From assembly GCA_900188465.1 (NCBI GenBank), contig FZPE01000002.1, positions 62,001 through 126,000 on the forward strand: a stretch of 64,000 nt of DNA, read 5' to 3'. The notes beneath the pieces are model-generated. The model saw only the letters and a list, made by a program, of their open reading frames with translations, searched no databases and was not told where the DNA came from. Of the stretch, positions 1 to 64,000 are shown piece by piece. Position 1 is the stretch's first letter; each line of letters opens with the position of its first letter. Source of the DNA: Micrococcales bacterium KH10 (lineage in GTDB: Bacteria; Actinomycetota; Actinomycetes; Actinomycetales; Cellulomonadaceae). A program made the translations under genes and the position numbers.

Positions 1-2
1 AT

Positions 3-779
3 TTCAAGATCTTCAGCCGCGATGAAGGTCTGATCCAGATGACGACCAAACTGCATGTGCTCAGCACTGAGGAGGTCTGGGAGGTCATCGAGAAATACGG
101 CAAGGCTGCGGAGCGCACCAAAGCCGCCGGGTTTGACGGGATCGAACTGCACGGTGCTTCTGGATATCTGCCGCATCAGTTCCTCTCGGACACGTCGAAC
201 CTGCGCGATGACGAATTCGGCGGAAGTCCTGTCAAGCGCACTAAGTTCATGATCGAGGTTCTTAAGCGTCTGATCGAAGCGTGGGGCGACTCGCACCGCA
301 TCGGCGTAAAGATCTCCCCCGGAATCCTTTACAACGGCAGTGTGGAGAACGAGGTCGAGGAAACCTACTCGGCACTGATCGAACAGCTCAACGAGCTCGA
401 CTTGGCCTATGTCGCCTTCCAAACGCCTGAGTCATTGCGGTCGCTCAGCGGCATGGACAACGACGACATTGCCAATGGTGCGATCTGGCACCGGTTCCCG
501 TACGAGTTCATTCGCGAGCGCTACAACGGCACGGTCATAGCCTCCGGTGATCTGACTCGAACGCTGGCTCAAAATGCCCTCGACGCAGGAAAAGCGGACC
601 TGTTTGTCTTCGGGCGCGCCTATATGTCGAACCCCGATCTGGTCGAGCGGATGCGCAACTGCTGGCCTTTGACCCCGGTCGACATGGGCCGCGGTTATGG
701 CGGCGGTGAGGAAGGCTACAACGACTACCCGACATGGGAGGAACAACAAACTGAAGAGCATGGGAAGCCTGTCGGCTAG
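3..779 (+). CDS. Old Yellow Enzyme family NADH:flavin oxidoreductase / alkene reductase (5' end missing)
   Basis: The reading frame is already open at the window edge, so this is the C-terminal two thirds of the enzyme. The family are FMN-dependent TIM-barrel enzymes that reduce activated alkenes, nitro-esters or nitroaromatics with NAD(P)H. Visible family signatures are FDGIELHGASGYLPHQF followed by LRDDEFGGS (the conserved helix after the FMN-binding strand), the VFGRAYMSNPDL segment near the end that closes the FMN site, and the C-terminal GGGEEGYNDYP motif typical of NemA/xenobiotic-reductase-type members. The first in-frame ATG inside the window is at 39, but homology continues upstream of it, so it is not the start. 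A hairpin at 801-841 follows. The substrate cannot be deduced. Confidence 0.85.
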   Translation, partial: FKIFSRDEGLIQMTTKLHVLSTEEVWEVIEKYGKAAERTKAAGFDGIELHGASGYLPHQFLSDTSNLRDDEFGGSPVKRTKFMIEVLKRLIEAWGDSHRIGVKISPGILYNGSVENEVEETYSALIEQLNELDLAYVAFQTPESLRSLSGMDNDDIANGAIWHRFPYEFIRERYNGTVIASGDLTRTLAQNALDAGKADLFVFGRAYMSNPDLVERMRNCWPLTPVDMGRGYGGGEEGYNDYPTWEEQQTEEHGKPVG

Positions 780-800
780 CCCGCGGCTTCTGCGATCCTG

Positions 801-841
801 GTGCGCCGCGCAAACCGATTCGTTCGGTTTGGGCGGCGCAC
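801..841 (+). terminator. hairpin terminator after the OYE gene
   Basis: Two 18-bp arms (801-818 and 824-841) pair with one mismatch around a 5-nt loop. There is only a short T-containing tail, so it is a strong hairpin but not a textbook intrinsic terminator. Confidence 0.6.
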
Positions 842-958
842 TTGTGTATCGGGGTAGTTTTCGATGACGAGTGCTCCCCAACGTTTTGCACCTGCCAGTC
901 GTTTAAGTTCATAGAGGGTCCTCATTGGCGGGACGAGATAAGAGAACGAGGGCCGACG

Positions 959-1504
959 ATGGCGCGCTGGGAGCAGTTGCTGGAGGCAGTGGTCGCTGAC
1001 CATTCCTCGGCGTTGCTGACCTATGGGCGCATGCTGACTGGCAACCCGGCCGATTCCGAAGACCTGCTTCACGACGCCCTGATCAAGTCATTCGCTAAAC
1101 CATCACACATGTTCCGGCTGGCTTCCGACCAGGATGAGGCCACCGGCACCGTGAAGGCTGTCGCCTATGTGCGTCGCACCATGGCCACTATCCACATCGA
1201 TCAGCACCGCCGCCGTACCCGCTGGTTCGAGCGCGCTCCGCTGCTCGCCGTGGCCGAGTCGGCGCCCGATTCCACCGGCCCGATCAATGATCGACACGAT
1301 GTCTATGCTGCACTGCAATCGTTGAGTCCGACACAACGCACCTGTGTTTTGCTGCGCTATTACGACGACCTGACTGTTCCGCAGATCGCCGATGTCATCA
1401 ATGCCTCGCAGGGAACGATCAAACGCCACCTGCACGACGGGCTCGAACGACTGCGCTCCGCGCCAGCACTGCTGGATCACCTGCCACAGGAGCAACGACC
1501 ATGA
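959..1504 (+). CDS. ECF RNA polymerase sigma factor (SigE-like actinobacterial family)
   Basis: 181 residues. It starts with MARWEQLLEAVV; ATG 959 is preceded by GAGG about 8 nt upstream, and an in-frame start at 842 would add an unrelated tail. Region 2 (residues 1-85) has the GNPADSEDLLHDAL segment for -10 recognition and core binding. Region 4 (about 118-175) has LSPTQRTCVLLRYYDDL and a helix-turn-helix with SQGTIKRHLHDGLERLR. Its stop overlaps the next start in ATGA, so the two proteins are probably made together. A second, clearly paralogous sigma gene lies at 30043-30603, also coupled to a membrane protein. By analogy the partner protein could control sigma activity, but neither partner shows a zinc anti-sigma motif. 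Confidence 0.88.
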   Translation: MARWEQLLEAVVADHSSALLTYGRMLTGNPADSEDLLHDALIKSFAKPSHMFRLASDQDEATGTVKAVAYVRRTMATIHIDQHRRRTRWFERAPLLAVAESAPDSTGPINDRHDVYAALQSLSPTQRTCVLLRYYDDLTVPQIADVINASQGTIKRHLHDGLERLRSAPALLDHLPQEQRP

Positions 1505-3444
1505 CCGACAAATACTTCGCTCCGCTCGGGGACGAGCCCACCCCTCTAGATTCTTTTGAGGACGAGTTCACCGGCGCGCTGCGCGCCCAACCAGACACTG
1601 CCGTGACCGAATCCTGGGCGGCCCGCGCAGCTTCGCTGCCCCGGCTGATCCGCCGACGCCGCACCGCGAGAGTCACCGGCTCTATTGCCGCGAGTGTCGC
1701 CCTCGTCCTCGGCGCGACCCTTGCTGTTGCACAAATCCCGACCAGCGTGACTACCCCTCCGCCACCCCCAGCCAATCTGCTCCCAGCGCCTGAGGGGCAG
1801 CCTTTGGAGATGAATTGCACAACCACGTTGACCGACGTGCTTGAGGCACCTGCGGCTGTTAATGGTTTCGCATTGACGGACTTCCTGGTCGGCGACGCAG
1901 GCCAGGTAAGTGCCGTGTTGAATGGTCCGGATTCAACTAGTGCGACTGTTGATGAGCAATGGCCCCTTGCAGGGGCTACACCTGCGAATCAGTATTACGA
2001 CCCTGCAGGTTTGGGTGCGTTGTGGTTCCCCCTTGATGCTGCCGACACGGCGGGGTCCGATGCTGTCGCACTGGATCCGACTACTACTGCCGAATTCGGC
2101 ACATTCCCGTTCTCGCACACGACCCACCCAAGGGCTATGAGTAATAGTGAGAAGCGGTCAGTTCAAGGCGGCGGGCTGCAGGTCGACAATGAACTACTGG
2201 CGCCGTGCCCTGATACCGATGACCCATCGTCATGGACCGAGGGTTGGCCGACCACAATCTCAGGCACGTACGCCGTAGTCGGATTTGGTTATGTGCGGTC
2301 GCCTGACAGCGAAGGCCGGTCGGGGAGTTCGGCCCAAGCGTTGGTGGCCGCTCGTACCGCAATCGTGTCCGTTACGGACGGTACCGTCACCGTGCTGTCA
2401 CTTAGCCCCCGGTCCGGCGCAATCGATGCACCGACTGACACGGGCTATGACGGCGCAGCGGCGCAACAAGTTGAGCCGTTCACGCGGGCCGACGGCAAGT
2501 CGCTGACATTCGAGAATCAAACCGCGGCCATCAATATGGCTACAGAGATTGATCCGCCCGCTGCTGATCCTGATCGGCCGGTGCCCAATGATCGCGAGGT
2601 GGAACTCGTCCAAAAATTCGATACCGACAACGGCCTCTGGTTTGCGCGACGAACTACTGAGCGCACTGACGACTTGCAGCCGTGGCACACACAGTGGGGC
2701 ACATGGTCGAGCGCCGACCAGTTTGAGCCATGGCGTGACACTCAGGAGATTTCAGCTTCGGATGCACGCTGGTCCCCCTACTACGCGGTCGACCAATCCA
2801 ACCCGGCGCAGGTCGCTTGGCTCGAATCTGATGGCATCCAGACCACGGCTGGACCGTTTTGGATCTTCGCGGCCGACGCACTGGGCGATAACAATTCGCG
2901 GCTCATCGTTGGCCCTGATGACACCGCCGACAATGCACTCGACGGGCACCAGTTGGCCATCTTCAACGGACGGGTTTATTGGGACGAGCGCCCCCTGACC
3001 GGCTCGAGCTCCGAACACTCAATGGTTCGGTCCGCAAGTTTGACCGGTGATCCGGATATCCGCACCGAGGCGTTGGGTGCTGAGCGCCCCGTTGCTAGTG
3101 CTGATGGGGTCTGGGTGACCACGATCGCGCCCGATACCCAATCACCAATCGGAATCGGGAAACTGTCTGGGTATGGCTTCGAGCCATTCTTGACATTCAC
3201 CGATCCCGGACAGGACGCGACTGATGTATCCGTATCAGAATCAGCGATCGCACTGAATATCGGCGACACGATCTATGTCGTGCCATTCGATCTCGATCAG
3301 CCCGTTTGGAGCGTTGCTGTCGAGGAGAACAGCCTTACGTGGTTCAACTATCAAGAGGATCAGTTGACCTGGAATAGCGAAGGCAAACTGGTATACGTTG
3401 CCACCCCGTGGCGGTCCGATGAAATCAACTACTACCGGCCGTGA
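1501..3444 (+). CDS. membrane-anchored protein coupled to the sigma factor, probable sigma regulator
   Basis: 647 residues with one predicted transmembrane helix at about 57-79, a basic RRRR cluster before it, and a Pro-rich stretch after it. This gives a cytoplasmic N-terminus of about 55 residues and a large external domain. Residues about 100-330 resemble the external part of the 300-residue protein at 30600-31502 (shared pattern C-x-x-x-L-x-x-x-L then FALTDFLV versus FALNDFTV). The C-terminal half (about 330-647) is rich in short strands with repeated W-containing segments and may be a beta-propeller; that is inference. The gene overlaps the sigma gene by 4 nt. An anti-sigma role is likely from context, although the usual HxxxCxxC motif is absent. 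A palindromic repeat follows at 3468. Confidence 0.7.
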   Translation: MTDKYFAPLGDEPTPLDSFEDEFTGALRAQPDTAVTESWAARAASLPRLIRRRRTARVTGSIAASVALVLGATLAVAQIPTSVTTPPPPPANLLPAPEGQPLEMNCTTTLTDVLEAPAAVNGFALTDFLVGDAGQVSAVLNGPDSTSATVDEQWPLAGATPANQYYDPAGLGALWFPLDAADTAGSDAVALDPTTTAEFGTFPFSHTTHPRAMSNSEKRSVQGGGLQVDNELLAPCPDTDDPSSWTEGWPTTISGTYAVVGFGYVRSPDSEGRSGSSAQALVAARTAIVSVTDGTVTVLSLSPRSGAIDAPTDTGYDGAAAQQVEPFTRADGKSLTFENQTAAINMATEIDPPAADPDRPVPNDREVELVQKFDTDNGLWFARRTTERTDDLQPWHTQWGTWSSADQFEPWRDTQEISASDARWSPYYAVDQSNPAQVAWLESDGIQTTAGPFWIFAADALGDNNSRLIVGPDDTADNALDGHQLAIFNGRVYWDERPLTGSSSEHSMVRSASLTGDPDIRTEALGAERPVASADGVWVTTIAPDTQSPIGIGKLSGYGFEPFLTFTDPGQDATDVSVSESAIALNIGDTIYVVPFDLDQPVWSVAVEENSLTWFNYQEDQLTWNSEGKLVYVATPWRSDEINYYRP

Positions 3445-3467
3445 CGAAACCCGTAAGGTCCCTGATG

Positions 3468-3533
3468 TTGCTGCAGGTTTTCTTTCTTGTTGCCTGGGCA
3501 CTTACCGTCGACAAGAAAGAAAACCTGCGGCAA
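3468..3533. repeat. 66-bp palindromic dispersed repeat, copy 1
   Basis: Two 23-bp arms (3468-3490 and 3511-3533) are inverted repeats with a single mismatch around a 20-nt centre. A homologous element lies in inverse orientation at 20127-20192 and shares both the arms and parts of the centre (ACCGTCGAC). It sits just after a stop codon and may also act as a terminator between convergent genes. Confidence 0.75.
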
Positions 3534-3550
3534 TACATGTGAGCGAGTCG

Positions 3551-4273
3551 TCAGTTGTCTGATTTAGCGCGGCGACGAGTCGATCTGAAGAAGTACAGGC
3601 CGATTCCGATCACCACACCGATCAAGGCAATGATCGCGACGCGCGACCATGAGGCGTCATTTTCCGCTTCTTGTGTGCCTTCCGGTTGGTCATCGTTTGG
3701 CTCTTCAATCGGCTCGTCGATGATGGGTTGGTCTTCGCCCGGGTCGCTGCCCTGGGCATCGTCTGGTTCTGGCGCGACTGGCGGTTCCGTTGGATCGACT
3801 GCTTCTTGATCTGAGCTCGGTTCATCCGGGGTGACGGCTGTGTCAGGTTCCGGCTCGGCGGCATCGCGGCTCGTCGTAAAGGTGTACTCTCCCGATACCG
3901 GGTGCCCATCCGAAGACACCACCCGCCAAGTCACCTGATACTCGCCCGCCGGGCCGCCTTCACGCAGCGAGACAACCGCGTCGGTCCCACTAACGGAAGT
4001 GTCTTGCTCGTCCCACTGCTCACCGTCTGGTCCGACGACTTTGATCACCGCACCCGTCTTGGTCAGGTTCGCAGACATCGTCACCTTCACCTGTTCGGGC
4101 AGCGTCTTGATCGAGGCACCTTCAGCCGGCTTAGTGCTGATCAGTACATCATGGGCACGAGCTTGCGGGGCAATGACGACCGCCAAGGCGACAACCAACA
4201 GCAAAGCGCCGAGCACGGTTACCAGGCTGCGCCCGGAACGTTGATTTTGCGCAGTTGAATGATAAAAATTCAC
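3551..4273 (-). CDS. copC: CopC-domain periplasm-type copper-binding protein
   Basis: 240 residues from GTG 4273, chosen because GAAGGA lies 6 nt upstream and a longer reading would overlap the peroxidase gene. A signal peptide (hydrophobic core about 18-35) ends APQARA-H, leaving His41 as the mature N-terminus, the classic CopC Cu(II) ligand. The CopC beta-barrel spans about 41-135 and contains the second ligand region SDGHPVSG (His124). An acidic Pro/Asp/Glu linker (140-205) leads to a C-terminal transmembrane helix at about 212-230 and a basic tail, so the domain is tethered outside the membrane. It is the last gene of PCuAC-DyP-CopC, separated by 46 nt from the peroxidase. It probably binds or passes on extracellular copper. 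Confidence 0.88.
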   Translation of the reverse strand: MNFYHSTAQNQRSGRSLVTVLGALLLVVALAVVIAPQARAHDVLISTKPAEGASIKTLPEQVKVTMSANLTKTGAVIKVVGPDGEQWDEQDTSVSGTDAVVSLREGGPAGEYQVTWRVVSSDGHPVSGEYTFTTSRDAAEPEPDTAVTPDEPSSDQEAVDPTEPPVAPEPDDAQGSDPGEDQPIIDEPIEEPNDDQPEGTQEAENDASWSRVAIIALIGVVIGIGLYFFRSTRRRAKSDN

Positions 4274-4319
4274 GATAATTCCTTCGATAATCGGGTCGTC
4301 TTCGACGACAATACAAAAC

Positions 4320-5576
4320 TTAGAACAATGTCTCGCCCAGCATGCCCTCCGGACCGCAACCCGGCAAGATCGCGAAGACCGCCGAACCAATCGGTGTCGT
4401 CCACTCGTTGAGCATGTCGAGCTCGTCTAGTCGTCGCTGAATCGGCACGAATTGCGTGACAGGGTCAGCCTGGTACGACATGAAAATCTGCCCTGATTCT
4501 GGTCGGCCGTGCTGGTCCATCACTTCGTAGTTCGCAGAACGGCGAAAAATTCGTTCCCTCCGGTTTTCAGACCGCGCTCGACGCATGTGGCTGAAATCGG
4601 GGATGACAGTAAACCCCAACGAGTCCGCCGCATCGAAATCGGGTTCATCATGCTCCGTGGTACCTGTCAACGGTGCCCCGGTTGCGAGTCGGCGGCCAAC
4701 AGCGGCCTCACGTCCCACCCTGTCGATATCGTCCCAGGTATCCAGATCCATCTGAATCCTGCGTACCACCAGAGAAGTTCCTCCAGCCAGCCAACCGTCG
4801 CGACTGATCACCACCTCAGCAAAGTCATCGGTGCCCGGCACCGGGTTGACCGTGCCGTCAATCTGCCCGAAGAGGTTGCGCATGGAGGTACCTTCAGGAT
4901 GCGTCCCGTAGGCATGCCGGAACCCGTCTTGCATCCAACGCACCACTGCCAAAGAGCGAATACTCTTCGTCACTAGACGCGCAGCGTGTGACATCGCAAC
5001 GAGATCATCACTTGCCACTTCCACGACGAGATCTCCGCCCGACCATTCGTCTCGCAGTCGATCAATGCCGAACGTAGGCAATGGCCGCAACCACCCCGGA
5101 ACAAAGGACTCACCCGCCGCGACGCGGATTAACCTTGCGCCGACGCCGACCGTGACCGTCAGATGAGCCGGCACAGTCGCAAGCTCTGGTTCAGAGTCAC
5201 CCAACGGAGCAACCCCACGCATAAGAGAACGTGCATCATCCGTGAGCAAGCGCATGAGGCGACGGATAGCTCCTCGATCGACAGACTCGACCAGGTCGAA
5301 TGCCATCAATCGTGTATGCGCCTGGGGTTGGATCGTCACCCCTGCCTGTACTGGGCCGTCGAACGAAACAGTCTGCCGACCAAACGTCAGCCTGCTGTTG
5401 TCCCCGGATAACTGCGTCGCAGTTGTAGCAGCCTCTTTCCCGGACCTCAAACTTCCTTGTAGTACGTGGTCTGCCGCCACCGCCGCTACGGCACCGGCAC
5501 CGGCGACGGCGCCTGCTGTGAGGAACCGCCGCCGGGACCAACCACCTGATCGTTTGTCCTGTGGTTCCGTTGCCAT
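4320..5576 (-). CDS. Tat-exported DyP-type heme peroxidase
   Basis: 418 residues from ATG 5576; a TTG two codons upstream is less likely. A twin-arginine signal (WSRRRFLTAG) predicts folded, heme-loaded export. The DyP catalytic GxxDG motif is seen as GQIDGT, with the Asp that assists peroxide cleavage. The heme-ligand region IPDFSHMRRA supplies the proximal His, and RRERIFRRSANY carries the conserved distal Arg region. These enzymes reduce H2O2 using dyes, phenols or lignin-like substrates, and EfeB members strip iron from heme. Here the neighbours are copper proteins rather than EfeO/EfeU. I recall a similar association in Streptomyces of a DyP peroxidase, a PCuAC chaperone and CopC, so a copper-linked oxidative role is more likely than iron uptake. 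Confidence 0.9.
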   Translation of the reverse strand: MATEPQDKRSGGWSRRRFLTAGAVAGAGAVAAVAADHVLQGSLRSGKEAATTATQLSGDNSRLTFGRQTVSFDGPVQAGVTIQPQAHTRLMAFDLVESVDRGAIRRLMRLLTDDARSLMRGVAPLGDSEPELATVPAHLTVTVGVGARLIRVAAGESFVPGWLRPLPTFGIDRLRDEWSGGDLVVEVASDDLVAMSHAARLVTKSIRSLAVVRWMQDGFRHAYGTHPEGTSMRNLFGQIDGTVNPVPGTDDFAEVVISRDGWLAGGTSLVVRRIQMDLDTWDDIDRVGREAAVGRRLATGAPLTGTTEHDEPDFDAADSLGFTVIPDFSHMRRARSENRRERIFRRSANYEVMDQHGRPESGQIFMSYQADPVTQFVPIQRRLDELDMLNEWTTPIGSAVFAILPGCGPEGMLGETLF

Positions 5577-5582
5577 GATCAA

Positions 5583-6194
5583 TCAGTGATCATGCGTGTG
5601 GCCGTCGGAATCATGGTCGTGCTCGTGGTCGTCATGGCCGTCGCCGTGATCCATGGCGTGGTCTGGCACGTACTCCTCATGCGCCCCTGAGTATTCTCTG
5701 ATCGCTCCGGACAGATCCAACGTGGAATTGTCGGAGAATGTCAGCGTTACCGTGCTGTCAGCACCGGCTTGCAGAGGAGCGGTTAGTTCCATGTACATCA
5801 GATGGTTACCGCCTGGCTCCAAGGTCAGCGTGGCACCCGGTTCAATAGTGAAGCCGCCACCCTTTTCTTGCATTTTCATCGACCCGTCATCGCCCATCAC
5901 GGTCTCATGCAGTTGCATTTCAGTCGCCTCATCACTGGACACTGAAACGATGGTGACCGTCTGGTCACCATCATTGGTCAATCGACCAAACATTGCACTC
6001 ATGTCACCCTCAGGTGCGGCTTTGGCCCACACATCTTGGGCGTTGACAGAGTCGGCTTGCGTGGTGGTCGTCGAATCGGTCTGAGGCTTCTCAACAGTCG
6101 TAGCGTTATTCGACGAGCAGGCCGTCATGAGGCTTACTGTCAGTAGGCCAGCCGTCATCGTGACCGCGAAACGTGTCATACGGAAATTTGACAT
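5583..6194 (-). CDS. PCuAC-family copper chaperone lipoprotein with His-rich tail
   Basis: 203 residues from ATG 6194 (MSNFRM); the start is uncertain, and MTRF at 6179 is the alternative. The lipobox SLMTAC gives lipidated Cys26. The PCuAC fold (about 50-170) shows the Cu(I) set His96 with Met100/106/108 and HLM at 131-133, matching the H(M)x10Mx21HxM pattern. The C-terminus (about 178-203) is a His/Asp-rich extension that could bind Cu(II). Family members deliver Cu(I) to CuA of cytochrome oxidase together with Sco, or to other exported copper enzymes. Only 6 nt separate it from the DyP gene, so they are co-transcribed. Confidence 0.88.
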   Translation of the reverse strand: MSNFRMTRFAVTMTAGLLTVSLMTACSSNNATTVEKPQTDSTTTTQADSVNAQDVWAKAAPEGDMSAMFGRLTNDGDQTVTIVSVSSDEATEMQLHETVMGDDGSMKMQEKGGGFTIEPGATLTLEPGGNHLMYMELTAPLQAGADSTVTLTFSDNSTLDLSGAIREYSGAHEEYVPDHAMDHGDGHDDHEHDHDSDGHTHDH

Positions 6195-6563
6195 GGTTGG
6201 TTGTCCAACTTTCATTGGTGTTGCCGCAGTCAAACTGTGGCTAAGAACGGTTTTTTGAAGGGATATCTCTAGTCGCCCGACAAAACGGCCTGGGCGGACC
6301 TGATTCGCTATGAGTTGTGGCTGAATCCACGAAATCGACGACACACGGCACCCGTGATAGGGCAACGGCTGCTTCGGAGACTCCCCGAAGCAGATAACGA
6401 CACCAGGCATTTCCTCGACGCAACAGTCGGGGAACATTTCGACTCGCGGCACGAGTCAGTCGCCCTGGGGCGTTGCCAGCGCGTCTCAGTCAAGACACCG
6501 TGAGCGCGGCAGGGTGGATTGCACACACCACTACATGAGTCATCCCATCGACCCAGCAGACAG
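6195..6563. other. intergenic region upstream of the copper operon
   Basis: There is no supportable gene. It should contain the minus-strand promoter for PCuAC-DyP-CopC. A TTGACT-like -35 lies near 6226-6231, but I see no clear -10 and no CsoR- or CopY-type operator. Confidence 0.4.
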
Positions 6564-7175
6564 TCACATAGCGAACGAGTGCGGTAAAGGAGGCCCGCGT
6601 ATCGCCACACGATGGCTAAGGCTCGTTGATTCCAGATAGCGCACCGGCACGCAAGGCAGGCACCGCACCGTAGGCGTCACCGGGCCGGACACTAGACCGA
6701 CGAAGCGCTGTCGAATACGCGCGACGAAGGCCCTTAAGGCTGAAGTCAGTCGCGAAGCGCTGAGCATCAAAGCGGCTATCACAACCGCTGCAGCGACATG
6801 GCTAAGTGCCATGACGGGGGTCATATGAAGCTTCTCTGCGACACCACTGGTCGTCACCACAGATGCGGGTGAATGATGATGCACTCCACCGGAAAGGCTC
6901 GCAACATGCCGCTCGACACTTGCCCCTGAGGTTGCGGCGAAAGCGTAATGGAAGACGATCTGGCTTACTGCGACTGCAGCAATGATGCGCGGAGTCGCGA
7001 TCTGGAGCCAACCAAATGCGAGGGTCGCCAAGAAGGTGGGCAGCGCCGCAACGGTCAGAACAAAACCGCCAGGAAGTTGTCCGCCACCGCCGACATGTGC
7101 GACCACCGTGGCGGCGAGCGCGAAGGCAGCTGTGCCGAGGCTCGTGAGCACTCGATCTAGCGGCCTGTCAGACAT
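6564..7175 (-). CDS. conserved actinobacterial membrane protein, unknown function
   Basis: 203 residues from ATG 7175, with GGAAG 9 nt upstream. About four to five transmembrane helices are visible (roughly 9-33, 35-55, 60-80, 120-145), with a His-containing extracytoplasmic loop (GGVHHHSPAS, about residue 95) and HMTPVMALSHVAAA leading the last helix. The tail is basic and ends near VAIRGPPLPHSF. The type is often found beside copper genes in actinomycetes, and the His/Met content fits metal handling; this is inference. It is transcribed toward the PCuAC gene but 369 nt away, and it diverges from acsA across a CRP-type site. Confidence 0.65.
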   Translation of the reverse strand: MSDRPLDRVLTSLGTAAFALAATVVAHVGGGGQLPGGFVLTVAALPTFLATLAFGWLQIATPRIIAAVAVSQIVFHYAFAATSGASVERHVASLSGGVHHHSPASVVTTSGVAEKLHMTPVMALSHVAAAVVIAALMLSASRLTSALRAFVARIRQRFVGLVSGPVTPTVRCLPCVPVRYLESTSLSHRVAIRGPPLPHSFAM

Positions 7176-7201
7176 AGGCCTATCTTCCCATACGGCCATA
7201 G

Positions 7202-7217
7202 TGTGACTCAGGTCACA
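7202..7217. promoter_or_regulatory. CRP/GlxR-type operator between the membrane gene and acsA
   Basis: The sequence is TGTGA-N6-TCACA, a perfect consensus palindrome for cAMP-receptor-type regulators. It lies between divergent genes. A TACACT -10 box for acsA at 7227-7232 places the site centre about 30 nt upstream of the likely start point. Confidence 0.75.
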
Positions 7218-7226
7218 ACATAGGTC

Positions 7227-7232
7227 TACACT
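7227..7232 (+). promoter_or_regulatory. putative -10 box for acsA
   Basis: TACACT fits the actinobacterial TANNNT -10 pattern. It predicts a start near 7239 and a 5' leader of about 75 nt before GTG 7314. Confidence 0.45.
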
Positions 7233-7313
7233 CGATGCCAGGGTCTTTAGTCCTAGGCGCACGTGACGCCGACACTCCCCAACGCAACCATGCATCACAA
7301 CCGGAGGCTCATC

Positions 7314-9341
7314 GTGACGCAAGAGGTCACACCACAGGCAGCACCATCCACCAGGGCAACTGATGCAGATTCGGCAACGCTGGCGAATCTGTTACAGGAA
7401 ACCCGTTCGTTCGCACCATCCGACGAGTTCAGCGGCCAAGCCAACGCGCAGGCCTCACTCTACGACGATGCCGACGGCGATCGCCTCGGGTTCTGGGCAG
7501 ACCAAGCGCGCAAGCACGTGACCTGGAACAAGGACTTCACCGAGGTGCTGGACTGGTCGAATGCCCCCGTCGCACGGTGGTTCGCCGACGGCACCCTCAA
7601 CGCCGCATACAACGCAGTGGACCGGCACGTGAAGAACGGCCTTGGCGACCGGGTTGCTTTCCACTTCGAGGGCGAACCAGGCGACAGTCGTTCGATCACC
7701 TATGCCGAGCTACAACTAGAGGTATGCCGCGCAGCGAATGCTTTAGCCGCTTTGAGGATCACCACTGGAGACCGGGTCATCATCTACGCACCGATGCTGA
7801 TCGAGTCGGTCATCGCGATGCTCGCCTGCGCCCGCATCGGCGCCCCGCACTCGGTGGTCTTCGGCGGTTTTTCAGCCGAGGCGCTGCGATCACGGATCGA
7901 GGACGCCGGGGCGAAGCTCGTCATTACTGCCGATGGCGGCTATCGTCGCGGGGCACCCGCCGCGCTCAAGCCCGCTGTCGATGAAGCCTTGAGCGCACTG
8001 GACGCCGCTGGCACTAACCCGGTCGAGCGTACGCTCGTGATCCGCCGCACCGGTCAAGATGTCGCGTGGGTAGATGGTCGAGACATCTGGTGGCATGACG
8101 CGCTGGCCCCAGCAGATGTCCGGCACGAGCCGGTCTGGGTCGAAGCCGAACATCCGCTTTTCATCTTGTACACCTCGGGTACCACCGGTAAGCCGAAGGG
8201 AATCCTGCACACCACCGGGGGTTACCTCGTCCAAACTGCGCATACTCATCACAACGTCTTCGATCTGAAAGCCGACACCGATGTGTATTGGTGTACGGCG
8301 GATATCGGTTGGGTCACCGGGCACAGCTACGTTGTGTACGGTCCGATGCTGGGTGGTGCGACACAGGTGATTTACGAGGGGACACCGGACTCGCCACACC
8401 GTGGCAGATGGTGGGAGATCGTTGAGAAGTACGGGGTTTCGATCTTGTACACTGCACCAACTGCTATTCGTACTTTCATGAAATGGGGGGACGATATCCC
8501 CTCTCAGTTCGACCTCTCATCGCTGCGGTTGCTTGGTTCGGTGGGGGAACCGATCAACCCAGAAGCATGGATGTGGTACCGAAAGGTGATCGGAGCAAAC
8601 CTGACTCCGATCGTCGATACCTGGTGGCAAACCGAGACCGGTGCGATCATGATTTCGCCGCTGCCGGGAGTCACCGCCACGAAACCCGGTTCGGCGCAGG
8701 TGCCCATGCCGGGGACCAGCATCGACGTTATTGACGAGGAAGCCCGGTCGGTGCCGAACGGCTCAGGCGGCTATCTGGTGATCAAGGAGCCGTGGCCGAG
8801 TATGTTGCGCGGCATCTGGGGTGACCTAGAACGGTTCAAGCAGACCTACTGGTCTCGGTTCCCCGGCATGTATTTCGCGGGCGATGGGGCGAAGCGCGAC
8901 GACGATGGGGATATCTGGCTGCTCGGCCGCGTCGACGATGTGATGAATGTTTCCGGGCACCGGTTGTCCACTACCGAGATCGAGTCCTCGCTGGTGGCCC
9001 ACGACTCGGTTGCCGAGGCCGCTGTGGTGGGAGCGACGGACGAGACCACGGGCCAGGCAGTGGTGGCATTCGTGATCTTGCGCCAGGAATTCGCGGACCA
9101 GGCGGCGCAAGGCGACAAGGCCCGGCAGATCGAAGAGTCGCTGCGCAGTCACGTGTCGAAGCAGATCGGACCGATTGCCAAGCCGCGGCAGATCCTGCTG
9201 GTGCCGGAACTGCCCAAGACCAGGTCTGGAAAGATCATGCGACGTCTGCTGCGTGATGTTGCGGAGCACCGTAATGTCGGGGACTCGACAACGCTGGCAG
9301 ACTCGTCCGTGATGGATCTGATCGCATCGAGAGTCAAATAA
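7314..9341 (+). CDS. acsA: acetyl-CoA synthetase (AMP-forming)
   Basis: 675 residues. GTG 7314 is chosen because GGAGG sits 6 nt upstream; a GTG at 7263 has no Shine-Dalgarno. It activates acetate with ATP via acetyl-AMP to acetyl-CoA. Family signatures are the Acs N-terminal region with VTWNKDFTEVLDW, PHSVVFGGFSAEALRSR, the ATP/AMP P-loop YTSGTTGKPKG (about 286), VTGHSYVVYGP, and C-terminal TRSGKIMRRLLRD (about 635-645). The Lys in that last motif is the acetylation-controlled catalytic residue. Length matches the family. Upstream sits a CRP-type site, and cAMP-CRP control of acs is known in mycobacteria. Confidence 0.95.
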   Translation: MTQEVTPQAAPSTRATDADSATLANLLQETRSFAPSDEFSGQANAQASLYDDADGDRLGFWADQARKHVTWNKDFTEVLDWSNAPVARWFADGTLNAAYNAVDRHVKNGLGDRVAFHFEGEPGDSRSITYAELQLEVCRAANALAALRITTGDRVIIYAPMLIESVIAMLACARIGAPHSVVFGGFSAEALRSRIEDAGAKLVITADGGYRRGAPAALKPAVDEALSALDAAGTNPVERTLVIRRTGQDVAWVDGRDIWWHDALAPADVRHEPVWVEAEHPLFILYTSGTTGKPKGILHTTGGYLVQTAHTHHNVFDLKADTDVYWCTADIGWVTGHSYVVYGPMLGGATQVIYEGTPDSPHRGRWWEIVEKYGVSILYTAPTAIRTFMKWGDDIPSQFDLSSLRLLGSVGEPINPEAWMWYRKVIGANLTPIVDTWWQTETGAIMISPLPGVTATKPGSAQVPMPGTSIDVIDEEARSVPNGSGGYLVIKEPWPSMLRGIWGDLERFKQTYWSRFPGMYFAGDGAKRDDDGDIWLLGRVDDVMNVSGHRLSTTEIESSLVAHDSVAEAAVVGATDETTGQAVVAFVILRQEFADQAAQGDKARQIEESLRSHVSKQIGPIAKPRQILLVPELPKTRSGKIMRRLLRDVAEHRNVGDSTTLADSSVMDLIASRVK

Positions 9342-9428
9342 GGACGAGCGGTCTCGACCAGGCTCAACCGACATGTTGCCGGGTGATCGATTCGGAATGT
9401 CACAGGGAACGCGTAGCATTCGAGCATC

Positions 9429-10415
9429 ATGGATTTTCAACTTCGTTTTGACCCGTTGACCTCGTCGGATGCCGAGCAGATCCGGCAGTTGGCTATGCGT
9501 GCGCAAGAAGCCGACGGCACGCAGCCGCTCAATGATCAGACCCTGGTCAATCTGGCTTCAGATGACACTGATATCACCCATATCGTCGCGCGGACAGTAG
9601 CCCAATCGCCGAACGGCGATGCCACGGCGCCGACGATCGTCGGCTATGCGCAGGTAGACCGGCGGCAGCCGACGATCAGCGGCGAACTCGTCGTTGATCC
9701 CGCCACCCGCCGGCAAGGGGTCGGACGTGCCCTGCTGCGGTCGGCTATCCGCGACGCGACCTTGCCCAGTCGTTCCGGTGAGCCAGGTCAGCATGCTGGA
9801 CTACATATCTGGTCACATGCAGGACATCCTGGCGCGGCAGCACTGGCGTCCAGCGAGAACCTCGTGCCGGTACGTGAGATCTGCCTGATGACCAGACCTC
9901 TCGGTGACATCGCAGCAGACTCGGTTACGGATGTGATCAATGACTTCAGACCCGAGCTGGTCGTATCGACGTTGGACCCAGCACGCGACAATGACAAGTG
10001 GCTCACTTTGAATGCGGCAGCGTTCCAGCACCATCCGGAGCAGGGCGGTTGGACTCTCGCGGACCTCGAAGAGCGCCAACGCACCGACTGGTTCAACGCA
10101 GACGACTGCTACGTCGTCAGCTCGGCAGATAATCCGGACGAGTTGGTCGCCTCACTCTGGTTGAAGCTCCAGCCACAGACCCCACTGACCGGTGAGATCT
10201 ATGTCGTCGCGGTTCACCCGGCCGCCCAAGGACGAGGCTTGGGCAAGAAACTGACCTATCTGGCACTGGCACACATGAGAGCGCACGGTCAGCAGACCGC
10301 CGAACTATGGACCGATACCACTAACGAGGCAGCCGTTGCTGTTTACCGTCAGGCCGGTTTCGACATCGCCACAACACAGATCCAGTATGCTCGCACCTCC
10401 ACCACACAGCCGTAA
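9429..10415 (+). CDS. mshD: mycothiol synthase (MshD), tandem GNAT acetyltransferase
   Basis: 328 residues. MshD acetylates Cys-GlcN-Ins with acetyl-CoA, the last step of mycothiol synthesis. Two GNAT domains are visible: an N-terminal one with [10 protein letters not shown] (about 94-103) and a C-terminal one with [16 protein letters not shown] (about 264-279), followed by the signature [20 protein letters not shown]. No Shine-Dalgarno precedes ATG 9429. A TAGCAT box ends 9 nt upstream, so the message may be leaderless or nearly so. It implies the cell makes mycothiol, in line with the arsenate reductase at 62668. Confidence 0.92.
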
Positions 10416-10506
10416 TGGGCAAATAGCGGGTCGAATTTGTCGAATTCACGGTAAATTTTCACTGCTAAACCCGTCATATGACATCGGAAGATGCCACGAT
10501 AGTGCC
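10416..10506 (+). promoter_or_regulatory. upstream region of ppk1 with direct TTCAC repeats and a palindrome
   Basis: Two TTCAC motifs (10445 and 10458, 13 nt apart, each followed by TAAA-like bases) and a perfect 10-bp palindrome GTCATATGAC (10473-10482) precede ppk1. Direct TTCAC repeats recall PhoP boxes, but the 11-nt period known from Streptomyces is not met. Confidence 0.35.
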
Positions 10507-12813
10507 ATGACAGACGCAACGACTGCGGGTATCGCATCCCCTGACAACCCGGTGCCGCCGATGGAGCCTGCCCTGGCAGAACACATCGCGGAGCACATCG
10601 CCGATGCGGCACGCGGTAAAGCAGCGGCGACACTGCCCGAGTTGGACGAGCCAGAGGAACTCGAGCCGTTGCCGGCAGACCGGTTCCTCGACCGAGAGAT
10701 CTCGTGGCTGGCCTTCAATGAACGAGTCCTGGAACTGGCCGAGGACGAGACGCTGCCGCTGCTGGAACGGGTCCGGTTCCTGGCGATCTTCTCCTCGAAC
10801 CTTGATGAGTTCTTCATGGTGCGCGTGGCCGGGCTGAAGCGTCGTATCGCCACTGGAATCGCCGTCACTGCCGCGTCCGGACTCAGTCCCCACCAGGTGC
10901 TCGAAGAGATCAGTTCACGCGCTCATGAACTGATGGATCGTCACGCCCGAGTCTTTGCCGATCAAGTCCGGCCCGCATTGCATGATGAAGGCATCACGCT
11001 CGTGCATTGGGGCGAGCTGAGCTCGACGGAACAGGATCGCTTGCGCAAATACTTCCGCAAGCGGATCTTCCCGGTACTGACCCCGCTGGCAGTCGATCCG
11101 GCGCACCCTTTCCCGTATATCTCAGGGCTTTCGCTCAACCTGGCTGTGGTCGTCAAGAATCCGGCTACCGGCAAGGAGCACTTCGCCAGGGTCAAGGTTC
11201 CACCGCTGCTGCCACGTTTCATCGCGGTGGACGAGCGCGGCCGACCGAGCGCGCCGTCGACGCACTCGTCGACCGGCAATGTCGGCCACACCTCCTTCGT
11301 TCCCATCGAAGAGGTGATCGCTGAGCACCTCGATGCGCTCTTCCCCGGCATGGAGATCTCAGAGCATCACACTTTCCGGGTGACCAGGAACGAAGATGTC
11401 GAAGTCGAAGAAGACGACGCCGAGAACCTGCTCAAAGCCATGGAGAAGGAACTGCTGCGACGCCGCTTCGGTCCGCCGGTGCGCCTCGAGATCGCTGAAG
11501 GCATCTCGAGTCGTGTCAGTTCGATTCTGACCCGTGAGCTTGGAGTGAGCGAAGCCGAAACCTACACGCTGCCCGCGCCACTGGACCTGACCGGACTCAA
11601 CATCATCGCCGACCAAGAGCGGCCCGATTTGCAGTACCCGCGGTTCGTGCCGACCACCAACCACCAGTTGGCGGAGGTGGAACGGTCAACACCAACGAAC
11701 TTCTTCGCCGCGATTCGCGCCCGCGATGTACTGCTGCACCACCCGTATGACTCGTTCTCAACGTCGGTGCAGACATTCTTGGAGCAGGCTGCCGCCGACC
11801 CTAACGTACTGGCGATCAAGCAGACGCTTTACCGCACGTCGGGTGACTCTCCCATCGTTGACGCGCTGATTGATGCGGCCGACGCCGGCAAGCAGGTGCT
11901 GGCGCTCGTCGAAATCAAGGCACGTTTTGACGAGCAGGCCAATATCTCCTGGGCTCGCAAACTCGAACATGCCGGTGTGCACGTCGTCTACGGCATCGTC
12001 GGCCTGAAAACGCACTGCAAACTCTCGCTGGTGGTGAGACAAGAACCTGACGGCTTGCGGCGCTACGTCCACGTCGGAACCGGAAACTATCACCCGAAGA
12101 CGGCGCGCCTGTACACCGACCTAGGGTTGTTGACCTGCGAGCCGATGGTGAGCCAAGACGTGTCGCGACTCTTCAACCAGCTCTCGGGCTATGCGCCGCA
12201 AACCAAGTTCTCGCGGCTGCTGGTCGCACCGCGCACCGTGCGCACCGGATTGATCGCCCGCATCGAGCGGGAACGGCGTGCCGCCCTGGCCGGTCACGAG
12301 GCTTGGATCAAGATCAAGGTCAATTCGATTGTCGACGAGCAGACCATCGACGCGCTGTACCGGGCCTCGCAGGCCGGGGTACAGATCGACATCGTAGTGC
12401 GCGGCATCTGCGCAGTTCGCCCTGGGGTGCCCGGGCTCTCCGAGACGATCCGGGTTCGTTCGATTCTCGGCCGGTACTTGGAGCACTCACGTATCTACGC
12501 CTTCGCGAACTCGGTTGGTCCCGCCATTGGAGACGGCGCCGAATCGGGCGTTGAGGTGTACATCGGTTCGGCGGATCTGATGCACCGCAATTTGGATCGT
12601 CGCGTTGAAGCCCTAGTGCGCATTGACGACGCACTGCATGTCGAAACCCTACTGTGGCTAATCGACGAGTCAATGTCAGAGCAGACCTCGTCCTGGCATC
12701 TGGAACCAGACGGTGCCTGGATACGTCGCAACGTCGGCGAGGGTGGTCCGTTGACCGACCTGCAATCTGAACTCATCGCGCGGCAACGTCGTCAGTTGTC
12801 GTCGAGACGCTGA
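10507..12813 (+). CDS. ppk1: polyphosphate kinase 1
   Basis: 768 residues from ATG 10507; the frame opens earlier at 10336 inside mshD without family similarity. It reversibly transfers the ATP gamma-phosphate to polyphosphate. The core begins at [21 protein letters not shown]. The autophosphorylated His lies in [10 protein letters not shown] (about 499-508), and the second active-site His in [11 protein letters not shown] (about 656-666). [16 protein letters not shown], with its phosphate-binding residues, is intact. Length is typical, with an acidic actinobacterial N-terminal extension. The stop overlaps the mutT1 start in TGATG, so the two are translationally coupled. Confidence 0.95.
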
Positions 12814-13835
12814 TGAGTCCGGCCACAGTCAGAGTGGTGCCCGAACCTGCCACGTTCGACGTCACCACCGAAGCCACCGCAAAGGTCGTTCAAGCAGCGG
12901 GCTGCCTCATCTGGCGGTTGCACAATGACGAGTTGCAGGTGCTGGTGATCCACCGTCCGCACCGCAAAGACTGGTCTTGGCCCAAGGGCCAATTGGATAA
13001 GGGCGAACTGCAACCTGTTGCCGCAATACGCGAGACTGCCGAGGAGACCGGGTTACAGGTTGCCCTAGGCCTGCCTCTGCCAGGCTTGCAGTATCTGATG
13101 GCCGATCACCGGGTGAAGCGATCTCATTACTGGTCAGCCACGCCGCTGGGATCACAGGCACCGGTGACTGGTGCCCGATACCCGGTTCACGAGGTCGATC
13201 CGAGCGAGATTGACGAGCAACGCTGGGTCAACGTTTCTACGGCACGCGATCTCTTGACTCGCAAGGCCGATCAGGTGCCGTTGGACGCGCTCGTCCAGGC
13301 GCACGAACATGATCGGCTTGCTACCCGACCGCTGATCATCGTGCGCCACGGCAAGGCCCAGGACCGTTCGCGTTGGTCAGGGAGCGAGAAGACTCGTCCC
13401 CTGACGCCATTCGGCAGCGGGCAGGCGGCTGCCCTGATGCCGCTGCTTGCGGCATATGACTTGGAACGAGTCGTCACGAGCCCGTGGCGCAGGTGTGCTG
13501 CCACCGTTGAGCCTTTCGCGACAGCGAGCGGCGTGGAGCTTGAACGGGTCAAGGCGCTCACCGAGAAGTCGCACGACAAAGATCCTCGCGCTGCGCAAGA
13601 AGTGCTGCGCGGTTTGATCGAGTCTGACACTGGCGCGGTGTTGTGCACCCATCGACCCGTATTGCCGAACCTGCTTGAGATACTGCGCGAGTATTCCCGC
13701 CCGAAGGTCGCTCGTGCATTGCCGCGCTCGTCGCCCTATCTGCAGCCGGGCACCAGCCTCGTCGCGCATATCGCTGAGACCAGCAAAGGGCCTCGGATCG
13801 TGTCAGTGGAGAAGTTCCGTCCCACCGTGTGGTGA
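12813..13835 (+). CDS. mutT1: MutT1-type Nudix hydrolase fused to histidine phosphatase domain
   Basis: 340 residues. The N-terminal Nudix domain (about 25-165) has a complete box, GQLDKGELQPVAAIRETAEETG, with G-x5-E-x7-RE-x2-EE-x-G spacing. The C-terminal part (about 172-340) is a phosphohistidine-type phosphatase opening with IIVRHGKAQDRSRW and SPWRRCAATVEPF. The mycobacterial homologue hydrolyses 8-oxo-dGTP/GTP and diadenosine polyphosphates, and the gene order ppk1-mutT1 is conserved there. The start overlaps the ppk1 stop by one base. A 14-bp tandem duplication (13823-13850) spans the stop codon, so the sequence encoding the last residues is repeated just downstream. Confidence 0.9.
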   Translation: MSPATVRVVPEPATFDVTTEATAKVVQAAGCLIWRLHNDELQVLVIHRPHRKDWSWPKGQLDKGELQPVAAIRETAEETGLQVALGLPLPGLQYLMADHRVKRSHYWSATPLGSQAPVTGARYPVHEVDPSEIDEQRWVNVSTARDLLTRKADQVPLDALVQAHEHDRLATRPLIIVRHGKAQDRSRWSGSEKTRPLTPFGSGQAAALMPLLAAYDLERVVTSPWRRCAATVEPFATASGVELERVKALTEKSHDKDPRAAQEVLRGLIESDTGAVLCTHRPVLPNLLEILREYSRPKVARALPRSSPYLQPGTSLVAHIAETSKGPRIVSVEKFRPTVW

Positions 13836-13867
13836 GCACCGTGTGGTGAGCGCTTGTGTCGTGAACG

Positions 13868-14872
13868 TCAGCCGAGGATGCCGTGGATGATCCAGAAGCT
13901 GACCGCGCCCACCAGTGCAGAGGCCGGAATCGTCAGCACCCACGCCAACGCGATGTTCTTCGCCACGCCCCAGCGCACTGCGGACAGTCGCTTGGTGGCA
14001 CCGACACCCATGATGGCCGAGGTGATGGTGTGCGTCGTCGAGATCGGGGCGTGCAACACGTAGGCGTTGACGTACAGCACCACCGACGAGACCGTTTCGG
14101 CGACGAAACCACGTGCTGGATCGAGTTCGATGATGCGACGTCCCAGTGTGCGCATGATGCGCCACCCGCCAGCGTAGGTGCCGAGCGAGATCGCGGCGGC
14201 AGCCGAGAACTTCACCCAGAACGGAATGGCATCGTCCTTGCTGTAGTGACCGCCTGTAACCAGCGCAAGCATGATGATGCCCATCGTCTTTTGCGCGTCC
14301 TGCAGACCATGGCCCAGCGCCATTGCGGCGGCCGAGGCCGTCTGGGCGATGCGGAAACGTCGGTTCGCTGGTGCCGGCCGGGCCTTACGGACCAACCACA
14401 TCACCAGGACCATCACCAGGAATGCCAGTCCGAAACCGACCAACGGCGACAGGAACATCGGCAGGACGACCTTGGTCGTGATGGAACTCCAGTAGACCGT
14501 GACGCCGCCGGCTATACCGACGCCGGCCAGGCCGCCGATCAATGCGTGGGTGGAGGACGAGGGCAGCCCGAACCACCAGGTGATCAGGTTCCAGGTGATT
14601 GCGCCCACCAGCGCGCTGAGCACCAATATCAGTCCCGAATGGGTTGCCTGGGAATCGATGCTCACAATGGAGTGCGCGATGGTCTCGGCGACGTGCGTGC
14701 CCATCATGGCGCCGATGAGGTTACAGATCGCCGCCATGATCAGCGCCGCACGCGGGGTGAGTGCGCGGGTACCGATTGATGTGGCTATCGCGTTGGCAGC
14801 GTCGTGGAATCCGTTGGTGTAGTCAAAGGCGAGAGCAATGACCACCACCGTGATGACGAGTGCTAACTCCAC
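13868..14872 (-). CDS. pit: PiT-family low-affinity inorganic phosphate transporter
   Basis: 334 residues from GTG 14872, starting MELALVITVVVIALAFDYTNGFHDAANAIATSIGTRAL, the N-terminal PHO4 repeat signature. The inverted second repeat appears as AMALGHGLQDAQKTMGII. About ten transmembrane helices are expected. It couples phosphate, probably as a metal-phosphate complex, to protons. The DUF47 gene ends 7 nt upstream. It is convergent with ppk1-mutT1, so this is a phosphate uptake and storage neighbourhood. Confidence 0.93.
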   Translation of the reverse strand: MELALVITVVVIALAFDYTNGFHDAANAIATSIGTRALTPRAALIMAAICNLIGAMMGTHVAETIAHSIVSIDSQATHSGLILVLSALVGAITWNLITWWFGLPSSSTHALIGGLAGVGIAGGVTVYWSSITTKVVLPMFLSPLVGFGLAFLVMVLVMWLVRKARPAPANRRFRIAQTASAAAMALGHGLQDAQKTMGIIMLALVTGGHYSKDDAIPFWVKFSAAAAISLGTYAGGWRIMRTLGRRIIELDPARGFVAETVSSVVLYVNAYVLHAPISTTHTITSAIMGVGATKRLSAVRWGVAKNIALAWVLTIPASALVGAVSFWIIHGILG

Positions 14873-14879
14873 GGTCGGG

Positions 14880-15494
14880 TCACGCTTCCTTGACCGCTAC
14901 GGTCTCAACGAAGTTCGCCACCTTCTCGAAGGCGTCAGCAGCTTCCTCGAGCACCTCGACGACCTCGCGCAGTTTCATCAGCAGGATCGGGTCGGTGATC
15001 TCGTCGAACATGTGGGAGAGCAGTTTGCGGTACGCCTTGTCGGCCTGGTTCTCCAGTCGGTTGATCTCAACCCAGTAGTCGTGCAGTTCGTTCATCGAAC
15101 GCAGTTTCGGCATTGCGACGGCCGTCAACTCGGCCATGCGCTGCAGGATCTCCACCTGGTCTTCAACCCGGTCGGGCAGTTCGTTGAGCTTGTACAGAAC
15201 GATCAGGTCTGCGGCTTCGTCCATGAAGTCCATGCAGTCGTCCAGACCAGAGGCCAGGTTGTAGATGTCGTCACGGTCGAACGGTGTGACGAACGTGGTG
15301 TTCAGGCGGTTGATAATCGCGTGGGTGGACTCGTCTGCGAGGCTCTCGGTCTCGCTCATCTTCTTGTTGAGTTTCTTGCGGTCGCCGTTGTCAGCGCCAA
15401 CAATCTGCGCCAGCAGGTTGGCGCCGGTCACCAGGTGGCCGGCGGATTCAGCAAGTAGGTCAAAGAACGTGGTGTCGCGCGGCGTGAATCGCAC
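14880..15494 (-). CDS. DUF47 (PhoU-like) accessory protein of the PiT transporter
   Basis: 204 residues from GTG 15494, with GGAG 7 nt upstream. It is an all-helical PhoU-like fold starting MRFTPRDTTFFDLLAESAGHLV, with the metal-binding repeat patterns ESLADESTHAIINRLNTTFVTPFDRDDI and NQADKAYRKLL. DUF47 proteins are usually encoded directly upstream of pit and are thought to modulate the transporter, as here. The 12-bp palindrome at 15557-15568 lies about 60 nt upstream. Confidence 0.9.
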   Translation of the reverse strand: MRFTPRDTTFFDLLAESAGHLVTGANLLAQIVGADNGDRKKLNKKMSETESLADESTHAIINRLNTTFVTPFDRDDIYNLASGLDDCMDFMDEAADLIVLYKLNELPDRVEDQVEILQRMAELTAVAMPKLRSMNELHDYWVEINRLENQADKAYRKLLSHMFDEITDPILLMKLREVVEVLEEAADAFEKVANFVETVAVKEA

Positions 15495-15556
15495 AGGGAG
15501 GCTCCAAAGTTCTCTCGGGTGAGTGGCGGGCCATTCACACGCCGCCGAGAACTACG

Positions 15557-15568
15557 ATAACCGGTTAT
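15557..15568. promoter_or_regulatory. perfect palindrome upstream of the DUF47-pit operon
   Basis: ATAACCGGTTAT is a perfect 12-bp inverted repeat in the 253-nt gap upstream of the phosphate operon. It is a candidate operator; the regulator is unknown. Confidence 0.35.
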
Positions 15569-15747
15569 TGGCGTTTGTCAGTAGGCCAAGTGGTGTTCAT
15601 TCTCTAGACATCTTCGTCTGCTAGTGGAAATCTGCCGTTTGACCTGCAAAAAGAATGCGACGCCAGACCGGGAGCGCCTCTCGGCGCGAGGCCGCTCGTA
15701 GCGGCTGATATTGGAGCCCGGGGCTACCGCAGCCTGACGTCGCCCTA

Positions 15748-16398
15748 CTATTCTAACCGTCCGATGCGCCATAGCCGGGCGGCATCGTCGAGTTCATCAG
15801 CGGTTCTATCCATCGTTGCGGCGGCGAAGGTCAGGTGCCGGGCATGGTGCTCAGCAACGAGTTCGGCAGCGTCTGCGTCCATGGCCCCGCCGAGTGCCAA
15901 GATGCGGCAAAAAGCCGCGGCACGCTCCAGCGCTATTGACAGATCGCCGGTATAGACGCCGGTCAGGACGGCATCGACGACCCGGCGCAGATCCATGGGA
16001 CCGGGTATTGCCGCCGCACCGGCAATTGCTTCTGCCACGGGCGCCGCCACAATGCCGAGCCGGTAACGCCGTGTGATGTTCTCCGGGTCGCGCCGCACGA
16101 GTTCGCGCAGCACATAGAGACGCCACAACGCACCGGGCAGGGTATTCGGCGCGGCGTCAGCCCATAGCCCTGCGATCGTATCGAGTCCTTCAATTTCGAC
16201 GAGGCGGATGAGCCGATCGACAATTTCGGGATCCTCGGCTGACCGGGCACCGTTCACGATGATCGAGGCGGTGGTGTGCGCCATTTCACCGCGCGTTGCG
16301 GGGTCGACATCACCGGGAATGCGGTCGGCGTCACGTGCACTCAAGGCAGCGGGACGACGAGGTTTCGGGGACGAGGACGAGCGAGGCGAATAGTTCAT
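15748..16398 (-). CDS. conserved actinobacterial alpha-helical protein, unknown function
   Basis: 216 residues from ATG 16398 (MNYSPRSSSSPKPRRPAAL). Residues 1-35 are basic and disordered. The rest is helical and Ala-rich, with the patterns IVDRLIRLVEIEGLDTIAGLWADA, LWRLYVLRELVRRDP and FCRILALGGAMDADAAELVAEHH. I recognise the type from other actinomycetes, where it is usually called hypothetical or a DNA-binding protein; no domain supports a function. No Shine-Dalgarno is visible at this start. It is separated by 250 nt from the phosphate genes and diverges from the MFS gene. Confidence 0.7.
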   Translation of the reverse strand: MNYSPRSSSSPKPRRPAALSARDADRIPGDVDPATRGEMAHTTASIIVNGARSAEDPEIVDRLIRLVEIEGLDTIAGLWADAAPNTLPGALWRLYVLRELVRRDPENITRRYRLGIVAAPVAEAIAGAAAIPGPMDLRRVVDAVLTGVYTGDLSIALERAAAFCRILALGGAMDADAAELVAEHHARHLTFAAATMDRTADELDDAARLWRIGRLE

Positions 16399-16488
16399 CA
16401 CTGCTATTTTCGCGTATGTGACGGATTTTTCTGATCGGAGCGACCAACTCGACGGGTGACGAATGACACACCGCATTCCCCCCGAGAT

Positions 16489-16510
16489 AGTTGCCCTAGG
16501 CAACTAATAT
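16489..16510 (+). promoter_or_regulatory. palindromic operator and -10 box of the MFS-marR operon
   Basis: AGTTGCC-CTA-GGCAACT (16489-16505) is a perfect 7-bp inverted repeat. A TAATAT -10 box (16505-16510) abuts it and ends 6 nt before ATG 16517, so the transcript is probably leaderless. The symmetry and position suit binding by the MarR regulator encoded downstream. Confidence 0.65.
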
Positions 16511-16516
16511 GGCGAT

Positions 16517-18277
16517 ATGAGCATTTCTGCCACCAATAACGAATTACGCCAGGATTCCGCTGGCGCTGTAAGCTCTCGTCCTCGCCGTCAGGTCCTTCAG
16601 GCCATGTCTGGGATTCTGCTCGGCATGTTCGTCTCCGTGCTGTCGACCTCGATTGTGTCCTCGTCACTGCCGGTGATCGTTGCTGACCTCAACGGAAGCC
16701 AGTCCGCCTTCACCTGGGTGGTCACCGCAACATTGTTGACCTCGACCATCACCACACCGATCTGGGGCAAACTTGCCGACCTGCTGGATCGCAAAAAGCT
16801 GATTCAGATCGCTTTGATCATCTCCGTAGTGGCGGCCGCACTTGCCGGAATCGCGGAGAATATCGGAACACACATTGGCTTTCGCGCCCTGCAGGGCGTG
16901 GGTGCCGGTGGTCTGATGGCACTGGGACCGGTGCTGATCTCTGACATCATCTCTCCGCGCGAACGCGGCCGGTACATGGGCATCCTCGGTGCCGTCACCG
17001 GTGTTGCGATGGTGGGCGGGCCGGTCATCGGAGGTTTGATCACCGATGGCATCGGCTGGCGGTGGAACTTCTTCCTCGCCCTGCCGTTCGCGATTGCGGC
17101 GATCTTCACACTGCAACGCACTCTGCGGCTGCCCGAGCCGACTGGGCGTTCGGTGCGCATCGACTATTGGGGCATCAGCTTCATCAGTGCCGGTGTCGCG
17201 GCTCTGCTGCTGTGGGTGACTTTCGCTGGCAACAACTTTGATTGGGTTTCATGGCAGTCGGCGGTACTCGTCGGTGGCGGCCTCGTCGCCCTTGTCGTAG
17301 CGGTGCTGGTCGAACTCCGCGTTGAAGAACCGCTGATTCCGATGCACCTGTTCCGGAATCGCACCTTCATCATCGCGGTGATCGCTTCGGCGGCGATCGG
17401 GGTCGCAATGTTCGGGTCGTCGGTGTTCCTGAGCCAGTACATGCAGTTGGCGCGCGGCTATAGTCCGACGGCAGCAGGCCTGGCTTCGCTGCCAACTGTG
17501 ATCGGGATGTTCGCTGCGTCGACGATCAGCGGAAACCTGATCAGCTCCACTGGCCGGTACAAGAAGATCATGATCGGCGGCGCTGCCGCCCTGATCGCGG
17601 GACTGGTGGCCGTCGGCACGGTGAATGAGAACACACCGTTGGCCCTGCTCTTCGTCTTCTTGTTCGTCATCGGAGCGGGCGTGGGAATGCTGATGCAGAA
17701 CCTTGTTCTGGTGACCCAAAACACCCTCGACATTCAAGACATCGGTTCCGGCACCTCTGGAGTTGCTTTCTTTCGCACGATGGGCGGCGCCATGGGCGTG
17801 GCGATGCTCGGGTCAGTTCTGGCCAACCGCGTCAGTGCCGAACTCACCAAGGGTCTTGAATTGCTCGGTGGCGCGGCGGGATCCAGCCAACTCAATTCGA
17901 TACCGCATCTTTCCGAACTTCCTGAACCAGTCCAGCATGTCGTCTCGCATGCTTATGGTGTCGGAGTTCCGGAGATCTTCTTGGTCAGTGCGCCAATCGC
18001 AGTGATCACGCTGATCGCGGTCTGCTTCCTTAAGGAAGTTCCGCTGGGCACTCGCAGCGGCAGTGAGTTGCGTGAGGAAGTGGAACTACATCGTGACGTG
18101 GAACAGCGTCAAGAGGTGCTGGCCAGCGAGGAGCGGGCAACGGAGGGATCGGTTGCTGAGGGGCAAGTGGCCGAGAGTGGCGAATCAGTCGGCAACTTCG
18201 GCAGTGCTGAGAATACGGCCTTCGAGGTTGAGGCAGACGATGAGGCCGAACGTGACCCGGCGAGTGTCTCGGCTTAG
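16517..18277 (+). CDS. MFS drug exporter, DHA2 family (14 TM, EmrB/QacA type)
   Basis: 586 residues. It starts at 16517, probably leaderless. Fourteen predicted helices span about residues 30-500. Motif A of the family is seen as GKLADLLDRKKLI, and motif C as GAVTGVAMVGGPVIGGLI. The last 75 residues form an acidic, Glu-rich cytoplasmic tail, which is unusual. These proteins export hydrophobic drugs, dyes or metabolites with protons. A MarR gene follows 11 nt later and probably represses the operon through the palindrome at 16489. Confidence 0.92.
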   Translation: MSISATNNELRQDSAGAVSSRPRRQVLQAMSGILLGMFVSVLSTSIVSSSLPVIVADLNGSQSAFTWVVTATLLTSTITTPIWGKLADLLDRKKLIQIALIISVVAAALAGIAENIGTHIGFRALQGVGAGGLMALGPVLISDIISPRERGRYMGILGAVTGVAMVGGPVIGGLITDGIGWRWNFFLALPFAIAAIFTLQRTLRLPEPTGRSVRIDYWGISFISAGVAALLLWVTFAGNNFDWVSWQSAVLVGGGLVALVVAVLVELRVEEPLIPMHLFRNRTFIIAVIASAAIGVAMFGSSVFLSQYMQLARGYSPTAAGLASLPTVIGMFAASTISGNLISSTGRYKKIMIGGAAALIAGLVAVGTVNENTPLALLFVFLFVIGAGVGMLMQNLVLVTQNTLDIQDIGSGTSGVAFFRTMGGAMGVAMLGSVLANRVSAELTKGLELLGGAAGSSQLNSIPHLSELPEPVQHVVSHAYGVGVPEIFLVSAPIAVITLIAVCFLKEVPLGTRSGSELREEVELHRDVEQRQEVLASEERATEGSVAEGQVAESGESVGNFGSAENTAFEVEADDEAERDPASVSA

Positions 18278-18288
18278 GATCGACAGCA

Positions 18289-18756
18289 ATGACCTCCCCT
18301 GATGTCTACACCGATCTGATCCAGTCGCTGTCGCTGGTGGTGCGCCGTGGCAAGTACATAGCCCGGCGCGCAATCTGCATGGTTGATCCGCGCTTGGATC
18401 CGAGTTCGTTTCCGTTGCTGGCATTCGTTTCACGCTGCCCGGGAGCCACGCTGAGCGATATCGCAGACGCGCAGGGCGTGTCCAAGGGAACGATGTCACG
18501 TCAGATCGCTCGACTTGAGGAATTGGGGCTGCTAGAACGATCGTCTGACCCGTTGGATTCGCGCACGATCCGGTTGCATCTGACCGAGGCGGCCCAAGAG
18601 TTGGTCAGTCAGGTGCGAGCGGAGCAGACGCGCGTGGTTCAGGACGTGCTGGCCGATTGGGATGAGTCCGATGTCGCAGTGCTCAGCGGGCTGCTGGGGC
18701 GGTTCGCCGCGACGTTGCCGACGCGCGGGACGAACTCGTCCTCACCGCCTGCCTGA
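18289..18756 (+). CDS. MarR-family transcriptional regulator
   Basis: 155 residues with the winged helix-turn-helix at about 50-115: GATLSDIADAQGVSKGTMSRQIARLEELGLLERSSDPLDSR, the last part being the wing. The N- and C-terminal helices form the dimer interface. It lies 11 nt after the MFS gene and probably autoregulates the operon, with ligand-triggered release. The C-terminus (TNSSSPPA) is disordered. Confidence 0.92.
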   Translation: MTSPDVYTDLIQSLSLVVRRGKYIARRAICMVDPRLDPSSFPLLAFVSRCPGATLSDIADAQGVSKGTMSRQIARLEELGLLERSSDPLDSRTIRLHLTEAAQELVSQVRAEQTRVVQDVLADWDESDVAVLSGLLGRFAATLPTRGTNSSSPPA

Positions 18757-18861
18757 TTGCCTGATACGACGCTACCCGCAGACGGGGCTAACTCGTCCTC
18801 GCTGGTTTATCACCTCGTCCTGTCTAGTTCACTAGCTCTTGTCGGCTGAGAGCACTCGTCA

Positions 18862-19266
18862 TCAGGCGGAATCTGGAACGAAACTCAACGCCGCCGAATT
18901 CATGCAATACCGCTGGCCCGTGGGGGTCTGCGGGGCGTCGTCGAAAACGTGGCCGAGATGCGAACCACAGGAAGCGCAGCGCACCTCTGTGCGGACCATG
19001 CCGTGGCTGAAGTCGTCAATGAGCTCGACCGCCTCACCGGTGTCGGTCTGATAGAAACTGGGCCAACCGCAGTGTGACTCAAACTTGGTGGTGGCATTGA
19101 AAAGCGGCGCTGAGCAGGCACGGCACTGGTAAGTGCCCGGGCGGTGCTCACTCAGCAATGCCCCGGTGAAGGCTTGTTCGGTGGCTGCTTCGCGCAGAAT
19201 CGAATATTCAATCGGGGTGAGCAGTTTGCGCCACTCGTCCTCGGTACGTGTGACTGGATAATTCAT
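18862..19266 (-). CDS. msrB: peptide methionine (R)-S-oxide reductase
   Basis: 134 residues, complete. It reduces Met-R-sulfoxide in proteins. Two zinc CxxC pairs are visible, CRAC (about 48-51) and CASC (about 97-100). The substrate region is [10 protein letters not shown], and the catalytic Cys lies in [11 protein letters not shown] near the C-terminus. The resolving reductant is likely thioredoxin. It diverges from the protease gene at 19359. Confidence 0.95.
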
Positions 19267-19358
19267 CGTCCCCTCCTTGCGTTTCCAGTGGCGTTGCTTG
19301 TGGCTGCCGATAACTCCAGTATTGCCGCAACCTCAGACATTTGTGATGGGATGCGGTT

Positions 19359-20105
19359 ATGGGTTGGGACAGGATCGGTCAGTGGTGGGATTCCGTATGG
19401 GCGACGATGCCGGTGATTTCCGATACCTGGCTGCTCGGGGCCGGCGTCGCTGTCATCGTGCTGATTACCTTCCCACCGACCTGGTCGCTGGTGCGCCATG
19501 TCGTGACCATCGCACACGAAGCCGGCCATGCTGTCATCGGTGTGCTGACCGGACGGCGCTTGCAGGGGATTCGGCTGCATTCCGACACTTCCGGGCTGAC
19601 GACATCACGAGGACGAGCTCGCGGTTTCGGGATGATCCTGACTGCATTGGCGGGGTACCCCGGCCCGGCTGTGGCAGGCTTGATCGCTGCTGGGTTGGTG
19701 GCAAGCGGCCGCGCCAATGCGGTGTTGTGGTGGTGGATCGTGGGATTAGTGGCGATGCTGCCCTGGATCCGCAACTGGTTCGGCTTCTTGCCGGTGCTGG
19801 GGGCGGGCGCTGCTATCGGAGTGGTGATCTGGTTGGAGCGACCGCTGGTGACCGGCGTGAGCGCGGTGGCGCTGACGTGGTTGCTGTTGCTGGGTGCAAT
19901 CCGTCCGGTGTGGGAGATGCAGGCGGAACGAGTGCGGCTGCGCCGCCGGGGACGTCGCAGCGGGTCCGACGCTGATGTGTTGGGGGATCTGACGTGGCTG
20001 CCCGCCGGGCTGTGGGTGTTCGTGATGTTCGCGTTTGTGGTCTCCGCGGCCGCGCTGGGTGGTTGGTGGATGGTGACCGGCGGTGTTGATTGGCCGTGGG
20101 CGTAG
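19359..20105 (+). CDS. M50B-like integral-membrane zinc metalloprotease
   Basis: 248 residues with about six to seven helices. The zinc motif HEAGH follows the second helix ([29 protein letters not shown]), typical of the M50B-like family. A charged loop with [10 protein letters not shown] lies at about 195-205. Family members cleave substrates in or near the membrane, sometimes activating sigma factors. No partner gene is adjacent. The dispersed palindrome follows the stop. Confidence 0.85.
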
Positions 20106-20126
20106 GCCGTGCTCCCGCTCATCAAA

Positions 20127-20192
20127 TTGCCGCAGACTTTCTTCCGTGTCGACGGTTTGTTTCCCGGCAACAGGAAAGAAAACCTGCGGCAA
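20127..20192. repeat. palindromic dispersed repeat, copy 2 (inverted orientation)
   Basis: Its reverse complement aligns along its whole length with 3468-3533: the TTGCCGCAGGTTTTCTTTC arm, the CTGTTGCC shoulder and the ACCGTCGACA centre. The arms of this copy are less perfect than those of copy 1. It lies immediately after the protease gene and upstream of tRNA-Lys. Confidence 0.72.
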
Positions 20193-20310
20193 CTTTCAGA
20201 ATCGACATCATCGGATTCGGCACTGGCGACGAGACACGATAGGCTATCTTGCGCACAACGGTGCTTTCGTACCGATGTGCCCGTGTCCCATGCTTCGGCA
20301 GTGACACGGA

Positions 20311-20383
20311 GGGCCTCTAGCTCAGTTGGTAGAGCTCCGGACTTTTAATCCGTAGGTCGTGGGTTCGAGCCCCACGGGGCCCA
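20311..20383 (+). tRNA. tRNA-Lys (TTT)
   Basis: 73 nt. The acceptor arms GGGCCTC/GGGGCCC form seven pairs including one G-U. The D-arm GCTCAGTTGGTAGAGC, the anticodon loop CTTTTAA and the T-loop TTCGAGC are all present. CCA is not encoded. An accessory gene stretch starts right after it. Confidence 0.95.
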
Positions 20384-20407
20384 CTCTTCTGATCAGCAGT
20401 TATGTCA

Positions 20408-20447
20408 CATATTTGCCTGTTGAGCGATCGCATGCCAGGCAAATATG
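20408..20447. repeat. 12-bp perfect inverted repeat after tRNA-Lys
   Basis: CATATTTGCCTG (20408-20419) pairs exactly with 20436-20447 across 16 nt. There is no T-tract, so it may be a recombination or processing structure rather than a terminator. Confidence 0.5.
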
Positions 20448-20537
20448 CGTAGTCAGAAATCTCTCCGCCAAACAGCGATCAATCCTCGGCAACGGCCGCC
20501 CCGAGCCTGCCTATACCGGCCGTACGGCGCACCGTTC

Positions 20538-21428
20538 TTATGCTCGCGCTAAGAATCGCTCGAACCGCCACGCCAGGTTTTCCCGATTGGGACTGTGGCT
20601 TGGATTATCGGGTGTCAGAAGCACCCGACCGTGCATTTCTTGCAAGCCGTGCTTCAACATAGGACCGTCGCGCTCGGCTAACAGTTCATCATCCACTACC
20701 ACTCGTGAGTCTGGGGAAATCCCAATGAAGTTCTGGTCATAAGCAGCATGATGTATCTTGCAGAGCGACAGACCGTTGACAACCGTCGGCACTCCCAAAG
20801 GCTCGGAGTCGGGGACGATATGCGCCGCATCGAGCAAGGATCCATGCGCAAGTAGGCAGATCGAACACCGCCGCTTATAGGCGACCAAGACGCGCGTACG
20901 GAATGCGGGTTGGTGTAGACGAACCTTAGCGAGTCGTCTTGCGTAGGCTCGTTGCGAGGCATCGAGTTGTCTCACGTCAGGTATGAATCGGAGTGCCTCG
21001 TCCAAAGCAATGATGAACTCGCGATTCTCGACATCATCGTCGACGACATAAACGGGCGCGATTGGTGTGTAAATATTCGGCTGTTCTTTGCGGAAAAGGA
21101 TCAGTGGAGCACCGGTGCTGATCGCTTCGCGTAGTTTGTTGTTGGCACCACCCCAAGGATCGCCGGCTTGATAGGCGTAGTGAAGGAAGCCATCTTCCGA
21201 CTCTGTGTCAGCGTATGGACCGTGCACAGACTGGACGATAGACAGCGTTGATGCGAAAATCGCGGGATTTCTGATCCCACGCGAACGGTCAATGATCGGG
21301 AATCTGCGGTCATCAATATGGAAGTCGAGAAGCTCAGAACGCTCCAGAAAGCCACCGTTGGCCTCTGCCCGCGCCACGACCCATCCCATGATGCGCCTGC
21401 GCAGTTCGTCCTCAACGACAGATTCCAC
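20538..21428 (-). CDS. HNH endonuclease, predicted restriction-type (COG3440-like)
   Basis: 296 residues from GTG 21428, with GAGAAG 8 nt upstream. The C-terminal HNH domain (about 180-240) has CSIC, DAAHIVPDSEPLGVP and NGLSLCKIHHAAYDQNFIGI, the layout of the HNH_2 family. The N-terminal half has FLHYAYQAGDPWGGANNKLR and a strand-rich segment ending PIAPVYVVDDD, a pattern seen ahead of HNH_2 in predicted restriction enzymes that may read modified DNA. No methyltransferase is adjacent, so a solitary modification-dependent nuclease is possible. It is the first gene of the accessory stretch after tRNA-Lys and diverges from 21608. Confidence 0.82.
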   Translation of the reverse strand: MESVVEDELRRRIMGWVVARAEANGGFLERSELLDFHIDDRRFPIIDRSRGIRNPAIFASTLSIVQSVHGPYADTESEDGFLHYAYQAGDPWGGANNKLREAISTGAPLILFRKEQPNIYTPIAPVYVVDDDVENREFIIALDEALRFIPDVRQLDASQRAYARRLAKVRLHQPAFRTRVLVAYKRRCSICLLAHGSLLDAAHIVPDSEPLGVPTVVNGLSLCKIHHAAYDQNFIGISPDSRVVVDDELLAERDGPMLKHGLQEMHGRVLLTPDNPSHSPNRENLAWRFERFLARA

Positions 21429-21607
21429 GTCAATAGCTTCTCACGCCTGAAATACGTTGGCGATAACGATCTCGTCGGATCGAGCGATGATTCAACCGAC
21501 GCACCATTCAGGACTGTGCGGTCGGCCCATCACCACTCGACGTCGTTGCTTCCGCCGCCGAGCATCGCCATAGGGAGTCGCACGTCACTCTGTGACAGGA
21601 TCGTGTC

Positions 21608-23182
21608 GTGCCCTCCACGCTTCCGCGCATTGCCCAGGGCCTTTCGATCTACGACGTTATTCGCACCAATATCGCCGCCGATGGACGGCTTCACGACGAG
21701 GCCATGTCGCTTCCTGACGACCCTGTGCGCGATGATAATGCCATTTCGTGGGCGCCCGGCGCTCTCGACGGTGTTATGGGTGCCGCAAACAACGACGATG
21801 GGCGCACGCAAGCCAAGAGTGCTGCCAAACTCATCGCAAAGGCAGCGCGCAGGCCGACGAAGCGGGTACTAGATAAGCTTTATGTGAAACTTCTCGAGGA
21901 TGGCACTCCGGACTACGTCGATCTTCTGCTCGAGGAAGTCGGCAACACACGGGTTGCCGCAAGTGCGCTTCACGATCTCGGGGTATGGCTCGCCACCACG
22001 GCTCCCGATCGGTTACCGGTGAAGATCGGGACCGCTCTGATCGGGATCACTGGCCTCGGGCCTGACGCGGAAGTCGTCGCGACACTTGGCACCCATGATG
22101 AGTTCACCTTGTTCGCGGCGGTCGCTATCTGCAATGGTTCCACCTCACCTGAACGGGATCTGTGGCAACTTGCGCAATCCGTTGACGGCTGGGGGCGGAT
22201 CCAATGTGTGCAACGTTTGCGCGGCACGACCGATCCAGAAATCAAAGAATGGCTCCTTCGTGATGGCTACCGCAACTCCGTGATGTACGAGTACCTCGCG
22301 TACACCGCAGCAACGACCGGAGGACTACTGGACGCACTCCGCCGTACGGATATTGACCGGGCACTGCTCACATCGTCGGGCGAGATCATTGACGCACTGA
22401 TCGCGGGCGGACCTGCAGAAGACATCGGCGATCTTGCCGACGCACCCACAGTACTCGGTACCTATCTTGACCTGGTGCATCACCGCGCGGAGACGCTCGT
22501 AGATCTTCGGACGGTCATCTCGATCGATAGGCTCGTTCGAGGAGAAGATGACGCGGAGCGGACTCTCGAACTTAACTGGAGCGCGGAACAGATAGCGCAG
22601 CTGGTGAGCAAGAGTGCTGCAATCTTGGACTTACCTCTGTGGCCGGACGTGATCACAGTTGGGCTTGAGTCCGACGATCCCAGCACGTTTTGGCTCGCGA
22701 ATAACGCTGCTGGCCGTTTCGACATCGACACCTTCGAGTTGCTGTGGGCGCGCCTTCAATCCGATCCTCTCGACGGACCGTGGTACGACGCGTGGCAGAG
22801 GGCAGATTCTGAATCGAGACGCGAATCGCTAGTGGTTCTGGCTCGTGCCACGTTCACCCCGGCGTCGATTGTTACAGGCGGCCCAGACACCTTGGGCTTT
22901 GGCGACGAGTATCGTCTCCATCGAGAACTCGATTGGACATTGCAGGAACTGCACGCGTACCCCGGGCTTGCACCTGATCTGGTTAAGCTCGGGTTGCAGA
23001 GCCCTCTCACCCGAAATCGCAACATGTCCCTGAACGCGCTCAAGGCGTGGCCAGTCACGGTGTGGCCTGAAGGAGTCGAAGACGTGCTTTGCTCGCTCGT
23101 GATCTCTGATGCATACGAGTCGACTCAAGAGCTCGCTCAGGAGGTACTCGAGTTGATGCGGACCGCATCACACCGTCGATAG
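21608..23182 (+). CDS. large helical-repeat protein, unknown function
   Basis: 524 residues from GTG 21608, with AGGA 7 nt upstream. Composition and periodic Leu/Ala patterns suggest tandem helical (HEAT-like) repeats across about 60-520, for example VDLLLEEVGNTRVAASALHDLGVWL and LVKLGLQSPLTRNRNMSLNALKAWP. There is no catalytic motif, signal peptide or transmembrane segment. It diverges from the HNH nuclease (180-nt gap). The role is unknown; a scaffold or sensor in an accessory system is one possibility. Confidence 0.7.
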   Translation: MPSTLPRIAQGLSIYDVIRTNIAADGRLHDEAMSLPDDPVRDDNAISWAPGALDGVMGAANNDDGRTQAKSAAKLIAKAARRPTKRVLDKLYVKLLEDGTPDYVDLLLEEVGNTRVAASALHDLGVWLATTAPDRLPVKIGTALIGITGLGPDAEVVATLGTHDEFTLFAAVAICNGSTSPERDLWQLAQSVDGWGRIQCVQRLRGTTDPEIKEWLLRDGYRNSVMYEYLAYTAATTGGLLDALRRTDIDRALLTSSGEIIDALIAGGPAEDIGDLADAPTVLGTYLDLVHHRAETLVDLRTVISIDRLVRGEDDAERTLELNWSAEQIAQLVSKSAAILDLPLWPDVITVGLESDDPSTFWLANNAAGRFDIDTFELLWARLQSDPLDGPWYDAWQRADSESRRESLVVLARATFTPASIVTGGPDTLGFGDEYRLHRELDWTLQELHAYPGLAPDLVKLGLQSPLTRNRNMSLNALKAWPVTVWPEGVEDVLCSLVISDAYESTQELAQEVLELMRTASHRR

Positions 23183-23477
23183 CGAGAGGTGCAACGACTG
23201 AAGGTCCGAGTAGTGGAGACTGTCGGAACTGCAGCAGATGTGTCGCAGGGAACTACCTGCGTATTTGCGCGTATCCATTCCGGCGATTGCTAGCATCGAG
23301 CGCAGGTCCACGAAATCGAATGTTGGACACGTGGTCCAAGCCATGTTCGTGTTCCGCCGCTACAAGGACGATCGCTGCCTCCACACTGGAGTCGGATCTC
23401 CCCGAAAGACTGCGCCACTACGACCTATACGGCACCGTAGTCGCCATCGGTAAGAACTAACCAGAGGAGGTGGCAAT
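23183..23477. other. intergenic region with a possible gene remnant
   Basis: A 46-codon plus-strand frame (ATG 23320 to stop 23460) ends LRHYDLYGTVVAIGKN and looks protein-like but has no recognisable start signal or homologue. The AGGAGG site of the next gene is at its end. Confidence 0.3.
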
Positions 23478-24461
23478 ATGAGTGAACTTGATGACTTCCC
23501 AGACCTTTCTGCGGATCCCATGGGTTTTCTTCAGGAGTTACGCCGTCGAGCAGAACTCGGAAGAAGAACCGCTGCGGCGCGACCAGGTTGGCAACAGGTC
23601 GCTCCTGTTCTGCTGGGACTCCAAGAGTCAGCAGTTCTGTCCCTATGGGGCGGTCCAGACACGGCACGGAACAGCGAACGTCCTCTGACACCTCTCGCTG
23701 GCGCAGCAGGAGTCTCACCCGGCACACCGCATCTGAACCCAGAAAACTCTTTAGTACTTGGGGTCGCACATTCTTACTTATGGGGTATGCGCGATCATCT
23801 ACAGTCAGTTGCCATGATGTGTCTGACCGAATTACCACCCCGCTCGATAATCGCAATGTCCCGCGTCCTTTTGGATGCAGCAACGAGAACAACCTATGTT
23901 CTTGACCCAAGCATTGACGAGCGCACAAGAATCATTCGCGCGTGCAATCTTCGCTTCGAGTCATTCCGTCAGCAGTTAGCCGACCACCCCGAGGACGTCG
24001 AGAAGCGTGACGAACTGTCCTCCGAGCGCCAGAATCTACTTGATGCCGCACTCGCAGATGGCTTCTCCCAGGTGACCACGAAGGCCGGAAAACCCGAATG
24101 GATGCTTGCGCCAAGAACAGCGGCCCAAACTGTTGAAATGTTCCAAGACGCGTACGGCGAAGACTTCACGAGCCTCTGGCGCGAATTATCGTCTGTGACC
24201 CATGTGGACGAGCGCCCGCATTTTCGATTCGCCTTTGGGCTTGACCCCATTGATGCCGGTCCTCACGCCGCAACTGTCTCAATGATCTACATCCATGTCG
24301 CGGTGTTTGGCGTGGCAGCCGCCGTTGAGGCTGCCGAGCGTTTCTATGGCAATGCTGGCGATCCGCTTGACGAAGAAGCCATTGAGTTGACGCATTTCGT
24401 CTTACAGATGGCGAGCGGGCAACTTGATGATCTGGTGCGAGCAAACGCCGGAATCTCGTAG
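23478..24461 (+). CDS. helical protein of unknown function, DUF5677-like flavour
   Basis: 327 residues with a strong Shine-Dalgarno (GAGGAGGTGG) before ATG 23478. It is mostly helical and cytoplasmic. The segment IIAMSRVLLDAATRTTYVLDP followed by DERTRIIRACN resembles a motif common in DUF5677-like proteins (R-x3-[ED]-x5-W/Y-x-LDP). HVDERPHFRF in the C-terminal part may be a further conserved site. I know no function for this type. It lies in the accessory stretch between helical and nuclease genes. Confidence 0.72.
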   Translation: MSELDDFPDLSADPMGFLQELRRRAELGRRTAAARPGWQQVAPVLLGLQESAVLSLWGGPDTARNSERPLTPLAGAAGVSPGTPHLNPENSLVLGVAHSYLWGMRDHLQSVAMMCLTELPPRSIIAMSRVLLDAATRTTYVLDPSIDERTRIIRACNLRFESFRQQLADHPEDVEKRDELSSERQNLLDAALADGFSQVTTKAGKPEWMLAPRTAAQTVEMFQDAYGEDFTSLWRELSSVTHVDERPHFRFAFGLDPIDAGPHAATVSMIYIHVAVFGVAAAVEAAERFYGNAGDPLDEEAIELTHFVLQMASGQLDDLVRANAGIS

Positions 24462-24615
24462 GCCCAGCAACTCACCAAGGGAACGGTCACGCCCACGCTA
24501 GGGTGAAACCATGGGTTGGCCGTGTCAGACCCTCGTGGAAGCATCTTTACATGAGCAAATCAAGTGCTCATCGCAGACGTACCGCTAAACTGATTACAAG
24601 AACAAGGAGATCCTC

Positions 24616-24798
24616 ATGGCAAACATGAAGAACAAGAAGCGAGGACGCAGTTCGGCGGTGATCACGGCACCAGCAGGCACCGACCCGAGGTGGCAGGAAA
24701 AAGTTGCGGTCGCGCAACAAGCGCGACGGAACACAGCCGCTACTAGGGTTGGTAAGCCTGCGAGTTTTCGGGCTCAGGTAGGACGTACTGTCGGATGA
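24616..24798 (+). CDS. small basic protein coupled to the ClpP-like protease
   Basis: 60 residues: MANMKNKKRGRSSAVITA at the start, then a helix-forming EKVAVAQQARRNTAATR. AAGGAGA lies just upstream, and the stop overlaps the protease start in ATGA, strong evidence that it is translated. It has no recognisable domain. It could be a substrate, adaptor or inhibitor of the protease; that is inference from coupling alone. Confidence 0.7.
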   Translation: MANMKNKKRGRSSAVITAPAGTDPRWQEKVAVAQQARRNTAATRVGKPASFRAQVGRTVG

Positions 24799-25658
24799 GC
24801 ACCCCACTTGGCGGTCAGAGCAAAACTTATCTCTTCGCAGCCCAGCATTCTGAAAGGTACGACCGTCAAGGTTTGATTCGCCGCTACGAAGAGATCACCG
24901 GTGCCCGTTTGATCGTAATGATCGATCAGGTCTTCAGCCACAGTGTGACTTTACTTGAAGAGTTACTTACAGGTGCTGATCCCCAGCAAGAACTACATCT
25001 TTTACTTTCCAGCCCAGGCGGAGACGGTGAGGTTGCGGTTCGCTTGGTTCGTGCAATGCAAGCCAGATGTTCTCGTCTCGTCATTGCCGTTCCAGATATG
25101 GCTAAGTCAGCCGCAACAATCATGTGCCTAGGCGCGAACGAACTATTGATGGCTGCCGCGAGCGACCTTGGCCCTGTGGACCCCCAGTTCCCAATCAACA
25201 ACAGACTCGTAGGAGCGAAAGAGATCGAGAAGGCAGTGGCTGACGCAGAAGCACGCATCGCCGCCGTTCCAGAGTCCTACCCAATGTACGCGGGACTTCT
25301 TAGCGATCTCAACATGTTGATGGTTGAGCAGGCCCGCGCTGCAATGGACCGTAGTTACACACTCATTGACGAAGCACTTGCATGTTCGGGGCTGAGCAAA
25401 GACAAGCGAAATAAAGTGGTCGAGAAACTAAGGGGACCACTGATAGACGAAGCAAAGTCTCATGGCGCGACAGTCGGGCCAGACCATGCACGGGAAATGG
25501 GTCTTCCAGTAACCACGGTTGACCAGGACTCGGAAACTTGGCAGTTAATCTGGGCACTCTGGACTCGCTACTTTGCTTTGGGCGCTTGGCCCGCAGGGCC
25601 AGTCTCTGTCTACGAGAGCGCAAACGCCTCACAAGTTCAGATGCCGCCACCCAGCTGA
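24795..25658 (+). CDS. SDH_sah / ClpP-like serine protease
   Basis: 287 residues. The ClpP/crotonase-type fold shows LHLLLSSPGGDGEVAVRLVRAM (oxyanion Gly-Gly) and IAVPDMAKSAATIMCLGANELLMAAASDLGPVDPQ, where the Ser of AKSAAT (about 108) is the nucleophile. The SxLGPxDPQ motif is the signature of the serine dehydrogenase proteinase (SDH_sah) family. No signal peptide or transmembrane helix is visible, unlike SppA. Homologues occur scattered in accessory and prophage-like regions; their substrates are unknown. It is coupled to the 60-residue gene upstream and followed by 535 nt without a gene. Confidence 0.85.
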   Translation: MSTPLGGQSKTYLFAAQHSERYDRQGLIRRYEEITGARLIVMIDQVFSHSVTLLEELLTGADPQQELHLLLSSPGGDGEVAVRLVRAMQARCSRLVIAVPDMAKSAATIMCLGANELLMAAASDLGPVDPQFPINNRLVGAKEIEKAVADAEARIAAVPESYPMYAGLLSDLNMLMVEQARAAMDRSYTLIDEALACSGLSKDKRNKVVEKLRGPLIDEAKSHGATVGPDHAREMGLPVTTVDQDSETWQLIWALWTRYFALGAWPAGPVSVYESANASQVQMPPPS

Positions 25659-26193
25659 CCTCGGCGCCACGTCCCCGACACCGGCCAACGATCGTTCGTA
25701 ATTAATTACGTGTGTCGCAGTGAACACTACCCCGGAGGACCGACCGCAAGGATTTCATGAACTGGGCCACCCAAACACCAGTCCATCGTCGCAGGTCAAC
25801 GAGTTTCACAAACATACCACTCGTCTGACCAGCAGTTTTACTACGAGCTGGACGTTCGCACTTCGCGTGTTATCGCCCGTGCGCAGTGAGTAGCGTTACC
25901 TCCCGACAATGGGCTGACATAGTCGCTCAAGCAGAACATCGGATACAAAGCGACTGTGTAACGGAACGGCTAGTAGGACAGGCAGGGTAACTAGCTACAG
26001 GTCTGACTATTCTGGAGATCCTCGCGGCCTTTACTGCTGGCGAGTATGGTTTTCCGTTGCTGGAGACGTTTCATTGACAGAGCCTGGCTAGATCGAGCTA
26101 CCGAAGGCGCCCCGGTCGAGCCGCAGATTTTCTAGCGGATCTGTCGATCCCTGCGGTTCATCGGATGACGATCGAGGTGTACCGCTCAGATGC
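25659..26193. other. non-coding stretch, possible gene debris
   Basis: No gene is supportable. Short plus-strand frames interrupted by stops look protein-like (for example LTILEILAAFTAGEYGFPLL near 26020-26080 and FLADLSIPAVHRMTIEVYR before 26195), suggesting decayed genes. A perfect 14-bp palindrome CGTAATTAATTACG is at 25697-25710. Confidence 0.4.
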
Positions 26194-26871
26194 TTAGGCG
26201 ACCGGTTTCACGCCATATAACCTCATCCAAAAGCGATGATATTCCGCGCGCTGCGAGCCGCCGCCGTGGGCGACAATCGCTGCGTATTTGGATAGAAGCC
26301 CATCCCACTCGACCATACGATCAGGCCGCTCGATTATCGGCAGGTCGTCGGCGGGTGAGTCTGACTTCAACAAGTTGCACATCGCATGGAGCGTGACCAG
26401 ATTGGATGGATCGCTTGAACCTCCACGAGCGTGAGCAACAACGTGATCTGCCTCAGGTGCAAGCCAGAATGCCGGATGTAGCGCGCCGCGCTTGTAATTC
26501 GGGTGATATGCAAATGCGTCCTGGAACACATCACTGATCGCAACAAGAACGCAACGTGGGATAGTCCGCTTGCCACAGTAGAGGCAAAGAAAACAATCTC
26601 GACGGAACACGTTAACGCGGTCCTGGTGTGATACCGCCCGCTTGGCTATTTCTGTGTTCGCGTCCAAGGCCGGTGATCGTGCAGGTCGAACGAAACGTCC
26701 AAACCAAAGCTCATCGGCGATCGGCGCTAGTTCAATAACAGCCCTCTCAAGATTGGAATTCTCAATAGACGAACTGACCGCAGAAAGCACATCCACATAA
26801 CGCTCAACAGCTTCGTCATCAATCGCCAAGATGTCTGCCACGTCGCCTAGCGTATAGCTGACGTGCAGCAC
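26194..26871 (-). CDS. HNH endonuclease
   Basis: 225 residues, probably from GTG 26871 (start uncertain, no clear Shine-Dalgarno). The HNH domain spans about 85-180: RRDCFLCLYCGKR supplies the first Cys pair, WLAPEADHVVAHARGGSSDPSNLV the catalytic His region and the Asn, and LHAMCNLLKSD the last Cys. The N-terminal 80 residues are helical, the C-terminus is basic and aromatic. It is unrelated in detail to the nuclease at 20538. Stand-alone HNH proteins of this kind may be restriction or homing-type enzymes. Confidence 0.82.
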   Translation of the reverse strand: MLHVSYTLGDVADILAIDDEAVERYVDVLSAVSSSIENSNLERAVIELAPIADELWFGRFVRPARSPALDANTEIAKRAVSHQDRVNVFRRDCFLCLYCGKRTIPRCVLVAISDVFQDAFAYHPNYKRGALHPAFWLAPEADHVVAHARGGSSDPSNLVTLHAMCNLLKSDSPADDLPIIERPDRMVEWDGLLSKYAAIVAHGGGSQRAEYHRFWMRLYGVKPVA

Positions 26872-26937
26872 GAGTACAGTGCTCGTACGACCCGTCGCAC
26901 TGCATTGTCCTCACGGGTCAGAACTGCCTCGCTGCAA

Positions 26938-27003
26938 TGGTTGCCCGTTGTGCGAAGTGGTCGCCTAATATATCGCGGTACTACTTTGCATAACGGGCAA
27001 CCA
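26938..27003. repeat. 66-bp inverted-repeat element
   Basis: 21-nt arms (26938-26958 and 26983-27003) are inverted repeats with 19 matches, including an unbroken 12-bp outer block TGGTTGCCCGTT, around a 24-nt A/T-containing centre. It lies between the HNH gene and the ArsR gene. It could be a terminator, a MITE-like relic or a recombinase site. Confidence 0.6.
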
Positions 27004-27105
27004 AATCACGTTCCACGCAAGCAGCGACCCATCCAGCCACAAAATTGGCCTGCACAACCGCCCAAACAGACCCTGCCACAGCGCCCGAATACCAACAACC
27101 ACCCT

Positions 27106-27141
27106 TTGACAAATTTATTTGTCGGTGGAACGATGAAACTA
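27106..27141 (+). promoter_or_regulatory. promoter with overlapping ArsR-type operator
   Basis: A perfect -35 TTGACA (27106-27111) is embedded in the palindrome GACAAATTTATTTGTC (27108-27123). A weak -10 (AACGAT, 27129-27134) lies 17 nt later and would start transcription at the ATG of 27141. The ArsR-family product probably represses itself here. Confidence 0.65.
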
Positions 27142-27806
27142 TGCTCACCGAAGAAAGCCACCGCACTGAGCAAAACCACGGACCACTGTTGGACGTGGCA
27201 GCAATCGAGAGCCCGGCAGCAGCAGCAGCCTCGCTCGATCCGATGCGCGCACGCCTTTTGGCCGAGCTCAAGGAGCCCGGTTCGGCCTCAACGCTCGCCG
27301 CACACCTGAACATCCCACGGCAAAAGGTGAACTATCACCTACGGACACTCGAACAACACGGTCTGATAGAACTCGTCGAGGAGCGCCGCAAAGGCAACTG
27401 CACCGAACGCATCCTGCAATCCACTGCGAACTCGTACGTCATCTCCCCCGCCGCACTGCCAACGGTGCAGCCGGACCCAGCCCGAGCACCCGACCGGCTG
27501 TCCGCACGGTGGCTGCTCGCCCTCGCCGGCCGCCTGGTTCGCGACGTCGGCAGCCTGCTGCGCAGTTCACAGAAAGCGGGCAAACCGGTGTCGACATTCG
27601 CGGTCGATGGCGAGGTCAAGTTTGCTTCCGCTGCGGACCGTTCGGCGTTCGCGGACGAGCTCTCCCTCGCTATCACGACACTCGTCGCGAAGTACCACAC
27701 CGAGAACGGACGAGCCCACCGCCTCGTGCTCGCGGTCCATCCCAGCGTGCCTGAAACCGCCATCGCGCCAGAACGCATCGCCCGCCCAAACCCCCAGGAG
27801 CCCTAG
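27141..27806 (+). CDS. ArsR-family winged-helix transcriptional regulator
   Basis: 221 residues from ATG 27141, likely leaderless; an upstream start at 27045 would run through the operator. The winged helix lies at about 30-100: SLDPMRARLLAELKEPGSASTLAAHLNIPRQKVNYHLRTLEQHGLIELVEER. A C-terminal alpha/beta extension of about 100 residues follows, as in long ArsR-like regulators. The SRPBCC gene begins 2 nt after the stop, a common ArsR-SRPBCC pairing in actinomycetes. There are no metal-binding Cys pairs, so the signal is probably not a metal. Confidence 0.88.
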   Translation: MLTEESHRTEQNHGPLLDVAAIESPAAAAASLDPMRARLLAELKEPGSASTLAAHLNIPRQKVNYHLRTLEQHGLIELVEERRKGNCTERILQSTANSYVISPAALPTVQPDPARAPDRLSARWLLALAGRLVRDVGSLLRSSQKAGKPVSTFAVDGEVKFASAADRSAFADELSLAITTLVAKYHTENGRAHRLVLAVHPSVPETAIAPERIARPNPQEP

Positions 27807-27808
27807 AC

Positions 27809-28525
27809 ATGTCGAGCAACTTCGAGATCCGCAAGCAGATCAAACTGGATGCCACCCCTGAACAGGTCTGGCGCGCTATCGCGACTCGGGAGGGCCAAAC
27901 CGCTTGGTCGCCCGACCCGGACGCGATCGAACAAGAAGGCATGGAGATCGAGCGGGACGAACCCAACCGGCTGACCGTTCGCACCCCGACTGAGGCCAAC
28001 GGCTCCTTCCACGCCTTCGAATACGTCATCGAAGCGCAGGACGACAGCACCACGGTGCTGCGCTTCGTGCACAGCGGCTTCCTCGGCGAGGATTGGAATG
28101 ACGAGTTCAACTACGAGGAAATGACCAGTTACGGCTGGGATATGTATCTGCACACTCTTGCCCAGTATCTGACTTACTTCCCCGATCAACCTGCCACATA
28201 CATCGAGGCGACCGCTCCGGAAAGGTCATCGACTAAGGAAGCCTGGACTGTGCTCGAGAAAGCGCTCGGTCTAACTGGACCGGTTGAACTGGGCGACGCG
28301 ATTGAACTCACCCCGCAAGGACTACCCCCGATCAGAGGCATCGTGGATTACATCGAACCGGGCGAGGAGTTCCTCGCCGTGCGCACTGACGAGGGCCTAT
28401 TCCGGTTCCACAGCCTGGCGCCGATGGGAATGCCGATCGCAGTCGGCCATTACATTTACCGCAAGGTTGATCGCGATGCCGTAACCGAACAGTGGCGCGC
28501 CTGGCTGGAGCGCGTGTTCGCGTAG
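27809..28525 (+). CDS. SRPBCC / AHSA1-like domain protein
   Basis: 238 residues. The N-terminal SRPBCC fold (about 1-140) starts FEIRKQIKLDATPEQVWRAIATREGQTAWSP, with the tail YGWDMYLHTLAQYLTYF. Residues about 145-238 add a second small domain. SRPBCC proteins bind hydrophobic ligands; AHSA1-like members are often paired with ArsR regulators. Co-transcribed with the gene upstream. Confidence 0.88.
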   Translation: MSSNFEIRKQIKLDATPEQVWRAIATREGQTAWSPDPDAIEQEGMEIERDEPNRLTVRTPTEANGSFHAFEYVIEAQDDSTTVLRFVHSGFLGEDWNDEFNYEEMTSYGWDMYLHTLAQYLTYFPDQPATYIEATAPERSSTKEAWTVLEKALGLTGPVELGDAIELTPQGLPPIRGIVDYIEPGEEFLAVRTDEGLFRFHSLAPMGMPIAVGHYIYRKVDRDAVTEQWRAWLERVFA

Positions 28526-28550
28526 AGGCCATCGTGGCAAGAAGAACGTC

Positions 28551-28952
28551 TCAGTTCAGCGACTGAATAACCCGGAACATCGTCAGGAAGAATACCACCG
28601 TGCTCCCGAGCACGATCGTCAGGCCCACGCCTCGTTGCCAACCAGACAGAATCTCCCGCACCGGGCGACTCGTCCCAAGTTGCTGCGCGGTGCGACGCCG
28701 ACCTGTGAGCCCGGTCAGCATGCCTGTGATTGTCACGATCATTCCAAGCACAAAACTGACTGCCAGCACAGTGAGCATGCCGCGGATATCGAAGTCGTCT
28801 GGGAAACGCCCGTCAACAGGTTCGGGCAGCATGATCAACGACCATGTCACACCAAGCAGCATCCCCACGGTGCCCGCAAGTTGCACCACCCAGCCGACAA
28901 CTTGTGTGCGTTCCCCGCTGCATCGCGCGCCTGGGCCAGGCCACAGACGCAC
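28551..28952 (-). CDS. small membrane protein, unknown function
   Basis: 133 residues from GTG 28952, with AAGG upstream. Three hydrophobic helices are visible (about 18-42, 57-82, 108-130), with RRRTAQQLG in a cytoplasmic loop. It begins 8 nt after the DoxX stop and is probably in one operon with it. No family is recognised. Confidence 0.62.
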   Translation of the reverse strand: MRLWPGPGARCSGERTQVVGWVVQLAGTVGMLLGVTWSLIMLPEPVDGRFPDDFDIRGMLTVLAVSFVLGMIVTITGMLTGLTGRRRTAQQLGTSRPVREILSGWQRGVGLTIVLGSTVVFFLTMFRVIQSLN

Positions 28953-28960
28953 GGGCCTTG

Positions 28961-29326
28961 CTACAGCACGACAATGAATCCAAGCGCGGCACTCGCCGCG
29001 GTCAGCACTGCCAGTGCAAGCGCAGGAGCGAAGGGTTCTTGGCGTTTCACGTGCACCGCGACCGCACCAATCATCAGCACAAGCAGCCCCACTGCGGCGA
29101 TCGGCGTCAAGACTGGTGCAATATCAGCCAAGCGCGGCACAATGAGCCCGATGGCGCCGAGGACTTCTGCGATGCCGATCAGTTTCACTGACCCGGCAGA
29201 GAATCCTTCCACCCACGCCATTCCAGCGGCCGCGAGCGCCGATTTTGGCCGCAGCGCTTTCATTGACCCTGCCATCAAGAAGGCGGCAGCCAATACGCCA
29301 TTGATGATCCACAGTGCAAGACCCAT
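28961..29326 (-). CDS. DoxX-family membrane protein
   Basis: 121 residues, four helices, GAGGGGA 8 nt before ATG 29326. The DoxX pattern is seen in INGVLAAAFLMAGSMKAL and FSAGSVKLIGIAEVLGAIGLIVP. Function is uncertain; relatives are linked to thiol or redox stress and quinone-related membranes. It diverges from an HxlR regulator, a frequent arrangement suggesting control by it. Confidence 0.87.
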   Translation of the reverse strand: MGLALWIINGVLAAAFLMAGSMKALRPKSALAAAGMAWVEGFSAGSVKLIGIAEVLGAIGLIVPRLADIAPVLTPIAAVGLLVLMIGAVAVHVKRQEPFAPALALAVLTAASAALGFIVVL

Positions 29327-29499
29327 GATGTGTTTCCCCTCGTCTTGGTGGCGGCAGCGATTGACCGGCCGCGGTGCCTCACCCTTCGTTAGTTACGATA
29401 GGTGCGTTACCTCATAATCCGTCATCTTTGGATGCGTTACAAAAGGCACATCGGTGTGCGCAAGAGACAGCAACCTGCGCACAAGACAGGAGTTTCACC

Positions 29500-29895
29500 A
29501 TGACTCACAGTGTGAGCGACTACGAGAGCATCTGCGATCTAGTCGGAGATGACGGTGCTCGTGCCATCCGCGATGTCCTCAATCGCATCGGAGACAAGTG
29601 GTCGTTGCTCGTCATTGGCGCACTCAAAGACCGCACTTTGCGCTTTACCGAACTACATCAGCAGGTCCGTGGCATTTCTCAACGCATGCTCACTCTCACA
29701 CTGCGCCAGCTCGAACGAGACGGTCTGATCACTCGCACCGTCCACGCCGAGATTCCACCTCGGGTCGAATACGAGCTCACCGCCATGGGGCTCACCCTGT
29801 TCGGGCCGACTCAGGCGCTAGCAGGTTGGGCCATTGCCAACTATCCGGCCATCGAAGCGGCTCGCCTGCACTATGACGGCCAGAAATCCACATAG
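29500..29895 (+). CDS. HxlR-family transcriptional regulator
   Basis: 131 residues from ATG 29500, with AGGAG 7 nt upstream. The HxlR winged helix is clear: VLNRIGDKWSLLVIGALKDRTLRFTELHQQVRGISQRMLTLTLRQLERDGLITRTVHAEIPPRVEYELT. It is divergent to doxX across 173 nt that contain three GTTAC motifs (29391, 29406, 29434) and the imperfect palindrome AGGT-N5-ACCT near 29400. HxlR members often sense quinones, aldehydes or oxidants. Confidence 0.9.
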   Translation: MTHSVSDYESICDLVGDDGARAIRDVLNRIGDKWSLLVIGALKDRTLRFTELHQQVRGISQRMLTLTLRQLERDGLITRTVHAEIPPRVEYELTAMGLTLFGPTQALAGWAIANYPAIEAARLHYDGQKST

Positions 29896-30042
29896 TCGCA
29901 TTGAGAGGTTTCCCATTCCACCCCAACCGATCAGCACGCCAACTCGTTCTTGGCTTGTGAATGACGATCACAACGTAGTCTCAGCGCTGGAATCTGCCCT
30001 CCGCCGCGCCTGCGTGACCTAAGAGCCTGAGATAGGACACTT

Positions 30043-30603
30043 ATGAAAAGTTGGGACGATGCGCTGACAGAACTCGTCATTCATCGTGGCGAGAATCTGC
30101 AGACCTACGGCAGACTACTCACCGGCAGTGCCGATACGGCTCAGGATCTTCTTCATGACGCTCTGGTCAAAGTCTGTGCAAAGCGCGTCGGATCGGCTGG
30201 ACGCGCAGTGCGCGGCAAAGACCACGACCGCGCTGCCCGCCTCGAGGGCTATGTCCGCTCCGCAATGACCACGATCTACATCGATCAATACCGCCGGATA
30301 AAACTATGGTCGCGAGTGCTGCGACTGTCATCACGACCCGAGGTGCAGACCGGACATGAGGAGGGTTATGTCGTCCAGGACGAGTTCTCCCATGCACTGG
30401 CGCAACTGTCGCCGCGGGAACGCGCCTGCGTGATCCTGCGCCACTACGAAGGGCTGAGCACAAAAGAGACGGCTGCTGCACTCAAACTTTCCGAGGGTTC
30501 GGTCAAACGCTACCTTTCTGACGCGATGGGTGTCCTACGCGACGTGTTACGACCCGATACCAGCAATACCGCTCGCTCAACACAGCAAGGAGCGTCCCGA
30601 TGA
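30043..30603 (+). CDS. ECF RNA polymerase sigma factor, paralogue of 959-1504
   Basis: 186 residues with AGGA 5 nt upstream. It aligns with the first sigma factor: TYGRLLTGSADTAQDLLHDALVKVCAK versus TYGRMLTGNPADSEDLLHDALIKSFAK, then SAMTTIYIDQYRR versus RTMATIHIDQHRR. Region 4 has LSPRERACVILRHYEGLSTKETAAALKLSEGSVKRYLSDAM. The stop overlaps the membrane partner start in ATGA, exactly as in the first pair. The nitrite reductase locus follows. Confidence 0.9.
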   Translation: MKSWDDALTELVIHRGENLQTYGRLLTGSADTAQDLLHDALVKVCAKRVGSAGRAVRGKDHDRAARLEGYVRSAMTTIYIDQYRRIKLWSRVLRLSSRPEVQTGHEEGYVVQDEFSHALAQLSPRERACVILRHYEGLSTKETAAALKLSEGSVKRYLSDAMGVLRDVLRPDTSNTARSTQQGASR

Positions 30604-31502
30604 ACGATCCTCTTCGACCCACGAACGAGCCCCAACGCGCCAACGATCTGACTTCGCAGTTGCTCCGGTTCGCCCAGCAGGACCGACCGCGAGTCGCTTT
30701 AAGTGATGACCTTCCCGAATTGCGCCGCAGGGTTCGCCGCAGGCGCACCCTGAGCAATATCGTGTTGATCGCAGTGGTCTTGACTGTCATAGTCGGCACA
30801 ATATTGACCCTTGGCAATATTCCGCGATGGACTGATAAAGCAACTGCCCTGCGCGTTGACACTGCCAAGCCCCTCACCAGTGAGGACGTGAACTGTCAGG
30901 CTGATCTTTCCGAGATTCTGACCGAACCCACCACCATCGAAGGGTTCGCGCTCAATGATTTCACTGTGCAGGGGGACGGTTCGCTACACGCGCTGCTACG
31001 CGGCCCGGATGCGATCTCGTCTGTTCCCGATATGGAATTGTTGGGCGGCGATTATTTCGAGGACGAGTCCTTACCGTGGGTGGACGCTGACCTGACCTCA
31101 TTGCAGGGCATTTGGTATCCGTTGAGTTTGGGAGTTGACGAGTCCGTCACGGTCGATCAGCCAGTGCAGTGGTTGTCGGGTTATCGCAACCAATTTGTGC
31201 AGTCGGTCTCGACCGTCGATCTCTGGACGGTCGAGGGTGACGGATCAAAATCCTTCGAACGCTGCGTTTCTCAGTCAGAAATCGATGGCGGCTATGTCGC
31301 GCCAAAGCCGCCGCCGGGCACCGGACGGTACCTCGTTGTCGGCTACCTGCAAACTGAAATAGTGCGGCCTATCGAAGGCAGTCGAACCACCGAAGTGCTC
31401 TATGCCAGCGACACAGTGACTGTTGATGTCACTGCTGACGGCACATTCAATGTGGTGGAGCGGCCACGCCGCAGTCCCCACGTGATCAAGCACCACCCGT
31501 GA
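30600..31502 (+). CDS. membrane-anchored partner of the second sigma factor
   Basis: 300 residues. A cytoplasmic N-terminus with RRRVRRRRTL precedes one helix at about 52-74, then an external domain. The external part resembles residues 100-330 of the 647-residue partner at 1501, with conserved Cys pairs (NCQADLSEIL; RCVSQSEID) and IEGFALNDFTVQGDGSLHALLRGPD. It lacks the propeller-like C-terminal half. No zinc anti-sigma motif is present. Control of the sigma factor is inferred from coupling. Confidence 0.72.
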   Translation: MNDPLRPTNEPQRANDLTSQLLRFAQQDRPRVALSDDLPELRRRVRRRRTLSNIVLIAVVLTVIVGTILTLGNIPRWTDKATALRVDTAKPLTSEDVNCQADLSEILTEPTTIEGFALNDFTVQGDGSLHALLRGPDAISSVPDMELLGGDYFEDESLPWVDADLTSLQGIWYPLSLGVDESVTVDQPVQWLSGYRNQFVQSVSTVDLWTVEGDGSKSFERCVSQSEIDGGYVAPKPPPGTGRYLVVGYLQTEIVRPIEGSRTTEVLYASDTVTVDVTADGTFNVVERPRRSPHVIKHHP

Positions 31503-31544
31503 CCAGCACCACACCGCCACAAGGACCAGCGGCCTAACTTAGTC

Positions 31545-31600
31545 TGACCTCACCAACTAGGGTGCTGTATATAGCGGCTACTCCCAGTTAGGTGAGGTCA
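31545..31600. promoter_or_regulatory. inverted repeat around the promoter of the nitrite-reductase operon
   Basis: TGACCTCACC (31545-31554) is repeated inverted at 31591-31600, and the homology continues inward (AACTAGGG against AACTGGG with one gap). A TATATA box (31568-31573) lies between the arms, and a CTGACC -35-like hexamer overlaps the left arm. It may be a two-half-site operator or an attenuating hairpin. Confidence 0.55.
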
Positions 31601-34414
31601 GTGCGATCCAAAGCAGCAGGCGCACCGCCCGAAGGCGGGACTAAGCCTTCGCCTGCCATGTCGACGGTCCGTCCGCTGCCACGCGGGCGCATCGTCTTGT
31701 TGCTTTTCGCAGGTTTGGCTGCCCTCGCCGGATTGAACGCCGCACTGACCCGTTTGGGCGTAGCGGCTCCCATCGACAACCACGAACTCGGTGCCGTCCA
31801 CGGCATCTTGATGATCTACGGGTTCATCGGGACCGCCATCATGCTGGAGCGCGCGGTGGCACTGCAATCCCACAGTGCCGGTGGCGGCTCCGCCGATCTC
31901 GGCAGCGGTCAGGCTCGTCGCGGCGCCTCGTGGCAGACGCGCTGGGGTTTTGCCGCCCCGACGCTGTCCGGGCTGGCGACGCTCATGCTCTTAGGACAGA
32001 TGGTCGCCGGTGACCAGTTCGCGCTGCTAGGCGGCGCACCTCGACTCGCGCCAGGCATCGCATGGACCGTTGCCATCACGCTGTTTCTGGTGATTTATCT
32101 GCAGATCTGGCAGCGACAGCAGTCCATTGCCCTGCTGGTGCAGATCCTCGGCGCCGTAGCCGGGCTGGGCGGCATTTTCTTGTGGACCAGCGGCTATGAG
32201 GTCGCGACCATCGTGCCGTGGTGGGCGGCGATGCTGCTGCTCACCATCGTCGGCGAACGAATGGAACTCGCCCGAGTCGCCTTCGCCGATCGCGCCACGG
32301 AACTGCGGATCTTCGCCGAATGCTGCCTGCTTCTGCTCACTCTGGTGGCAGTGCTACTACGGCCAGAACTCGGGTACTTCCTGCTCGGCCTGACCCTGGG
32401 CGCACTCGTCATCGACCTCACCATTCACGACGTCGCGCGCCGCACCATCCACACCACAGGCATGACTCGGCTAATGGCCGCCTGCATGCTGACCGGATAT
32501 TTCTGGGCACTGATCGCGGCCGGAATCTGGCTGGTGGGCGGTCCCGCCCTTTCGGGCTACCGCTACGACATCGTGGTGCACACGCTGACCATCGGCTTCG
32601 TGATGTCCATGATCGTGGCGCACGCACCCGTGATCGTTCCCGCCATAGTGCGCCGCCCAGTCCCGTACCACCGCATGTTGTGGGCGGTGTGGGCCTGCCT
32701 TCAGCTCGGCCTAGTCGTGCGAGTGATCGCCGGAGCGCGCAGCGCTGAAACCGCCTGGCAATTCGGCGGTGCCATCAGCGTCCTTGCCCTCGTCGCCTTC
32801 ATGGTCACCATCGTGACGCTAGCGAATCAGCATCGCTTCGTCCACTTACGCGGCAGAGGGGACCGCGAGCGCGCATCGTCTTCCGTCCCAGGGATGAAGG
32901 ACGAGCGCTCCCTCGCTGGCGGCAATAGTGGCATCGCGGTCAGATCAGCCACTTCACCCACTTCACCAGGGCGCGGCAAAGCGTCTGGGAGCACTCGTCG
33001 ACCGAAATCTTCCGACCGAACTCGGGGCTCACGAACATCGCGAACCGACCGCATCACCACCGGCTGGATGCTGTTGGCCCTCGTCGCCACCGTCGCGGTC
33101 CCAGTCGTGGGTGCTGGCCGGATACCGCAATCGTGGTGGCTGACGATCCACCTACTGACACTGGGCGTGCTGACCAACGGGATCCTGCAGTGGTCCTGGT
33201 ACTTCGCCCGCGCGCTGCTGCGTCTCGCACCCGACGATCTGCGAGCCGGGCGCGACAACACCGTCCGGATCGTCGTGTTCAACATCGCGTTGGTCGCACT
33301 GATCGCAGGAATGTGGACTGCCACGACTTGGGTGACCGTCAGCTGTGCGGGTGTGATCGGCGCAGTGATCGCCTGGCACGGTTACGCGATGATGCAGGCT
33401 GCTCGCAATCAGTTGGGCACCCGGTTCCGCGTGGTGTTGCGCTATTACGTGGCGGCGGCTGTCTTTTTGGTCATCGGGTGCGTCCTCGCCGGTCTGATCA
33501 CGGTGGCGATGTTCGACGGGAACGCCCCGGCGTGGATCGTCGAACGCCGCGATGAACTGACTTTGGCGCACTCGCTGGTCAACGTGGGCGGTTGGGTGGG
33601 GCTGTCTATCGCTGGCACCCTGGTCACGCTGGGGCCGAGCATGCTGCGCACCGCCATTGACCCTGCCGCGATTCGCACTGCCACTTTCAGTCTGGGTTGG
33701 CTAGTGGCGGCTGTGGCCGCGATGACAGCCGGGGCCACGGCAGGGTGGATGCCAGTTGTCGGGCTGGGTCTGCTCATCTTTGCAGCTGTCGCGCTGCTCG
33801 GCATCGGGGTGCCGCTGCTGGTTATCGGGGTGCGCAAGGTGTTGCTGTCCTACCCGTCGTGGACGATGGCATCGGGGTGCTTGTGGGTGACAATTGCGCT
33901 CGTCATCATCGCCTTCGGTGCGCTGCGCTGGGAGGACCCGGGTACATTCCGGGCCGCCAATATGAACTGGATCATCCTGCTTGGCATCGGTGGAGTGGCA
34001 CAGATTTTCATCGGCGCGCTGTCATTCTTGATGCCGGTGGCGATTGGCGGCGGTCCGCGGCCGGTGCGGGCAGGTATTGCCGTGCTGGAATGGGCCGGGC
34101 CTGCTCGCGTTGCACTGCGAAATACCGCCCTGGTGGTTTTCGCTCTGAGCATCGGACAGGTTGCTACTGTCCCTCGGCTTGCTGGTGCGATCATCGCATT
34201 GTGTTACGCCACGGACATCGTGCTGCTGGCTCGCGCTGGCATCGCACAGGTGCGTCAGCGCCGCACTGTCCCCGCCGTGGTAGCCAATGACACCCGAGTA
34301 TTCGTGAGTTTGTCCGCCCCGCCACCTACGACTACACCGCCCGCTGGTTCAGCCACACTACCCGCCGACCCAGCACCATCTTCGACGACACCGCCCACCG
34401 AGGCCGGAGAGTAA
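31592..34414 (+). CDS. large polytopic NnrS-like membrane protein, two fused halves
   Basis: Up to 940 residues. The start is uncertain (GTG 31592 or 31601, or ATG 31658); the membrane part begins PLPRGRIVLLLFAGLAALAGLNAAL. The N-terminal half (about 30-430) has some ten helices, with ELGAVHGILMIYGFIGTAIMLERAVAL and YDIVVHTLTIGFVMSMIVAHAPVI, His-bearing patterns of NnrS-type heme/copper membrane proteins. A charged, Arg/Ser-rich cytoplasmic linker (about 430-490) joins a second membrane half (490-890), which resembles the membrane domain fused to nitrite reductases in some actinomycetes. A Pro/Thr-rich tail ends it. NirK starts 2 nt later, so a role in nitrite/NO metabolism or electron supply is likely. 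Confidence 0.72.
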   Translation: MRSVRSKAAGAPPEGGTKPSPAMSTVRPLPRGRIVLLLFAGLAALAGLNAALTRLGVAAPIDNHELGAVHGILMIYGFIGTAIMLERAVALQSHSAGGGSADLGSGQARRGASWQTRWGFAAPTLSGLATLMLLGQMVAGDQFALLGGAPRLAPGIAWTVAITLFLVIYLQIWQRQQSIALLVQILGAVAGLGGIFLWTSGYEVATIVPWWAAMLLLTIVGERMELARVAFADRATELRIFAECCLLLLTLVAVLLRPELGYFLLGLTLGALVIDLTIHDVARRTIHTTGMTRLMAACMLTGYFWALIAAGIWLVGGPALSGYRYDIVVHTLTIGFVMSMIVAHAPVIVPAIVRRPVPYHRMLWAVWACLQLGLVVRVIAGARSAETAWQFGGAISVLALVAFMVTIVTLANQHRFVHLRGRGDRERASSSVPGMKDERSLAGGNSGIAVRSATSPTSPGRGKASGSTRRPKSSDRTRGSRTSRTDRITTGWMLLALVATVAVPVVGAGRIPQSWWLTIHLLTLGVLTNGILQWSWYFARALLRLAPDDLRAGRDNTVRIVVFNIALVALIAGMWTATTWVTVSCAGVIGAVIAWHGYAMMQAARNQLGTRFRVVLRYYVAAAVFLVIGCVLAGLITVAMFDGNAPAWIVERRDELTLAHSLVNVGGWVGLSIAGTLVTLGPSMLRTAIDPAAIRTATFSLGWLVAAVAAMTAGATAGWMPVVGLGLLIFAAVALLGIGVPLLVIGVRKVLLSYPSWTMASGCLWVTIALVIIAFGALRWEDPGTFRAANMNWIILLGIGGVAQIFIGALSFLMPVAIGGGPRPVRAGIAVLEWAGPARVALRNTALVVFALSIGQVATVPRLAGAIIALCYATDIVLLARAGIAQVRQRRTVPAVVANDTRVFVSLSAPPPTTTPPAGSATLPADPAPSSTTPPTEAGE

Positions 34415-34416
34415 AC

Positions 34417-35904
34417 ATGTCTCAGAACAATCCACCCAGCGGACCGCGGCCACTGCCCGGTCAAGAATCCAGCGTCGAATCGCGGGCGGGACTCGTCGTG
34501 ATCGGCATCGTCGTGGTGGTCATCGTCGGCATTGCGGCGTTACTTATCCGGTCCAATGCCGTCCCGACAACGAGTGCTCCCCCGGTGGCTCCGACATCCG
34601 TCACACCGACGGGCAACATCACTGAGATCGCCATCGACATTCAGGGTATGGCGTTTATCCCGTCCCAGATCGAGGTTCCCATCGGGGACGAGTTACGCCT
34701 GACGGTGACAAACAGTGGCGATCAGCGGCATGATCTGGTTTTCGCGAATGGAGCGGAACTCGAGGCATTGGCGCCGGGCGCTGTCGGCGTGCTGGATGTC
34801 GGCGTGATCAGCGGCGATCTGGAAGGGTGGTGTTCGATTCCGGGCCATCGCCAGATGGGTATGACCTTCACCGTGCAGGCTGTCGGCGGTGACACGGGCG
34901 ATGGCGCTCAGGCACAGGACGACAGTGCGCAAACGAATGGCGACTCATCGCCAGGCGGCCATGGGGCGCATGGTTCACATAGCGCTGGCGCTTCTGGTTC
35001 TACTGGCGTTCCCACGATGAACGAGTTGCTCGACCAGGCTGCCCAGCAGGACCCTTACCCTGCGGAATTGTCGGCACTCGGCGACGAGCGCGAACACCAT
35101 TACACGTTTACGGTGACTGAATCTATTGAAGATTTGGCCGATGGTCTCACTCGTACGGTGTGGACGTATAACGGGACCTCCCCCGGCCCGGTGCTGCATG
35201 GTCGGGTCGGCGATACTTTCCACATCACGCTGGTCAATGACGGCACGATGGGCCATTCCATCGATTTTCACGCTGGCGAGTTGGCTCCCGATGGCCCGAT
35301 GCGCACTATCGAGCCCGGTGAGTCGTTGGAGTATGTGTTCACCGCAAACCGTTCGGGTGTATGGATGTATCACTGCTCGACGATGCCGATGTCGAGTCAC
35401 ATTGCCAATGGCATGTTCGGTGTTGTGATCATCGAGCCGGATGACCTTGAACCGGTGGATCGCCAATATGCGCTGGTGCAGTCGGAGATTTATGCGGGTG
35501 CTGATGGCCAGGCCGCTGATGCCGACAAGGTTGCTGCCGGGATCCCGGATGTGATGACGTTCAATGGGCGGGCGTTCCAGTATGACGTGCATCCGCTGTC
35601 GGCTCAGGTGGGTGAACGGGTGCGCATCTGGGTGCTCAATGCCGGACCAAATGTGTCGAGTTCGTTCCATGTGGTGGGCACACAGTTCGACACCGTGTGG
35701 CGTGAGGGCTCTTATTCGGTGTGGCACGGCAAGTCCCTGGATGGACGTACCAAGGGAGTCACCGGGGCGCAGACTCTGCCGCTTCAGGCCGCCGAAGGCG
35801 GGTTCGTCGAGTTCACCACCTTTGAGCCGGGACATTACCCCTTCGTGAACCACCGAATGAATCTGGCGGAAAAGGGCGCCCACGGCATCCTCAAAGTCGA
35901 ATAG
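34417..35904 (+). CDS. nirK: copper-containing nitrite reductase with N-terminal plastocyanin-like domain
   Basis: 495 residues. An N-terminal membrane anchor (about 26-45) is followed by a plastocyanin-like domain (about 65-155) with type 1 copper ligands in QRHDLVF and WCSIPGHRQMGM. A Ser/Gly/His linker leads to a two-cupredoxin NirK core (about 200-495). There, HSIDFHAG supplies type 2 His and catalytic Asp, WMYHCSTMPMSSHIANGM the type 1 Cys/His/Met, and SSFHVVG and VNHRMNLAEKG the remaining catalytic His positions. It reduces nitrite to NO outside the membrane; the fused cupredoxin is probably the electron entry site. Start ATG 34417 follows GGAGAG. Confidence 0.93.
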   Translation: MSQNNPPSGPRPLPGQESSVESRAGLVVIGIVVVVIVGIAALLIRSNAVPTTSAPPVAPTSVTPTGNITEIAIDIQGMAFIPSQIEVPIGDELRLTVTNSGDQRHDLVFANGAELEALAPGAVGVLDVGVISGDLEGWCSIPGHRQMGMTFTVQAVGGDTGDGAQAQDDSAQTNGDSSPGGHGAHGSHSAGASGSTGVPTMNELLDQAAQQDPYPAELSALGDEREHHYTFTVTESIEDLADGLTRTVWTYNGTSPGPVLHGRVGDTFHITLVNDGTMGHSIDFHAGELAPDGPMRTIEPGESLEYVFTANRSGVWMYHCSTMPMSSHIANGMFGVVIIEPDDLEPVDRQYALVQSEIYAGADGQAADADKVAAGIPDVMTFNGRAFQYDVHPLSAQVGERVRIWVLNAGPNVSSSFHVVGTQFDTVWREGSYSVWHGKSLDGRTKGVTGAQTLPLQAAEGGFVEFTTFEPGHYPFVNHRMNLAEKGAHGILKVE

Positions 35905-35970
35905 CCACCAAAAGACCCACTCGCCGATCTCGCCAGCTACCGTCAATCTCCCTGGTTCTCGTCAGTGAGA

Positions 35971-36008
35971 TCGAAGTTAAGGCGGTAGGTCGAAGTTAAG
36001 ACGGTAGG
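35971..36008. repeat. 19-bp tandem duplication
   Basis: TCGAAGTTAAGGCGGTAGG (35971-35989) is repeated directly at 35990-36008 with one change (G to A), in the gap between convergent nirK and the helicase gene. Confidence 0.7.
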
Positions 36009-36027
36009 TCGACGAGTTTCAACCCTG

Positions 36028-36120
36028 GGACAGGCCCACACAGCACTTCGACGGGGGCCTTGCCCCTCCGGACAGGCTCAGCACAGCGCTTCGATAGGGC
36101 CTTGCCCTTCGGATAGGCTC
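36028..36120. repeat. degenerate tandem repeat of about 42 bp
   Basis: GGACAGGC-type units start at 36028, 36070 and 36111 (last one partial), each followed by CACAGCRCTTCGA and GGGCCTTGCCC. The last unit runs into the helicase stop codon. Units with CTTCGACAGGCTCAGC-like cores are, from memory, common intergenic repeats in actinomycetes. Confidence 0.6.
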
Positions 36121-39100
36121 ATTGCCTCTCGACGAGCCGCAAGAACGCGCTTAATTCGGCCACACCTGCCGGTGTAGCGGGCAGATAGTCAACGAGATGT
36201 GGTGAATAGATCAGGTAACTCGCCCACTGTGCTCGAGAAATCGCAACGTTGAGTCGATTTCGTTGCAGCAAGAATCCCATCCCGCGCGGAACGTCCGTCG
36301 GCGATGAGGCCGCCATCGATAGCACAGAAATGACAGCCTCACGTCCCTGGAACTTGTCGACCGTGCCTACCGAGACATCCGACAGACCGGCTCGTTCCAA
36401 CGCTTGGGAGATCGTCGCGACCTGCGCGTTATACGGGGTGACGACAATGAAGTCTTGCTGCGTCAGGGCTCGTGTCGAACTTGCTCCTTCTTGCTCGGAC
36501 CATTGCTGACCGATAAGGCGCTCGACGAGTTCGACGACTTTCGCGGCCTCCTCAGGCGAATCCGTCGATCGCCCATAGTGCGGTACCTCAATCGGATGTA
36601 GACCCGCACTCATCGGGCAGTCTGATGTTTGATCCGCGGCGCGCAGCGTGCGGCTCAACGCTGCGCCGGTTGCATTCAGTTTCCCGGCATAGGACAGGTC
36701 GGAGACGACCCGGGTCAGCTCAGGAGTCATGCGCCTGGTCTCCCCGAGGAAATATCCGAACTTGGCGGGCAGCACATCTTCGCTGGCACTGAGGTGCCCC
36801 AGCGCTGACATATCTGTGGGAGCCGGGTGCGTTCCTTGTGAGACCTGCGGCAGTTGTTGCGGATCTCCGAGTAGCAGGAGATTCTTGGCTGCCACCGCTG
36901 ACGAGATCGTGGTCGCCAGTGAATATTGACCGGCCTCGTCGATGACGAGCAAGTCCAGTTGCCTGCGTCCCACCTTCATGGAATCCGCGAAATCCCATGA
37001 GGTACCGCCAAGCACCAGTCCCGGAGCACTGGTCAGGAACTCCATCACGCCGGTGGAACGCACTGCTTGCCAGGGAAGTTGCTCGGCTTCAGCGACTGTG
37101 GCAGTTGGATTGAGTTTCTTCCCGACCAGGTGAGCTGGCAGACCTGCGGCGATGACGCCTCGCAACAGGTTTTCGATGGTGGCGTGTGACTGTGCCACAA
37201 CGCCCACCTTCCACCCGTGGTCGCGCACGAGTGAGGCAATGACGTGCGCGCCGGTGTAGGTCTTCCCGGTTCCAGGCGGTCCCTGAACCGCGATATAGGA
37301 GTTGTCGAGCCGCAGTAATGACTCCACAATCGCTGTCACGGTGTCTGGTGTTCCGGTGTCACCGGGGCGGGCAAGCTCGCCGTGGCGCAGTCGTGATGGC
37401 GAACGACGCAGGATGTCCGCCGCAGGATCACGTAGCCATCCTGGTTGGGCCTGCAGAACGTCGGTGGCCCATTCTTCGATCGCTTGCGGCATCTTCCCCG
37501 GGGCGACCGGCGCGGCCGGGGTGACCGCTAGTGGCACGTCGTCATACAGTTCGATGCCGTCCGGGCAGCGTTCTTCGAGGAGCAGCACACCGTTGTCGAT
37601 ATCGATGTCGATCACCGTCACTCTGGCATGGCTGGGCCGCTGTGAGTGTTGCGGTGTCCGGCCAAGGTCAGGTCCGCCAAAGTCATACACCAAGAAGGGA
37701 TTTGCCCCCGCCCGCAGGGTCGATCCGGCACCGAAGGTACCGGTCAATTGGAGTTCGCGCCGATAGCTGCGCTGTCTGCCCTGTGGCGGTTCCCAGTCCT
37801 GCCTCATTCGTACTGACTCGACCACCATGACATCGCGGGTATCCGCCCAGTCATCCACTGGGTCTTGTAACCGGGCGAAATGCGACCACCAGAAACTCTT
37901 TGCTTCGCGGCGGTGGTATTCAACGGCGGCACTGGCCAAACTCAATGCTTGTTGATCTGCTGTGCGCTCTGGATTGGACGGGTCGCCCGCTAAATCTTGC
38001 AGTGCTTGCGCGACATCGGAGGGTTTCGCGGCGAACTGCTCCCGCGAAGCGAATTCCACAAGGTCACCCAGACTTTGCGCCGTCCCGGGAACCGCTCCGA
38101 ACTGTGCCGCGGTCGTGATGAGCCATCGATGCAGCTGCGCTGTCGAGACGCAGTCGACCTCGTTGTAGTCGGCAATCGCTTCGAGTGCCTTGGCCGCTTC
38201 ATCCTCGTCACTTTGTTGCACCGACTCGCGGTAAACCCAATAGGCCTCGACCGAGGCTGCAGCGGTTTCGACATCGCCTTCGCGTTGTTCCTCGGGAAGG
38301 TAGAGGTGTTCGATGGTTTTGAGCGAGTATGAGTCGGATCCGACGGTGAGCATGCGGCGCACCACGGGATAAAGGTCGACGAGCACGCCGTCGCGCAGCA
38401 ACGCGTCAACCTGTTCTTCGCCGACACCGTGCCGGGCGGCGATGGAGAGCAGGTGGGTTTTCTCGTACGGCGCATAGTGGTAGATGTGCATCTTCGGGTA
38501 CCGCGTCCGGCGACGTTGCACAAAGTCAAGGAAGTCGAGGAGTGCTTGGCGTTCCTGAGCCAAGTTGTGTGCCCAAAAAGCCGTGAACTGATGTGAGACA
38601 TCAACCATCCCGAATAGGTAATCCAAACCCCACTGGGTTTCGTCCTGGGTCATGCCTGGTTCGGAATAGAGCGGGTCGCCCTCGAAGTCGAAATAGAGAT
38701 CGCCTTCATCCGGCTCGGGCAATGCAGCAACGACATGGGGCTCACGTACTTCGTAGGGAAGCTCAACCGTACGGTGACTTTGAATCTGCAATCGAGCCTG
38801 ATTGCGCAGGTTGTTCAATGTCGCATTCGCAATCCCTGCGACGGGACCGGTGATCGATGCCAACTGGGTCATCGTTGCGATACCGGCACCGTAAAGCGCC
38901 TCGCGCTGGTTGGCACGCAGGCCCGCAACCTGGATGATGTCATCGGCACGTTCAACTTCCGGTGTGCACCACTCGCAACGACCACACGCCTGGACCTGTC
39001 TACTTTCCCACGTCACCGGGTGATCGGCAGCCACCCGCTGCTCGACCAGGTCGTAAAGACGCTGTTTCCGGGCCCGGAAAACCGGGGCGATATCGACGAG

Positions 39101-39640
39101 CGCGTGAACCGAAGTGCTGCCATCTCCTAAAACCAGCACGACGTCACCGGCTACCGGTACCCCGATCTTCTCGAGTTGTTCCGCATACGCCGCCAGTTGC
39201 ATCAATGCTGTCACTTTGGCTGAACGTGCCAGTTTCGTGTCAACGACCTGGTAACGCCCATCAGGCTGTCGCACCACGAAGTCAGCGAAACCGATCATCT
39301 TCCCGTCGAAGAACGTCGCCTGGAAAACGACATCGGCACCATCGTCGAACGCCGCCTTTGTAGCTGCTATCGCTGCATCCAGTTCGACGTCATCATGCAA
39401 CCGCGGTCGCTCGATTTCGACCACTGAGGCCGTCTCGACCTTGAACCGGGCAAGGACATTCTGTTCGTGGCGATCACCCAGTTGGGAGGCTCTAGCGGCC
39501 ATCGGATCACTGGGCGCGTCAACGCGCTCAATCCGACCTAACAGTGCATCGAGTCTGCGCCCAAAGGCGAATTCACACGCTGAAGCAACGGCGAGGTCCG
39601 ATGGACTGGTGATGATGCGGCCATCACTGATGCGAAACAT
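36119..39640 (-). CDS. TM0106-family RecB-like nuclease fused to SF1 (Dna2/UPF1-like) helicase
   Basis: 1173 residues. The N-terminal part (about 1-260) is a RecB/Cas4-like nuclease with GDRHEQNVLARF, YQVVDTKLARSA (active-site D and K) and a Cys cluster CGRCEWC. Next comes an RNase H-like DEDD exonuclease domain (about 310-520) with YFDFEGDP and DYNEVDC. The helicase has Walker A QGPPGTGKTYTGAHV (about 785), Walker B LLVIDEAGQ, and late motifs VGTVDKFQGREA and RNRLNVAISRA. Such fusions act in DNA repair or processing. TACAGT ends 6 nt before ATG 39640, suggesting a leaderless message. It lies downstream of a secreted-protein gene and is probably not functionally tied to it. Confidence 0.88.
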   Translation of the reverse strand: MFRISDGRIITSPSDLAVASACEFAFGRRLDALLGRIERVDAPSDPMAARASQLGDRHEQNVLARFKVETASVVEIERPRLHDDVELDAAIAATKAAFDDGADVVFQATFFDGKMIGFADFVVRQPDGRYQVVDTKLARSAKVTALMQLAAYAEQLEKIGVPVAGDVVLVLGDGSTSVHALVDIAPVFRARKQRLYDLVEQRVAADHPVTWESRQVQACGRCEWCTPEVERADDIIQVAGLRANQREALYGAGIATMTQLASITGPVAGIANATLNNLRNQARLQIQSHRTVELPYEVREPHVVAALPEPDEGDLYFDFEGDPLYSEPGMTQDETQWGLDYLFGMVDVSHQFTAFWAHNLAQERQALLDFLDFVQRRRTRYPKMHIYHYAPYEKTHLLSIAARHGVGEEQVDALLRDGVLVDLYPVVRRMLTVGSDSYSLKTIEHLYLPEEQREGDVETAAASVEAYWVYRESVQQSDEDEAAKALEAIADYNEVDCVSTAQLHRWLITTAAQFGAVPGTAQSLGDLVEFASREQFAAKPSDVAQALQDLAGDPSNPERTADQQALSLASAAVEYHRREAKSFWWSHFARLQDPVDDWADTRDVMVVESVRMRQDWEPPQGRQRSYRRELQLTGTFGAGSTLRAGANPFLVYDFGGPDLGRTPQHSQRPSHARVTVIDIDIDNGVLLLEERCPDGIELYDDVPLAVTPAAPVAPGKMPQAIEEWATDVLQAQPGWLRDPAADILRRSPSRLRHGELARPGDTGTPDTVTAIVESLLRLDNSYIAVQGPPGTGKTYTGAHVIASLVRDHGWKVGVVAQSHATIENLLRGVIAAGLPAHLVGKKLNPTATVAEAEQLPWQAVRSTGVMEFLTSAPGLVLGGTSWDFADSMKVGRRQLDLLVIDEAGQYSLATTISSAVAAKNLLLLGDPQQLPQVSQGTHPAPTDMSALGHLSASEDVLPAKFGYFLGETRRMTPELTRVVSDLSYAGKLNATGAALSRTLRAADQTSDCPMSAGLHPIEVPHYGRSTDSPEEAAKVVELVERLIGQQWSEQEGASSTRALTQQDFIVVTPYNAQVATISQALERAGLSDVSVGTVDKFQGREAVISVLSMAASSPTDVPRGMGFLLQRNRLNVAISRAQWASYLIYSPHLVDYLPATPAGVAELSAFLRLVERQ

Positions 39641-39757
39641 GACTCGACTGTATCGGCACCCTCAGACAACCCGACTGACATCCACAGCTGGCAGGTGACG
39701 TGAACAGATCTTTATGGTCCGGCGGTCACGATGAGTTCAACTAGCCCGATGATCGCA

Positions 39758-40948
39758 TCACTTACCGACGCGTTTAGCCGTGAAACTACTGGCGACACTG
39801 CAGAATGCCGGGCCGAAGTAGTTGAACAGTCCCCGCGTGACCTTCTTGCCCGTCACTCTCATACGCAGGCCCGCTCCCCAGTTCTTGCCTTTAGCACCCT
39901 TTTGGACGATGCCGTTGCGCGGCACTTTGGTGCGTGGGAAGTCGTACGTGTTCCAGGTGTACTGATAGGGGTTCGGTGCAATGCCGCAACGGGTGAGCGC
40001 CCGAACCCGGAAGTTCACCACTCGTCCCTTCTCGATCCGGAATGTCACCGAGCCGTCCTTGCTGCGATACTGACCTGTCACCGGTCGTTTCGGTGCCTTG
40101 ACTCGTTTGAGTTTGATAACTCGTTTTGTCTCGACGCCTTGGCCTCGCACTCGTAATACGAGTTTCTTCGCCTTCTTGGACTTGAGCGTCACCGGCACCT
40201 TGACTGTGGCGGATCGACCGGGCTCGATATTGTCGGTCTTTGTCTTCTTGACCTTGACCTTGGTCTTGCCGCCCTTGCCCTGTCCGGTAATGACCACGTT
40301 TTGAGCTGTTGCTTGTCCCGTGTTCTTGACCGTGACTTCGATCTCGGTTTTGACGCCTTGCACCAGCCCCAGCTTCTTGGGCGATTTCCCCAGGAGTTTG
40401 GGCTTGGCCACGGTCAAGCGAGGTTGGTGATAAGTGTTCTTCAAAGAGCCGACTAGCGCATCGATCTCCGATCCGGCGGAGTTATCCCGCAGCACCACCA
40501 CGACACAGTCCCATGGTTTCGTTGGCGTCGTGAAGTAGTCCGGGTTGTATCCTCCGGAGATCTCGAAATCCTTGCCGCCCCAGTTCGTATTCGCTGAGCC
40601 CGCCCAGGCGTTGAGTGAACAGGTGGATCCGACTTGGTTCCCGAATCCGATCCGAATGGTGTCATCGGCTGAGCCATAGTCACGCAGACTCACTCGCGAT
40701 GAGGGAAAGTAGGTCGTGTCGCTACCCAAACCTGTGACCTCTACCTTGATGGTCGCTTGCGACAACTGCCGGCCGGCATCGTTTGACTTTGGCATCCCTG
40801 TCGCGCGCTGCGCCGTCGTCAACGTGGCGTCTTGTTGCACGAGCACGGCGCCTGGAGCCGCTGTTGCCGCTGTTCCCGCACCCGGAACAAACGATACAAA
40901 AGCCCCAATAGCACCCACTACGATCAGTCTTCTTACGGCTCTTTTCAT
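39758..40948 (-). CDS. secreted CARDB-like protein with Lys-rich C-terminal half
   Basis: 396 residues. A signal peptide (1-31) ends near GTAATA-AP. An N-terminal strand-rich domain (about 50-175) contains two Cys. Residues about 178-290 look like a CARDB/NEW3-type adhesion domain (LTVAKPKLLGKSPKKLGLVQG; VTVKNTGQATAQNVVITGQG). The C-terminal 100 residues are rich in Lys/Arg/Tyr (YRSKDGSVTFRIEKGRVVNF). The Lys-rich style matches the large beta-helix proteins encoded 2 kb away, which may share a wall-binding property. Function unknown. Confidence 0.7.
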   Translation of the reverse strand: MKRAVRRLIVVGAIGAFVSFVPGAGTAATAAPGAVLVQQDATLTTAQRATGMPKSNDAGRQLSQATIKVEVTGLGSDTTYFPSSRVSLRDYGSADDTIRIGFGNQVGSTCSLNAWAGSANTNWGGKDFEISGGYNPDYFTTPTKPWDCVVVVLRDNSAGSEIDALVGSLKNTYHQPRLTVAKPKLLGKSPKKLGLVQGVKTEIEVTVKNTGQATAQNVVITGQGKGGKTKVKVKKTKTDNIEPGRSATVKVPVTLKSKKAKKLVLRVRGQGVETKRVIKLKRVKAPKRPVTGQYRSKDGSVTFRIEKGRVVNFRVRALTRCGIAPNPYQYTWNTYDFPRTKVPRNGIVQKGAKGKNWGAGLRMRVTGKKVTRGLFNYFGPAFCSVASSFTAKRVGK

Positions 40949-41029
40949 GATTCCCCCACCATTGCCGCGCTACTGCGGAACTACTCGACTCACTACCCTG
41001 TGACGAAGTTAGGGCGGGTTCGCATCTTC

Positions 41030-42712
41030 TCAGTCAGTGAAGTTCAACGCTGCCCGCAAGGTGTCGAGCCTGACCCCGCCAAGATTCAATGCTTTGGTGT
41101 GGAACGCCTTGAGGTCGAACTCGTCGCCCTGCCTGCGGGCGGTCTCGTCCCTGATCTCTTCCCAGACACGCTGCCCTACCTTGTATGACGGTGCTTGTCC
41201 TGGCCAACCGAAGTACCGATCAACTTCAAACACGATCATTTCGTCGTCCATGTTGACATGTTGTCTAAAGAAATCGAGCGCCCATTCGTAAGTCCACTTA
41301 CCCGTTCCATCGAGGTTGGGCTTATCAAGATGAACCCCTAGGTCGAGTACCACACGCGCGGCACGCATTCGCTGCGCGTCAAGCATCCCGATTCGATCGG
41401 CTGGATCATCCAGATACCCCAGATCGGCCATGAGTCGTTCGGCGTACAGTGCCCAACCTTCAGAATGTCCACTGGTGCCAGCGAGCAGGCGTCGCCAGGC
41501 GTTGAGATCGCGTCGGTTGTAAACTGCCTGACCGATCTGCAGATGATGTCCGGGAACGCCCTCGTGGTAGACCGTGGTGAGCTCTCGCCACGTATCGAAT
41601 TCAGTGACGCCTTCGGGCACGGACCACCACATCTGACCAGGACGAGAAAAATCGTCCGACGGACCGGTGTAGTAGATGCCGCCGTCTTGGGTCGGGGCGA
41701 TCATGCACTCCAGGGCACGCACCTGTTCCGGTATCTCGAAGTGCGTGTCAGCCAGGTCTGCCACCGCCCGGTCAGAGACCTGCTGCATCCACCGACGCAG
41801 TGCTTCGGTGCCGTGCAACTTGCGTGTCTGATCGGCTTCGAGGAATTCGATCGCTGCCCGGACTCCGCCACCGTCGACGATCTGTCGTGCGATCACTTCT
41901 TGTTCTTCAACCATGCGAGCAAGTTCCTCGCGACCCCACTCGTAGGTCTCGTCCAAGTCGATCTCGGCACCGAGGAAGGTCCGTGACAGCAGCGCGTAGT
42001 TCTCCCGCCCGATTCCGTCGGTTTCGCCTGCCCGCGGGCTGAGCTCAGTGCGCAGGAAATCAGCAATGTCACGATAGGCGTCCGCCGCGGTCTGGGCGTT
42101 GCGTCGCAGTTCCTGGATCAGAGTGCCGGGCAAGTTGGACGAGGCCAACCGCTCGTCCGAAACCAGAACCGCAAAGAAACCGTCCGGATCGCCATACCGG
42201 GCAGCCTGTACCGCGACCGTGTCCGCTTGGCGACGAGCCGGGACCGTGCCGTTTTCGATGCCAGTGCGCAGTGATTGCCGGTACTGGGCAATGGCGTGCG
42301 GCAACGCTTTGAGCCGTGTTGCGATGTTGGTCCAATCCTCTTCACCTTGAGAGGGCATCAAGTCGTACACCATCCGAATGTCCTGCAACGGTGATGCGAT
42401 CACGTTGAGATCACGTAGGTGTAGACCCGCGTCGTAGCAGTCCGCGATCTCATCCAAACTCGCTTGCAGATCCCACACTGTCACGCGATCGACATTGTCG
42501 CGTGGCGTGGCTCGTGCCAACTCGTCTTTCACCTGTCTCGCCTTCGTCGCCAGTTCTTGGTGACCCTGTGGGCTGTAGTCCGCATAGCGATCCGGATAGG
42601 TATCCCGGCCGATGTAGGTGCCGAGTTCTGGTCGCAGTTCGACAACAGTGTCCAGCCAGCGCTCAGCAATGGCGTCGATTTCGGTGTGTTCACGGGGTGT
42701 CGGTGCGCTCAT
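41030..42712 (-). CDS. DUF885-family zinc metallopeptidase-like protein
   Basis: 560 residues, no signal peptide, likely cytoplasmic. The HExxH-like zinc motif occurs as YHEGVPGHHLQIGQAVYNRR (about 380-398), with GWALYAERLMADLGY downstream carrying the third ligand Glu; this is the DUF885 signature. The C-terminal YFGWPGQAPSYKVGQRVW is also conserved. Members are thought to be peptidases; substrates are unknown. It sits upstream of the CARDB gene (81-nt gap) on the same strand and diverges from the first beta-helix gene. Confidence 0.88.
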   Translation of the reverse strand: MSAPTPREHTEIDAIAERWLDTVVELRPELGTYIGRDTYPDRYADYSPQGHQELATKARQVKDELARATPRDNVDRVTVWDLQASLDEIADCYDAGLHLRDLNVIASPLQDIRMVYDLMPSQGEEDWTNIATRLKALPHAIAQYRQSLRTGIENGTVPARRQADTVAVQAARYGDPDGFFAVLVSDERLASSNLPGTLIQELRRNAQTAADAYRDIADFLRTELSPRAGETDGIGRENYALLSRTFLGAEIDLDETYEWGREELARMVEEQEVIARQIVDGGGVRAAIEFLEADQTRKLHGTEALRRWMQQVSDRAVADLADTHFEIPEQVRALECMIAPTQDGGIYYTGPSDDFSRPGQMWWSVPEGVTEFDTWRELTTVYHEGVPGHHLQIGQAVYNRRDLNAWRRLLAGTSGHSEGWALYAERLMADLGYLDDPADRIGMLDAQRMRAARVVLDLGVHLDKPNLDGTGKWTYEWALDFFRQHVNMDDEMIVFEVDRYFGWPGQAPSYKVGQRVWEEIRDETARRQGDEFDLKAFHTKALNLGGVRLDTLRAALNFTD

Positions 42713-43089
42713 ATCTTGAGCCTAGACCTACCCACGGACATTATCGGTCAGGGCTTTTTGACCAGCAACAATGCACTCTGTCGAGGTTGTGATGCTAGGC
42801 AATCATCAACGGCCCGCAAGGCTATGAGGACGCCCGGCATCCACGCTAAGTGGCACCGCACGCCAACTTACCCACAGCTAGCAACACCCGGTCGTCGTCA
42901 ACTAATAAACACAACCTATGGAACTCCGGTTGCAAGACATTAAAACTAGTGGAAACTATGGTCAGTGCGTTACACAAGCATCAGAGTTGATGCCCCATGC
43001 GCACCAGTTGCCGCCCGGGGGCGAAGTTGCCCCATCGAGTCCATGGCATGACACCAGTCATGTCATCCCATCATGAGGAGAAAGCACAA
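42713..43089 (+). promoter_or_regulatory. upstream region of the first beta-helix gene
   Basis: No gene is seen. A possible promoter is TTGCAA (42930-42935) with AACTAT (42954-42959), spacer 18 nt, giving a leader of about 125 nt. AGGAG at 43076-43080 lies 9 nt before GTG 43090. Confidence 0.45.
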
Positions 43090-46000
43090 GTGAAAATTGC
43101 GCATCTGTTCAATCCTGCGCTGTCACGGGTTAACGACCAATCGGGTCGTCGCGCCTCCGAGTCCATCCGCACACGCCGTCCTCGCGCCATGATCGCTGGC
43201 GGACTCGTCGGAGCCCTCGTATTAGCGGGTCTCAGCACTGCGGCCGCAGGTCCTGCTATTGCAGCAACCGACCCTCATAACCCCGTCTTCGGCCCCAACG
43301 TCGAAATCTTTGAACCCGCGGGCACCAACGCATCAGCAATCCAAGCGATCAACACCAAGCTACGTGCCGCCAAAGACTCCGGAACCCACTGGAGCGAAGA
43401 GCGTAAAGCGTTCTTCTTCAAGCCCGGCTCCTACGGCGACCCCAACTACGTCGGCCAAAATGACGACCCCACCAAGATCATCAACTCGGAAATCGGGTAC
43501 TACACCCAAGTAGCCGGCCTGGGCGAATCACCCAGCCAGGTCACGATCAACGGCGCGCTGTCCGTCAACGGCGAACAACTCGATGACCTGCACGTGCCGA
43601 ACCCCTACTTCGGAGATGAGAATAACGGCGATCTTCAGTACGGACAGACCCGGCCTTGCCGCGATTTTCCCTGGGTGGCCGGCTGTGTGGACCTCGGCGC
43701 ATTGAACAACTTCTGGCGTTCCATGTCGAATCTGACCATCGACCCGATTCAACGTCCCTACGGTGCAGATGCCGAACGCCCTCACCCCGAAGGCGCTACC
43801 GACGCCAACCAACTACGGTGGGGCGTCTCCCAAGCAGCCCCCATCCGCCGAGTTCACGTCAAGGGTGACCTTAGTTACTTCCCCCGTTTCGGCGGCTTCG
43901 CCTCCGGCGGCTTCGCCTCCGAGGTCAAAGTTGACGGTAAGGTCATTACCGGCTCGCAACAGCAGTTCTTCACCCGTAACTCCACACTGGGCGGATCCTA
44001 CGACGACAACGGCGTATGGAATATGGTGTTCGCTGGAGTCCAGGGGGCGCCAACCGATGATTTCCCCGACAGTTCCGAACTGAACGTCAACAGCGACATC
44101 GCTGGCACACCCAAGTGGACAACCATCGATCAGACACCGCTGAGTCGCGAGGCTCCATTCCTGACCTGGAACAACACTGACGGATACGGTGTGTTTGTCC
44201 CAGCAGCACAGGCGAACTCGTCTGGCGTGTCCTGGACTCCCACCTCAGCCGGCCCTGGCACACGGATCTCGTTGGCTGACTTCTACGTCGCGCACCCAGG
44301 CGACACTGCGGCAACCATCAACGCGGCCCTCGACTCTGGTAAACACCTCCTGTTGACCCCCGGCCACTACACCGTTGACAACCCCATCGTGGTGCGTAAT
44401 GCGGGAACAGTGGTGCTCGGACTTGGCCTTGCCACCCTTGAGCCATCAGCCACCAACGGCAGCGGTGTGCTCAAGATCGCGGACATCTCCGGTGTCAAGA
44501 TCGCTGGTTTACTCATTGACGCGGGCACACTCTTGACCGATAACCTCGTCAAAGTCGGCCCCATCGACGGAACCGCAGCAAACGCCGGAAACCTCACCGA
44601 TCCGACCACCCTGTCCGATGTCTTCATCCGCGTGGGAGGACTGCACCGCGTTCGTACAGACACCGGAATTGAAGTCAACCAGAGCAATGTGATCCTTGAC
44701 GACATCTGGGTCTGGCGCGCCGATCACGGTGTCGACGCCGACGTCAGTGTTGGCTACAACTGGGCAGACAACTACGCACCCAACGGCGTGCGAATCAACG
44801 GTAACAACGTCACAGCACTTGGCCTGTTCGCTGAGCACTTCCAACGCAACCAGGTCGAATGGAACGGTCAGAACGGCCGCACCATCTTCTTCCAGGCCGA
44901 ATTGCCCTACGAGGTGGAGTCTCAAGCCCAGTTCAAAGACGGCAACCGCAACGGATTCGCGGCGTATCGCGTCGCTCCCGAGGTTACTAGCCACCGGCTT
45001 GACGGCGCTGGCGCCTATTCGTACTTCCGCAAGGAGTCCGCATCCCCGGCACCGCGCGCCTTCACCGGATTCTCGGTGCCACGCGCCGCAGACGTGCTCG
45101 TTAACCATGCGGTCACCAGGTACCTCAACGGTGTCGGTGGCATTGATCATGTCGTCAACAACACCGGAAAATCAGCACTGGCCACACCGGCCAACGATTA
45201 TTCACGCACGAGTTGGCTGCGCCACTACGACATCAATACCGCTACTGACAAGACCGCCCCAACAGTGACGCTCACCGCTGACCCCGACATGCCCAACCAC
45301 GGTGCCACCTACACGGTGCCCGTGAAATTGACAGTTGAAGGTCAGGATAACGTCACGTCCAAAGCAAACCTCACTCTGGAATATCGAGTCGACGACCGCA
45401 TCTGGAAGCGCGTTCCCGTTGACGCACAGGGCGTTGGCACGGTGTACCCTCCCAACGGCACACACACGCTGTACTTCCGTGCCACAGACGAGGCGGGCAA
45501 TACCTCGACACCGCTGACCATGTGGAGCGGAACCGTTGATGCGGATAACAACCCCGGCGATCTGACCGATCCCGAACCCGATGAGGATCCGGACATTGGC
45601 GGCCCGCTCTACCCTGTGGATCCGGACCCGAATGATCCGGACGCGTCACTCGACCGCACCCCACCGACGGTCGGAGTCACGGCGAACCCATCCATCCCCA
45701 ATGGGCCGGACGGCACATACAACACTTCCGTCACGCTCACGGTCACGGCATCCGATAACCGCACGTTGGACCCAGCACGAGAGTATCGAGTCAATGGTGG
45801 CAGTTGGACGACATACGAGTCGCCGGTTTCGCTCAATACCAGCGATGAGTACACCGTTGAAGTTCGTGCCATTGACAATGCTGGAAACATCTCCGAGATT
45901 CGCTCCTGGACTGGAACGATTGCACTGCCGGTAGACCCGCCGGTGGATGTGACTGCACCAGTGGTGACGATTACGACAGATCCGGCAGCACCCGGCGCAA

Positions 46001-46932
46001 CTGGCGTATACACCGCAGCAGTGACGGTCACCATCACCGCGCAAGATGACAGTGACAATACCCCTAGTGTTCGCTACCGCATCGGAGGCAACGACTGGAA
46101 TAGCTACGTCTCACCCTTGACGTTCAGCGAGAACGGCACATACACCGTCGCAGCCGAAGCCACGGACAGTTCCAACAACACCTCTGACGTGGTGACGTGG
46201 ACAGGAACCATCCAACTGCCGACGACGAATCCGCCAGTGACTGACCCTGACGATCCCAAAGATCCCGACGATCCGTGGAACCTCGGAGAGAACCCGCCCG
46301 GAACGATCACGGTCGGATCGCGGTTGACTGCAGCCATTCGCACCACGCCAACCAAACCAGCCAAGAACCGGGCGTGGTTCAAAAAGGCTGTAACGGTACG
46401 TTTGACGGGTACCGCACCGGCTGGCACCCGCGCCGTGGCGCAGGTCAAAGTCGGTACGAACGGGGCTTGGGTCACCTATACGGGTCCCGTGGTGGTCAAT
46501 ACCAATGGGCGCACGCCCGTATACGCTCGGACCGTAACCATGACACAGTCCTCACCGCTGGTCTCTCGGATACTGCAGATCGACCGAAAGAAGCCTAAGA
46601 AGATCAAACTCAAGGTGAAGGTCAAGGCGAAGAAGAAGGTCGTGTTCATTCGCTTGAAGTCCTCGGACAAGCATTCGAAGCTTGCGAAGTTCCGGTACAA
46701 GCTACCGGGGCAAAAGTGGAAGGTCATCAAGGCGAAGAAGGGCAAGAAGAAGGGCATCAAGATCAAGGTCACCAAGAAGAAGCACCTTCGTTCCCTCAAC
46801 CGGATGCTGTCGAATAACAAGAAGAAGAACCGCATCCGTGTCCGTGCCTTCGACAAGGCTAACAACAAGACCAAGGTGTTCAAGGTTAAGTTGGCGCCAA
46901 AGGCCAAGAAGGCGCTGCGTCGGGCGGTCTAA
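43090..46932 (+). CDS. secreted beta-helix protein 1 with Ig-like repeats and Lys-rich C-terminus
   Basis: 1280 residues from GTG 43090; ATG 42997 lacks a Shine-Dalgarno and adds an unrelated leader. A long signal region ends near GPAIAA (about residue 58). Residues about 60-715 form a predicted right-handed parallel beta-helix of the pectate-lyase-3 superfamily, with the family landmarks HNPVFGPNVEIFEP, FFFKPGSYGDP, VAGLGESPSQVTINGAL, PISREAPFLTWN-type (here LSREAPFLTWN), VVLGLGLATLEP and WVWRADHG. Three Ig-like modules follow (about 720-820, 855-950, 955-1050), each with EYRV/RYRI and NTS/NIS repeats. The last 210 residues are extremely Lys-rich and homologous to the C-terminus of protein 3. 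From memory, database homologues are often misnamed adenylyl cyclase. A polysaccharide substrate is likely but unproven. Confidence 0.82.
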   Translation: MKIAHLFNPALSRVNDQSGRRASESIRTRRPRAMIAGGLVGALVLAGLSTAAAGPAIAATDPHNPVFGPNVEIFEPAGTNASAIQAINTKLRAAKDSGTHWSEERKAFFFKPGSYGDPNYVGQNDDPTKIINSEIGYYTQVAGLGESPSQVTINGALSVNGEQLDDLHVPNPYFGDENNGDLQYGQTRPCRDFPWVAGCVDLGALNNFWRSMSNLTIDPIQRPYGADAERPHPEGATDANQLRWGVSQAAPIRRVHVKGDLSYFPRFGGFASGGFASEVKVDGKVITGSQQQFFTRNSTLGGSYDDNGVWNMVFAGVQGAPTDDFPDSSELNVNSDIAGTPKWTTIDQTPLSREAPFLTWNNTDGYGVFVPAAQANSSGVSWTPTSAGPGTRISLADFYVAHPGDTAATINAALDSGKHLLLTPGHYTVDNPIVVRNAGTVVLGLGLATLEPSATNGSGVLKIADISGVKIAGLLIDAGTLLTDNLVKVGPIDGTAANAGNLTDPTTLSDVFIRVGGLHRVRTDTGIEVNQSNVILDDIWVWRADHGVDADVSVGYNWADNYAPNGVRINGNNVTALGLFAEHFQRNQVEWNGQNGRTIFFQAELPYEVESQAQFKDGNRNGFAAYRVAPEVTSHRLDGAGAYSYFRKESASPAPRAFTGFSVPRAADVLVNHAVTRYLNGVGGIDHVVNNTGKSALATPANDYSRTSWLRHYDINTATDKTAPTVTLTADPDMPNHGATYTVPVKLTVEGQDNVTSKANLTLEYRVDDRIWKRVPVDAQGVGTVYPPNGTHTLYFRATDEAGNTSTPLTMWSGTVDADNNPGDLTDPEPDEDPDIGGPLYPVDPDPNDPDASLDRTPPTVGVTANPSIPNGPDGTYNTSVTLTVTASDNRTLDPAREYRVNGGSWTTYESPVSLNTSDEYTVEVRAIDNAGNISEIRSWTGTIALPVDPPVDVTAPVVTITTDPAAPGATGVYTAAVTVTITAQDDSDNTPSVRYRIGGNDWNSYVSPLTFSENGTYTVAAEATDSSNNTSDVVTWTGTIQLPTTNPPVTDPDDPKDPDDPWNLGENPPGTITVGSRLTAAIRTTPTKPAKNRAWFKKAVTVRLTGTAPAGTRAVAQVKVGTNGAWVTYTGPVVVNTNGRTPVYARTVTMTQSSPLVSRILQIDRKKPKKIKLKVKVKAKKKVVFIRLKSSDKHSKLAKFRYKLPGQKWKVIKAKKGKKKGIKIKVTKKKHLRSLNRMLSNNKKKNRIRVRAFDKANNKTKVFKVKLAPKAKKALRRAV

Positions 46933-47003
46933 CGAGCTGACCTAGACCCACTAAGATCACTGCTTCACACTTTCGCTGGACTCGTGATGTGGACGAGATC
47001 GCC

Positions 47004-47041
47004 AGGGGTGGCTGTACGGGCAACCGTGCAGCCACCCCTTT
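47004..47041 (+). terminator. intrinsic-type terminator after beta-helix gene 1
   Basis: A 15-bp stem (47005-47019 with 47024-47038, one mismatch) with GCAA loop, followed by TTT. Confidence 0.8.
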
Positions 47042-47262
47042 GACGTGTTACGGCACGGTGTGCTGAACACCCTGTGCGCTGCCTTCATAACTTATACGGT
47101 CCAGTCACGCTCTCACCCCTCCTCAACATGCACATAAACCGTCTGAATGCTACCTTCAGAAAAGGCCCATATCGACCATAAGTGTTGAAATGACTATGGT
47201 TATCGCCTTCGGTCTCGATGACGCGACCGACAAACGCCACCTAAGTTCGAAGGAGAACTCAC
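47042..47262 (+). promoter_or_regulatory. upstream region of beta-helix gene 2, partly duplicated at gene 3
   Basis: CATAACTTATACGGTCC (47086-47102) and CTGAATGCTACC (47143-47154) have counterparts at 50673-50689 and 50710-50721 upstream of gene 3. The Shine-Dalgarno block TTCGAAGGAGAAC before the start is shared too. The two boxes are 55 nt apart here and 35 nt there. Confidence 0.5.
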
Positions 47263-50200
47263 GTGACAGTGCAACCGTTTGCATCAGGGAAATCGCCGCA
47301 GCAGCGACGGCGAAAACTGGCCCTTCTCGCTGCACAAGGAGCGGTCGCCTCCCTCGTGATCTCCGGCATGACCACGGGTCTCGCCACGATGGCAAGCGCC
47401 GATGCCCACAACCCCGATTTCGGTCCAAACGTGACCATTTTCGAGCCCACGCAATCATCCGCACAGATCAATGGCATTCTTCAAGCAGCATCGGCTGACA
47501 TGTCTGGTGAGATCAACCACTGGACGACTAAGCGTCGGGCATTCTTCTTCAAGCCGGGGACTTACGGCAGTGCCGCCGAGCTCAACCCGGCGCTTGCTAC
47601 CGACTTCATCAACAGTGAGATCGGCTATTACACCTCGGTGGCGGGCCTCGGTCTGACACCGGGAGAGGTTCAGATCAACGGCGCCTTACATGTGGAGCCC
47701 GAGCAGATCTGTGACACGCCCTGGTGGTGCCAGGGTCCAGGATCGCTCAACAACTTCTGGCGGTCGCTGTCGAATATGGCGATCAAGCCCATCCAGCGCC
47801 CGGTGGACGTGACCTCCCCATCACCGGGCTCACCCACCGATACTGACATTCGCGAAGGTTGGGTGGAGCCCAACAGCATGCGCTGGGCAGTCTCCCAGGC
47901 AGCCCCCATGCGCCGCGTCCACATTCAAGGCAACCTGACTTACATGGGCCGTTACGGTGCACACGCTTCTGGTGGCTTCACCGCTGACTCCCGTATCGAT
48001 GGATCGGTCCAGACCGGATCTCAGCAGCAGTTCTTCCACCGCGAATCGACTATCGGTGAGTACAACGACCCCGGCGTATGGAACACGGTCTTCTCTGGCA
48101 CACAGGGAGCGCCGGCTGACGACTACCCCGATTCAGCGATTGACGCTGATCCCATCGGACAGAACAAGCACGCTAACTACGGCAGCACGCCCATTAGCCG
48201 AGAGGCTCCGTTCCTGACGTGGAACCAATCTGAAGGCTATGGCGTTTTCGTACCGAACGCGCGCACCAACGCATCCGGTCCGTCGTGGTCCGGTTCGAAC
48301 CCGGGTGCGGGAACCAGGATCTCGCTGAACGACTTCGTCGTGGCTAAGCCTGGCGCTAACGGCAGCATCGATGTCGGTGCGCTCAACAGTGCTATCGCGA
48401 ACGGCAAGCACATCCTGTTCACCCCGGGCGAGTACTTGCTGACCGAACCGCTGTCTGTGAACCGAGCCGGCACTGTCGTGCTCGGTATCGGACTGGCAAC
48501 GCTGCGGCCCCTCAATGGCACTGCGGCGATTGAGGTCGGTGACGTGTCTGGTGTGAAACTCGCTGGTCTGATGATCGAAGCACACACGACGAAGTCCGAT
48601 GTCCTCGTCCAAGTGGGTCCGCGTCACGCGCAGGTATCGAACCCGTCCGATCCCACCACCCTGACTGACATCTTCTTCCGTATTGGCGGCGCCCAAGATG
48701 GCAACGTCGACACCGCACTTGAGGTCAACTCAAACCACGCACTGATGGACAACATCTGGTCTTGGCGCGCCGACCATGGTGACGACGCCGACGTGAACAT
48801 CGGCTACCAATGGGAACGCAACCCGGCAGACGTCGGAGTTCGCGTCAACGGTGACAACGTCACTGCGCTTGGTCTGTTCGTCGAGCACTACCAGAAGGTG
48901 CAGACCGAATGGAACGGTGAAAACGGGCGCACCATCTTCTACCAATCCGAGATCCCCTACGAACCACGCACCCAAGCCCAGCATTCTGACCGCGGTCGCG
49001 ATGGCTACTCGTCCTACAAGGTTGACCCATCAGTGGTCAATCACGAGTTGTTCGGTGCCGGCGTGTATTCGTACTACCGGTGGGTCGACACCGTCTGGGC
49101 CGAGAACGGCATCTGGGTACCCAAACGTTCCACGGTGAAGGTCAACCGGGCGGTGACCCGCTGGCTCAACGGCTGTATCCCATCGCTGAGTGCGTCACTT
49201 GACATCACCGGGTGCACTGACGGTCAAGGCGGCGGCATCCGCCACATCGTCAACGACCAAGGCGGCCCAGCATTCGCCGCAGGCGGCGACGACGCGAACA
49301 AGACCAAGTGGATGCGGTCATACAACCCCAGCGGTGGCGACACCACCGCCCCGTCTTTGAACGCAAACGTCTCAGGCAGCACTCTGACCGCTTCGGCACA
49401 GGACAACGTCACTAGCTCGAACAAGATCCACATCGACTACAAGATGAGTTGTGGACTCTGGCAGCCCTACACCGGCTCGGTCAACATTCCAGGGGATGTA
49501 GAAAACGTGTGGGTCCGCGCCAGCGACCTCGCTGGAAATGTCTCGTCGCAGTTCCACTGGTCACGCAACAATGTCGCTGATGATTGTCAGCCCGGTGGCG
49601 GAAACGACAACCCCGGTGGCGGAGATAACGGCGGCGGGGACGACGATGACAACCCCGGCGGAGGCGACAACGGCGGCGGGGACGACGATGACAACCCCGG
49701 CGGAGGCGACAACGGCGGCGGGGACGACGATGACAACCCCGGCGGAGGCGACAACGGCGGCGGGGACGACGATGACAACCCCGGCGGAGGCGACAACGGC
49801 GGCGGGGACGACGATGACAACCCCGGCGGAGGCGACAACGGCGATAACGGCAACAACTGTGTCGAACCTTGGGATGGAAACAAGGTCTACAACCAGGGGG
49901 ATCGAGTCACCCTTGCGACGCTCGTCTACGAAGCACAGTGGTGGACCCAGGGCGAAACCCCTGGCACCACCGGTGAGTGGGGCGTGTGGCGAGTAGTCGG
50001 AGTCGATACAGGTTGTAACCCCGGCGGGAACAACGGCGGTGGAAACAACGGCGGCGGCGACGACAACCCCGGCGGCGGTGACGGAGACTCGAACCTCGGT
50101 AACGGAACAGGTGAAATCCGCGTAGCCGGTCGTAACCTCTGCCTCGATATCCCGTCGAACAATCAGGTCGATGGCAACGTCCTGCAGGTCTGGAACTGCA

Positions 50201-50493
50201 ACGGCACTGGTGCCCAGAACTGGACTCGCAACAATTCGGGAGAAATCCGGATCGGCAGCAAGTGTGTCGATGTGGCCTACTCCGGAACCGCTAGCGGCAC
50301 TGATGTCTGGTTGTGGAACTGCAATGGCAGCAATGCTCAGCAGTGGGAATACAACACCGCAACCAAGACGCTGCGCAACCCGGACTCTGGCAAGTGCCTC
50401 GACATTCGCGACGGCTTCACTAACCCAAGCAGTGGCCAAAAGCTACAGATTTGGGACTGCTGGGGCGATGTGAACCAGCGGTGGGAGTTCTAG
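47263..50493 (+). CDS. secreted beta-helix protein 2 with CBM5/12 and ricin-type lectin
   Basis: 1076 residues from GTG 47263, with AAGGAGA upstream. The signal peptide (1-47) ends ATMASA-DA. The beta-helix (about 48-690) is close in sequence to protein 3 and shares HNPDFGPNVTIFEP, HWTTKRRAFFFKPGTYG, YYTSVAGLGLTPGEVQINGA, TPISREAPFLTWNQ and NIWSWRADHGDDADVNIGYQ. An Ig-like segment (about 695-770) precedes an Asp/Gly repeat linker (about 783-860). A chitin-binding CBM5/12 module follows (about 866-915; WDGNKVYNQGDRV, YEAQWWTQGETP), then a Gly/Asn linker and a ricin-type CBM13 lectin (about 949-1076) with three QxW-type repeats (NLCLDIPSNN, CVDVAYSG, KCLDIRDG). The binding modules argue for a glycan-degrading or glycan-anchored enzyme. 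Confidence 0.85.
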   Translation: MTVQPFASGKSPQQRRRKLALLAAQGAVASLVISGMTTGLATMASADAHNPDFGPNVTIFEPTQSSAQINGILQAASADMSGEINHWTTKRRAFFFKPGTYGSAAELNPALATDFINSEIGYYTSVAGLGLTPGEVQINGALHVEPEQICDTPWWCQGPGSLNNFWRSLSNMAIKPIQRPVDVTSPSPGSPTDTDIREGWVEPNSMRWAVSQAAPMRRVHIQGNLTYMGRYGAHASGGFTADSRIDGSVQTGSQQQFFHRESTIGEYNDPGVWNTVFSGTQGAPADDYPDSAIDADPIGQNKHANYGSTPISREAPFLTWNQSEGYGVFVPNARTNASGPSWSGSNPGAGTRISLNDFVVAKPGANGSIDVGALNSAIANGKHILFTPGEYLLTEPLSVNRAGTVVLGIGLATLRPLNGTAAIEVGDVSGVKLAGLMIEAHTTKSDVLVQVGPRHAQVSNPSDPTTLTDIFFRIGGAQDGNVDTALEVNSNHALMDNIWSWRADHGDDADVNIGYQWERNPADVGVRVNGDNVTALGLFVEHYQKVQTEWNGENGRTIFYQSEIPYEPRTQAQHSDRGRDGYSSYKVDPSVVNHELFGAGVYSYYRWVDTVWAENGIWVPKRSTVKVNRAVTRWLNGCIPSLSASLDITGCTDGQGGGIRHIVNDQGGPAFAAGGDDANKTKWMRSYNPSGGDTTAPSLNANVSGSTLTASAQDNVTSSNKIHIDYKMSCGLWQPYTGSVNIPGDVENVWVRASDLAGNVSSQFHWSRNNVADDCQPGGGNDNPGGGDNGGGDDDDNPGGGDNGGGDDDDNPGGGDNGGGDDDDNPGGGDNGGGDDDDNPGGGDNGGGDDDDNPGGGDNGDNGNNCVEPWDGNKVYNQGDRVTLATLVYEAQWWTQGETPGTTGEWGVWRVVGVDTGCNPGGNNGGGNNGGGDDNPGGGDGDSNLGNGTGEIRVAGRNLCLDIPSNNQVDGNVLQVWNCNGTGAQNWTRNNSGEIRIGSKCVDVAYSGTASGTDVWLWNCNGSNAQQWEYNTATKTLRNPDSGKCLDIRDGFTNPSSGQKLQIWDCWGDVNQRWEF
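49609..49841 (+). repeat. 42-bp coding tandem repeat (NPGGGDNGGGDDDD)
   Basis: Five full 42-bp units start at 49609, 49651, 49693, 49735 and 49777, plus a partial one at 49819. Units 2-5 are identical at DNA level and unit 1 differs at a few third positions, so expansion is recent. It encodes a flexible acidic linker. Confidence 0.92.
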
Positions 50494-50507
50494 CCCGCGC
50501 AATCTGA

Positions 50508-50550
50508 AATGGTGGGCTGAGCCAGCTAAGGCTCAGCCCACCATTCTTTA
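50508..50550 (+). terminator. intrinsic terminator after beta-helix gene 2
   Basis: Perfect 16-bp arms (50508-50523 and 50530-50545), 6-nt loop, followed by CTTTATTT. Confidence 0.88.
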
Positions 50551-50833
50551 TTTCAGGAGAGGGTGCCGAACATAGCGCATTCATTCGACATCGAACTAAT
50601 AACTAGAGATGGATCGGTTACCGCACTTGTCGGGTCAGATACAGCGCTGACGAGCATCTTCATGCATTGCGTTTATAACTTAGACGAGGTCCTGGCATAC
50701 CAAAACAGCCTGAATGTTACCGTGTACCAAGACCAATTTTGATCACTCAGTGTCGCAATCGAAATTCGTCCCTTGCACTCGGTTTCGGTGTTGTTTCCGG
50801 GTGCCCGCCACCAAAGTTCGAAGGAGAACGCAC
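50551..50833 (+). promoter_or_regulatory. upstream region of beta-helix gene 3
   Basis: No gene is seen. It contains the TATAACTTAGACGAGGTCC box (from 50674) and CTGAATGTTACC (50710-50721) shared with the region upstream of gene 2, and ends in the common GAAGGAGAACGCAC leader. Confidence 0.5.
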
Positions 50834-53800
50834 GTGACAGTGCCACAGCTTGCGTTAAGGAAATCGCCGCAGCAGCGACGGCGAAGACTCACTACTATCG
50901 CCGCGCACGGGGCAATCGCTTCGCTCGTGGTCTCCGGTATGACCACCGGTCTAGCCACCGTCGCGACGGCTGATGCCCACAACCCTGATTTTGGGCCAAA
51001 CGTGACCATTTTTGATGACAGCATGACCAATGCTGCGATCAACCAGGAATTGCGCGATGCAGCGCTAGACATGTCTGGTGAGATCAACCACTGGACGACT
51101 AAGCGCCGCGCTTTCTTCTTCAAGCCAGGCACCTACGGCAACCCCGCCTACAACGGCGCGGCCGACGACCCGACGCAGATCATCAACTCGGAAGTCGGCT
51201 ATTACACCTCGGTGGCGGGCCTCGGTCTGACACCAGGCGAGGTTCAAATCAATGGGGCCTTGCACGTTGAGCCCGAGCAGGTTTGTAACACCCCTTGGTG
51301 GTGCCAGGGTCCAGGATCGCTCAACAACTTCTGGCGGTCGCTCTCCAACGTTGCCATCAAGCCTATTCAGCGTCCTTACGGTTACGATGCGATGCGTCGC
51401 GGCCCCGAGGGACAGGATGTCTCTGAAGGAACGGTCGAGCCGAACCGTATGCGCTGGGCGGTATCGCAGGCAGCCCCGATGCGCCGCGTTCACATTCAAG
51501 GCGAACTGACGTACATGGGCCGTTACGGTGCTCACGCATCCGGAGGTTTCACGGCCGACTCTCGCATTGATGGCGTGATCCAGACCGGATCACAGCAGCA
51601 GTTCTATCACCGCGAGTCCTCCATCGGATCGTATGGCGAGCCAGGCGTATGGAACATCGTCTTCTCGGGAACCCAGGGTGCCCCCGCAGATGATTATCCC
51701 GACAGCCAGCTCAACCCAGGCATGGATGTTCACGCAGCCAACAAGCACGCGAACTACGGCAACACCCCGATTAGCCGAGAGGCTCCGTTCCTGACCTGGA
51801 ACCAGGCAAACGGTTACGGTGTCTTCGTTCCCGAGGCGCGCACCAATGCATCCGGTCCGTCATGGTCCGGCTCAAACCCAGGTGCCGGTCAACGCATTTC
51901 ACTCGACGAGTTTGTCGTCGCTAAGCCCGGTACCAACGGTAGCGTCGATGTAGCCGCGCTGAACGCAGCAATCGCAGACGGCAAGCATATTCTCTTCACC
52001 CCTGGCGAGTACTTGCTGTCGGATTCCCTTAAGGTCAATCGTGCGAACACTGTGGTTCTCGGTCTCGGTCTCGCAACGCTGCGGCCTCTCAATGGCACCG
52101 CAGCAGTCGAGGTGGGCGATGTGTCTGGTGTGAAACTCGCTGGTCTGATGATTGAGGCCCACGATGTGAAGTCAGACGTCCTGGTTAAGGTCGGTCCACG
52201 TCATGCAACCGTGTCGGACCCGGCCAACCCCACCACACTCTCGGATATCTTCTTCCGTATCGGTGGTGCCCAAGACGGTGAGATTGACACTGCGCTTGAG
52301 GTCAACTCGAACCATGCCCTGATGGACAACATCTGGTCCTGGCGCGCCGACCACGGTGACGACGCCGACGTGAACATCGGTTATCAGTGGGAACGCAACC
52401 CGGCAGACGTCGGAGTTCGCGTCAACGGTGACAACGTCACGGCCCTTGGTCTGTTCGTTGAGCACTATCAGAAGGTGCAAACCGAATGGAATGGTGAGAA
52501 TGGTCGGACCATTTTCTACCAGTCCGAGATTCCATACGAACCGCGCACCCAAGAACAGTTCTCCGACCGCGGCCGCGAAGGCTACTCCTCCTACAAAGTC
52601 GACCCGTCTGTCCAAACCCACGAACTCTTCGGAGCCGGGGTGTACTCCTACTTCCGCTGGGTCGACACCGTCTGGGCCGAAAACGGCATCTGGGTACCCA
52701 AACGCCCCACCGTCCAAGTCAACCGCGCAGTAACCAGATGGCTCAACGGCTGTATCCCTGCACTGAGCGCATCGCTGAACATCACCGGTTGCACTGACGG
52801 CCAAGGCGGCGGCCTCCGCCACATCGTCAACGACCAAGGCGGACCGGCCTTTGCCGCAGGCGGTGACGACGCGGTCAAGACGAAGTGGATGCGCTCATAC
52901 AACCCCGCCACCGGTGATACCACTCCTCCAACACTGACCGCGAATGTGGCAGGGAACACGTTGACCGCGTCGGCACAGGACAACGTCACCAACGCGAACC
53001 TGGTCCACATCGACTACCAGACAAGTTGCGGACTCTGGAAGCCCTACACGGGCTCTGTGACCATCCCCAACGACATCGAAAACGTCAAGGTCCGCGCCAG
53101 CGACCAAGCAGGCAACGTGTCCACCGAATACCACTGGTCACGCAACGGCACCGCCGACAACTGCCAGCCCGGTGACGGTGACGACACCGATCCAGGCAAC
53201 CCTGGCGGCGGCGATGACGGGGAGAACCCCGGCGGCGGTGACGATGGTGAGAACCCCGGCGGCGGCGATGACGGTGAGAACCCCGGTGGCGGCGATGGTG
53301 GCCAGAACCCGGGTGGTGGAGATGGCAACACCACACCTCCAAGTGATGGCGCTGGCAAGACCAACCCACCCGGTTCGATCACGCTCGGTACTCGTTTGAC
53401 GGCTTCGGTTCGGGTCACCCCGACCAAGGCGTCGGGTAAGCGTGGGTGGTATAAGAAGCCCGTGACGGTTGCTGCTTCGGGTACCGCACCAGCAGGCACC
53501 CGTGCTTTGTTGCAGATCCGGGTGAACACTAAGGCCTGGCAGACCTATACCGGTCCTACTACGGTCAAGAAGAACGGTAAGAACGTGCGCATCCAAGCAC
53601 GCGTGGTCGTCTTGGGCACTACCACTGCTTCACCTGCCGATGTGGTCACTGTCAAGATCGATACCAAGAAGCCGGGCAAGAAGAAGCTAAAGGCCAAAGC
53701 CAAGCGGAAGAAGGGTACGAAGGTCATCGTCCTCAAGGCCAAGGACAAGACTTCTAAGATCCAGCGCATTGCTTACAAGGTCAATGGCAAGGGCAAGTGG

Positions 53801-53932
53801 AAGAAGTTCAACAAGGCCAAGGGCATTCGCATCACCGCGAACCTCAAGCGCATCAAGTTCCGCGCCATCGACAAAGCCGGCAACAAGTCCAAGGTAAAGA
53901 CCGCCAAGGTCAAAGCCGCCTGGCGCCGCTAG
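50834..53932 (+). CDS. secreted beta-helix protein 3 with Lys-rich C-terminal domain
   Basis: 1032 residues from GTG 50834 (AAGGAGA upstream); the in-frame ATG/GTG at 50714 has no ribosome site. The N-terminus MTVPQLALRKSPQQRRRRL and the signal peptide mirror protein 2, and the beta-helix core (about 48-690) is nearly colinear with it. An Ig-like part (about 700-770) precedes the ENPGGGDDG repeats (about 789-833). From about 851 it switches to the Lys-rich domain otherwise found in protein 1: TLGTRLTASVRVTPTKA, GTAPAGTRALLQIRV, then KKPGKKKLKAKAKRKKGTK. The protein is thus a mosaic of paralogues 1 and 2. The basic end may bind wall polymers such as teichoic acid; that is inference. Confidence 0.83.
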   Translation: MTVPQLALRKSPQQRRRRLTTIAAHGAIASLVVSGMTTGLATVATADAHNPDFGPNVTIFDDSMTNAAINQELRDAALDMSGEINHWTTKRRAFFFKPGTYGNPAYNGAADDPTQIINSEVGYYTSVAGLGLTPGEVQINGALHVEPEQVCNTPWWCQGPGSLNNFWRSLSNVAIKPIQRPYGYDAMRRGPEGQDVSEGTVEPNRMRWAVSQAAPMRRVHIQGELTYMGRYGAHASGGFTADSRIDGVIQTGSQQQFYHRESSIGSYGEPGVWNIVFSGTQGAPADDYPDSQLNPGMDVHAANKHANYGNTPISREAPFLTWNQANGYGVFVPEARTNASGPSWSGSNPGAGQRISLDEFVVAKPGTNGSVDVAALNAAIADGKHILFTPGEYLLSDSLKVNRANTVVLGLGLATLRPLNGTAAVEVGDVSGVKLAGLMIEAHDVKSDVLVKVGPRHATVSDPANPTTLSDIFFRIGGAQDGEIDTALEVNSNHALMDNIWSWRADHGDDADVNIGYQWERNPADVGVRVNGDNVTALGLFVEHYQKVQTEWNGENGRTIFYQSEIPYEPRTQEQFSDRGREGYSSYKVDPSVQTHELFGAGVYSYFRWVDTVWAENGIWVPKRPTVQVNRAVTRWLNGCIPALSASLNITGCTDGQGGGLRHIVNDQGGPAFAAGGDDAVKTKWMRSYNPATGDTTPPTLTANVAGNTLTASAQDNVTNANLVHIDYQTSCGLWKPYTGSVTIPNDIENVKVRASDQAGNVSTEYHWSRNGTADNCQPGDGDDTDPGNPGGGDDGENPGGGDDGENPGGGDDGENPGGGDGGQNPGGGDGNTTPPSDGAGKTNPPGSITLGTRLTASVRVTPTKASGKRGWYKKPVTVAASGTAPAGTRALLQIRVNTKAWQTYTGPTTVKKNGKNVRIQARVVVLGTTTASPADVVTVKIDTKKPGKKKLKAKAKRKKGTKVIVLKAKDKTSKIQRIAYKVNGKGKWKKFNKAKGIRITANLKRIKFRAIDKAGNKSKVKTAKVKAAWRR
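53198..53332 (+). repeat. 27-bp coding tandem repeat (NPGGGDDGE)
   Basis: Five imperfect 27-bp units start at 53198, 53225, 53252, 53279 and 53306. They encode a Gly/Asp linker analogous to, but shorter than, that of protein 2. Confidence 0.85.
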
Positions 53933-53978
53933 TCAGGTCATGACTGAGCAGGACTCCTGCCTAGTCTGACAACCGAAG

Positions 53979-54020
53979 TGTGGGGGTGAGTCGCAGACGC
54001 GACTCACCCCCACATTCTTC
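53979..54020 (+). terminator. intrinsic terminator between beta-helix gene 3 and chrA
   Basis: Perfect 16-bp arms (53979-53994 and 53999-54014), AGAC loop, then TTCTTC. It may serve both convergent genes. Confidence 0.85.
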
Positions 54021-54050
54021 TTTGTTGAACATCACATATGACTCGTCCCC

Positions 54051-55266
54051 TCACAGGAGGACGAATCCGATCAATCCTGCCCCGATGACTGCCGCCCATG
54101 CAGGCAGGCTCCACCTTGTCAGCGCGATGAACACCGCTACCGCAAGCGCCATTGTCCCCGGTGAAGTGACTCCTTGGATGAAGGCTGGATCGTACAAGGC
54201 AGCCGCGAGGATGCCCACTACCACAGCGTTGACACCCATCAATCCACGGCGAGCGAGTCTCGACTGCTTTAACCGCCCCCACAATGGCAGCACACCAATG
54301 ACCAACAACGCGCCGGGCAGGAAAATTGCGACCAACGCGACAATCGCGCCCAACGCCCAGTATGACGAACTCAGCGCACCCAAAAATGCCGAAAAGGTGA
54401 ACAGTGGCCCTGGCACGGCTTGTGCGGCGCCGTAACCGGCAAGAAACGCGTCGTGATCGACCAAGCCGGTTCGTACCGTCTCTGCTTCAAGCAGCGGTAA
54501 CACCACGTGCCCGCCACCGAAGACCAAGGACCCTGTCCGGTAGAACATGTCTGCGAGATGGATATGGGGGTTGCCTGTCATGGCGGCCATCATTGGCAGA
54601 AGAATGATGAGCATGAAAAACCCAGCCAAGGCAACCGTGCCCGCCTTGCGGGAAACACCGATGACGACGTTCTCCTGAGAGTCATGATCGGGCGGCTCCC
54701 GCAACCATGCCAGACCGACGAAACCACCGGCAATGATGGCGGCGACCTGCACGGCAGGATGCGGCACGAGCAGCACAACGATCATCGCGGCAGCGGCGAT
54801 CGTTGCCCGTTTCATATCGGGTGCCAGGCTCCGAGACATACCGAGCACAGCATGTGCGACGACGGCAACTGCAGCCGCTTTCAAACCAGCCAACCAGCCC
54901 GCTTCGGAAGAACCCCCAACCCAGCTGAATCCGAACGCGAAGGCGACCAGAATGATCGCGGATGGCATCCGTAAACGCGAACCAGGCTGCCAGCAGTCCT
55001 CTGATTCCGGCTCGTTGCAACCCGATTGCCATTCCGACCTGACTTGAAGCCGGGCCTGGCAAAAACTGGCACAGCGCAACCAAGTCAGCGTAGGCGCGGT
55101 CGGTGAGCCACTGACGTCGCTGGACAAAGGCCTCGCGGAAATAGCCCAAATGTGCCACCGGGCCGCCAAATGAGGTCACACCGAGTCGCAGAAAAGCCAA
55201 GAAAACTTCACGGACCGTCCCAGGATGCTCGTCATTAACCCTTGAGACCGCTCCAGGACCGCTCAT
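54051..55266 (-). pseudogene. chrA: chromate transporter ChrA, interrupted by a +1 frameshift
   Basis: The N-terminal frame starts at ATG 55266 and reads VFLAFLRLGVTSFGGPVAHLGYFREAF and FLPGPASSQVGMAIG, the ChrA signatures, up to LLAAWFAFT. Similarity then continues in another frame from 54968 with MPSAIILVAFAFGF. One extra G at about 54969 (minus-strand TTTACG-G-ATGCC) breaks the gene; removing it restores a colinear protein of about 404 residues, the usual length. The C-terminal half is intact (FYRTGSLVFGGGHVVLPLLE, GAAQAVPGPLFTFSAFLG). The family exports chromate, probably in exchange for other anions. Either a recent null mutation or a sequence error. Confidence 0.85.
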
Positions 55267-55373
55267 CCGTACTATTGTGCACGTTCTAGTCCGCCGCAGT
55301 CGATAGCGAGAATATGAACTATGCACGACTCTTTGCTGAATGGCGCAGCTATGCGCCCGCGAGAATAGCGCAG

Positions 55374-56183
55374 CTATGCCGCAGCCGTGCGTCCTCGCGG
55401 GCGCAGGGCGGTGGCAACCGCCACCACAGTGAAGATAGCCGCCGCGAGCAACGTGATCGCTCCCCCTGCGGCCACATTCCAATGCCGTGAGATCTCTAGA
55501 CCGCCTACAGCGCTCATGACCCCGATCACAGCGGCCAGTGGCATCAGCAGCGCAATGCGGCCGGTCAGCAGCCGGGCCGTCGCCGCGGGTCCTACGATGA
55601 TTGCAACTGCCAGAATCGACCCCACTGCGGGCATTGCCACGGCAACAGTGCCGGCGATCAAGCCGAGCGCCAGCAGATCAATGCCGAAGGCAGCAAACCC
55701 TGCCGCACGGTAGCCGCTGGGATCGAAACTAGAGAAGACCAACTGCTTGCCCCAACCCGCGACAACCACGATCGCCGCTGCCAATACAGCAGCAGTGGCG
55801 ATCACGTCAGTACGGCTCACGGTGAGAATCGACCCAACCAGGAACGTGTCGACGGAATTCGCCTGGGCGGGCAGCAGCGACTGCAGCACCATCCCCAGGG
55901 CGAATCCGCCAGTGAGCACAACGCCGGTCGCGACCTGTTTCCCTTGGCGACGAACTCGTGACAATAACGCCAAAGCGATCACCAGCACGATGGAGAACAC
56001 TCCGGCGCCCAGCACCACGTTGATCCCCAACAGCGCAGCAATCACACCACCGGGGAAAGCCGCATGCGTCAGTGCCACTGTGAAGAAGGCGCGACGGCGC
56101 AGCACGACCACGGTCCCGGTGATCGCGCTCAGCAGGCCAAGCAGGATGGCCTCGGTCAACGCCAGCTGGTAGAACTCGCTCAT
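55374..56183 (-). CDS. zinc/manganese ABC transporter permease (second permease)
   Basis: 269 residues, eight to nine helices, ABC-3 (ZnuB/TroC) family. Signatures: GTVVVLRRRAFFTVALTHAAFPGGVIAALLG and GSILAVAIIVGPAATARLLTGRIALLM. Its ATG overlaps the stop of the preceding permease. Last gene of the binding protein-ATPase-permease-permease operon. Two distinct permeases may form a heterodimer, as in Tro/Sit systems. Confidence 0.9.
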   Translation of the reverse strand: MSEFYQLALTEAILLGLLSAITGTVVVLRRRAFFTVALTHAAFPGGVIAALLGINVVLGAGVFSIVLVIALALLSRVRRQGKQVATGVVLTGGFALGMVLQSLLPAQANSVDTFLVGSILTVSRTDVIATAAVLAAAIVVVAGWGKQLVFSSFDPSGYRAAGFAAFGIDLLALGLIAGTVAVAMPAVGSILAVAIIVGPAATARLLTGRIALLMPLAAVIGVMSAVGGLEISRHWNVAAGGAITLLAAAIFTVVAVATALRPRGRTAAA

Positions 56184-57115
56184 GGCGCACCCTGCACGGT
56201 TCGTCCCGGTACGCCACCGATCGTCTGGTTTTGGGCGCGGCTGTCAGCTCGTCGGCGAGCACCCCGTCGCGCCGCCCAGAGCCACGTCTGACTGGTCAAA
56301 AGAACCACCAGGTACACCGCGATCATCACGAGCACAACCACTGCGCTAGGCGACAGCGCGAGACCGTGGGAAACAGACAGTTCAAATCCCGCGACCAGCC
56401 CGACAACGGCGGTCACCACGGCGACAACGACGGCAATCGGCACGATGCCGACCAGCTTGCGGGTCACCAGGCGTGCCGTGCCGACCGGAAGAATCAGCAG
56501 CGCCAACACCATCAGGTTCCCGATGGCCTGCGACCCGGCGACGACGATCAGTGCCACAGCGATGTTCAGGGCAATATCGACCTGTAGATCACGCAGACCG
56601 GCGGCTCGGTATCCGCGCAGGTCAAAGGCCCGGAACAGCTGCAGTCGCGCGGTCGCGCCAACCACTACGACAGCCAACACTGCCACAATCACGATCTGGC
56701 GCAGTTGCACGTCGGTCATCGTCAGCAATCGTCCGAATAACAGCTGTTCCAACTCGGCGACATATCCATCACTGCGGGATATCAGCACCACACCGATGCT
56801 GAACATCGACGCCAAAACCACCGCTATCCCCGCGTCAGAGCCGACTCGTCGCCTATCGACTAGCGTCAAGATCACCGCACCGACCAGCGCGGCGCCGAGG
56901 GCACCCGCCAGTATCCACGAGGTGCCGCCCACGAGGTACCCGACTACCAGCCCCGGGAAAACCGCATGGGTCAGTCCGTCGGAGATGAATTCCAGATCGC
57001 GCAGGTTGACGAAGAGCCCCACGATCGCGGCGGCGACAGCGAGCACGACAAGGCCGATAAGCGCTCGGGACATAAATGGCAGTTCGAAGATCTGCGCTAC
57101 CTCAGCGATGCTCAT
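56180..57115 (-). CDS. zinc/manganese ABC transporter permease (first permease)
   Basis: 311 residues, ABC-3 family, with FVNLRDLEFISDGLTHAVFPGLVVGYLVGG and GSQAIGNLMVLALLILPVGTARLVTRK. The C-terminus has an extra hydrophilic tail after the last helix (RRGARRRADSRAQNQ). It overlaps both neighbours by 4 nt. Confidence 0.9.
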   Translation of the reverse strand: MSIAEVAQIFELPFMSRALIGLVVLAVAAAIVGLFVNLRDLEFISDGLTHAVFPGLVVGYLVGGTSWILAGALGAALVGAVILTLVDRRRVGSDAGIAVVLASMFSIGVVLISRSDGYVAELEQLLFGRLLTMTDVQLRQIVIVAVLAVVVVGATARLQLFRAFDLRGYRAAGLRDLQVDIALNIAVALIVVAGSQAIGNLMVLALLILPVGTARLVTRKLVGIVPIAVVVAVVTAVVGLVAGFELSVSHGLALSPSAVVVLVMIAVYLVVLLTSQTWLWAARRGARRRADSRAQNQTIGGVPGRTVQGAP

Positions 57116-57969
57116 GCGCGCGGCGCACCGTGACTGCCATGCGGGCCACGCTCATCGTGCAGCGCGTCGACCCCGGGTGACGCGATGGGCTCAGTCGCTC
57201 CGTGCGAGTGGTCGGGGGTTGCGACGGTGTGCTCGTCGATCTCGACCCCGATTCCGGAGAAGGTCCGCTCAAGGTGATCGAGGGTCAATGCCTCGTCCAC
57301 AGTGCCGTAGGCGACCATGGTGCGGTTGAGCAGCATCACATGGCTGCACACGTCTCGCGCCAATTGCAGGTCGTGCGTCGATGTGACCACCGTGATTCCG
57401 TCATCGCGTAGGTCACGCACCAGACCGAGCAACGCGTCCCGGTTGGTCTTGTCGAGTCCGTTAAACGGCTCGTCAAGCAGGACGAGTTGGGGCTCTGCGG
57501 CGATGGCGCGCGCCAGGATTCCGCGCTGCTGCTGACCGCCCGAAAGCTCGCCGAATCGGGTGTGCGCGTGCGCGGCCAGTCCGACCCGTTCAATCGCGGC
57601 GTCCACGACACGCTGATCGGCCTTGCTCGGCCATCTCAGGGCGCCGAGACGCCGGTAACGCCCCATCATCACCACTTGGCGCAGTGAGACCGGGAACTGC
57701 GGATCGAGTTCGTCGGTTTGCGGCATGAACCCGGTGATTCGGCGGGCCGCACGCGGCGTATTGCCGAAGACTCGCAACGAACCGGAGGTCTGCGGGACGA
57801 GGCCAAGCAGTCCTTTGAGCAGGGTCGACTTTCCCGACCCGTTCGGACCGATCAGCGCGACAGCGTCACCGCGTTCAATTGTCGCTGTGACGCCTTCCAG
57901 TGCGGGCTGGGCACCATAAGAGAAGGCAGCACCCGCGATATGGATGACGTCAGGGCCGACTTGGTTCAC
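57112..57969 (-). CDS. zinc/manganese ABC transporter ATP-binding protein
   Basis: 285 residues. Walker A GPNGSGKSTLLKG (about 40), Q-loop FMPQTDELDPQ, signature LSGGQQQR (about 145), Walker B LVLLDEPFNGLD and the H-loop in VVTSTHD are all intact. The C-terminal 50 residues are His/Asp-rich (HTVATPDHSHG; HDERGPHGSHG), an addition that may sense or bind zinc. Confidence 0.94.
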   Translation of the reverse strand: MNQVGPDVIHIAGAAFSYGAQPALEGVTATIERGDAVALIGPNGSGKSTLLKGLLGLVPQTSGSLRVFGNTPRAARRITGFMPQTDELDPQFPVSLRQVVMMGRYRRLGALRWPSKADQRVVDAAIERVGLAAHAHTRFGELSGGQQQRGILARAIAAEPQLVLLDEPFNGLDKTNRDALLGLVRDLRDDGITVVTSTHDLQLARDVCSHVMLLNRTMVAYGTVDEALTLDHLERTFSGIGVEIDEHTVATPDHSHGATEPIASPGVDALHDERGPHGSHGAPRA

Positions 57970-57970
57970 C

Positions 57971-59134
57971 CTACGATTTTAGTTCAGCCGGAGGCTCCGT
58001 TGCGCTGGCACCCCAGGAATTGAGCAACATTGTCGTGTTGTGAATCATGGACTTGAAGTAAGTGTCGCCTTCCGAGCCCTTTGGTCCTAGGGAATCCGCG
58101 TAGAGCGCGTCGTCGCCCACGTAGACCTCGACACCTGCGGATGATGCGATCTGCTCCGCGGTGCGCGGGTCGATGGCCGTTTCGGAGAAGACCGCTTTGA
58201 CGCCGAGTTCCTTGATGTCGTCGATGAGCTCTTGCAGACGAGCGGCCGACGGTTCGGCGTTGTCCTCGAAGTTCGGGATGATCGAGCCGACGAAGGTCAC
58301 GCCGTAGCGGTCGTTGTAATAGTGGAAAGCGTCGTGGTTGGAAACCAGCAGGCGTTGGTCCTGCGGGACGGCGTCGATGTTTTCCGCGATCCAGCTGTCG
58401 AGAGTTTCGAGTTTGGCGATGTACGCGGCTGCGTTATCGCGGAAGGTCTGAGCGTTGGCGCTGTCCTGAGCTGCCAAGCCTTCGGCGATGTTCGTCACCA
58501 TGGTCTCGGCACCCAGCGGATCGAGCCAGATGTGCGGGTTGTGCTCGCCATGGTCGTGGTCGTCACCGTCGTGGTCGTCTTCGGTGGTGTGATCTTCGTC
58601 GCTGTCCCCGGCGGCCTCGTCGTCGTGCTGCTCGTCAGCGTGGTCAGCGTCATCTGAGTGATCGTGGTCGTGACCGTCGTCGTCGTGGTCATGGTCGTGA
58701 TCGTCTGCCTCATCATCGTGGGTGTGACCCTCGTCACCGTGATCATGGTCATGATCACCGCTAAGAACGATGCCTTCTGAAGCATCGATCACCGCACCGT
58801 CGAACCCAGCGGCAGTAGTGGCGTCATCAAGCCAGGTCTCAAGCCCTGCACCACTAGTGACCAGCACATCCGCACTGCCGATCGCCATCAAATCAGCGGC
58901 AGTCGGATCGAAGCTGTGGGCGCTCGTCCCTGGAGCAAGCAATTGTGTGACTTCCCAGCCACCGGGCACCACACTCCGGGTGAACTCGGCGACCTGCGTC
59001 GTCGTGGCAACAATCGATAACTGCTGGGCAGCGCTCGTCGGCGCCGAAACATCCGCGGAGCCCTGATCGCCACCGCATCCTGCCAACGCCACAACAAGTG
59101 CCAGACCGGCACCGAGTCCAAACAACCGCTTCAT
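57971..59134 (-). CDS. zinc-binding lipoprotein of the ABC importer (ZnuA/cluster 9 family)
   Basis: 387 residues from ATG 59134 (MKRLFGLGAGLALVVALAGC, a canonical lipoprotein signal); ATG 59149 would add five residues. The two-lobed cluster 9 fold shows the metal-ligand regions GTSAHSFDPTAADL (His), HNPHIWLDP (His), SNHDAFHYY (His) and the late Asp/Glu region FSETAID. Between the lobes is an unusually long His/Asp-rich loop (about residues 140-215, dozens of His), typical of zinc rather than manganese carriers. Two Zur-like boxes flank the promoter and start. It heads a four-gene operon with 4-nt overlaps for the later genes. Confidence 0.92.
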   Translation of the reverse strand: MKRLFGLGAGLALVVALAGCGGDQGSADVSAPTSAAQQLSIVATTTQVAEFTRSVVPGGWEVTQLLAPGTSAHSFDPTAADLMAIGSADVLVTSGAGLETWLDDATTAAGFDGAVIDASEGIVLSGDHDHDHGDEGHTHDDEADDHDHDHDDDGHDHDHSDDADHADEQHDDEAAGDSDEDHTTEDDHDGDDHDHGEHNPHIWLDPLGAETMVTNIAEGLAAQDSANAQTFRDNAAAYIAKLETLDSWIAENIDAVPQDQRLLVSNHDAFHYYNDRYGVTFVGSIIPNFEDNAEPSAARLQELIDDIKELGVKAVFSETAIDPRTAEQIASSAGVEVYVGDDALYADSLGPKGSEGDTYFKSMIHNTTMLLNSWGASATEPPAELKS

Positions 59135-59148
59135 GAGAATCACTTTCA
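59134..59148. promoter_or_regulatory. putative Zur box 1
   Basis: Read on the minus strand TGAAAGTGATTCTCA matches the Zur-type consensus TGAAAATGATTTTCA at 13 of 15 positions. It overlaps the start codons of the lipoprotein gene. Confidence 0.65.
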
Positions 59149-59177
59149 TCTAGGTACGGCAATTAACGTACCGCAAA

Positions 59178-59192
59178 TGAGAATGATTACCA
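59178..59192. promoter_or_regulatory. putative Zur box 2
   Basis: TGAGAATGATTACCA matches the same consensus at 12 of 15 positions and lies 44 nt (centre to centre) upstream of box 1. A TACGTT -10 (minus strand, about 59166-59171) lies between them. Confidence 0.65.
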
Positions 59193-59202
59193 AACTCGCA
59201 GG

Positions 59203-59556
59203 TTACGCCCAGCCCAACTCATGCAACCGATCATCTTCGATGCCGAAGTAATGCCCAATCTCATGAATGACCGTGACCGCTATTTCCTCGACGACCTGGT
59301 CCGCACTTTCACACATTCGCAGGATCGGTTTGCGGTAGATCGTAATCTTGTCCGGCAGCGCGCCAATCGCCGCTCGGTCGCCATACGCCGTGATAGGGAT
59401 GCCGTCGTAATGCCCCAAAAGATGCGGGTCATGCGCTGGCGCCTCGTCCTCAATGACAAAAGCGATATTGCGCAGCCGAGCGCCAACCTCAGCGGGAATA
59501 CGGTCGAGCACTCCGGCAACCACCGCATCGAAGTCCTCGTTAGACATCTCGAACAT
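59203..59556 (-). CDS. zincin-like metallopeptidase family protein (DUF1025/PF06262)
   Basis: 117 residues. The HExxH motif is in VIHEIGHYFGIEDDRLHELGW at the C-terminus, where the last conserved His/Glu completes the site. Length and layout match the small actinobacterial zincin_1 family, often encoded near tRNA or central genes. Cytoplasmic; substrate unknown. It is followed by the zinc operon on the same strand but has its own promoter gap. Confidence 0.88.
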   Translation of the reverse strand: MFEMSNEDFDAVVAGVLDRIPAEVGARLRNIAFVIEDEAPAHDPHLLGHYDGIPITAYGDRAAIGALPDKITIYRKPILRMCESADQVVEEIAVTVIHEIGHYFGIEDDRLHELGWA

Positions 59557-59652
59557 AGAACAATCCTGCCCGAGTCAGTTCATCGATGACGAGCCCTGCC
59601 TCGCTTTCAATCCGAGTTCACGGCATAACAATAAGCTAGCAAGAAAGCCTCG

Positions 59653-59682
59653 TTGCCGAAAAGCGGGTAAACCGTCTATGCT
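59653..59682 (+). promoter_or_regulatory. tRNA-Glu promoter
   Basis: TTGCCG (59653-59658) and TATGCT (59677-59682) with an 18-nt spacer, 33 nt before the tRNA. Confidence 0.55.
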
Positions 59683-59715
59683 AGGCAAGTTGTCTGATGC
59701 GAAAGCACCGACAAG

Positions 59716-59788
59716 GCCCCCATCGTCTAGTGGCCTAGGACGCCGCCCTTTCACGGCGGTAACACGGGTTCGAATCCCGTTGGGGGTA
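59716..59788 (+). tRNA. tRNA-Glu (TTC)
   Basis: 73 nt. Acceptor GCCCCCA/TGGGGGT, anticodon loop CTTTCAC, T-loop TTCGAAT, no encoded CCA. Confidence 0.95.
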
Positions 59789-59880
59789 CGAGTAACGCAG
59801 TCTTGGCGGCCTAGCCGCTGGGATCGCAACGCTTGAGATTGTCGCCTCGGCGGCGGTCACGCGTGGTTGGCCCTCGATTT

Positions 59881-59908
59881 TTCAACTGAGAGATCGATAG
59901 GGTACGAT
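59881..59908 (+). promoter_or_regulatory. promoter of the tRNA-Asp/Phe genes
   Basis: TTCAAC (59881-59886) and TACGAT (59903-59908) with a 16-nt spacer, about 49 nt before tRNA-Asp. Confidence 0.45.
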
Positions 59909-59956
59909 CATGCAGGTTCTTGAGAAGTTTTCTGGAACCAGGTCTTGATTGATCAA

Positions 59957-60030
59957 GGCCCCGTGGCGCAGTTGGTTAGCGCGCCGCCCTGTCACGGCGG
60001 AGGTCGCGGGTTCAAGTCCCGTCGGGGTCG
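59957..60030 (+). tRNA. tRNA-Asp (GTC)
   Basis: 74 nt. Acceptor GGCCCCG/CGGGGTC with one G-U, anticodon loop CTGTCAC, T-loop TTCAAGT, discriminator G, no CCA. Confidence 0.95.
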
Positions 60031-60065
60031 CTCGGCACTTATCTCCAATCGGAGATTCGTGACCT

Positions 60066-60138
60066 GGCTCTGTAGCTCAGTTGGTAGAGCGTTCGACTGA
60101 AAATCGAAAGGTCACCGGATCGACGCCGGTCGGAGCCA
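60066..60138 (+). tRNA. tRNA-Phe (GAA)
   Basis: 73 nt. Acceptor GGCTCTG/CGGAGCC, anticodon loop CTGAAAA, D-arm GCTCAGTTGGTAGAGC. The T-loop reads ATCGACG, so the usual T54 is A. No CCA. Confidence 0.93.
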
Positions 60139-60143
60139 CAGCA

Positions 60144-60172
60144 AACCCCGTAGCGAAAGCTGCGGGGTTTTC
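60144..60172 (+). terminator. tRNA-Phe terminator
   Basis: Stem AACCCCGTAGC with GCTGCGGGGTT (60144-60154 and 60159-60169), GAAA loop, T-tract. Its 3' half is duplicated at 62443. Confidence 0.85.
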
Positions 60173-60178
60173 GCGTTG
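60155..60178 (+). repeat. 24-bp direct repeat, left copy
   Basis: Identical over 24 nt to 62443-62466. It starts at the terminator loop (GAAAGCTGCGGGG) and ends TTTTCGCGTTG. The pair bounds a 2.3-kb segment. Confidence 0.88.
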
Positions 60179-60409
60179 TCACGACATCGCGGATGTCTTG
60201 TGTTTTGATTGGGCTTGGTCTCGCCGTTGGCTGAGTTTTGGCCTATAAGCCGAGTTTTTCGGTTCGCTGAGGATCTACGGGAACGTGCAGAACGAAGGAA
60301 TCCTCACTCCCACCGCCAGTGCGGCAGAGCCGCTGGATATCTGGCTAGAGAGTCATGCCGTCTCGACCGGAGAAAAGCCGACATGGCTCTTTGAAGGTCT
60401 GGACACGAG

Positions 60410-60739
60410 ATGGCCGCGATGCAGATGCTCACTATTGCGGCACCCGGCGCTCTGCTCGTCGTGTCAAGCCTCAGCAGACTCTCCCACAATCTCGACAAGA
60501 TGCTCCGAATGCTTGAGATCATCCTGAGCCGTGGCGCGACTCTCCTCACGACTAACTCGATGATCCGGGCTGGAGAAGCCTTCACACGTTCCGGCGGACT
60601 TGTAGCCCCGGACAGTTGGAACCCCTACTCAGCGATCTCCGAGACCAGAGGTCTAGCCGGCATTCACCGCACGACGATGAGGCGGTCTCCAAGTTATGGT
60701 CTCGGCTATTCCAGGCTGTCGTGGATCAGTGATTCATAG
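60410..60739 (+). pseudogene. possible serine-recombinase (resolvase) remnant
   Basis: An open frame with LLVVSSLSRLSHNLDKMLRMLEIILSRGATLLTTN resembles the resolvase catalytic-domain stretch (vv..lsRLsRs...ll..ie.l..rGa.l). Upstream, another frame (ending PTWLFEGLDTR, about 60300-60408) could be the preceding part, shifted. No catalytic Ser domain start or DNA-binding tail is present, and the 3' end overlaps parE on the other strand. The resemblance is by eye only. Confidence 0.4.
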
Positions 60740-61017
60740 TCGACGCCGCCATAGTAAACACCGTGAATCTCCACGTCGCTCTCAGTGACCAAGAACGCGA
60801 CTATCGCTCGCCGACGAAACCCGATGACTCGCATCCCGGGCGACAAATCATCCCGAGCTCGACCCCGGAGCGGGAAGTTGGCCAGGTCGTCACAGTAGTC
60901 ATAGATCGAGAGCACATACCGCTGGGCCATTACAGGTCCGGCTTCGCCCGCGATCCAGTCGAAGATTGTCCGCAACTACTCATGAGCGCGCGGTGAATAG
61001 ACGACGTGATGCGTCAC
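60706..61017 (-). pseudogene. parE: ParE/RelE-family toxin gene with internal amber stop
   Basis: Reading from GTG 61017, which overlaps the antitoxin stop in GTGA, gives MTHHVVYSPRAHE, then TAG (60976-60978), then LRTIFDWIAGEAGPVMAQRYVLSIYDYCDDLANFP through the rest of a ParE domain to 60706. A Gln codon (CAG) is the likely ancestor. The whole would be 103 residues, the family length. Downstream residues including FRRRAIVAFLVTESDVEIHGVYYGG are normal. Translation could restart at the TTG right after the stop, but that product lacks the first beta strand. Confidence 0.85.
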
Positions 61018-61298
61018 GATGAGTTGTCAGAGAGTCGCTCAGTGTGCCAGCGGGAGAGTTCGGCTCGCATCTCTTCGGAACTGATTGCCCGCTCGGGATC
61101 AGCGCGCAACTCTTCGACGGAGGCGGCAACCTCAGTTCGTAGCCAGTTTTCGACGGCTTCTTCGCGTGCGAACAGTGCGCGCAAGCCGTCTCGGACGACC
61201 TCGCTCTCACTTGCATACGCGCCGGATGCTACACGCTCCTTGAGCGCGTCAGCCATGCTGTTAGGGAGGGTGATGCTGAGTTGCCTCGTGGTGCGCAT
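61014..61298 (-). CDS. parD: ParD-family antitoxin
   Basis: 94 residues. The N-terminal ribbon-helix-helix (RQLSITLPNSMADALKERVASGAYASESEVVRDGLRAL) would bind its own promoter; the acidic C-terminal helices (about 50-94) wrap the toxin. It is intact although its toxin is broken. GTGA coupling to parE shows they were one module. Confidence 0.92.
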   Translation of the reverse strand: MRTTRQLSITLPNSMADALKERVASGAYASESEVVRDGLRALFAREEAVENWLRTEVAASVEELRADPERAISSEEMRAELSRWHTERLSDNSS

Positions 61299-61852
61299 GA
61301 TCGAACCTCGCTTTCGATATGACTCAATCCTACTCGAGGCAGATCCACTTCAACAGTGGCTCAGGGCCTCCGGCCTATTTCAAAGTAGTTCGGGGGAACT
61401 TTCTCTTAAGAAGTGCAGTGTGGGATAACCGTAAGTGTGAGTGATTACGAGAAGGACTGGGTGCATGAAAAGTCCGCTGACGGATCCGCCCGCTTCGTCC
61501 TTGGCACATTGCGAATGTAACCCACTTGTTTGCTTTGGTATCAATCCCCGTGTTGCAGTGCCAAATTCCCTCGACCCTTAACTCTGCTCGGCGCATGGGG
61601 TGGGTTGATCACGTCCGTATCTTGTATCTCTGCTAACTGACATCGCTAAAGCAACTGATGCAGCCGGGTGTACCTGGGTCTCATCATATGGCGACCCGCT
61701 CGCGGACGGTCACCCTCAGCACCTCTCGCAGGCCGCCAACGGGCTGTCACTATTACTCTTCGACATGGGGGTACTTACCTCGGGTCAATAAGAATCGGCC
61801 TTGATGGATGTGATGGACGAGAACTCCATAGCAGGCTGGATAGGCTTCTCCC
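61299..61852. other. non-coding region between parD and the nuclease-like gene
   Basis: No gene is supported; open frames here have no family signatures. It must hold the divergent promoters of parD and of 61853. I see no clear hairpin. Confidence 0.4.
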
Positions 61853-62407
61853 ATGCGGAGTCAACTTCAGGGCGAAGATCGCTTCAGAGGCATTGACGCT
61901 TCCGTTTCGGAATTCTGGCGGTTCGCGCTATCCGATCTACGAGGAAACACGACGCGCGGCTACCTCGCGGAATTCCTGGTAGCGCGCGCCGTGGGCTCGG
62001 AACAAACACGGGTGGAATGGGACGCTTACGACGTCCGGGCTCAGGACGGCACGACAATTGAAGTGAAAACGTCAGGTTACTCCCAGTCCTGGCCGACAAG
62101 TAGGCCAGCAATAATCTCTTTTTCTGGCTTGCCCGGTCGACCAGGTAAGACTTCTTGGGACGCAGAAAGTAACACCTTCGGCCCAGCATTCGTTGCCGAC
62201 GTATACGTTTTCTGCGTCCACATGACTTTGCCCGGCGATGAGTATGACCCATTGAATATTGACGACTGGCAGTTCTACGTACTTCCTGGTGCGGCAGTCG
62301 CTGGCACTGGTCAGGGGTCTATGCGCCTATCCACAGTCAAGAGACTCGGTGGTAGGGGCGTGAATTGGAAAGAGCTGCGTTCGGAAATTGAGCGCACGAA
62401 GGAGTGA
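61853..62407 (+). CDS. PD-(D/E)XK-like putative nuclease, unknown specificity
   Basis: 184 residues. The frame is closed upstream at 61841, so ATG 61853 is the first start. RGYLAEFLVARAVG leads into VEWDAYDVRAQDGTTIEVKTSGYSQSW, which has the D-x(n)-EVK arrangement of the restriction-endonuclease fold with an N-terminal Glu helix. Next comes VADVYVFCVHM and DEYDPLNIDDWQFYVLP. This small family occurs in many actinomycetes without known function. A truncated paralogue lies at 63080-63439. The gene sits at the right end of the direct-repeat-bounded segment. Confidence 0.75.
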   Translation: MRSQLQGEDRFRGIDASVSEFWRFALSDLRGNTTRGYLAEFLVARAVGSEQTRVEWDAYDVRAQDGTTIEVKTSGYSQSWPTSRPAIISFSGLPGRPGKTSWDAESNTFGPAFVADVYVFCVHMTLPGDEYDPLNIDDWQFYVLPGAAVAGTGQGSMRLSTVKRLGGRGVNWKELRSEIERTKE

Positions 62408-62442
62408 ATCTGCGCCATCGTCGGACCGTTCTTTGCGCGAAA

Positions 62443-62466
62443 GAAAGCTGCGGGGTTTTCGCGTTG
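62443..62466 (+). repeat. 24-bp direct repeat, right copy
   Basis: Exact copy of 60155-60178. It carries only the 3' arm of the tRNA-Phe terminator plus downstream bases, and starts 35 nt after the nuclease-like gene. With the preceding CGCGAAA it can form a short hairpin. Confidence 0.88.
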
Positions 62467-62667
62467 CTAGATGAATGCCTATACGCCTGGCGACCGTCCA
62501 GCGATACACCCAGTTCCCGTCAAGCAGCGCTCCTCGGCCACATCACTTGCTGCCGTTTTTCCGTACCGCGCCTAGAATTTCACTAGCGCAAGAGCAAAAC
62601 CTCCGCAACCGATGGCGACTACGGTCACGCGGCCGCCAAGCACCGCACTTAAGGAACTGAACCACCA

Positions 62668-63087
62668 ATGATCCAAGACAAGCCGTCCGTGCTGTTCGTA
62701 TGCGTGAAGAACGGTGGCAAGTCACAGATGGCTGCGGCACTCATGCGTCTGCACGCAGGAGATGCCGTGCAAGTGCATTCTGCAGGCACTCATCCCGGTG
62801 CGGTGTTAAACACGCAATCCGTTGCGACAGTCGCAGAGGTCGGTGGGACGATGACTGGCGAGTACCCGAAACCCATCGACCCCGCGCTGTTGCACCGGGT
62901 CGATCGAATCGTCGTGATCGGTGACGAAGCAACGGTCGAGCCCGTACCCGAAATGTCCGGCACCATCGAGACCTGGGACATCGACGAGCCGAGCCTGCGC
63001 GGGGTCGAGGGCGAGGAGCGGATGCGACAGATTCGCGACCAACTTGCTGAGAAGGTTCAGCGCCTCGCAGCGCATCTTCTCAACTGA
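62668..63087 (+). CDS. arsC: low-molecular-weight phosphatase-type arsenate reductase (mycothiol type)
   Basis: 139 residues, LMW-PTP fold. The P-loop is VLFVCVKNGGKSQMAAALMR, with CysX5-Lys in place of the CX5R of true phosphatases, as in corynebacterial arsenate-mycothiol transferases. The acid loop appears as TWDIDEPS. The enzyme forms an arseno-mycothiol adduct that mycoredoxin then reduces, which agrees with mshD in this window. No arsR or arsenite exporter is adjacent. AAGGA lies about 12 nt upstream of the ATG. Confidence 0.85.
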   Translation: MIQDKPSVLFVCVKNGGKSQMAAALMRLHAGDAVQVHSAGTHPGAVLNTQSVATVAEVGGTMTGEYPKPIDPALLHRVDRIVVIGDEATVEPVPEMSGTIETWDIDEPSLRGVEGEERMRQIRDQLAEKVQRLAAHLLN

Positions 63088-63439
63088 TCGACTGCACATT
63101 GAGTTCTTCGAGAATCTGTCGAGGCAGCACCGCGAACGACCATTGCGACAAGTCCAACGAGTCGTACTCGTCGTGAGTTTGAGCCTTGTTGACGCAAAAT
63201 ACGTAGACATCAGCGTTGTAGGTTTTCTCGTCGGCCAAGATGTCTGTGTCTGGCGACCAGTAACGCGCCTTGAGGCTTCCGAACCGCAACTGAGACAGCG
63301 AGGCTTGAGACTATGCCTGGAGGTTCGGAATTGCAAAGGCCCAGAAATCGCTTAACGTCCCGTTCATCCTGATATATGGCTCTTCAGCGGGGATCCGATG
63401 GAACTCGAGGCGACTGATTCTTGCGTTGGTCTCGTCCAT
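63080..63439 (-). pseudogene. decayed paralogue of the PD-(D/E)XK-like gene
   Basis: One frame from ATG 63439 reads RMNGTLSDFWAFAIPNL (compare ASVSEFWRFALSDL in 61853), then TAG at 63311-63313, then FGSLKARYWSPDTD and YNADVYVFCVNKAQTHDEYDSLDLSQWSFAVLP (compare VADVYVFCVHM, DEYDPLNIDDWQFYVLP). About 45 residues including the D...EVK core are missing. It is therefore a deleted, stop-containing relic, convergent with arsC. Confidence 0.8.
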
Positions 63440-63832
63440 GATCTACTACCCTGTCGATTCCGCTAAACACCTTGGCGTTCTGGGTGGCGCGATTCCAGTC
63501 TGCCGGGCGACGCACCAGGCTAGGTTCACCGTTTCAGCGACCGAGAGTCCTGGGTTGCAGCAGATCCAGAGCATTATGGCACCCCACCCTCTCGGCGGCC
63601 TCGTCCGAATCAATTCGGTGCCAGCAACCCGTCGATCCCACTCAGCTTCGCGAAATTCACCTGAAACAATGCGGCAACAGCATCGAAAGTATGCGCGGTT
63701 AGGCTTCCATCACTCCAGGTGATCATTGGGTCCACCCGGTGACCCGTCGAGACTCCTCAACTCCCTCAACACTTTCACCATGGGGAATTCTCGACACAGA
63801 AACATCCCATGAACACTCCTCGAGGAGGATCG
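63440..63832. other. non-coding region before the last gene
   Basis: No gene is supported. The end contains GAGGAGGAT, the ribosome site for 63833. Confidence 0.4.
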
Positions 63833-64000
63833 ATGTCCCAGCACCAAACCCGTAAACACTCAAGACACACCCGGGTGGCGGTTATAACCGCCCTGACAAT
63901 GCTGTTCACGTTCCTGGCAGGTGCCGTCCCAGCCCGCGCGGCAGACCCGACACCCAGCCAGGCAGCATCGCTTTTGAAGCGAGACCTGCAAGGCCTGGTC
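63833..64000 (+). CDS. secreted protein, N-terminus only (runs off the window)
   Basis: ATG 63833 follows GAGGAGGAT by a few bases. A basic start (SQHQTRKHSRHTR) and a hydrophobic core (VAVITALTMLFTFLAGAV) ending PARA-AD form a signal peptide. The mature part begins ADPTPSQAASLLKRDLQGLV. Too little remains to name the family. Confidence 0.7.
   Translation, partial: MSQHQTRKHSRHTRVAVITALTMLFTFLAGAVPARAADPTPSQAASLLKRDLQGLV

What the first reader, a model, noticed from the sequence alone, without database searches (positions are those of the whole stretch)
20311..26871. Accessory cluster starting at tRNA-Lys with nucleases and a ClpP-like protease
Seen: directly after tRNA-Lys come two unrelated HNH nucleases, a 524-residue helical-repeat protein, a DUF5677-like helical protein, a small basic protein and an SDH_sah protease, with gene debris between. 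tRNA genes are common island targets. I find no integrase and no duplicated tRNA end. Inference: a defence-island-like region; the protease/small-protein pair and the repeat protein are candidates for an undescribed system.
Basis: inference. Interest (0 to 1): 0.6.

Follow-up and report, generated by a model that had tools for sequence, protein, structure and literature searches.

The report
Travelling protease and its tiny partner
Next to a tRNA gene where visiting DNA lands sits a gene pair, a protein-cutting enzyme and a tiny companion protein, that recurs in unrelated bacteria and phages and is probably a portable weapon or defence device whose use is still unknown.

Summary
20385-26871 is an accessory block behind tRNA-Lys: GC 56.3% against 61% next to it, and absent at this site in sisters G001 and G002. 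In G001 the same tRNA-Lys carries a 37.9-kb prophage with a 44-bp repeat. The window has no recognised integrase and no duplicated tRNA end.

The block is not one system. HNH1 lies elsewhere in two sisters. The 327-aa gene has an 84% second copy elsewhere in this genome. The 524-aa protein is a sporadic orphan.

The real find is the 60-aa/287-aa pair (24616-25658), overlapping by 4 bp. The small gene precedes the protease in 11 of 12 loci with upstream DNA (10 by similarity, one by motif; missing in one decayed locus). Across 13 loci no other gene is shared, except integrases in two. Sites include a phage, integrase neighbours and tRNA 3' ends. The protease has the ClpP fold; Ser105, Asp129 and His223 are kept in 25 of 25 relatives. 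It groups with peptidases of Bub (ubiquitin-like) operons, yet this genome has no ThiF/E1 match.

Best reading: a mobile protease-partner cassette, probably used in phage or element conflict. Unit and mobility are well supported; defence is inferred; the partner's role is unknown.

The parts
20311..20384 (+). tRNA-Lys(ttt), left border; identical to the tRNA-Lys that is a prophage attachment site in sister genome G001
20538..21428 (-). HNH1, 296 aa; C-terminal HNH_2 domain like those of modification-dependent restriction enzymes; homologs at other loci in G001 and G002
21608..23182 (+). 524-aa probable helical orphan protein; sporadic relatives in Actinomycetota and on plasmids incl. Rhizobium
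23478..24461 (+). 327-aa protein of no known family; 84% second copy at G000:C4:211563-212543, near an HNH_5 gene and tRNA-His
24616..24798 (+). 60-aa basic partner protein (pI 12); W..K...A..AR......R.GKP.SFR..VG pattern; stop overlaps start of the protease (ATGA)
24795..25658 (+). 287-aa ClpP-fold SDH-type serine protease; Ser105, Asp129, His223 invariant
26194..26871 (-). HNH2, 225 aa, HNH endonuclease, 46% to a Curtobacterium plasmid protein; right end of the low-GC block

Best explanation
The functional unit in this island is a two-gene cassette: a 55-70-aa, mostly basic partner protein and, coupled behind it, a ClpP-fold serine protease. It travels as cargo of phages and integrating elements among Actinomycetota, and here sits in a tRNA-Lys hot spot beside unrelated cargo. 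The protease shares ancestry with the peptidases of Bub ubiquitin-like operons, but in this host it works without E1, E2 or a ubiquitin-like protein. Mechanism I consider most likely: the partner is the protease's cognate ligand, its conserved C-terminal segment binding at or near the active site as guard, adaptor or dedicated substrate. When a phage or competing element disturbs that complex, the protease is released or aimed and stops the infection. Shown: conserved pair, overlap, varied and partly mobile sites, conserved catalytic-type residues, no ThiF/E1 match in the genome. Inferred: binding, proteolysis, defence.
For: Partner: of 12 loci (window included) with DNA upstream of the protease, 10 have a small ORF there that matches another locus's partner by tblastn at E 0.01 or better; L060 has one by position and motif only; L059, decayed, has none. 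Stop and start overlap in window, L015, L016, L018 and L058 and lie 2 bp apart in L022; the protease start is unassigned in the other five. No match at the same threshold in 8 outgroup loci (L041-L045, L061, L069, L070). Flanks of 13 loci share only the protease, plus integrases of L015 and L068. More synonymous than non-synonymous change in both genes, synonymous sites near saturation. Contexts: phage contig L022 upstream of the terminase; phage-type integrase next to the protease in L015 and L068; 252 bp after a tRNA-Pro 3' end in L016 and 39 bp from a tRNA-Leu 3' end in L058. Ser105/Asp129/His223 in 25 of 25; pair clade 100/100, inside a 95/90 group with the Bub peptidases and viral L070. 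Bub operons. No ThiF in G000 or G483. Model pLDDT 87.7, best Z 13.9 to NfeD 1510-N, ClpP tied.
Against: No experiment. No PADLOC model matches either gene. L017, L018 and L019 lie among what look, by eye, like chromosomal genes, with no tRNA in the fetched DNA. Restriction-like neighbours were recognised only for the window and Demequina (EcoRI-type methylase with a GmrSD/HNH protein); most other neighbours were judged by eye alone. Some copies are broken (L018 stop codon, G033 frameshift, G573), so the pair is dispensable. Four other carriers (G033, G045, G573, G642) do have ThiF matches, so a tie to E1-type enzymes is excluded only for G000 and G483. The tree fork joining pair clade, Bub peptidases and L070 is unresolved and midpoint-rooted. 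The partner has no recognisable fold and its binding is untested. In the order the pair is rare (5 of 396 genomes incl. own, two of the five broken).
Confidence: 0.5

Rival explanations
1. The pair is a regulatory or housekeeping proteolysis module: the partner is an adaptor or a regulated substrate (for example a small nucleic-acid-binding repressor that the protease removes under stress), with no role against phages.
For: In L017-L019 the pair lies among chromosomal-looking genes. The partner is strongly basic in most members (pI 10 or more in 10 of 11), as a nucleic-acid binder might be. HTH-plus-peptidase controllers exist: CapH+CapP is named in a passage of PMC13373217.
Against: The pair sits in phage and integrating elements and in a different neighbourhood in each compared locus, and is very sporadic, unlike housekeeping genes. 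No DNA-binding family in the window partner. The palindrome before it is not conserved and 22 of 200 shuffles reach it.
Confidence: 0.25
2. A phage structural (head-maturation) protease with a scaffold-like small protein, left behind by a prophage.
For: A copy lies upstream of a terminase in viral contig L022; PHROG head-maturation proteases are distant hits.
Against: L022 has its own head-maturation protease after the portal (12658-13848, phrog_2976 E 1.1e-122) besides the pair. At the non-phage loci I recognised no capsid genes by eye in the ORF lists. The window block has no blastn match among 50,697 phage records.
Confidence: 0.05
3. The protease is still a deconjugating enzyme acting on ubiquitin-like conjugates made by other cells or elements, and the partner replaces DUF6527 as its cofactor.
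For: In Bub operons DUF6527 occupies the same slot, overlapping the protease by 4 bp (L042); the tree groups the pair clade with Bub peptidases; four of the carrier genomes have ThiF matches.
Against: No ThiF/E1 match in G000 or G483. The window partner has no DUF6527 match, and 10 of 11 partners have no cysteine, unlike the DUF6527 proteins printed.
Confidence: 0.1
4. The whole 6.5-kb block (two HNH nucleases, repeat protein, 327-aa protein, pair) is one multi-gene defence system.
For: Adjacent genes, shared low GC.
Against: None of the other genes appears beside the pair in the 12 other loci compared. HNH1 is at other loci in sisters; the 327-aa gene has a separate copy; genes lie on both strands, with gaps of 154-535 bp between all but the pair.
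Confidence: 0.03

Closest known systems
Peptidase of Bub (bacterial ubiquitination-like) operons
   Same: Same 95/90 group of the tree; ClpP/SDH family; shared PD.AKSA / DPQ / SH motifs; in L042 a small gene (DUF6527) overlaps its start by 4 bp
   Different: 28-31% identity only; here no ubiquitin-like protein, E2, E1 or DUF6527 gene beside it; a 60-aa basic partner instead; no ThiF/E1 match in the genome. The name Bub is applied by recall and by passages of two papers
SDH-type serine proteinase, Pfam PF01972 / NCBIfam NF047768
   Same: Pfam match above its gathering score; shared Ser, Asp, His columns
   Different: NCBIfam equivalog reached with 58 of the required 250 bits; a separate clade with its own partner and a Lys142 found in 11 of 11 clade rows and 0 of the other 14
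NfeD 1510-N protease (PDB 3viv, 6m4b) and ClpP
   Same: Fold: Z 13.9 and 13.7 (tied), 174-179 residues aligned
   Different: Lys142, which might stand for the lysine 138 mutated in the 1510-N entries, is confined to the pair clade, whereas His223 is invariant; I saw no Clp ATPase or NfeD/stomatin gene next to the pair by eye
tRNA-borne defence and prophage hot spots
   Same: Same tRNA-Lys hosts a prophage and, further on, a ThsB-TIR gene in sister G001
   Different: The window copy has no attachment repeat or recognised integrase left

Membership tests
SDH_protease (PF01972) | Profile score above the curated cut-off | tested here: met
   35.5 bits, cut-off 31.3
SDH_protease (PF01972) | Catalytic serine and other conserved polar residues kept | tested here: met
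   Ser105, Asp129, His223 in 25 of 25 aligned relatives; catalytic role inferred
NCBIfam Clp_like_SDH equivalog (NF047768) | Score above the equivalog cut-off | tested here: not met
   58.3 bits, cut-off 250
ClpP (PF00574) | Score above cut-off | tested here: not met
   20.1 bits, cut-off 20.2; fold is ClpP-like all the same
Bub operon | Peptidase related to Bub peptidases | tested here: met
   Tree, 95/90 group of pair clade, Bub peptidases and viral L070, inner fork unresolved
Bub operon | Ubiquitin-like protein, E2, E1 and DUF6527 genes beside it | tested here: not met
   No such match among the neighbours tested; no ThiF match in genome G000
Phage head-maturation protease | Takes the prohead-protease slot next to portal and capsid genes | tested here: not met
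   Phage contig L022 has a separate head-maturation protease
Known anti-phage system (PADLOC 2.0) | Model hits for the pair | tested here: not met
   0 families for both proteins at E 1
Anti-phage defence | Protects cells against phage | not testable with these tools
   needs plaque assays
Toxin-antitoxin pair | Protease toxic alone, neutralised by partner | not testable with these tools
   needs expression assay; only gene order and overlap seen
PT-dependent restriction enzyme (NF045808), for HNH1 | Score above cut-off over the whole protein | tested here: not met
   67.6 bits, cut-off 180, only residues 168-290

The most novel reading that the evidence does not exclude
An undescribed class of mobile, E1-independent protease systems: a Bub-type peptidase separated from ubiquitin-like conjugation and re-paired with a tiny cationic protein that serves as its guard or only substrate, used by actinobacteria, integrating elements and temperate phages to kill or exclude competing phages.
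Probability: 0.33. Interest if true: 0.7.

Novelty: new variant of a known kind. Interest (0 to 1): 0.5.

Why it matters
[quoted passage not shown] A related peptidase clade that moves alone with one 60-aa partner is a minimal system in which the peptidase's own activity and control can be studied without the conjugation cascade. If the pair blocks phages, it adds a protease-based mechanism carried by phages and islands of Actinomycetota.

Tried and rejected
Rejected: one multi-gene system. Head-maturation protease. Operator palindrome before the partner (22 of 200 shuffles reach it; not conserved). att relic in the window: best 17 of 24 bases anywhere, 16 within 20385-45000, as in shuffles. 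DUF5677 label.

Led nowhere: viral scans for the 524-aa, 327-aa and HNH1 proteins found no relative. Plasmid search for the 327-aa protein: no match. Solved-structure searches for HNH1 and the 524-aa protein: none. The single-sequence model of the 524-aa protein is too poor to use (pLDDT 41). The Bub papers themselves (Ye et al., Gong et al.) are not held, so what they show is known to me only from passages in PMC13373217 and PMC12687455 and recall. Literature searches around this pair listed no paper whose title or abstract start describes it; they cover open-access text only. In PMC1779556 I looked only at passages holding 'protease'.

The Foldseek and VIA-align rows shown name no Bub peptidase structure; that absence says nothing.

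Changed on re-check: the partner count is 10 of 12 by similarity, 11 of 12 with L060 by motif, not 11 of 11; ThiF matches in other carriers and the unresolved tree fork are now told; several genes named by eye were confirmed by Pfam.

Rows left out: L018 enters A1, A2 and the tree from 8127 on because of a stop codon before it. L059 (G573), L023 and L027 (broken or cut) are not in the tree. L068 and L023 have no upstream DNA and are not counted for the partner. L035 was tried for the tree, but no ORF of it passed.
Full report
OBSERVATION. The window is G000:C5:62001-126000 of a 2.8-Mb genome; its nearest named protease relatives are Actinomycetota. Pfam gives HNH_2 for the first nuclease and HNH for the last, SDH_protease (35.5 bits, cut-off 31.3) for the protease, and nothing for the 524-aa and 327-aa proteins, so 'DUF5677-like' is not supported. 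The block has GC 56.3% against 61.3% (10-20.3 kb) and 61.2% (28.6-36 kb), with 59.3% further right; GC3 is 0.54-0.64 against 0.70-0.78 in six flanking genes. The genes from 27045 on are core-like again.

ACCESSORY OR CORE. MFS, MarR, MsrB, M50B peptidase and tRNA-Lys are in the same order in all three congeners. After tRNA-Lys, G001 and G002 differ from the window; G003's contig ends 973 bases beyond the tRNA and cannot be judged. The next gene shared with the window (36128-39631) lies 15.7 kb from tRNA-Lys in the window, 4.6 kb in G002 and 60 kb in G001. In G001 a prophage starts right at the tRNA: a minor tail protein, an integrase and a 44-bp repeat of the tRNA end 37.9 kb downstream. Beyond it lie further cargo genes, among them a serine recombinase and a type III restriction-like helicase and a ThsB-type TIR gene. 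The tRNA sequences of window and G001 are identical. The window itself has no second tRNA end. The protease and the 524-aa protein have no match in G001-G003. HNH1, however, is present in G001 (80%) and G002 (73%) at other loci. So the site is a real insertion hot spot, and the block is mixed cargo.

THE OTHER CARGO. HNH1 resembles, in its C-terminal half only, HNH domains of modification-dependent restriction enzymes (PADLOC HNH 2e-20; NF045808 67.6 of 180 bits), and 50 plasmid records hold relatives, all under 60% identity. HNH2 is 46% identical to a Curtobacterium plasmid HNH protein. The 524-aa protein has matches in 5 of 346 genomes of the phylum (own included) and in 5 plasmid records, one from Rhizobium at 38% over 91%; its single-sequence model is mostly helix but too poor to use. 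The 327-aa protein was found only in this genome (1 of 346 genomes), but twice: the second copy (84%, pN 0.085, pS 0.37) sits beside an HNH_5 gene and near a tRNA-His.

THE PAIR. The 60-aa ORF (upstream AAGGAG) ends in ATGA, which starts the protease. Relatives at or above about 48% identity came from genomes (L015 Demequina, L016 Actinomyces, L017 Micrococcales MAG, L018 Propionibacterium, L019 Pseudopropionibacterium, G033, G045, G573, G642) and viral contigs (L020-L023, L067, L068). Twelve loci, window included, have DNA upstream of the protease. In 10 of them a small ORF there matches the partner of another locus by tblastn at E 0.01 or better (L022 only at 0.006). In L060 (G045) an ORF of that kind is seen by position and motif only, with no match at E 0.01. 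In L059 (G573), where only residues 118-281 of the protease match and stops interrupt it, there is none. Six positions (P19, W26, A33, R37, R44, F51) are invariant among the 11 partners. Eight outgroup loci (L041-L045, L061, L069, L070) have no match at the same threshold. Both genes show more synonymous than non-synonymous change, with synonymous sites near saturation. Across the flanks of 13 loci (ORFs of 60 aa or more, E 1e-8) nothing is shared but the protease, frame shadows of it, and integrases of L015 and L068. Sites: phage contig L022 upstream of the terminase, which has its own head-maturation protease; next to a phage-type integrase in L015 and L068; 252 bp behind a tRNA-Pro 3' end (L016) and 39 bp from a tRNA-Leu 3' end (L058). 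L017-L019 show no tRNA in the fetched DNA. In L015 it follows an EcoRI-type methylase and a GmrSD/HNH protein.

FREQUENCY. Matches, own genome included: 2 of 39 genomes searched as relatives, 5 of 396 genomes of the order, and 9 of 396 of the phylum at E 1e-15, of which only own and G045 exceed 45% identity.

THE PROTEASE. The model (11 sequences) has mean pLDDT 87.7. VIA-align gives Z 13.9 to the NfeD protease 1510-N and 13.7 to ClpP, a tie. Ser105, Asp129 and His223 are present in 25 of 25 aligned relatives; Lys142 in the 11 rows of the pair clade and in none of the other 14. I infer a Ser-His-Asp site. The tree puts the ten pair proteases, with L068 inside, in one group (100/100). A 95/90 branch holds this group, four peptidases from ubiquitin-like operons and viral L070, but the fork among these three is unresolved and the root is a midpoint. 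In Phenylobacterium and Methylocystis the order multiubiquitin, E2, ThiF, DUF6527, peptidase is annotated; in Rhizobium the multiubiquitin, ThiF and peptidase genes are annotated; G128 has Prok-E2, ThiF, DUF6527, peptidase. I call these Bub operons by recall and by passages of PMC13373217 and PMC12687455. The window genome, its sister G001 and G483 have no ThiF match, while the control search rings in 12 of 14 named genomes. Four other carriers (G033, G045, G573, G642) and the Bub-bearing G128 do have ThiF matches, whose kind was not examined. Conjugation in trans is therefore unlikely in the window's host and in Demequina, and open in the others.

MECHANISM. Shown: gene overlap, conservation, varied and partly mobile sites, conserved catalytic-type residues, no E1 match here. 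Inferred: the partner binds the protease. The conserved parts of the partner are a W-to-R stretch and a C-terminal GKP.SFR..VG segment after a variable start, which suits a docking peptide. I consider guard or dedicated substrate more likely than DNA-binding regulator, because no DNA-binding family was found in the window partner and no conserved palindrome precedes the genes.

VERDICT. Real accessory island at a proven hot spot; one system as a block is not supported; the pair is a conserved, mobile unit that I did not find described in the open-access searches.

Noticed in passing
L031 and L076 (G001:C3:104000-136000): Between prophage end and next shared gene G001 carries further cargo: a serine recombinase, a ResIII helicase of 1096 aa, an MmeI-methylase-like ORF (below its cut-off), a ThsB-type TIR gene and an HTH/M78 peptidase gene.
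   Followed up: partly
L056 5953-14148 (G000:C4, 210-219 kb): Second copy of the 327-aa gene beside an HNH_5 gene, with tRNA-His and an ORF holding a recombinase zinc-ribbon domain a few kb away: perhaps a second island with related cargo.
   Followed up: partly
L061 (G128:C10): Actinobacterial ubiquitin-like operon (Prok-E2, ThiF, DUF6527, SDH peptidase) with a GmrSD gene about 1 kb upstream.
   Followed up: partly
L074 7980-8870 and L075 7391-8281: HNH1 homologs in two sister species at unrelated loci (in G001 a HipA gene lies 2.7 kb on), so this nuclease changes place within the genus.
   Followed up: partly
L060 4680-5582 (G045): DUF3800 protein about 2 kb upstream of a small-protein/protease pair.
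   Followed up: no
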